Source of the DNA: Flavobacteriaceae bacterium | Lineage (GTDB): Bacteria; Bacteroidota; Bacteroidia; Flavobacteriales; Flavobacteriaceae | DNA length: 32,774 nucleotides | Assembly: GCA_022565635.1 (NCBI GenBank) | Contig: JAIUMH010000017.1 | Location: 1-32,774 of the forward strand | Direction of reading: 5' to 3' | Notes under the pieces: model-generated | Told to the model about the DNA's origin: nothing | Databases searched by the model: none | The model's input: the letters and a program-made list of their open reading frames with translations, nothing else | Made by a program: the position numbers and the translations under genes | Part shown: piece by piece, positions 1-32,774 of the stretch | Numbering within the stretch: position 1 is the stretch's first letter | Layout of the letters: each line of letters starts with the position of its first letter

Positions 1-238
1 TAGAAAAACCAGCTTTTTTAATTGAGGAATTGAAGCGGAAAGCAGGTTCCTGGCTTCTTACAATCTTTTTTAAATTCTTTAAAATTCAATCGTTTGAGTA
101 AATAGATGCTAAAAAAGATGATTTTGGTTAGAAAATCCTTAATTTTAACGGAGATGCCTTATTTTAGGTGAGTTTCTTTGTTTTAAGACTCAAATTTATT
201 TATATATTTACAGATGATTTTAATATAAAAAGAAGCTT

Positions 239-724
239 ATGCACAATCAACTCAAAGCTAAAGTTGATGAAAAATATGAATTTGAATTTGAACAGGCCGA
301 TATTGAGCAGTTAGATGCCTCGCCAATCAATGCAAATACGTATCATGTTATTCATCAAAATCAATCATTTCACGCAAAAGTTATAGCGGAAGATTTTACT
401 AACCAAACCTACACCATTCGTGTTAAATCCAATACTTATACCGTTCAAATATCTAATTCTTTAGACTTGTTAATTCAGGAAATGGGACTGACTTTAAATG
501 CGGGTGTGGTAGAAAACGAAATTAAGGCACCTATGCCTGGTTTAATTTTGGATATTCCTGTTGCTGAAGGTGATGAAGTGAAGGAAGGAGAAACCTTAAT
601 TGTGTTAGAAGCCATGAAAATGGAAAATGCGCTGAGCTCGCCTATGGATGGAAAAGTGAAATCTATTCACGTAAAAAAATCGGATTCAGTGGCTAAAAAT
701 GAATTGCTTATTGAGCTAGAATAA
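239..724 (+). CDS. Biotin carboxyl carrier protein (acyl-CoA carboxylase biotin/lipoyl-attachment subunit)
   Basis: C-terminal biotinyl domain with EAMKMEN motif; followed by biotin carboxylase and carboxyltransferase genes. Confidence 0.93.
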   Translation: MHNQLKAKVDEKYEFEFEQADIEQLDASPINANTYHVIHQNQSFHAKVIAEDFTNQTYTIRVKSNTYTVQISNSLDLLIQEMGLTLNAGVVENEIKAPMPGLILDIPVAEGDEVKEGETLIVLEAMKMENALSSPMDGKVKSIHVKKSDSVAKNELLIELE

Positions 725-800
725 TTCAAGCTAGATTCTATTAATGAACCAAGTGAAATAGTGTGTTTTTTCTTTTACAAGTAAAAGTGCATTTTAAAAA

Positions 801-2273
801 ATGAATACAAATCAGATGAAAAAAATACTAGTAGCAAATAGAGGCGAAATAGCCTTGCGAGTAATGAAGAGTATTAGGAAAATGGGCATTAAATCGGTGG
901 CTGTTTTTTCTGAAGCTGACCGCAACTCACCACACGTTAAATACGCTGATGAAGCGGTTTGTTTAGGGCCAGCACCTTCTAGCGAATCTTACTTAAAAGG
1001 CGATAAAATTATTGAAGTTTGTAAAGAATTAGGTGTAGATGGTATACATCCTGGCTATGGTTTTTTAAGTGAAAATGCTTCTTTTGCTGAAAAAGCAGAA
1101 CAAAATAACATTATTTTTATTGGCCCAAAATCTCACGCTATTCAAGTAATGGGAGATAAATTAGCCGCTAAAGAAACAGTAAAATCCTATAACATACCCA
1201 TGGTTCCTGGAATTGATGAGGCCATTACCGATGTGGAAAAAGCGAAAAAAATTGCTTTAGAAATCGGTTTTCCTATTTTAATCAAAGCTTCTGCCGGAGG
1301 TGGTGGAAAAGGAATGCGTGTTGTTGAAAAAGAATCGGTTTTAGAAGAGCAAATGAAACGGGCTATTTCTGAAGCAGAATCAGCTTTTGGTAATGGCGCT
1401 GTTTTTATTGAAAAGTACGTAGGTTCACCGCGTCATATTGAAATACAAGTGTTGGCCGATCAACATGGTAATATTATTCATTTGTTTGAACGTGAATGTA
1501 GCGTACAACGAAGACATCAAAAAGTGATAGAGGAAGCGCCATCAGTAGTTTTGACTCCAGAACTTCGCGAAAAAATGGGGAAATCTGCTGTGGATGTAGC
1601 CCGAGCTTGTGATTATGTAGGAGCGGGTACGGTTGAATTTTTAATGGATGAGAATAAAAATTTCTACTTTTTAGAAATGAATACACGCCTTCAGGTTGAG
1701 CATCCTGTAACTGAGTTGATTTCTGGGGTTGATTTAGTAGAACAACAAATTAAAATTGCTCGGGGAGAAGTCTTAGAATTTAAACAAAGCGATTTAAGCA
1801 TTCAAGGCCATGCTTTGGAATTACGCGTATATGCTGAAGATCCGTTAAATGACTTTTTACCTAGTGTTGGTCTTTTGTCTAAGTATCGCGCACCAGAAGG
1901 CAAAGGGATTCGCGTTGATGATGGTTTTGAAGAAGGGATGGAAGTGCCTATTTACTATGATCCAATGCTTTCCAAGTTAATCACTTACGGAAAAGATAGA
2001 AATGAAGCCATTCAATTGATGTTAGAAGCTATTGCCAATTACCATATTGAAGGTGTTTCAACTACTTTGGATTTCGGTCGGTTTGTTTTTGAACATGAAG
2101 CTTTTAAATCGGGTGATTTTGATACCCACTTTGTGAAGCATTATTACACACCTGAAGCCTTGGAAGAAGAAAAGGAACAAGAAGCTTTATTGGCCGCTTT
2201 ATTGGCTTTAAAAAAATACCAAAAAGATCAAAAGCAACTGCGCATTCCTCAAGTTCAATCCAGAAATAAATAA
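801..2273 (+). CDS. accC: Acyl-CoA/acetyl-CoA carboxylase biotin carboxylase subunit
   Basis: KKILVANRGEIALRV N-terminus, ATP-grasp KASAGGGGKGMR, EMNTRLQVEHPVTE; start may be the second Met. Confidence 0.95.
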   Translation: MNTNQMKKILVANRGEIALRVMKSIRKMGIKSVAVFSEADRNSPHVKYADEAVCLGPAPSSESYLKGDKIIEVCKELGVDGIHPGYGFLSENASFAEKAEQNNIIFIGPKSHAIQVMGDKLAAKETVKSYNIPMVPGIDEAITDVEKAKKIALEIGFPILIKASAGGGGKGMRVVEKESVLEEQMKRAISEAESAFGNGAVFIEKYVGSPRHIEIQVLADQHGNIIHLFERECSVQRRHQKVIEEAPSVVLTPELREKMGKSAVDVARACDYVGAGTVEFLMDENKNFYFLEMNTRLQVEHPVTELISGVDLVEQQIKIARGEVLEFKQSDLSIQGHALELRVYAEDPLNDFLPSVGLLSKYRAPEGKGIRVDDGFEEGMEVPIYYDPMLSKLITYGKDRNEAIQLMLEAIANYHIEGVSTTLDFGRFVFEHEAFKSGDFDTHFVKHYYTPEALEEEKEQEALLAALLALKKYQKDQKQLRIPQVQSRNK

Positions 2274-2327
2274 ATTTGGTTGAGTTGGTTAGGTTGTAGA
2301 ATGGAATAAGTTCAAAATTAGAAAGAA

Positions 2328-3869
2328 ATGAGTAAAAATATAGAAGAGTTAAATAAGAAAATTCAGCAAGCCCATCTTGGTGGTGGCCAAAAGCGAATTG
2401 ACAAACAGCATGAAAAGAAAAAACTCACCGCTAGAGAGCGTGTAGATTATTTCTTAGATGAGGGTTCTTTTGAAGAAATTGGGATTTTGGTCACGCATAG
2501 AACCACTGATTTTGGAATGGACCAACAGCATTTTTATGGCGACGGGGTAGTAACTGGCTATGGCACAGTGAACGGAAGATTGGTGTATGTGTATGCACAA
2601 GATTTCACGGTTTTTGGAGGAGCGCTGTCAGAAACCCACGCAGAAAAAATCTGTAAAGTGATGGATCATGCTGTAAAAGTAGGTGCGCCTATTATTGGCT
2701 TAAATGATTCTGGAGGAGCTAGAATTCAGGAGGGCGTTCGTTCTTTAGGAGGTTATGCAGATATTTTCTTTAGAAATGTACAAGCCTCTGGAGTAGTGCC
2801 TCAAATTTCTGCCATTATGGGGCCATGTGCTGGTGGCGCTGTATATTCGCCTGCAATGACCGATTTTACTGTAATGGTTCAAGATACTTCCTATATGTTT
2901 GTTACTGGACCTAATGTGGTGAAAACCGTTACCAATGAAGAAGTTACCTCAGAAGAATTGGGCGGAGCAAGTGCGCATTCCACTAAATCGGGTGTCACGC
3001 ATTGCACCGCCGCTAATGATATAGCGTGTTTAGAACAAGTAAAACGCATGTTGAGTTATATGCCACAAAACAATCAAGAGCAACCAGAAAAACTAGCTTT
3101 TGAATTGGGTGAAGAACTACGAACCGAACTAGATCACCTTGTTCCAGAAAATGCAAATAAACCTTATGATATGCATGAGGTGATTAATGGTATTATAGAT
3201 GCGGATTCATTCTTTGAAATTCATAAGGATTATGCCGATAACATCATTGTTGGTTTTTCAAGAATTGGAGGAAGAAGTGTTGGTGTTGTAGCCAATCAAC
3301 CCATGAGTTTAGCTGGGGTTTTAGATGTTGATGCTTCTAAAAAAGCCGCTCGATTTGTACGTTTTTGTGATGCTTTCAATATTCCGCTTTTAGTATTGGT
3401 TGATGTACCTGGATTTTTACCAGGAACCGATCAAGAATGGAATGGAATTATTTTACACGGAGCAAAATTACTCTATGCTTTAAGTGAAGCTACCGTGCCA
3501 AGAATTACCGTAATTACCAGAAAAGCTTACGGTGGTGCTTATGATGTAATGAACTCTAAACACATTGGAGCCGATTTAAACTATGCTTGGCCAACGGCAG
3601 AAATTGCTGTAATGGGAGCTAAAGGAGCTTCTGAAATTATCTTTAGAAAAGAAATTGCTGAAGCTGATGATGCCGAAGCTAAATTGCTTGAGAAAGAAGC
3701 TGAATATGCAGAAAAATTTGCTAATCCATTTAAAGCCGCTCAACGTGGTTTTGTAGATGAAGTAATCATGCCAAGAGATACACGAAGAAAATTAATAAAA
3801 GCTTTTGCTATGCTAGAAAACAAAGAGGTTTTAAGACCTAAAAGAAAGCATGGAAACATTCCTCTTTAA
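2328..3869 (+). CDS. Acyl-CoA carboxylase carboxyltransferase (beta) subunit, propionyl-CoA carboxylase type
   Basis: Full-length carboxyltransferase with [26 protein letters not shown] and VDVPGFLPG motifs. Confidence 0.95.
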
Positions 3870-3882
3870 GATTTTACTTTCC

Positions 3883-3914
3883 AAAACCCAGTTGTTAATT
3901 TAACTGGGTTTTTT
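3883..3914 (+). terminator. Rho-independent terminator downstream of the carboxylase operon
   Basis: AAAACCCAGTT-gttaattt-AACTGGGTTTT followed by T-run. Confidence 0.85.
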
Positions 3915-3964
3915 ATTGAAATAATTGGATTTAGAGTTCATAAGAAGACTAACTAATACAAAAC

Positions 3965-4864
3965 ATGGCAGAGAAACTTTACAATAAACTTAAACGATTA
4001 TACTTGGTAGTGAATACACTTCGCTCATCGCCCGCTAGCAAAAGCGAATTATTGAATTTACTACAAGAACATGGTCTTTCTATTGAAGTGGCCACTTTTG
4101 AGCGCGACAAAAAAACCTTAAAAGAAGATTTCGGAATTCAATTAGTATATGATGCTCACCTTCAAAAATATAAGCTTGAGGAAATGGACGACAGAGAATT
4201 GGCTCAACTTATTCAATTCCTACAATTCAATCAATTATCACAAGCCTTAAATGCCAATCTTTCTTCTTCAGTGAAGCTCTTGGATTATATCGATTTTGAA
4301 AACGAAACCTTATTAAAGGGGATAGAGCACCTGCATCAGTTAATTGTAGCAACAAAAAATCAGTTGACTATTAGTTTCAAACACTATTCATTTCAAAGTC
4401 AAAAAACACATACCATTACTTTGAATCCCTATTTGCTAAAGCAATACCAAAGCCGATGGTATGTAGTGGGACAAACCTCCTATGGTGCGGTACGTACTTT
4501 CGGTATAGACCGCATTTCTGAATTAGAAGTATCAACCGACCATTTTACAGTCGAAAAACTTGAGATACGAGAGAAATTTAGTAATTGCGTCGGTATTTCA
4601 GCATACGCAATGCCCAAAGAGCTCGTCCAAATTAGTTTTGAGATCTCTCAAAAACCTTATTTAAATCACCTTCCTCTCCATGCAAGTCAGAAGCTAATCG
4701 ACGAAAACGAAAATGAAGTTATTTACGAGTATCATGTAATTAACAATTTTGAATTTAGACAACACATCTTAAAGTATGGTGCTATGGCAAAAGTACGATC
4801 TCCTAAAAGTTTGGTGAAACAAATTCAAAAAGAGCTTTCTAGGGCTTTTAAAAACTATTCGTAG
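3965..4864 (+). CDS. WYL-domain transcriptional regulator
   Basis: N-terminal HTH-like region plus WYL core 'LNPYLLKQYQSRWYVVGQT' and 'RTFGIDRI'. Confidence 0.85.
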   Translation: MAEKLYNKLKRLYLVVNTLRSSPASKSELLNLLQEHGLSIEVATFERDKKTLKEDFGIQLVYDAHLQKYKLEEMDDRELAQLIQFLQFNQLSQALNANLSSSVKLLDYIDFENETLLKGIEHLHQLIVATKNQLTISFKHYSFQSQKTHTITLNPYLLKQYQSRWYVVGQTSYGAVRTFGIDRISELEVSTDHFTVEKLEIREKFSNCVGISAYAMPKELVQISFEISQKPYLNHLPLHASQKLIDENENEVIYEYHVINNFEFRQHILKYGAMAKVRSPKSLVKQIQKELSRAFKNYS

Positions 4865-4991
4865 ATGAATTCTTGTATGTGTTAACCTACAGAATTGAAA
4901 GGAATTATTCTTTTAAATCATACCTAAATACAATGAAGAAAAATTTCATTTACAGAAAGAAAACTCAAATTTCATCTGTAAGTATACATCT

Positions 4992-5032
4992 GTCATGCTG
5001 TCCAGATTACCATCGGGATAGTTCAGCATCTC
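4992..5032. repeat. Degenerate dispersed-type inverted repeat (TCATGCTG ... TCAGCATC)
   Basis: ATGCTG (4995-5000) / CAGCAT (5024-5029) arms in a non-coding stretch. Confidence 0.4.
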
Positions 5033-5076
5033 ATGCTACTTTTTTAAATGATACTTAGGTTCAACACATTATTACT

Positions 5077-5289
5077 TCCTCCCTTTAAGGGAGGACCGAG
5101 GTGGGTGTTCACCATTTAATAAGTTTAAGAGCCCAATTTAGATGAATTATTCTATTACAGATTTTATCCTCCCTTTGAGGGAGGACCGAGGTGGGTGTTC
5201 ACCATTTAATAAGTTAAGAGCCCAATTTAGATGAATTATTCTATTACAGATTACTTCCTCCCTTTGAGGGAGGACCGAGGTGGGTGTTT
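5077..5289. repeat. Tandem ~90 bp repeat, about 2.4 copies, with core TCCTCCCTTT(A/G)AGGGAGGACCGAGGTGGGTGTT
   Basis: Core starts at 5077, 5167 and 5256; the first two copies share the spacer CACCATTTAATAAGTT(T)AAGAGCCCAATTTAGATGAATTATTCTATTACAGATT. Confidence 0.95.
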
Positions 5290-5386
5290 ATCTTAATCAT
5301 TTTTTTAGTACTCAATAATTATGCAATTTGAAAAAATACTGCCACTTCTTTTAACTTCTAAAACATTAATCAAATAATTTTTCAGC

Positions 5387-5405
5387 TCTATCACAAATTG
5401 ATAGA
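5387..5405. promoter_or_regulatory. Perfect palindrome TCTATCA-CAAAT-TGATAGA, candidate operator upstream of the AAA-M41 gene
   Basis: 7-bp perfect inverted arms with 5-nt spacer, 36 nt before the ATG at 5442. Confidence 0.45.
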
Positions 5406-5441
5406 CCCTCTTTTCATCTTTGTCATCTAAAACAAAAACAG

Positions 5442-7499
5442 ATGGATTACAAAGAATTAATGCACAAGCAAAAGCAACTAGATGAAATTAAAATTCAGCT
5501 TAACAAAGAATTTTTCGGGATTCATCAGGTCATCACTCAAATCATGGATACCATAAGTCCTTGGTATTTATTTAATCACCTTCAAGAAAGTCCGCTTATT
5601 GTCAACCTTTGGGGATTAACAGGAACAGGAAAAACCGCCTTGGTAAAACGCTTAGTAGAACTACTTGACAAAAAACAAGCTTTTTTTCATTTCGATATGG
5701 GAGATCTTTCCAATAAATCCCTTAACCGAGAATTATCTGAAGCCCTTAAGGTATACGAGGGAGACGACTATATTATTTGCTTGGATGAATTTCAACATGC
5801 TAAGTCGAAGGATGAAATGAACAAAGAGACCAAGATTAAAACCGACTTTAATATTTGGAATTTCTTAGACACAGGTGAATTTGATTTTTCGAGCATAGGT
5901 CATTGGATGAAGCCCTACATTAGCAGATATGATTCGCTAAAAACATGGATTGAGTATGGCTTTAAACTTGAAAATGGTCTTGTGTACATCAATCAACAAC
6001 CTCAAAAAATAAGAGGCTACATCAAGCGTTTATTTGAAACTGAAGAAACCGATGAATTTGTAGAATTCTTTGATAAAAGCGAACGCATCCGGATCAGTAA
6101 ACTTTTTTCAGATCGATTTAAAAACATCTTCGAATTTGATAAATTCTACTTCAATTCCAACGAAAACGATATCCTTTGCTTGTTGTTTGAAGCCTCTAGG
6201 AAAGAACGCGAACAAGAAAAAGGAAAAATGAAAAAATCCTTGGTCTTTATTTTAGGTAATTTAGATGAAGCCTATAGAATGAGCGAAAACTTCAACGCAG
6301 ATATCAGTGCAGATGCTTTTTACAAAATCTCTCTTCGCATCAACATAAGCGATATCAAATATGCTTTAAAGCGAAGATTTAGAAACGAACAAATTGCTCG
6401 ATTAGGGAATAATCATGTCATCTATCCCGCTTTAAGCGAAAGAGCTTTTCAGAAAATTATTGAAGTCAAACTTCAATCCATAGCCACTAAGTTTTTAGAG
6501 TATACCCAAATTAAATTGGAGTTTAGTGATTCCATTTTCAACATGCTTTTTAAAAATGGGGTGTATCCAACACAGGGAGTTCGCCCTTTGTTAAGTAGCA
6601 TCAAAACCTATATTGATGCCAAATTAGGAAACATCTTAACCTATATGCTTGAGAACGAAATTTCAGCAAACCTAATTAAAATGGATCTTGAAAAGAATAA
6701 TCTCATAGCTACCTACATTTATGCAGATGAGGTATTGGCAAGCCATAAGCTTCAACTAGATTTATCACTAGAAAATATCCGATCAAAAACCAACAACAAC
6801 AAAAAGGCAGTTACCGCTATTCATGAAGCAGGGCATGCAGTTGTAAGTATTGTATTACTAAAAGAAATTCCCTCACAGCTCAATGCCAATTCTACCGATG
6901 CAGAAAGCGATGGTTTTATGTTTAGCGATACAGATCACGACATTATAGCCAAACATCAGTTATTGAAAATGCTAGCACGATTTTTAGCCGGTTTGGAAGC
7001 AGAAGCCTTAATTTTTGGCGAATCAAACATTACCTTAGGAGCAAGTTCCGACTATCAGCAAGCTACAGAATTTGCATTGAAAGCCTTTAGAGAGAGTGGG
7101 ATGGGAGGAGTTTTAGGCTACCATCAAAAAGCATCAACTCAAAATCCCTTTACTTTTGAAAGTAAACTTTTACATATTGAAGATGAAGTTATGAAATTGC
7201 TTCATGAAGCAAAACTCAAAGCTAGAGACATCCTCTTAAACGAGAAAACCTTATTATTAAAAATCGCCTCTTTTTTAGTGACCAACAACAGCATGAACAA
7301 AAGCGATTTAGAAAACCATATTGAGGGCTACGCAAAAAGCATTAGTTTACAGAGCATTAAAGAAGACGAAGGCCAGAACTTTTATGCTCAAGCATTACAA
7401 AATGCAGTAACTCAAATTCCAAAAGAAGACTTGGCTCCAGACCAAAAGTTAGCAGACAGTTTATACGAATTCCTGAGCCTTAATAAAGACCAAGCCTAA
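5442..7499 (+). CDS. Clp/HSP100-D2-like AAA+ ATPase fused to FtsH-type M41 zinc metallopeptidase
   Basis: Walker A GLTGTGKT (res 58-65), Walker B IICLDEF, sensor-1-like FILGN, arginine-finger-like FRNEQIAR, Clp-type sensor 2 GVRPL; M41 HEAGH (res 461-465) and downstream LGASSDYQQATEFA; no FtsH N-terminal TM helices evident. Confidence 0.85.
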   Translation: MDYKELMHKQKQLDEIKIQLNKEFFGIHQVITQIMDTISPWYLFNHLQESPLIVNLWGLTGTGKTALVKRLVELLDKKQAFFHFDMGDLSNKSLNRELSEALKVYEGDDYIICLDEFQHAKSKDEMNKETKIKTDFNIWNFLDTGEFDFSSIGHWMKPYISRYDSLKTWIEYGFKLENGLVYINQQPQKIRGYIKRLFETEETDEFVEFFDKSERIRISKLFSDRFKNIFEFDKFYFNSNENDILCLLFEASRKEREQEKGKMKKSLVFILGNLDEAYRMSENFNADISADAFYKISLRINISDIKYALKRRFRNEQIARLGNNHVIYPALSERAFQKIIEVKLQSIATKFLEYTQIKLEFSDSIFNMLFKNGVYPTQGVRPLLSSIKTYIDAKLGNILTYMLENEISANLIKMDLEKNNLIATYIYADEVLASHKLQLDLSLENIRSKTNNNKKAVTAIHEAGHAVVSIVLLKEIPSQLNANSTDAESDGFMFSDTDHDIIAKHQLLKMLARFLAGLEAEALIFGESNITLGASSDYQQATEFALKAFRESGMGGVLGYHQKASTQNPFTFESKLLHIEDEVMKLLHEAKLKARDILLNEKTLLLKIASFLVTNNSMNKSDLENHIEGYAKSISLQSIKEDEGQNFYAQALQNAVTQIPKEDLAPDQKLADSLYEFLSLNKDQA

Positions 7500-7547
7500 C
7501 ATTTTTAGACCACTTTTTGTAAGTAAGAAACACGAAATAAATGTACA

Positions 7548-8360
7548 ATGAAGGATATAATTATTCAACTTGAAAAACTTTTACAACCCAATAAAGAAGA
7601 GGCATTACTACAAGCTTTACAGTTGAAGAACAAGTACTTTAAATCAAATGCTAAAATGATTTGGCTTACCAGTGATTTGGATTTCTTCAATGCCACCAAG
7701 TTGAATCAACAAGATAACGCTAAAGAATTAATAGAAGATCCAACTATTAAAGAATTAGCTGAGGTTGTAGAACGATTGAACCAGACAAAACTCAATGAAA
7801 TTTCAGAAAGTAAAGAAGAAGCTATTCATTATCCAATCTTCATAGCGTCAATAGTTGATCAAGCACTTGAGAATGAGGAAGCTAAAGAGAAGCACATCAA
7901 AACTTCATTAGACATACTAGTAGAAATTTTGTCCAGTCAACCACCCGAAATTGTGCTTTTAATGGGAAAGCATGAAGCTCTAAAAAGCGAATTACAACTT
8001 AATCAGTTCAATTATTTTGACACTTGTAAAGCTACTTCCAAAGGAAACACAATATTTGTTGAAGTCGATTTCCATGCCGAAGAGAAATCTACATGGAGTA
8101 CCAGCAACGATATTTTAAAAGCCGTGATTAAATTCAGAAATCAGATTCAAAAATGGAGCGAAAAAGCATATTCTATTGAAGCCTATCAAACTGACACAAA
8201 TCAGCTAAAATCCGATTTTACAAAGCTTCAAAAACAAATATTACAAATAAAGTGTAAATTAGTCAGCCATAAGCAATTTGAAGTAGCATCTAAGTTAAAA
8301 GACCTTGAAGATGATTTAAAACGCATCAACGATAAATTGAATAAATTAAAACAGAAGTGA
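7548..8360 (+). CDS. Hypothetical helical protein with C-terminal UVR-like motif
   Basis: Complete ORF 48 nt after the AAA-M41 gene; C-terminus 'KCKLVSHKQFEVASKLKDLEDDLKRINDKL' resembles UVR motifs of UvrB/UvrC/ClpC/McsA. Confidence 0.65.
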   Translation: MKDIIIQLEKLLQPNKEEALLQALQLKNKYFKSNAKMIWLTSDLDFFNATKLNQQDNAKELIEDPTIKELAEVVERLNQTKLNEISESKEEAIHYPIFIASIVDQALENEEAKEKHIKTSLDILVEILSSQPPEIVLLMGKHEALKSELQLNQFNYFDTCKATSKGNTIFVEVDFHAEEKSTWSTSNDILKAVIKFRNQIQKWSEKAYSIEAYQTDTNQLKSDFTKLQKQILQIKCKLVSHKQFEVASKLKDLEDDLKRINDKLNKLKQK

Positions 8361-8362
8361 TT

Positions 8363-8497
8363 ATGAAAAACGGAATTGAAGCCTTGTTAAGTAAACTTAG
8401 TGAACTACAAAGAGAAATCAATCAAAGGAATGAGTCGGCAGAGAAGTTTAATATTGTAAGTCAATCAAATCAAAAAAAAGTATCTTTTATAAAATAA
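8363..8497 (+). CDS. Small 44-aa hypothetical protein (MKNGIEALLSKLSELQREINQRNESAEKFNIVSQSNQKKVSFIK)
   Basis: ATG 2 nt after the upstream stop, stop 6 nt before the next gene; not in the supplied ORF track (short). Confidence 0.55.
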   Translation: MKNGIEALLSKLSELQREINQRNESAEKFNIVSQSNQKKVSFIK

Positions 8498-8503
8498 ACA
8501 CCT

Positions 8504-9625
8504 ATGAATATTATAGAATTAAAAGATTTTTTCGAAAAAGAAAAAATACCACATATACCGAAATCAAAATTAACCTTTTTAAAAATCAGTAAGCAACCGC
8601 ATTACGAAAATGTAATGAGCAACATATATGCTTTCTTTTTCAATTCTGAACAGGAGCATGGTTTTAAAGATTTATTGTTAAACAGTTTACATCAATGCAT
8701 TATTGAAAATGAAGAATGGAAAGATTTTCCTTTCTACAATGATTATACTGTAAAGACAGAATACACTACCAAAAAAAGAGGAAGAATAGATTTATTATTA
8801 AAAAATGAATCGAGTGCAATAATCATAGAGAATAAAATGTACCACCATCTCGATAATGGACTAAATGATTACTGGACATCAGGTACGGAAGACTTAGAAA
8901 CTTCAGACGAATCAATAGGCGTCATACTCAGCTTAAAAAAGATAGAGCCTGGCAACAAGAATTTTATAAATATTACACACCAGCAACTAATGAAGAAAAT
9001 ACGCCAAAACTTTGGTGCATATCTTTTAGATGCTAAACCAAAATATATAGTTTATTTTCAGGATTTTCAACAAAACATTGACAACTTAAGCAAAAAAAAT
9101 ATGAAGCAGGAACACCTAGATTTTTATATCGAAAACAGCGACAAAATCAAAGCAATATTAGAACTAAATAAAAAATATAAAGATGCGGTTCATGAACAAT
9201 TTGTAGCACTTAAGGAGGGCAAATTATTTAGCGAACATTTTGAGTATGCAAATAAATACCCAAGCAAAAAAAGTCAATATTACAAGTTGGTAAGTGTTTT
9301 TCAATTAAGAAGGAAATCAAATTTAAGGATTAGGATTAAATTTTCTTATAGGCAACTCATTAATAAAGAGACTGATTTTTTGTTTAAGGTAAGAATAGAT
9401 ACCAAACAAAAATTAGAAAATTCAGTTTTTAATAGACTTATTGATGACTTAAGCGGGCAAATACATTTTGAAGGGAATAACAAAAGTGACACAACATTCA
9501 TTACAAAAATTTATTACCCTACTAAGGAGGAAAGAAAAAATCTAACTAACTATATTTTAGATAAACTAAAAGAGGATGATTTGATTAATATAGCAGTGAA
9601 AATAGGGAATCACTTAAACGCTTAG
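8504..9625 (+). CDS. PD-(D/E)XK nuclease superfamily protein
   Basis: Nuclease core 'RGRIDLLLKNESSAIIIENKMYHH' (D-x(n)-ExK), similar to the PDDEXK_4-type layout. Confidence 0.75.
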   Translation: MNIIELKDFFEKEKIPHIPKSKLTFLKISKQPHYENVMSNIYAFFFNSEQEHGFKDLLLNSLHQCIIENEEWKDFPFYNDYTVKTEYTTKKRGRIDLLLKNESSAIIIENKMYHHLDNGLNDYWTSGTEDLETSDESIGVILSLKKIEPGNKNFINITHQQLMKKIRQNFGAYLLDAKPKYIVYFQDFQQNIDNLSKKNMKQEHLDFYIENSDKIKAILELNKKYKDAVHEQFVALKEGKLFSEHFEYANKYPSKKSQYYKLVSVFQLRRKSNLRIRIKFSYRQLINKETDFLFKVRIDTKQKLENSVFNRLIDDLSGQIHFEGNNKSDTTFITKIYYPTKEERKNLTNYILDKLKEDDLINIAVKIGNHLNA

Positions 9626-9825
9626 TTTTGAGAATTTTGCGACCTAGGAGCATAGCTTTGGTTGTATGTTGTTATAAAAACATAGAATAAAACTTAGAAA
9701 CGTCCTAGTTTTTAAACAAACAATGATAGATTCAAACTATATGTTTGAAATGTAAGTAAATTATAAAACAAAAGGATTATGGGGAAGAGAAAGTTAAGTG
9801 TTGCCATAAGAAATACAATAAGAAA

Positions 9826-10143
9826 ATGAAAAATCTTTCTGATGCTGAGGAAAGAAAAATGAAGGAAGTGAAGCAATTGGCTATAATATTAATGGAGAAA
9901 CACAAGGTTTCACATTACAGTTTTCGTTTTGGGTATGGTTGGAGATATTTAGGTCGTTGTACATCAATTGCAATTATCCTAAACTATAAGCATGCTTTGT
10001 TCGGTGATATGGAAGATATAAAAAATACATTATTACATGAAATTGCACATCCAATTGTTGGCCTGGAAAATGGTCATTGCGAAGTTTGGCAACTAAAAGC
10101 AAAAGAATTAGGAGTAGTTTATAATCGTAATTTCCACAAATAA
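9826..10143 (+). CDS. Minimal SprT-like zinc metalloprotease domain protein
   Basis: 'TLLHEIAHPIVGLENGHCEVWQLKAKELG' matches SprT HExxH...H layout; 105 aa, no zinc ribbon. Confidence 0.75.
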   Translation: MKNLSDAEERKMKEVKQLAIILMEKHKVSHYSFRFGYGWRYLGRCTSIAIILNYKHALFGDMEDIKNTLLHEIAHPIVGLENGHCEVWQLKAKELGVVYNRNFHK

Positions 10144-10373
10144 TAACAATGTCAAAAAGAGAATTTATGGGGAGGCACAAACTTATTATAGAAAAACTAA
10201 TAAAGCTTCCTCTCAGTCTTTAAAAAAAATGAGACTTTTTATTTTTAGGGTCAAAGTTGAATAAATATAAATCTAAATGTGTCAAAAAGACATTTTCAAA
10301 GAAACCTGAACGATACTTGTTTGTTGTATAGTGTTAATATTCAAATTGATTTTTTTGGTTAAATTTATTTTAT

Positions 10374-10409
10374 AAAAAAAGAGGCAATTTTGAATTGCCT
10401 CTTTTTTTA
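10374..10409. terminator. Bidirectional Rho-independent terminator
   Basis: AAAAAAA-GAGGCAATT-ttg-AATTGCCTC-TTTTTTT, between the convergent SprT-like gene side and yajC. Confidence 0.9.
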
Positions 10410-10430
10410 TAAATTACAGAAATAATTTAA

Positions 10431-10727
10431 TTATTTCTTCTTTTCCTCTTTGGGTTTATTGATTGCTAGTGATAATTCATTAGAGATTGATGATTTATCA
10501 AAAGTTAGTTTTCCTGCACCAGTTTCAATGATGATAGCATTTAATTTTTCGCTAAAATCAACAACTTTTCCGTGCAGTCCACTTTTTGTAACTACCTTAT
10601 CTCCTTTTTTAAGCTCTTCAATAAACTTTTTTTCTTCCTTTTGTCTTTTCATTTGTGGGCGTATCATAAAAAAATACAATACCACAAAAATTAACAATAA
10701 TGGAAGTAAACCTGTAATTTGATCCAT
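10431..10727 (-). CDS. yajC: Preprotein translocase subunit YajC
   Basis: PLLLIFVVLYFFMIRPQMKRQKE ... GDKVVTKSGLHGKV. Confidence 0.95.
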   Translation of the reverse strand: MDQITGLLPLLLIFVVLYFFMIRPQMKRQKEEKKFIEELKKGDKVVTKSGLHGKVVDFSEKLNAIIIETGAGKLTFDKSSISNELSLAINKPKEEKKK

Positions 10728-10729
10728 AA

Positions 10730-11209
10730 TTATTTAACTGGTGAACCTGCTTGTGCACCTCCTTTAGGATTCACAAAAGCTTTAATTCTGATTGTTTCTC
10801 TTCCAGACTCTGTGTTAGCAGTAATTCTAACAGTTTTCATCTGTTGGTTGGGTTTACCTCTTGTGTTAAATTTCACTGTCATTTCAGCTTGGTCACCAGG
10901 AGCAATAGCTTCATTTTTAGGGTAAGAAGGAACCGTACAACCACAAGACGCTTTAGCGTTGCTAATAATTAATGGAGCTTCACCCGTATTGGTAAAGGTA
11001 AATGTGTGTTCAACCACATCTCCCTCTTCAACATTACCGAAATCATGCTCTTTTTCGTCAAATGTTAGAACTGGAAACTTGTCTTCCTGAGCAGCTTTCT
11101 CTGATGCTTCAGCAACCTTATTTTCATCTACTTTTTTGGAAGCATCTTCATTGCAAGAGGTAAAGGATACCAATGCAAATGAAACTAACAATAAAAATAC
11201 CTTTTTCAT
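10730..11209 (-). CDS. DUF1573 domain lipoprotein
   Basis: Lipobox FTSC; 'EHDFGNVEEGDVVEHTFTFTNTGEAPLIISNAKASCGCTVP'. Confidence 0.93.
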   Translation of the reverse strand: MKKVFLLLVSFALVSFTSCNEDASKKVDENKVAEASEKAAQEDKFPVLTFDEKEHDFGNVEEGDVVEHTFTFTNTGEAPLIISNAKASCGCTVPSYPKNEAIAPGDQAEMTVKFNTRGKPNQQMKTVRITANTESGRETIRIKAFVNPKGGAQAGSPVK

Positions 11210-11257
11210 TTTTTATTTATTTTAAATTTGATGTCAAAAATAACAAAAAAATACTGA

Positions 11258-12196
11258 TTACATCAGCCCTCTTCCTACTTTATTTAATTTATCATTTTCT
11301 TTGTAGTCTTTGGCTATTTTATCTAAAACTCCGTTAATAAAGTAGCTACTTTTTGGCGTACTGTATTCTTTTGCAATTTCTAAGTATTCGTTTATAGTCA
11401 CTTTTACTGGTATGCTTGGAAACTTTTTAAATTCTGCTAAAGCCATACAAATCAAAACTTGATCAATTTCGGCAATACGGTCTTTTTCCCATCCTGGTGT
11501 TTTTCCATCTGTGTCTGCCAAAAGTTCATTGTAGTTCAATACCGTTTTTTTAAACAATTCACCAGCAAATTTTTTATCTTCAAAGTTTTTGAACAATGTA
11601 GGAATGCTTATTTCTTCCTCTTTTTTGATGTGTTTAAGAAACTTTATTATACTTGTGTTTACAATAGGAAAGTCATCTAACCAAGTAAGTTTGTGGTCTT
11701 CATAATATTCGTATAAACTATCATTAGGGGCTAAGACTTTTTTATAGAATTGAATTACAAAGTCTTTGTCTTCTTTATAACTTTGAAATTCATCTTCTAA
11801 ATAGGATTTATATAGTTCACTTTTAAAAAGCTCATCCCAAATATTTCTAGGTATTTCAGGGTCATCTTTCCAGTTTCTCAATTTCCTATCCTCAATGAGT
11901 AGTTGTAGCTGATCACAATTTTCTAGTTGATGGATGAGTTGATTTTCTACAAATTTTAAATTTGGGGCTTTGTCTTGAGGGGTAGCTAAATGTTTTTTCT
12001 GAGATAATTCATAATATTTTTTAGCCTGATTTTTAACTTGAATAATCAAATCCAGATTAAGAATAAACAAATCATACATCTCGTGAATGCTTTTGTTTAA
12101 AAATTTTTCCTCAACGCCTATTTGATCTTTTTTGGATTGATTATAGGCGTAAATACTTTGCATAACTTTAGTGCGAATATGTCTTCTTGTAAGCAT
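11258..12196 (-). CDS. nusB: Transcription antitermination factor NusB
   Basis: MLTRRHIRTKVMQSIYAY N-terminus and C-terminal 'KVTINEYLEIAKEYSTPKSSYFINGVLDKI'; start chosen at the internal Met downstream of a TAnnTTTG promoter (ORF track extends to 12220). Confidence 0.92.
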   Translation of the reverse strand: MLTRRHIRTKVMQSIYAYNQSKKDQIGVEEKFLNKSIHEMYDLFILNLDLIIQVKNQAKKYYELSQKKHLATPQDKAPNLKFVENQLIHQLENCDQLQLLIEDRKLRNWKDDPEIPRNIWDELFKSELYKSYLEDEFQSYKEDKDFVIQFYKKVLAPNDSLYEYYEDHKLTWLDDFPIVNTSIIKFLKHIKKEEEISIPTLFKNFEDKKFAGELFKKTVLNYNELLADTDGKTPGWEKDRIAEIDQVLICMALAEFKKFPSIPVKVTINEYLEIAKEYSTPKSSYFINGVLDKIAKDYKENDKLNKVGRGLM

Positions 12197-12217
12197 AAGA
12201 ACTTTTGTAATTTTGCG

Positions 12218-12225
12218 CAAAAATA
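12218..12225 (-). promoter_or_regulatory. Bacteroidota -7 element TATTTTTG for nusB
   Basis: Reverse complement of CAAAAATA matches TAnnTTTG. Confidence 0.55.
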
Positions 12226-12345
12226 ACTTTTTTCAGTTCATTAGCCTTGTTTAATCCTTCAAAATTTAATCAATTTTTTCTGGGTAATGTTCAGTTGCTT
12301 TTTTGGGTTTTACATAATAAATAGTTGTTGTTTTGGCTTTATTAT

Positions 12346-12353
12346 TAAATTTG
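12346..12353 (+). promoter_or_regulatory. Bacteroidota -7 element TAAATTTG for the MscS gene
   Basis: TAnnTTTG with TTG 18 nt upstream (12325-12327). Confidence 0.6.
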
Positions 12354-12367
12354 CAAAAAAAAAACAG

Positions 12368-13639
12368 ATGTCAATTTTTAAACTATCCAGATATTTTTAT
12401 GATGTATTGAAGGAAGCTGGTTTAAGCCATGAAAACGCAGCTCTTCTCAACTTATTTATTAATGCCATTATAGTTTTAATTTTAGCTTATGTTTTATTCA
12501 AGTTAATGCGTTACGTAGCAGAGACTTTTGTAACATCACTGGCTGAGAAGTCAAAGACAAAATTTGATGATTATTTAGTAAAAAATAAGACCTTTTTACA
12601 TCTTTCTAATTTACTAACTATCAATTTTGTTTCTTTGTTGGTGCCTGACGTATTTCATGATTTTTCAGATTTGGAAGTAGTTGTAGAGAAAGGAATTAGC
12701 GTCCTCACTGTGGTGTTTGTAATTTGGTTGTTACGCAGTATTTTACTTACGCTGAAAGACTTTTTGAGAACAATTAAGGCGTTTAAAGACAAGCCAGTTG
12801 AGAGCTATATTCAAGTTTTTATGATTATCTTGTGGCTGTTTGCTCTTGTTTTAATTTTTGGAATTATAACTGGAAAGTCAGTAGCCAAGTTACTTACAGG
12901 ACTAGGAGCTTTGTCTGCTGTACTTCTTTTGGTTTTTAAAGACACCATTTTAGGTTTTGTTGCTAGCATACAAGTTACTGTTAATGATACGGTAAGGATA
13001 GGGGATTGGATTACCATGGAAAAATACGGAGCAGATGGAGATGTTTTTGAAATTAATTTGGCTTCAGTTAAAGTAAGAAATTTTGATAATACAATTACCA
13101 CAATTCCTACTTATTACCTGATTTCTGATTCTTTTAAAAATTGGAGAGGAATGGCTCAATCGGGCGGAAGAAGAATGAAGCGCTCTGTTTTAATTAAGAG
13201 TCAGAGTGTGAAATTTATTACTGATAAAGATTTGCCCAAATACAAAAATGTTCATCTAATTGCTGATTATGTGAAGGAGCGAAGTCTTGAAATTGATGAG
13301 CACAACAAAACCAATAAAGTAGATAAATCTGTTTTAGTGAACGGAAGGAATATGACTAATTTTGGTTTGTTTAGAAGGTATATTGATGCCTATCTTAGAA
13401 GTCACCCAGGAGTAAATCAGGAAATGATGATTATGTGCAGGCACTTGGCACCAACACCAAACGGAATTCCTCTTGAAATTTATGCATTTAGTGCTGATAA
13501 AGCTTGGGTTAAATATGAAGGCATTATGGCTGATATTTTTGACCATGTTTTTGCATCTGTACCTTATTTTGACTTAGAGGTTTTTGAATACCCAACCGGA
13601 ACAGATTTTACTAAGTTTACTACTAATCTAGATAGTTAA
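12368..13639 (+). CDS. Mechanosensitive ion channel family protein (MscS/YbdG type)
   Basis: Multiple TM helices then 'LLTGLGALSAVLLLVFKDTILGFVASIQVTVNDTVRIGDWI'; start moved from 12287 because a promoter element lies inside the upstream extension. Confidence 0.93.
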   Translation: MSIFKLSRYFYDVLKEAGLSHENAALLNLFINAIIVLILAYVLFKLMRYVAETFVTSLAEKSKTKFDDYLVKNKTFLHLSNLLTINFVSLLVPDVFHDFSDLEVVVEKGISVLTVVFVIWLLRSILLTLKDFLRTIKAFKDKPVESYIQVFMIILWLFALVLIFGIITGKSVAKLLTGLGALSAVLLLVFKDTILGFVASIQVTVNDTVRIGDWITMEKYGADGDVFEINLASVKVRNFDNTITTIPTYYLISDSFKNWRGMAQSGGRRMKRSVLIKSQSVKFITDKDLPKYKNVHLIADYVKERSLEIDEHNKTNKVDKSVLVNGRNMTNFGLFRRYIDAYLRSHPGVNQEMMIMCRHLAPTPNGIPLEIYAFSADKAWVKYEGIMADIFDHVFASVPYFDLEVFEYPTGTDFTKFTTNLDS

Positions 13640-13922
13640 TTTGAGTTGATTAGAAAAAAATAGTTACGTAATTTAAAAATTTGTCACCATCAAACCTTAT
13701 GTAAAATGTAGTACTTAATTTTATGGTGCAAAAGACAACTTACATTTTTAGTTTGTAATTCTATTAATAGGTCACATTAAACGAGATTTGGCTTATTATT
13801 GTAGTTGATTTTTTTCTTGTTATTTAAGTTTTAAGAAATAATATATTCAATTTAATATTCATTCGCTTAAGCTTAATGCTTAGTTTTCTCATATTTTTTG
13901 TACATTGTATCAAATTTTAGTC

Positions 13923-15356
13923 ATGAAGTATAGTTTTTTGATCATTTTGGTTACTTTTCTTCTTGTTTCTTGCAAGGATCAAAAGCCTGAGAGTAAGAAT
14001 GAAATTGCGAAAAATACAGTTGAAAATATAGAAGTTGATTTAGAAGAAATTAAGGAACGAGGGAGATTAAGAGCAATCACGACTTACAGTGGAACTACTT
14101 ATTTTTTGTACAGGGGCAGAACCATGGGTTTTGAATATGAATTGCTGAACCGTTTAGCTGAATTCTTAGAGGTTGAATTAGAAATTGTGATTGCAAGAAA
14201 TGAGGACGAATTGATGAAAATGCTTTTAGCTGGTGAAGGCGATATAATAGCTTATGGATACACCATTTTACCAAGTAGAAAAGAAAAGATAGAATTTACC
14301 AATCCATTGTATTTATCCAACCAAGTTTTAGTACAGAAAAAGCCAGTTAATTGGCGAAGAATGAAACTTCATCAAATTCAAAATCAATTAATTACTGATC
14401 CTATTCAATTGATTGGAGACACGGTTTCAGTAAAGAAAAACTCTTCTTATGCAGAACGTTTAAAAACGCTGAGTCAAGAAATTGGAGGAGAAATTATAAT
14501 TGATACTATTCCAGGCACCAAAACAACGGAAGAAATAATTAAAATGGTGGTTGATGGAGATATTAAATATACAGTTGTAGATCAAAATATTGCAACGATT
14601 AATGCTTCTTATTATCCTATTTTAGACGCCAATACCCAAATTAGTTTTTCTCAACAAATAGGTTGGGGGATAAGAAAAAATTCACCTGAATTACTTGAAC
14701 AGGTAAATACATGGATAGACCAATTTAAGAAAGAGGTTGATTTTCATGTTATTTTTAATAAATATTATAAAAATAAACGAAAATACAAGGTCCGTGTTAA
14801 AAGTGAATTTTACAGTATTAATGATCAAAAAATTAGTCCTTATGATGAGATGATTAAAAAATATGCTGATGAAATTGGGTGGGATTGGAGATTGGTAGCG
14901 TCTTTAGCATTTCAGGAATCACGCTTTGAACCACAGTCTGAATCTTGGGCTGGAGCCAAAGGCTTAATGCAAATTATGCCAGAGACAGCAAGAGAACTTA
15001 ACATTAACCCAAATGATCCATACGAAAGTGTAAGAGGAGGGACTTATTACTTGAATCAACTTTGGGAAAAAAATGATGACATTCAAGACTCTATCCAACG
15101 GATTAAATTTACATTAGCGGCTTATAATTGTGGTTATGCTCATCTTAAAGATGCGCAACGGGTTTCAAAACTGAAAGGTAGAGATCCGTTAATTTGGGAT
15201 GACAATGTTGAGTTATCAATATTAGATTTATCGCAGCCTGAATATTATAATTTGCCTGAAATGCGGTATGGTTATGTGCGTGGAATTGAACCCTATAATT
15301 ATGTGAGACAAATTTTTCAACGCTATGAACATTATAAAAAATTCGCTTCCAAATAA
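13923..15356 (+). CDS. MltF-like lipoprotein: solute-binding family 3 domain plus SLT lytic transglycosylase domain
   Basis: Lipobox LLVSC; SBP domain 'GRLRAITTYSGTTYFLYRGRTMGFEYELL'; SLT 'ESRFEPQSESWAGAKGLMQIMPETA'. Confidence 0.93.
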   Translation: MKYSFLIILVTFLLVSCKDQKPESKNEIAKNTVENIEVDLEEIKERGRLRAITTYSGTTYFLYRGRTMGFEYELLNRLAEFLEVELEIVIARNEDELMKMLLAGEGDIIAYGYTILPSRKEKIEFTNPLYLSNQVLVQKKPVNWRRMKLHQIQNQLITDPIQLIGDTVSVKKNSSYAERLKTLSQEIGGEIIIDTIPGTKTTEEIIKMVVDGDIKYTVVDQNIATINASYYPILDANTQISFSQQIGWGIRKNSPELLEQVNTWIDQFKKEVDFHVIFNKYYKNKRKYKVRVKSEFYSINDQKISPYDEMIKKYADEIGWDWRLVASLAFQESRFEPQSESWAGAKGLMQIMPETARELNINPNDPYESVRGGTYYLNQLWEKNDDIQDSIQRIKFTLAAYNCGYAHLKDAQRVSKLKGRDPLIWDDNVELSILDLSQPEYYNLPEMRYGYVRGIEPYNYVRQIFQRYEHYKKFASK

Positions 15357-15954
15357 ACCTTATTTACTTTCTGTTTTTGCTCTATTTTTTTCTTCATTTA
15401 TATTATCTTCTTGCGGTAGTACAATCAAATTGAACAATGAAGATTTGGATGAGTTTAGCTCAGCATCTGGTTTTTATTTTAATAATTATCCGTATTTAGT
15501 AGAGCAAACAAATTATCGGTTTCCATCCTTATTAGATGCATTTAAAATATATGAAATTCCCAAGGGTTGGGTTTACCTTGATTTTACTGATGCTGAAGAA
15601 TTACGAATTAGCTATCAAAACCAACGTGGAAAATTGATTAGTCATACCTATGAAGGAAAATTTAAAAATAATTATTATGAAATTTACTTTCATCGAATAA
15701 ATGCCGGTATACCACCTATATATTGGCAAACTCATATAGATAGAATGCGTATTGCTATTCATAAAGAAGGCAACCTAATGATTAATCATAAGTTTAAAAA
15801 TGGGAAATATTACTTTTTTGGTCTATTCTTTCAAAGCGTTACTAATGATTTAATGATTGATAAGGAAGTTAGTAAAAATCGACAGCAACTATATTTTAAA
15901 AAAGAAGAAATTTTACCTGATGATGCAATTAAAGATTTTAGGCTATTCCTCTAA
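15325..15954 (+). CDS. Hypothetical lipoprotein
   Basis: Hydrophobic N-terminus with lipobox LSSC; 32-nt overlap with the upstream gene. Confidence 0.65.
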   Translation: MNIIKNSLPNKPYLLSVFALFFSSFILSSCGSTIKLNNEDLDEFSSASGFYFNNYPYLVEQTNYRFPSLLDAFKIYEIPKGWVYLDFTDAEELRISYQNQRGKLISHTYEGKFKNNYYEIYFHRINAGIPPIYWQTHIDRMRIAIHKEGNLMINHKFKNGKYYFFGLFFQSVTNDLMIDKEVSKNRQQLYFKKEEILPDDAIKDFRLFL

Positions 15955-16569
15955 TTCAAAATCAGGGAAAATATTATCCATATATACTTCTTTGTCAAAA
16001 TTTAGAAAGTATTCAATGATTGGAGAATCTGGGTTTTTATCTTCAAACTTTGTAACTGCCTTATCAAGGCGGTCAAAGTCTTCAAGCAGAATATATGAAA
16101 ATAAAATAGCCGTTTCATCGTCCATTTCACTTCTTTCAAACTCTTCAGTAAGCTCTTCGTTTTTGTTTCTATCAATTCTTTCTTTAAATTTTACAATACT
16201 AGTTTCGTAGTATTCAAAAGCTTTTTCCTTATTGCCTTTTTTTTCTTCAAAAATACCGGCTAAAACCCAGTTTTCTGCTACTTCTGGAGCTTTGTCAATA
16301 ATGATTTCTATTTCATTAATGGCTTTTTGGTAGTCCGATTGGTTGAGGTAGACTTCAACTTTATTAACATGTGGCTTCTCAAAAGTCTCATCAATAGCAA
16401 TAGCTTCATCAAATAAATTTAACGCTTCTTCAAAATTTCCAGCTTGTAATTTAATAAGCCCTTGGTCATGAATTTTTTCAGCTTCAATTCTTAAAACCTC
16501 AGTTTGTTTTTGTTCATCCTCACAAGCTAAAGCTGTTAGTATTATTAGTGCAACAAGAATTTTTTTCAT
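15943..16569 (-). CDS. TPR-repeat lipoprotein
   Basis: Lipobox LTALAC; TPR-like 'GLIKLQAGNFEEALNLFDEAIAIDE'. Confidence 0.8.
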   Translation of the reverse strand: MKKILVALIILTALACEDEQKQTEVLRIEAEKIHDQGLIKLQAGNFEEALNLFDEAIAIDETFEKPHVNKVEVYLNQSDYQKAINEIEIIIDKAPEVAENWVLAGIFEEKKGNKEKAFEYYETSIVKFKERIDRNKNEELTEEFERSEMDDETAILFSYILLEDFDRLDKAVTKFEDKNPDSPIIEYFLNFDKEVYMDNIFPDFELEE

Positions 16570-16613
16570 TATAAAAAGTTTTTAAAGAATTTTTTAGCTA
16601 ATTTTAAATTTAT

Positions 16614-17534
16614 TTATTCTGTTTCATCTTCAGGCCAAGTAGGGTCTAGGTGGTCTGGGGTTCCATTGCCATTAGAATCTGGAAACGGTAAAATCAAATT
16701 TCCCTCTTCATCAAATTCCACCTCTTCTCGTGTAGGAACGCCATCACCATCGTCATCAGCATCTAAATAATTTGGCAAACCATTGTTATCCGTATCAACA
16801 TCTTGAACATTTCTAGTTTCATTTACGTCTTCTAACCAATTAGGTATTCCATCTCGATCGTGATCAGATTCTCTTGAGCGATATAATTGATAGGTGAAAA
16901 TAATGGGCTCATAACTAAAAATGCCTGAACCAATTGGGGTTTGGCCAAAATATCCAAGACCTGATGGAATAAATACAACGCCAAATCCAAAATCGTCATC
17001 AAAAATAAATGTTCCATCTGGATTTTCTGTAAACCCTCCAGCGCCTCTATAGGATGTTAGACCCTCTCTAAATCCAATAATGTTTTCTGTATTATCTAAC
17101 CATATAGGAGTAGGGGCTGAATCAAAAACTGTTTTTCTGATGGTCTGTCCGTGATAAGTAACCAGCACAGAATCGGCAAAAGTAGGTTTTCTTCGTTCTT
17201 GGTTTCCTTCCCTAAACTTAAGCTGAAATAAATCGTAATCAATACCACTTACAGTAACAGTTTCAGAAACAAGAAATTCAGATTCAATCACAGGTGGTTC
17301 TTGGGTATCTTCAGTAATTTCTTTAAACACAACAACCCTAGCGTTTTCGTTTAAAGGGTTTTCTTCAATTTCATAATAATGAGTTTCAAGAAAAGTTTGT
17401 ATTTCAACTTTGTCTTCTTCCCAAACTTCAACTGGGTCTCTTAGTTCTATACCACTGCCTCTGTCATCATCTGGACTACATGAAAATAGAATGATTCCAA
17501 GTAAAATAAGGAAAGCTAAAGGTGATTTATTCAT
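16614..17534 (-). CDS. FKBP-type peptidyl-prolyl isomerase lipoprotein with C-terminal thrombospondin type-3-like Ca-binding repeats
   Basis: Lipobox LFSC followed by SPDDD; FKBP-like 'DSVLVTYHGQTI...GFREGLTSY...IPSGLGYFGQ'; 'DHDRDGIPNWLED', 'DTDNNGLPNYLDADDDGDGVPTREE'. Confidence 0.85.
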   Translation of the reverse strand: MNKSPLAFLILLGIILFSCSPDDDRGSGIELRDPVEVWEEDKVEIQTFLETHYYEIEENPLNENARVVVFKEITEDTQEPPVIESEFLVSETVTVSGIDYDLFQLKFREGNQERRKPTFADSVLVTYHGQTIRKTVFDSAPTPIWLDNTENIIGFREGLTSYRGAGGFTENPDGTFIFDDDFGFGVVFIPSGLGYFGQTPIGSGIFSYEPIIFTYQLYRSRESDHDRDGIPNWLEDVNETRNVQDVDTDNNGLPNYLDADDDGDGVPTREEVEFDEEGNLILPFPDSNGNGTPDHLDPTWPEDETE

Positions 17535-17670
17535 CTGTTTATATTTAAATTTTTAATTCTTGATTATGTATTAAGAAACATCTTGTAACTCCAATTTAAC
17601 GGAAAAATTGTGAGGATGCTCAATAATTTATTATTTATCTTAAATTTGGGTGCAAGATACGATTTTCTCT

Positions 17671-17678
17671 TATTTTTG
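17671..17678 (+). promoter_or_regulatory. Bacteroidota -7 element TATTTTTG for the S4-domain gene
   Basis: TAnnTTTG 33 nt upstream of ATG 17711. Confidence 0.5.
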
Positions 17679-17710
17679 TGAAGTGTAAACCAAAGAGTCT
17701 TGAAAAGATT

Positions 17711-18121
17711 ATGCGAGTAGATAAGTATTTATGGTGTGTGCGTTATTTTAAAACACGAAGCATAGCCACTAAAGCCTGTAAAAAGGGCCAAATTAAAATT
17801 AGAGGTGAGGCAGTAAAACCGTCAAGAGAAGTTTATCCTCAGGATATTGTAGAGGTAAGGAAAAACCAAATTAACTACAAGATTAGAGTATTGGATTATC
17901 CTGAATCTAGAGTGGGTGCTAAATTGGTAAGTATATATTGTATGGACATTACCCCAAAGGAGAATCTTGAGAAACTAGATTTACTGAAATATTCAAAAGA
18001 TTATTACCGCAAAAAAGGAACAGGAAGACCTACTAAAAAAGACCGAAGAGAAATTGATGATTATTTAGATGTTGAAAATGAATTAGATAAAGAGCTAAGA
18101 AAAGATTCTGATGAAAAGTAA
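17711..18121 (+). CDS. S4-domain RNA-binding protein (HslR/Hsp15-like)
   Basis: MRVDKYLWCVRYFKTRSIATKACKKGQIKIRGEAVKPSREVYPQD. Confidence 0.9.
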   Translation: MRVDKYLWCVRYFKTRSIATKACKKGQIKIRGEAVKPSREVYPQDIVEVRKNQINYKIRVLDYPESRVGAKLVSIYCMDITPKENLEKLDLLKYSKDYYRKKGTGRPTKKDRREIDDYLDVENELDKELRKDSDEK

Positions 18122-18695
18122 TACGCAAATTTTTTGGGAAGAAAAATACCATCAACAGGTCACTGGTTGGGATATGGGAATAGTTTCTCCACCGCTCAAA
18201 ACTTTTTTTGATGGACTTTCAAATAAAAATCAGTCTATTTTAATTCCTGGAGCTGGAAATGCTCACGAAGCTATTTATTTACATCAACAGGGGTTTACTC
18301 AAGTTCATGTAATTGATCTTGCTCGGCCACCAATTACTCATTTAAAAAATCATTGCCCAAGTTTTCCTGAAAAGCACATCCATCAAATAGATTTTTTTGA
18401 TTTTAAGGGACAATTTGATTGGATTTTTGAACAGACTTTTTTTTGTGCCATTCCACCACAAAGAAGAGATGAATATGTTCTTCAAATGCACTCTTTGTTA
18501 AAAAATAAAGCTCACTTAGTGGGGCTTCTATTTGACTTTCCGCTCACCGATGAAGGTCCTCCTTTTGGTGGTAGCACAGATGAATACCGAAAGCGTTTTC
18601 AGCATTATTTTCATTTCCATAAATTTGAACAGGCTTATAATTCACATCCTAAAAGACAAGGAAAAGAAATTTTTATTAATTTTCAGAAAAAATGA
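18111..18695 (+). CDS. TPMT-family SAM-dependent methyltransferase
   Basis: 'FWEEKYHQQVTGWDMGIVSPPLKTFFDGL...ILIPGAGNAHEAIYL'. Confidence 0.88.
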   Translation: MKSNTQIFWEEKYHQQVTGWDMGIVSPPLKTFFDGLSNKNQSILIPGAGNAHEAIYLHQQGFTQVHVIDLARPPITHLKNHCPSFPEKHIHQIDFFDFKGQFDWIFEQTFFCAIPPQRRDEYVLQMHSLLKNKAHLVGLLFDFPLTDEGPPFGGSTDEYRKRFQHYFHFHKFEQAYNSHPKRQGKEIFINFQKK

Positions 18696-19186
18696 CAAAA
18701 ACCATAATTTTAAACCAACAAGAAGTAAACCATAAAGCCAAACGAATAGCTTTTCAGATTTACGAGGACCATCTCAATGAAACCGAAATTATTTTAGCAG
18801 GTATTGCAAATTCGGGGTATAAATTTGCAGTCTTGTTAAAAGCTAATTTAGAAGAAATTTCTTCACTTCAAGTTTCGCTTTGCGAAGTACAAATAAACAA
18901 GAAAAATCCTTTACACTCAGATCATTCTCAATTGAAGGTTCAGGGTTATGAAAACAAATGTGTGGTTGTGGTAGATGATGTTTTAAATTCTGGAGCTACA
19001 TTAATTTATGCAGTTAAAAAGTTTCTTGAGGTTCCTCTAAAACAACTTAAAACCGCTGTTTTGGTAGATAGAAGTCATAAGAGATACCCAGTAAAAGCAG
19101 ATTATAAAGGACTTTCTTTATCTACTTCATTAAATGAGATGGTTCAAGTTAGCTTTACCCCAGAGGTAAAAGTTGAATTATTCTAA
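18692..19186 (+). CDS. Phosphoribosyltransferase family protein (PyrR-like)
   Basis: PRPP loop 'CVVVVDDVLNSGATLIYAV'. Confidence 0.88.
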   Translation: MTKTIILNQQEVNHKAKRIAFQIYEDHLNETEIILAGIANSGYKFAVLLKANLEEISSLQVSLCEVQINKKNPLHSDHSQLKVQGYENKCVVVVDDVLNSGATLIYAVKKFLEVPLKQLKTAVLVDRSHKRYPVKADYKGLSLSTSLNEMVQVSFTPEVKVELF

Positions 19187-19287
19187 ATATTACGGATTCA
19201 ATTATTTTAATTCAAATTCAGGGTGTTTTAATGTGATTTTCGTAAATTTACCCTCAATTTCTTAAAAAGTTTAAACTTATAAAACAA

Positions 19288-22200
19288 ATGGAACAACAAA
19301 AACCATATACTCCTAAAAATCAAATTAGAATTGTTACCGCAGCTTCTTTATTTGATGGACACGATGCCGCTATAAATGTGATGAGAAGAATTATACAATC
19401 TACGGGTGTAGAAGTAATTCATTTGGGGCATGATAGAAGCGTAGAGGAGGTTGTAAATACCGCTATTCAAGAAGATGTGAATGCCATAGCAATGACTTCT
19501 TACCAAGGTGGTCACAATGAGTATTTTAAATACATGTATGATTTGCTTCAAGAAAAGGGAGCAAACCACATCAAAATTTTTGGTGGAGGAGGAGGTGTAA
19601 TCCTTACCGAAGAAATTGAAGATTTAATGAAACATGGTATTACACGCATCTATTCGCCTGACGATGGCCGTGAAATGGGATTACAAGGAATGATTAATGA
19701 TTTAGTGCAAAAATCTGATTTTCCAACACCAAAACTTAAAGAAGCAAATAAAACAGCAGAAAAGCTAAAACAAAAAGAGGTCAATACCATTGCCCGTTTA
19801 ATTTCTTTAGCTGAAAATAGACACGAAGAATTTAAAGAAATTTTTGACCCGATTCAAAAAGCTAGCAAGAATGATGTCCCTGTTTTAGGGATCACAGGAA
19901 CGGGTGGCTCGGGTAAATCTTCTTTGGTAGATGAGCTGGTACGAAGATTTTTAGTCGATTTTGAAGACAAACAAATTGGGATTATCTCTGTAGATCCCTC
20001 CAAAAGAAAAACAGGTGGTGCTTTGTTAGGCGACCGAATTAGAATGAATGCTATCAACTCTCCAAGGGTGTATATGCGTTCATTAGCCACACGCCAGTCT
20101 AATTTAGCACTTTCTAAATATGTGCAAGAAGCCGTTGAAGTCTTAAAGGCTGCTAATTATGATTTGATTATTTTAGAAACTTCAGGAATTGGTCAAAGTG
20201 ATACGGAAATTCTAGATCATTCTGATGTTTCTTTATATGTAATGACGCCAGAATTTGGAGCAGCCACACAATTAGAGAAAATTGATATGTTAGACTTTGC
20301 AGATTTGGTAGCGATCAATAAATTTGATAAACGCGGCGCTAAAGATGCTTTGCGCGATGTAAAAAAACAATACCAACGCAACCATCAATTGTGGGATGCA
20401 AAGTTAGATTCGCTTCCCGTTTATGGAACTATCGCTTCGCAGTTCAATGATCCAGGCATGAATGTGTTGTATAAACATATCATGAATCAAGTGGCTGAAA
20501 AAACTTCAGCAAAACTAGAGAGCAATTATCAAATCACCGATGAAATGTCGGAAAAAATATTCGTGATTCCTCCTGCTAGAACACGCTATTTATCTGAAAT
20601 TTCAGAAAACAATAGAGCTTATGATCAAAAAGCAAACCAACAAGTAGAAGTAGCTCAAAAACTTTACGGAATTTTTAAAACTCTAGAGTCGGCTACAAAT
20701 ATTAGTCTGGGCTTAGATAAAAATGGAATTGAAGAAGAAGCTTTACAACAAGCTACTTCTAATGAAAACCAGCAACTTATTGAACTTCTAAAAAAAGAAT
20801 TTGACCGTGTTAAAATGGATTTAGATCCATACAATTGGGAAAAAATCTTAGCTTGGGATACTACTGTTAAACGTTACAAAGATCCAATTTACAGCTTTAA
20901 AGTTCGCGATAAAGAAATTAAAATTGAAACGCATACCGAGTCGCTATCACACCAACAAATTCCAAAAATAGCTTTACCAAAATACCAAGCTTGGGGAGAT
21001 TTACTGAAATGGTTATTACAAGAAAATGTTCCAGGAGAATTTCCTTACACCGCTGGATTGTATCCGTTTAAAAGAACAGGCGAAGATCCTACTAGAATGT
21101 TTGCTGGTGAAGGAGGTCCCGAACGTACCAACCGAAGATTTCACTACGTAAGTCAAGGCTTGCCAGCAAAACGCCTTTCCACAGCATTTGATTCGGTTAC
21201 TTTGTATGGTAACGACCCAGACCACCGCCCAGATATTTATGGAAAAATTGGAAATGCAGGGGTTTCTATTTGTTGTTTAGACGATGCCAAAAAACTCTAT
21301 TCAGGTTTTGATTTGGCTCACCACATGACCTCTGTAAGTATGACAATTAATGGTCCTGCACCAATGTTGCTCGGGTTTTTTATGAATGCTGCCATAGATC
21401 AACAATGTGAAAAATACATTGCAGAAAATGGTTTAACTCATGTAGTTGAAGCTAAAATCAAACAGATATACAAAGAAAACGGATTAGAGAGACCCACTTA
21501 CAATGGCGATTTACCCGATGGAAATAACGGTTTAGGTTTGATGTTGTTGGGTGTAACTGGCGATCAAGTTTTACCAGCTGAAGTGTATCAAAAAATCAAA
21601 ATGGATACTATTGCTGTGGTTCGTGGAACCGTGCAAGCTGATATTTTAAAAGAAGACCAAGCGCAAAATACCTGTATTTTCTCTACTGAATTCGCTTTGC
21701 GTTTGATGGGAGATGTACAAGAATATTTTATTGAAAATAAAGTAAGAAACTTTTATTCGGTTTCTATTTCTGGGTATCACATTGCCGAAGCTGGGGCTAA
21801 TCCAATTACGCAATTGGCATTAACGCTTTCTAATGGATTTACCTATGTAGAATATTACTTGAGTAGAGGAATGGATATCAACAAATTTGGCCCCAACTTA
21901 AGTTTCTTTTTCTCTAACGGAATTGACCCAGAATATGCGGTTATTGGTCGGGTAGCCCGAAGAATATGGGCCAAGGCTATGCGTGATAAGTACGGAGCCA
22001 ATCCAAGAGCACAAATGTTGAAATACCACATTCAGACTTCAGGACGTTCCTTGCATGCTCAGGAAATTGATTTCAATGATATTAGAACTACATTACAAGC
22101 TTTATATGCTATTTACGATAACTGTAATTCATTGCATACCAATGCTTATGATGAAGCCATTACCACGCCAACAGAAGAATCGGTGAGACGTGCTATGGCA

Positions 22201-22722
22201 ATTCAGCTTATTATCAATAAAGAATTGGGCTTAGCTAAAAATGAAAATCCAATTCAAGGTTCATTTATTATTGAAGAATTAACGGATTTAGTAGAGGAAG
22301 CAGTATTGTTAGAATTTGATCGTTTAACCGAACGTGGTGGTGTTTTAGGAGCGATGGAAACCATGTATCAACGAAGCAAAATACAAGAAGAAAGCTTGCA
22401 TTATGAAACTTTAAAACACACGGGAGAATTTCCAATTATTGGAGTAAATACCTTCTTGAGTTCAAAAGGTTCACCAACAGTAAAACCAAGAGAAGTGATT
22501 CGCGCAACCGAAGCAGAAAAAGAATTCCAAATCAATACTCTAAACAAGCTTCACAAGGCTTATGAAAGTAAATCGACTAATTATTTAAATCGATTACAAG
22601 ACGCCGCTATCAACAATAGAAATATCTTTGAAGAATTGATGGAAGCCACCAAGTATTGTTCTTTAGGTCAGATTACGGAATCCTTATTCGAAGTAGGCGG
22701 CCAGTATAGACGAAACATGTAA
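19288..22722 (+). CDS. icmF: Fused isobutyryl-CoA mutase/GTPase (IcmF-type methylmalonyl-CoA mutase family)
   Basis: N-terminal B12-binding domain ([12 protein letters not shown]), central MeaB-like GTPase ([17 protein letters not shown]), C-terminal mutase domain in one 1144-aa ORF. Confidence 0.93.
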
Positions 22723-22726
22723 GCAG

Positions 22727-22894
22727 AGAGCCAAATACTACCAGCTGAAAGCGCAGTAGTATTTGTGCGAATCGCTTATCCCGAGAGTGAGCGATTCGGG
22801 ATCTTGTTTGATTGCAAGAGCCAAATACTACCAGCTGAAAGCGCATTAGTATTTGTGCGAATCGCTTATCCCGAGAGCGCTAGCGATTCGGGAT
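22727..22894. repeat. Two near-identical ~77 bp direct repeats, each with two hairpins
   Basis: Copy 1 22727-22802 and copy 2 22817-22894, differing at only a few positions; stems CAAATACTAC/GTAGTATTTG and CGAATCGCT/AGCGATTCG. Confidence 0.95.
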
Positions 22895-22899
22895 TTTTA
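22868..22899 (+). terminator. Terminator-like hairpin ATCCCGA...TCGGGAT-TTTT at end of repeat copy 2
   Basis: 7-bp stem followed by T-run. Confidence 0.5.
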
Positions 22900-22931
22900 T
22901 GAGGCTAAGTTGATTTTTAAAGAGCATAAAT

Positions 22932-22973
22932 AAAACCTCAATTCTATTTTTAAAAGCAGAATTGAGGTTTTTT
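22932..22973. terminator. Rho-independent terminator
   Basis: AAAACCTCAATTCT ... AGAATTGAGGTTTTTT, 14-bp perfect stem. Confidence 0.88.
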
Positions 22974-23036
22974 AAATTTTAGCTGTTAATCATTTCATCA
23001 TTACGACTAAAATTAAAGCAAGAAATATTTTTATTG

Positions 23037-23044
23037 TATTTTTG
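23037..23044 (+). promoter_or_regulatory. Bacteroidota -7 element TATTTTTG for the dus gene
   Basis: TAnnTTTG, 17 nt before the proposed TTG start. Confidence 0.5.
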
Positions 23045-23060
23045 CAAAAAAAAAAGAACT

Positions 23061-24062
23061 TTGGCTAAAATTGGAAATATTGATGTAGGAGATTTTCCTT
23101 TGTTGCTAGCACCTATGGAGGATGTTAGTGATCCACCATTTAGAGCTTTATGTAAAGAACAAGGAGCAGATGTTGTTTACACCGAATTTATTTCTTCTGA
23201 AGGCTTAATCAGGGACGCTGCAAAAAGCATTATTAAATTAGATATTTACGAAAAAGAACGCCCTGTAGGTATCCAAATTTTTGGTGCTAACTTAGAATCT
23301 ATGCTTCGTTCCGTAGAAATTGTTGAAGCTACCAAACCCGATATTATCGATATTAATTTTGGTTGTCCGGTGAAAAAAGTGGTTTCTAAAGGAGCAGGTG
23401 CTGGAATTTTAAAAGATGTGGATAAAATGGTTTCGCTTACTGAAGCCATGGTGAAACATACCAATCTACCTATTACTGTAAAAACCCGCTTAGGTTGGGA
23501 CCACGATCATATTCGAATTCTTGAAGTAGCCGAGCGTCTTCAGGATGTTGGCTGTAAGGCAATTTCAATTCACGGAAGAACCCGTGCCCAAATGTACAAA
23601 GGTGAAGCCGATTGGCATCCTATTGCAGAGGTGAAAAATAATCCTAGAATGCATATTCCTGTTTTTGGAAACGGTGATGTGGATACGCCCGAAAAAGCAA
23701 TGCTCATGAGAGATAAGTTTGGGCTTGACGGGGCTATGATTGGTAGGGCAAGTATTGGTTATCCTTGGTTTTTTAGAGAAGTAAAGCATTTTTTTGAAAC
23801 TGGAGAACACCTTCCACCGCCCACAATTCAAGAACGCGTTCAGGTAGCGAGAAGACATTTAGAAATGGCTATTGATTGGAAAGGCGAAAAATTAGGTGTA
23901 TTTGAAACACGAAGACACTATACCAACTATTTTAAAGGAATTAGGAATATTAAGCCTTACCGAATGCGAATGGTAACAGAAGACCATGCTGTGGATGTTT
24001 TTAAGGTTTTAGATGAAGTTGAAAATGAATTTGCTAGTTATGATTTTGCTAATGCAACCTAA
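23061..24062 (+). CDS. dusB: tRNA-dihydrouridine synthase (DusB-like)
   Basis: 'LLLAPMEDVSDPPFRALCKEQGADVVYTEF', 'DINFGCPVKKVVSKGAGAGIL', 'ISIHGRTRAQMYKG'; proposed TTG start at 23061 (ORF track starts at 23034 inside the promoter). Confidence 0.93.
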   Translation: MAKIGNIDVGDFPLLLAPMEDVSDPPFRALCKEQGADVVYTEFISSEGLIRDAAKSIIKLDIYEKERPVGIQIFGANLESMLRSVEIVEATKPDIIDINFGCPVKKVVSKGAGAGILKDVDKMVSLTEAMVKHTNLPITVKTRLGWDHDHIRILEVAERLQDVGCKAISIHGRTRAQMYKGEADWHPIAEVKNNPRMHIPVFGNGDVDTPEKAMLMRDKFGLDGAMIGRASIGYPWFFREVKHFFETGEHLPPPTIQERVQVARRHLEMAIDWKGEKLGVFETRRHYTNYFKGIRNIKPYRMRMVTEDHAVDVFKVLDEVENEFASYDFANAT

Positions 24063-24081
24063 TTGTTTTGAGATATTTAAC

Positions 24082-24089
24082 TATCTTTG
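24082..24089 (+). promoter_or_regulatory. Bacteroidota -7 element TATCTTTG upstream of the GHMP kinase
   Basis: TAnnTTTG match; would give a ~140 nt leader. Confidence 0.35.
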
Positions 24090-24232
24090 TGAAACAAAAT
24101 TAATTAATGTTTAGCCATTACGCTTAAAAAATTAGACAAAATGTTAAGTGTTTTCTTAAATAGTGTATTGACGGCTTAATTTTTAATAATTTTACACTCA
24201 GGTTGATATAATCAATCTTAAATACTAAAACC

Positions 24233-25171
24233 ATGAAAGGACCTTTATTTTATTCAAAAATCTTACTCTTCGGTGAATACGGAATTATTAAAGACTCTAA
24301 GGGGCTATCTATTCCTTATAATTTCTACAATGGTGCTTTAAAAATTGAAGAGGATTCAACAGATGCCACTAGAAAATCCAACAGTGAATTAAGGCGATTT
24401 GCATCTCATTTGCAAGCATTGCAAAATCAACAACCAGAGTTGGTTCAGTTTGATATTGAAGCGCTTCAAAATGATGTTGAAAAAGGAATGTATTTTGACA
24501 GTTCAATTCCACAAGGGTATGGCGTTGGAAGTAGTGGCGCTCTTGTTGCTGCAATTTATGATAAATATGCCTTTGATAAAATTACTGTTTTAGAAAATCT
24601 TGAAAAATCTAAGCTTACTCAGCTGAAGCACATTTTTGCTGCCATGGAATCTTTTTTTCATGGAAAATCTTCAGGCTTAGATCCGTTAAACTCTTATTTG
24701 AGCTTACCTATATTAATTAATTCGAAAGAAAATATTGAACCGGCTGGTATTCCTATGCAATCCGCTAACGGAAAAGGCGCAGTATTCTTGCTAGATAGTG
24801 GAATTGTTGGTGAAACTGCACCAATGGTGAATATTTTTATGGAAAACATGAAGCAAGAAGCCTTCCGAAAAGTGATTAAAGATTCTTTCATCAAAAAAAC
24901 AGATGCGTGTATTGATAATTTCCTTTCAGGTGATTTTAAATCATTATTTTCTAATGTAAAGCAACTTTCTAATATTGTGTTAGATAATTTCAAGCCAATG
25001 ATTCCAAAACAGTTTCATGAGCTGTGGAAACAAGGTATTGAATCTAATGCTTACTATTTAAAACTATGTGGCTCTGGCGGGGGTGGTTATATTTTAGGTT
25101 TTACTGAAGACTTTACTAAAGCCAAAAACTTACTTAAAGACCATAAGCTAGAAGTAGTCTATACCTTTTAA
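24233..25171 (+). CDS. GHMP-family kinase, mevalonate-kinase-like
   Basis: 'LFGEYGII', 'PQGYGVGSSGALVAAIYDKY', 'FHGKSSGLDPLNSYLSLP', 'KLCGSGGGGYILGF'. Confidence 0.85.
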   Translation: MKGPLFYSKILLFGEYGIIKDSKGLSIPYNFYNGALKIEEDSTDATRKSNSELRRFASHLQALQNQQPELVQFDIEALQNDVEKGMYFDSSIPQGYGVGSSGALVAAIYDKYAFDKITVLENLEKSKLTQLKHIFAAMESFFHGKSSGLDPLNSYLSLPILINSKENIEPAGIPMQSANGKGAVFLLDSGIVGETAPMVNIFMENMKQEAFRKVIKDSFIKKTDACIDNFLSGDFKSLFSNVKQLSNIVLDNFKPMIPKQFHELWKQGIESNAYYLKLCGSGGGGYILGFTEDFTKAKNLLKDHKLEVVYTF

Positions 25172-25182
25172 TCATACAATAG

Positions 25183-26088
25183 ATGCCCAAAAAATCTTCA
25201 AAACTCCTTCTGAAATTAGCAAGTCTTTTTTCAGTTGTTCGAGGGTACAATATTTTGATGATCGTTCTTGCTCAGTATTTGGCTTCTGTTTTTATAATTG
25301 CACCAAAGTATTTGAGCACTAAGGAAATACTACTTGATTTTAATTTATTTCTTCTTATTTTGGCTAGTTCTTTGGTAATAGCATCTGGTTATATTATTAA
25401 TAATTTTTACGATTCAGAAAAGGATTTAATCAACCGTCCATTAAAAACACATATCGATAACTTAGTTAGTCCACAAACCAAACTTTCTATTTATTTTATT
25501 CTCAATTTTGTGGCCGTAATAATAGCAAGCTATGTCTCATTTAATTCGGTAGTTTTCTTTTCTGCGTATATTTTTACTATTTGGTTGTATTCGCACCGAT
25601 TAAAAAAGTATGCTTTTATAGGTAATTTTGCAGCCGCACTTTTAGCGGTTACTCCATTTTTTGCAGTTTTTATTTATTACATCAATTTTGATTTAGTCAT
25701 TTTTGTGCATGCCTTGTTTTTATTTACAATTATTAGCATGCGTGAATTGGTGAAAGACTTAGAGAATTTAAGGGGAGATTTTGCTCAAGATTACCAGACT
25801 ATTCCTGTAAAATACGGTCCTAAATTGTCTAAGCAACTACTTACTTTTTCAAGCATTTTGTGCCTTATTCCTGTTTACATCTTACTCACTTATTTTGAAG
25901 TAGGATACATGAAATATTATTTCATTTTAAGTTTGGTACTTTTATTTGGATTTTCCGTTAGCGTTTGGTATGCCAAAAAGAAAATACATTACCTCATTTT
26001 ACACAATTTACTCAAATTTATAATTGTGTTTGGTGTGTTTTGTATTTTATTGATTGATTTGGATGTTTTTATCAAACGAATTTTTTAA
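25183..26088 (+). CDS. UbiA-family prenyltransferase (geranylgeranylglycerol-phosphate geranylgeranyltransferase-like)
   Basis: 'NNFYDSEKDLINRPLKTH', multiple TM helices, 'MRELVKDLENLRGDFAQDYQTIPVKYG'; adjacent to isoprenoid kinase. Confidence 0.85.
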   Translation: MPKKSSKLLLKLASLFSVVRGYNILMIVLAQYLASVFIIAPKYLSTKEILLDFNLFLLILASSLVIASGYIINNFYDSEKDLINRPLKTHIDNLVSPQTKLSIYFILNFVAVIIASYVSFNSVVFFSAYIFTIWLYSHRLKKYAFIGNFAAALLAVTPFFAVFIYYINFDLVIFVHALFLFTIISMRELVKDLENLRGDFAQDYQTIPVKYGPKLSKQLLTFSSILCLIPVYILLTYFEVGYMKYYFILSLVLLFGFSVSVWYAKKKIHYLILHNLLKFIIVFGVFCILLIDLDVFIKRIF

Positions 26089-26131
26089 ATAACTTCAATG
26101 TAACTTAGACGTTATTTAGTGATGCTTTTTG

Positions 26132-26139
26132 TAATTTTG
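26132..26139 (+). promoter_or_regulatory. Bacteroidota -7 element TAATTTTG upstream of the Mur-ligase gene
   Basis: TAnnTTTG 28 nt before ATG 26167. Confidence 0.4.
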
Positions 26140-26166
26140 AAATCTTTTAAACTTGAATAGAATTTT

Positions 26167-27522
26167 ATGAAAATACATTTTATAGCTATTGGTGGAAGTG
26201 CAATGCATAACTTAGCCTTAGCTTTACATGCTAAAGGGGAGGACGTTACAGGAAGTGATGATGAAATCTTTGAGCCTTCTAAATCAAGGTTAGCAAATCA
26301 CAATTTATTACCTGAAGAATTTGGTTGGTTTCCTGAAAAAATAACTACCGATTTAGATGCTATAATTTTAGGAATGCACGCTAAAGCCGATAACCCTGAG
26401 CTACTTAAAGCCCAAGAATTGAATCTTAAAATTTATTCTTATCCAGAATTCATTTTTGAACATTCTAAACACAAAACCCGCGTTGTGATTGGAGGATCTC
26501 ATGGAAAAACAACCATTACATCAATGATTCTTCACGTTTTGAAATACCATGAAAAAGAAGTTGATTTTATGGTTGGTGCTCAATTGGAAGGATTTGACAA
26601 TATGGTTCACCTTACCCAAAAAAATGATTTTATTTTATTGGAAGGGGATGAGTATTTGTCCTCCCCTTTAGACCGTCGACCTAAATTTCATTGGTATCAA
26701 GCTAATATTGCTTTAATCAGTGGTATTGCTTGGGATCACATTAATGTATTTCCAACTTTTGAAAATTATGTTGAACAGTTTCAGCTTTTTGTAGATGGAA
26801 TGACACGCGGAAGTACTTTGGTCTATAACGAAGAAGATACAGAAGTGAAACGCATTGCAGAAAACGCTACACAACCTACTCGAAAACACGCCTATTCAAC
26901 CCCTGCTCATTTTATAGAAGATGGAGAAACTTATCTAGAAACTCCTGAAGGCCCAATGCCTATTGAAGTTTTTGGAAAACACAACCTCCAAAACCTAGCC
27001 GGTGCCAAATGGATTTGTCAGCATATGGGCGTGGATGAAGATGATTTTTATGAAGCTATAGCCAGCTTTAAAGGGGCTTCTAAGCGATTGGAATTTTTGT
27101 ATGAATCCACTAAAGTGAAGGTGTTTAAAGATTATGCGCACAGCCCATCTAAAGTAAAAGCCACAACACAAGCAGTTAAATCTCAGTTTGAAGATAAAAA
27201 ATTAATTGCTTGCCTTGAACTTCATACCTATAGTAGTCTAAACGCTGAGTTTCTCAAAGAATATAAATCTAGCTTAAACAAAGCTGATGAAGCAGTGGTT
27301 TTTTATTCGGCAAAGGCTCTGCAAATTAAAGGCTTAGAGGCTATTTCAGATGAGCAGATTAAAGAGGCCTTTGACTTAAATGGATTACAAGTATTTACCG
27401 ATGCCTCTCAGTTTCAAGCTTACTTAAAAGCCAAACATTACCATGATGATGTACTCTTGCTAATGAGCAGTGGAAATTACGGGGGATTGAATTTTGATGA
27501 CTTAAAACGTTGGATTGAATAA
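26167..27522 (+). CDS. Mur ligase family protein (Mpl-like, UDP-N-acetylmuramate ligase)
   Basis: 'HFIAIGGSAMHNLALALHAKGEDVTGSDDEIFEPS', 'VVIGGSHGKTTITSMI', 'KVFKDYAHSPSKVKAT'. Confidence 0.9.
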   Translation: MKIHFIAIGGSAMHNLALALHAKGEDVTGSDDEIFEPSKSRLANHNLLPEEFGWFPEKITTDLDAIILGMHAKADNPELLKAQELNLKIYSYPEFIFEHSKHKTRVVIGGSHGKTTITSMILHVLKYHEKEVDFMVGAQLEGFDNMVHLTQKNDFILLEGDEYLSSPLDRRPKFHWYQANIALISGIAWDHINVFPTFENYVEQFQLFVDGMTRGSTLVYNEEDTEVKRIAENATQPTRKHAYSTPAHFIEDGETYLETPEGPMPIEVFGKHNLQNLAGAKWICQHMGVDEDDFYEAIASFKGASKRLEFLYESTKVKVFKDYAHSPSKVKATTQAVKSQFEDKKLIACLELHTYSSLNAEFLKEYKSSLNKADEAVVFYSAKALQIKGLEAISDEQIKEAFDLNGLQVFTDASQFQAYLKAKHYHDDVLLLMSSGNYGGLNFDDLKRWIE

Positions 27523-27547
27523 CCCCATTTTTAAATAGCTACAGCCA

Positions 27548-28546
27548 TTGGATTCACTTACACAAATTGTTTTAGGCGCTTCGGTTGGAGAAGTTGTTTT
27601 AGGGAAAAAAATCGGTAATCGCGCCCCATTTTATGGAGCCATTGCTGGAACTATTCCAGATTTAGATGTGCTTACAGGTTACTTTTTAGATCCAGTAACC
27701 GCTGTTGAAGTGCACCGAGGTTTTTCACATTCTATAGTTTTTTGTATTTTATTTGCTCCACTGTTTGGTTATTTGCTGTCTTTTTTTGAGTCGAAAGCCA
27801 ATTGGAAAGAATTGAGTTGGTTGATGTTTTGGGGCTTATTTACCCATCCACTTTTAGATGCTTTTACCACTTGGGGAACTCAATTTTTTTGGCCCTTAGA
27901 AATTAATTTAGCTTTTAAGAGTGTTTTTGTAATCGATCCATTATATACCCTCCCATTTTTATTTTGCTTGGTGATGGCCATGCGAAAACCGAAGTCTTCA
28001 ACGCTTAGAAGAAAATGGAATTACTGGGGAATTGGTCTGAGTTCTACGTATTTACTTATGGGCCTGGTTTTGAAATTTTTCTCTTACCAAGCTTTTGAAA
28101 ATGCACTAGAGGAACAACACATCAACTATATTGAAATTCAAAATAGGCCCGCTCCGCTAACTACCTTACTTTGGTCTGCCAACGTAAAAACTGAAGATGG
28201 ATTTTATATAGGTGATTATTCTTTTTTTGACACAGAAAACATCAATTTTAGATTTTTCCCAAAAAATCATCATTTAGCTGAAGCAGTTATCCATGAAAAT
28301 GATGTGAAACGACTTCAAAAAATTAGTGAAGGTTGGTACACTTTTTCTGTGGATGAGGATGAGAAATTATTCTTTAACGACCTAAGGTTTGGGTTGCTTA
28401 GTTTTGATGCTGATGAAAATCGATTTGTGTTTAGCTACCGACTTTATTACAAGGAAGATGAGTTTCAAGTTGAAGAATTTAGAAAAACTCCTGACGATGG
28501 TAAAGCTTTGATATTTCAGTTGTGGGAGAGGATTAAAGGAAATTAA
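27548..28546 (+). CDS. YdjM-family membrane-bound metal-dependent hydrolase
   Basis: TTG start; 'DSLTQIVLGASVGEVVLGKKIGNRAPFYGAIAGTIPDLDVL', 'HRGFSHSI'. Confidence 0.88.
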   Translation: MDSLTQIVLGASVGEVVLGKKIGNRAPFYGAIAGTIPDLDVLTGYFLDPVTAVEVHRGFSHSIVFCILFAPLFGYLLSFFESKANWKELSWLMFWGLFTHPLLDAFTTWGTQFFWPLEINLAFKSVFVIDPLYTLPFLFCLVMAMRKPKSSTLRRKWNYWGIGLSSTYLLMGLVLKFFSYQAFENALEEQHINYIEIQNRPAPLTTLLWSANVKTEDGFYIGDYSFFDTENINFRFFPKNHHLAEAVIHENDVKRLQKISEGWYTFSVDEDEKLFFNDLRFGLLSFDADENRFVFSYRLYYKEDEFQVEEFRKTPDDGKALIFQLWERIKGN

Positions 28547-29298
28547 TTCTGCAAATATACCTCTTGTATTTTTTCTTCGTTTTCAATAAGCTTGATAAGG
28601 TAGTAAGACTTAATTTCGCTTTTATTTAACTCATTAAACTCTGTCTGTGAAATATTTTTTTTGTTTAAAAACAAACGTACATTAGACGACTTACTCCACT
28701 TTTCTATCTGTTGCTGTGAAATTTCAGTTTGGGGTTGAGGATGAGCTACAAAAGGCAAGTATCCTGGAAGACGCTCTGCTTTTAATTTTTGTCTTAAGCT
28801 CATACGCTGGTTTACGCTTTCAACAAAATTCAGTTCAATTTGTCTATAGTAACGTTGAGAATCATCCAATTCATTCCAATTTTTAATTAGTGAATTGTAT
28901 TGGTTAATTAATTGTTCAGTGAGCTGTCCGTTTGGAGAATAATTTTCAACAATGCTTCTTTGCACGTTTACCAAACGAATAGGTGTTTTTTTAATCTGTT
29001 CTTTAATTTGATTAATATAATCTTCGCTAACAATGGCATCAACAACTATCGAAACATTCATAGATAGTGCAGATTCATCATCATAACGTCCTATTTTATC
29101 ATTAATTATTTTGCTAATTTCTTCAATCTCTACTTCATTATCGTAAATACTTACTACTTTGTCGCTGTTAACGTGTATCCTAATTTCCTCTTGTATAACT
29201 ATTGTTGAAAATTGATTTTTAAAAGTACTACAATTAGTTTTTGATGGGTTTTCAAAAGCAAATAATGTAAAAAAACTAATAAATAAAATTAATTTCAT
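28543..29298 (-). CDS. Hypothetical secreted protein with possible ExbD/TolR-like periplasmic domain
   Basis: N-terminal signal peptide; 'IHVNSDKVVSIYDNEVEIEEISKIINDKI...VSIVVDAIVSEDYINQIKEQIKKTPIRLVNV' resembles ExbD C-terminal fold. Confidence 0.5.
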   Translation of the reverse strand: MKLILFISFFTLFAFENPSKTNCSTFKNQFSTIVIQEEIRIHVNSDKVVSIYDNEVEIEEISKIINDKIGRYDDESALSMNVSIVVDAIVSEDYINQIKEQIKKTPIRLVNVQRSIVENYSPNGQLTEQLINQYNSLIKNWNELDDSQRYYRQIELNFVESVNQRMSLRQKLKAERLPGYLPFVAHPQPQTEISQQQIEKWSKSSNVRLFLNKKNISQTEFNELNKSEIKSYYLIKLIENEEKIQEVYLQN

Positions 29299-29320
29299 TT
29301 GGGTTTAATTTGGGGTAAAG

Positions 29321-29926
29321 TTAATGATTTTTTTTTGTTTGAAAATTAGTGAAATATCCTAAGATTTCTTCATGTCTTTTAACCTCTTCTTTTTGTAAAA
29401 CTTCTATAGCTTTTAAAAAATGCGCTTTGGGTTTGTCTTGAGACATTTTAAATCTTCCAGTATAATCTATAACTTTCAGCTGGAAACCATAAATATAATC
29501 CATGGTTTTTTCCATTCGTTCTTCTTTTCCTTTTAAGTTATCTGGAAATTGATGATCCAACAATTCCGTCATTTCAATGATGCTTGTTCTTAGCTCGTCT
29601 TTATTCATTTCAACAGCTTCAGTATTTACTTCAACCTTCATATAATTATAGGTAGGAAATTCTGGTGAAGTAAAGTGACCGGGTGAAATGTAATTTTCAG
29701 GTCCATGAAAAATCACCTTTACAGCTTTTTGCTTTTGAAGCAATTTTGACATGGGATTATGAACATCAATATGACCCAAAAGCTTGCTGTCTTTCCAAAT
29801 TAGTGGAATAAAGGAAGTGTGAATTTCATCTTTCTCCACTAAAATAAGTGTTGCCAGTGGAAATAATTTTACAATCTCCTGAATCATTGAAATGTCTTTA
29901 ACTATGAATTTGTGGAGGGGATACAT
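29321..29926 (-). CDS. PaiB-like FMN-binding split-barrel protein
   Basis: 'MYPLHKFIVKD...FPLATLILVEKDEIHTSFIPLIWKD...GHIDVHNPMSKLL...VIFHGPENYISPGHF'; start placed at internal Met (ORF track extends to 29980). Confidence 0.85.
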   Translation of the reverse strand: MYPLHKFIVKDISMIQEIVKLFPLATLILVEKDEIHTSFIPLIWKDSKLLGHIDVHNPMSKLLQKQKAVKVIFHGPENYISPGHFTSPEFPTYNYMKVEVNTEAVEMNKDELRTSIIEMTELLDHQFPDNLKGKEERMEKTMDYIYGFQLKVIDYTGRFKMSQDKPKAHFLKAIEVLQKEEVKRHEEILGYFTNFQTKKNH

Positions 29927-29943
29927 GATTGATAACAAGTTTT

Positions 29944-30963
29944 TTAAAAAATTATTTTTTGCTTCTTCACCAATAGCCAAATTACAATGGGTGCTCCAAA
30001 AATTGAGGTAATGGCGTTGATAGGTAAGGTGTATTCACTTCCTGGTAGTTGAGCAATAGTATCACAAATGAGCATGATAATGGCGCCACCAAAAACTACA
30101 CTAGGCATGAGTATAAAATGGTTGTTGGTTTTAATAAGTTGGCGAATTAAATGTGGAACAGCCAAACCAATAAAGGCAATAGGACCCGCAAATGCGGTTA
30201 CGCTTCCGGCCAAAATACTTGTGGAGAAAATAACTAAAAATCTATTTTTTTTTATATTTACACCTAAGCTCTTGGCATATTTTTCTCCTAAAAGCAATGC
30301 ATTGAGATTTTTTAAGCAAAAGACGCAAATAGAAATGCCAATAAAAAAACATAGAAATAAAATGCTAACTTCCTGCCAGTTGAGATTGCCTAAGCTTCCA
30401 AACGACCAAAATATATACTGTTGCAGGTTGCTTGCTGGACTAAAGTAAGAAAGTACGCTAACTACTGCTCCAGTTAAACTGGCGAACATTAAACCTATTA
30501 TTAAAAGCGCCATGGTATCTTTAATTTTAATAGCTGTAGATAAAATGGCAAGAAGTACAAGTAAGCTTCCTAAACTTGAAAAAATAACCAATGCCCATTT
30601 TGAGAATAGGAGTGTACCAAGCCATCCACCCAGTAAACTTCCACCCAAAATTAATACCGCTACACCCAAACTTGCCCCACTGCTTAAACCCAAAACATAA
30701 GGACCAGCCAAAGGATTTCTAAAAAGGGTTTGCATGAGCATTCCAGAAACCCCTAAGGCGCTTCCTACAAGAATAGCAGTTATGGCTTTAGGTAAACGAT
30801 ATTCCCATATGATATAAGACCACGTAGGATTGACTTCTTGTTGCGTAAAGAGGATTTTTAATAATTCAGCTTGAGGAATATTAACAGACCCCAGCCCAAT
30901 ATTTACCCAAGCAACAATAAGTAACAAAAAGAATAGCAAAAATATACTCCAATTGCTTTTCAC
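29944..30963 (-). CDS. FecCD-family iron/cobalamin ABC transporter permease
   Basis: 'WEYRLPKAITAILVGSALGVSGMLMQTLFRNPLAGPYVLGLSSGASLGVA', 'GPIAFIGLAVPHLIRQL'. Confidence 0.95.
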   Translation of the reverse strand: MKSNWSIFLLFFLLLIVAWVNIGLGSVNIPQAELLKILFTQQEVNPTWSYIIWEYRLPKAITAILVGSALGVSGMLMQTLFRNPLAGPYVLGLSSGASLGVAVLILGGSLLGGWLGTLLFSKWALVIFSSLGSLLVLLAILSTAIKIKDTMALLIIGLMFASLTGAVVSVLSYFSPASNLQQYIFWSFGSLGNLNWQEVSILFLCFFIGISICVFCLKNLNALLLGEKYAKSLGVNIKKNRFLVIFSTSILAGSVTAFAGPIAFIGLAVPHLIRQLIKTNNHFILMPSVVFGGAIIMLICDTIAQLPGSEYTLPINAITSIFGAPIVIWLLVKKQKIIF

Positions 30964-32127
30964 TTACTTTAGGGCTTTAAAAAAATTTAATTGATACTCT
31001 TCTAACAACTCTGGATGTAAGATTTTTACCAAATCCTTAAGCACTAAGTCAGGTCGGTTAGGGCCGAGCTCATAATAAATTACACCACCTGTTTCGCCTG
31101 TAATCATTGCCGTTCCATAAACTTTTTTATTTTGAAATGCTTCAAATTTTTGGTAATGAGAATTGCTTTCTAACAATTGTTCTAGACTGGTATATTGTGC
31201 TGGACCAATCCAGAAATCAGCTGACTGTCCTTTTTCTAAAACTTTTTCAAAAGCTAAGGCAATGCTCCCACTTCCATGGGTGTAATCGTAAATGTAATTC
31301 GCGTTAGCATCGCTTAAAAGTTGACCTTGCCAAGAATCGCCATAGGGCAAATACCAACGATCGTTGTGCATGGCTCCAGAAATAACCTCAGGCTCATATA
31401 CAGACTCCTGAGCCATTTTTTTAGTAGCTAAGTAAGTGCTTTCAATTTCATTAAAAATTTCAGAGGCTTCGGCTTCTTTTTCAGTTAAGATCCCAAAAAC
31501 CTTAATCCATTCAGCTTTTCCTAATGGATTACGCTCCAACCAATCACTATTATATAAAACAGGAACTCCCATTTTTTCAAGGGTGTTTAAACTTTTATTG
31601 CTTCCTTCCACAGCAAAACCCACAACTAAATCGGTTTTTAAAGAAATCAAAACTTCTGTATTTAAACTTTCGTTCTGCCTCAACTCCTTGATTTTGCCTT
31701 CGTTAATTAATTTTCGTGCTCCTTTAGAAGAAATGTAATCTAAATTTGGAAAACCAATCAATTTATTTAATTCATTCAAGCTCTCTAAAGAAGGAATGTG
31801 AGTAGTAGAAGTAACAACCATTTTTTCAATTGGTAATTGGATAAAATGTTGATGTTCTAAATTTTCAGGAACTAAACTTGGGTCTTCTCCAACCACATAA
31901 ATTAAGGATTTTTCAGCCTTGGGCCAAGGCTCTTTCACCTCAATTACTTGAAAACCTTCACCTTCATAAAGAGAAAATGTAGAGGCATATTTAACTTCTT
32001 TTTGAGCTAATGTTTTTAAATCAAATTTTTCTTGTTTAGATGATTCACATGCCCCAAAGCATAGTGCTACTAAGAGCGTAAAGCCCAATAAAAACCAGTG
32101 TTGTTTTTTGTTTTTTATAATCCTCAT
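30964..32127 (-). CDS. Periplasmic-binding (BtuF/TroA-like) ABC transporter substrate-binding lipoprotein
   Basis: Lipobox CFGAC; 'LISLKTDLVVGFAVEGSNKSLNTLEKMGVPVLYNSDWLERNPLGKAEWIKVFGIL'; adjacent permease. Confidence 0.92.
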   Translation of the reverse strand: MRIIKNKKQHWFLLGFTLLVALCFGACESSKQEKFDLKTLAQKEVKYASTFSLYEGEGFQVIEVKEPWPKAEKSLIYVVGEDPSLVPENLEHQHFIQLPIEKMVVTSTTHIPSLESLNELNKLIGFPNLDYISSKGARKLINEGKIKELRQNESLNTEVLISLKTDLVVGFAVEGSNKSLNTLEKMGVPVLYNSDWLERNPLGKAEWIKVFGILTEKEAEASEIFNEIESTYLATKKMAQESVYEPEVISGAMHNDRWYLPYGDSWQGQLLSDANANYIYDYTHGSGSIALAFEKVLEKGQSADFWIGPAQYTSLEQLLESNSHYQKFEAFQNKKVYGTAMITGETGGVIYYELGPNRPDLVLKDLVKILHPELLEEYQLNFFKALK

Positions 32128-32134
32128 TTAATTG

Positions 32135-32153
32135 TATAATGATAATGAATTGC
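32135..32153. promoter_or_regulatory. Candidate Fur box (TATAATGATAATGAATTGC)
   Basis: Resembles GATAATGATAATCATTATC; overlaps the expected transcription start of the ABC operon. Confidence 0.5.
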
Positions 32154-32160
32154 AAATATA
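32153..32160 (-). promoter_or_regulatory. Bacteroidota -7 element TATATTTG for the ABC operon
   Basis: Reverse complement of CAAATATA matches TAnnTTTG. Confidence 0.55.
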
Positions 32161-32369
32161 CACAGAGCATTGAGTAATTAACTAAAAAAGCAATTTAACC
32201 TATAATTTTACTGTAAAATTTTAAGTTATTTAAATCTTCTAAGAAAACTAAAGCTAAAGATTAACCATTAAACCCAACCTATTGTAAAGGTTGAATCATA
32301 CCATTCTTCAAATAAGTAAATACTATTTTGATTTTTTGGAATTATTAAGGTTTAGCCTTAGATAATTAT

Positions 32370-32377
32370 TATTTTTG
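32370..32377 (+). promoter_or_regulatory. Bacteroidota -7 element TATTTTTG immediately before ATG 32382
   Basis: TAnnTTTG only 4 nt before the start codon. Confidence 0.5.
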
Positions 32378-32381
32378 CAAA

Positions 32382-32702
32382 ATGAGTAAATTAAAAGAGC
32401 GCTGGGGGATAACCTCCAATTTTCAGTTAGTGATTATTTTTATTGTTTTTGGAATAACAGGTTCGTCTTCGGTTTATGTTGGAGCTCCAATCCTAGAATT
32501 GCTATCCATTACCAAAGAAAACCTCCCGGATCATTTCTTAGGAATATCCTTGTATTACTTCTTAAGAATTGTAATCATTTTCCCTATTTATCAAATTTTA
32601 CTGGTAGCTTTCGGTTTTCTTTTTGGGCAATTCAAATTTTTCTGGGATTTTGAAAAAAAGATGCTAAGTAGAATGGGAATTAAATTTGAGGATAAATCTT
32701 AA
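32382..32702 (+). CDS. Small membrane protein (DUF6787-like)
   Basis: 'MSKLKERWGITSNFQLVIIFIVFGITGSSSVYVGAPIL', two predicted TM segments. Confidence 0.75.
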   Translation: MSKLKERWGITSNFQLVIIFIVFGITGSSSVYVGAPILELLSITKENLPDHFLGISLYYFLRIVIIFPIYQILLVAFGFLFGQFKFFWDFEKKMLSRMGIKFEDKS

Positions 32703-32774
32703 TCCTTATAAACACGTTAAATTTCCCTTTACAGCAGTAGATAACGGAAATTTTATTAGCTTTGCAGTCAATAT

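Follow-up and report, generated by a model that had tools for sequence, protein, structure and literature searches.

To our knowledge, M41 peptidases otherwise come with a membrane anchor and an AAA motor of the classical FtsH type. An open reading frame in a stretch of 32,774 nucleotides from a Flavobacteriaceae bacterium (contig JAIUMH010000017.1 of GenBank assembly GCA_022565635.1; the whole stretch is hereafter called the window) raised the question of whether such a peptidase can be joined to a soluble motor of the Clp/HSP100 type and, if so, what the resulting protein might do. The original prediction had been made from the DNA letters and described the product of this frame as a Clp/HSP100-D2-like AAA+ motor fused to an M41 peptidase. 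The motifs on which it drew were all present: FRNEQIARLGNNHVIYPALSERAFQKIIEVKL, starting at F313; GVYPTQGVRPLLSSI, which contains the sensor 2 arginine; HEAGH; and LGASSD with its zinc-ligand aspartate. Positions of these and other features are collected in the table below. In an alignment of 45 full-length relatives with 22–61% identity, residues K64, D115, E116, N273, R320, R381, H461, E462, H465 and D537 were invariant; conservation of these ten key residues at such identities indicates that the hybrid architecture is real and not due to chance.

Features of the hybrid protease locus (nucleotide positions in the window; residue numbers refer to the hybrid protease)
Feature	Position	Strand	Evidence
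Hybrid protease ORF, 685 aa	5442..7499	+	ORF call; ca. 50 full-length relatives
HSP100-D2-type AAA+ motor, residues 1–440	5442..6761	+	Profile, curated models, Foldseek, alignment
Walker A GLTGTGKT, residues 58–65	5613..5636	+	Sequence; 45-row alignment
Walker B IICLDE, residues 111–116	5772..5789	+	Sequence; 45-row alignment
Insert of ca. 100 residues at the Clp D2 pore-2 position (by alignment), before sensor 1, residues ca. 150–262	5889..6227	+	Alignment with own ClpC/ClpB D2; lengths
Sensor 1 Asn273	6258..6260	+	Invariant, 45 rows
Arginine finger Arg320, aligned with R of Clp EFLNR	6399..6401	+	Profile and alignment
D2-small domain, residues 331–396, with sensor 2 GVRP	6432..6629	+	Pfam PF10431
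Sensor 2 Arg381	6582..6584	+	Invariant, 45 rows
Peptidase M41 domain, residues 451–624	6792..7313	+	Pfam; profile of M41 half
Zinc-binding HEAGH, residues 461–465	6822..6836	+	Sequence; 45-row alignment
Third zinc ligand Asp537	7050..7052	+	Invariant in 45 rows; aligned with FtsH motif
WYL + WCX transcription regulator, probable controller	3965..4864	+	Pfam; linkage in 17/17 assessable clade members
PD-(D/E)XK nuclease (PDDEXK_4; PADLOC PDC-S26), probable island partner	8504..9625	+	Pfam, PADLOC; linkage in genus
270-aa protein directly 3' of the hybrid protease gene, same strand	7548..8360	+	ORF

A profile of the AAA half, built from residues 1–440 of 42 family members, matched the D2 modules of Hsp104, ClpE, ClpC and ClpB in the PDB with E values down to 2.3e-17, and FtsH was absent among the best 60 PDB sequences listed. 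When the 42 members were scanned singly, 41 matched the ClpB model and none matched FtsH among the matches listed. As a control on selected loci of the host genome, the family AAA HMM matched the Clp D2 protein of locus L106 (E 1.5e-16), and FtsH, ClpX and a second Clp protein (L107) were not among the matches listed. In Pfam, ClpB_D2-small was matched over residues 331–396 with an E value of 5.4e-8 and 33.2 bits against a cut-off of 21.9. Arg320 aligned with the Clp arginine finger and the invariant R381 with sensor 2, so that the sensor 2 GxRP motif and the D2-small domain of HSP100/Clp D2 modules are both present. An AlphaFold2 model of the AAA half (pLDDT 89.5; full-length model, pLDDT 87) was compared with known structures by Foldseek, and all of its best 50 matches were Clp/HSP100 proteins (ClpB, ClpC, ClpA, Hsp104 and Skd3/CLPB), with TM-scores, normalised by target length, of 0.62–0.75 against isolated ClpB NBD2 structures; by this measure the highest values for ClpB NBD2 were 0.75–0.76. 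The protein is not a whole ClpB, scoring 47.7 bits against a cut-off of 1232 for the ClpB equivalog and having a single AAA module, without the D1 and M-domain. Assignment of residues 1–440 to a Clp/HSP100-D2-type rather than an FtsH-type motor is thus well supported by sequence and predicted fold. The N-terminal half had been predicted to fall with Clp D2 and away from classical FtsH AAA, and did so by profile, one-by-one model scan and Foldseek; the chimera as a whole was likewise borne out by profile searches, by curated models and by structural comparison with AlphaFold and Foldseek.

By its sequence, the second half is an FtsH-type M41 zinc peptidase. Pfam Peptidase_M41 was matched over residues 451–624 (E 1.1e-20; 74.8 bits against a cut-off of 29.9), and a profile of this half alone matched FtsH at 3.8e-31. 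Together with the domain match, the HExxH motif and the downstream aspartate, invariant in the 45 rows, place it in the M41 family, and the earlier reading of HEAGH as retained and of Asp537 as the third zinc ligand stood. The best Foldseek matches of the full-length model were FtsH chains, at rmsd values of 11–16 Å, suggesting that in the model the relative placement of the two halves differs from that in FtsH or is uncertain.

The absence of N-terminal transmembrane helices, also predicted, was confirmed by a hydropathy scan. The highest 19-residue mean within the first 150 residues was 0.84, consistent with no transmembrane helix, let alone a pair, being evident in the 685-aa protein, and no N-terminal helix was evident by the same scan in any family member. 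The host also encodes a canonical FtsH, two large Clp proteins and one ClpX-like protein, and the hybrid protease is thus an extra protein; that it might be the sole FtsH of the host was ruled out by the full FtsH found on another contig.

Comparison of the family with the ClpC-type and ClpB-type D2 modules of the host revealed a deletion in the motor. The match took in Walker A and the DMSE/DMGD strand behind it; a gap came next, and then Walker B. According to the alignment, the segment missing in that gap is GAPPGYVGYEEGG of Clp D2, the pore-1 loop. Spacing between Walker A and Walker B was 49–56 residues in 45 members versus 66 in Clp D2, and in none of these 45 rows was a [FYW][VIL]G motif found between Walker A and Walker B, the GYVG signature of pore 1 being absent. 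Further downstream, the interval between G145 and K265 spanned 84–185 residues in all members except L012, where it was 19. By alignment, the gap would correspond to the pore-1 loop and the insert to the pore-2 position. As judged from these sequences, the pore-1 loop of Clp is deleted and does not serve to grip substrate; its loss may make processive unfolding weak, and in most members the insert of ca. 100 residues would be the likeliest substitute or adaptor for substrate handling.

Two alternative readings of this architecture were weighed. The best full-length Foldseek matches and the order of motor followed by M41 are those of FtsH, as would be expected of a divergent FtsH paralogue that has lost its membrane anchor. 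However, the AAA half is Clp D2 by profile, curated models and fold, with a D2-small domain above cut-off, and the FtsH equivalog TIGR01241 was matched with 61.1 bits against a cut-off of 600. A divergent FtsH was rejected on these grounds, and we regard loss of the anchor from such a paralogue as very improbable. The loss of GYVG throughout the 45 aligned members, together with the shortened Walker A to Walker B spacing, would also fit a pseudo-motor, an AAA+ regulator attached to an M41 peptidase, which does not thread substrates owing to the missing pore loop 1. By contrast, the ATPase and zinc residues are all invariant, and this second reading seems improbable to us, if less so than the first. 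A third candidate explanation, fusion of two genes by misassembly or frameshift, was ruled out by the ca. 50 independent full-length copies carrying the fusion.

A search for homologs with the same architecture, which the original prediction had called for, yielded a conserved but uncommon family of ca. 50 full-length relatives. The set of full-length proteins (n = 49) comprised 39 reference-genome loci and ten viral-contig loci, the latter recovered with an alignment query where a single-query scan had returned none. Family members were found in Bacteroidota, Ignavibacteriota (Melioribacteraceae), Fidelibacterota (one Neomarinimicrobiota MAG) and large phage contigs, and this occurrence suggests transfer between phyla. 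Plasmids and isolate phages gave close matches to the M41 half only and no full-length copies. Presence was patchy: within the genus, 7 of 27 genomes carried the gene, and 5 of the 396 genomes sampled across the phylum did so; the genus is inferred to be Psychroflexus from locus L014 (a Psychroflexus curvus contig, G162:C31). An empty-site comparison yielded no clean empty site, as the region downstream of pccB was different in all 15 congeners inspected. A tree of 50 rows showed a large WYL-linked side and a Flectobacillaceae clade, with phage-contig rows at several positions, and the HflX-linked rows lay on one side of a branch with a support of 100/100. The ten viral contigs were 25–413 kb in size, and in L056 the protease is encoded close to a baseplate gene. 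In two related jumbo-phage-like contigs (L053 and L054) the hybrid protease lies beside a nicotinamide phosphoribosyltransferase, of phage type in L053, and a cytidyltransferase/NUDIX protein. In an Arcicella MAG (L049, 7977–9795) two ORFs of 347 and 243 aa stand in place of a continuous hybrid protease gene, a split possibly caused by a frameshift or an assembly error.

The gene neighbourhood was analyzed for clues to function. A gene for a WYL regulator was found no more than three genes away from the protease in 17 of the 19 genes of the window's clade, that is, in all 17 that could be assessed, the two others lying on short contigs (2.9 and 4.5 kb). Repressors of the WYL type, BrxR and CapW among them, are known to govern phage-defence loci (PMC9122588, PMC9122589, PMC9122601), and the adjacent WYL gene of such loci is found here. 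Among 83 neighbour proteins scanned there were 18 WYL proteins, 7 PDDEXK_4 nucleases (PADLOC PDC-S26), 5 DUF2779 proteins and 2 type I HsdR subunits; ShosA/DprA and an S24 peptidase were further neighbours of family members. No PADLOC model was matched by the hybrid protease itself, neither Pfam nor PADLOC gave a match for the 270-aa downstream protein, and no RNA families were found in the window. Apart from the nuclease of the window, its genome gave no PDDEXK_4 match. PDDEXK_4 was above cut-off in seven genomes of the genus, and in five of these it lay within ca. 2.5 kb of the hybrid protease, corresponding to five of the seven protease carriers in the genus. Co-occurrence of both genes in the genus gave a Fisher p of 0.005, and chance linkage of the five pairs was estimated at ca. 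4e-13, both values overstating independence because the genomes are related. WYL types varied among loci, and the nuclease gene was variable in orientation and missing at several protease loci, indicating that the nuclease is no fixed operon partner.

Judged by gene neighbourhood only, we slightly favour a role in WYL-controlled defence islands, in which the protein would act as a soluble protease dependent on ATP. Hexamer formation, ATPase and protease activity, the role of the insert, regulation by the WYL protein and the role in defence are what we infer, the conserved arginine finger being the only clue relevant to a hexamer. In the proposed mechanism, the protein would be a single-chain zinc protease whose HSP100-D2-type half most likely forms a ring that unfolds or feeds proteins at the expense of ATP, and whose M41 half would degrade them in a fused chamber, in an FtsH-like manner yet in the cytosol. 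In the window's clade the adjacent WYL regulator most likely sets expression of the protease, probably holding it off until infection or damage. Work in the island would then be directed against phage proteins or consist in policing the associated nuclease, phage proteins and the neighbouring nuclease being the two likeliest targets. A more far-reaching proposal, which we put forward tentatively, is that these soluble Clp D2–M41 proteins without a canonical pore-1 loop are a separate class of AAA+ proteases that, combined with a WYL switch and in many cases a PD-(D/E)XK nuclease, constitute an undescribed anti-phage system, also acquired by large phages.

The neighbourhoods lend themselves to two other interpretations. 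ClpXP degrades type I restriction enzymes in restriction alleviation, and the hybrid protease might be a similar safeguard, degrading the neighbouring nuclease (PDDEXK_4 or HsdR) when host DNA is threatened. Adjacency to a nuclease is indeed repeated: seven loci have PDDEXK_4 as a neighbour and two have HsdR; some WYL-linked copies (L033 and L097), however, have no Pfam-recognised nuclease next to them, and genomes G161 and G164 carry PDDEXK_4 without the hybrid protease, so we think this role unlikely. Given the same low weight, and a main rival of the defence reading, is a cytosolic quality-control protease for ribosome or translation stress, secondarily recruited to islands. Most members of the Flectobacillaceae clade adjoin HflX, no defence genes were recognised beside these HflX-linked copies, and in L028 (7986–10016) and L046 (7983–10025) the protease gene lies directly 3' of the genes for RtcB and PrfH (peptide chain release factor H). 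These neighbours may point to a wider stress role for the hybrid protease; by contrast, the window's clade is linked to WYL and nuclease genes with no such adjacent gene, RtcB lying farther off in L012.

The closest known systems share some features with the hybrid protease and differ from it in others. Like FtsH, YME1 and AFG3L2, it carries in a single chain a motor followed by an M41 peptidase with HExxH and a downstream Asp; unlike them, it has a Clp D2-type motor instead of a classical AAA module and no transmembrane helices, and it scores 61 bits against the FtsH equivalog cut-off of 600. With the D2 of ClpB, ClpC and Hsp104 and with Skd3 it shares the AAA fold, arginine finger, sensor 2 GxRP and D2-small domain, and it differs from them in having one AAA module, no evident N-domain, no pore-1 loop, an insert of ca. 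100 residues and its own fused peptidase in place of ClpP. BREX BrxL and IetAS also combine an AAA+ ATPase with a protease module in defence; these modules are Lon-like or subtilisin-like, not M41. BREX can be under WYL control via BrxR (PMC9122589). FtsH ternary conflict systems are likewise predicted conflict systems with a component named FtsH (Kaur et al. 2020, PMC7159879); they are described as having a pair of AAA domains of FtsH type alongside MoxR-vWA partners, and are not known to have a Clp D2 motor. Pfam, NCBIfam, PHROGs and PADLOC matched the separate halves or nothing and contain no family for the fusion, and no published description of a Clp D2–M41 fusion was found in the literature searched, a scope to which most subscription papers did not belong; the architecture is thus not among the families of these collections. 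A stable cytosolic family pairing a Clp motor with M41, if confirmed, would mean that motor and peptidase classes are swappable, and it would test how an AAA+ ring works without the aromatic pore-1 loop. The hybrid protease is also a candidate defence component.

Several minor features of the islands were also observed. The 577-bp gap between the WYL and protease genes contains, at 5077–5304 of the window, three copies of TCCTCCCTTTGAGGGAGGACCGAGGTGGGTGTT with a spacing of ca. 90 bp. This repeat was not found elsewhere in the host genome or in the loci compared from other genomes, and its dispersal through the host genome is unsupported. At the end of the island (9826–10143) a small SprT-like zinc-metallopeptidase-like protein (HEIAH) is encoded. 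A cassette of WYL and DUF2779 genes recurs beside the hybrid protease in L011, L012, L017 and L033, with a UPF0227/YqiA-like hydrolase in three of the four. In a congener, locus L100 (G164:C12:135000-151000) is an island with WYL and a PDDEXK_4-type nuclease and without the hybrid protease, and its 334-aa protein resembles a 331-aa protein beside the protease in L014. In L012, a ShosA/DprA-like gene (7122–8078) lies directly 3' of the hybrid protease.
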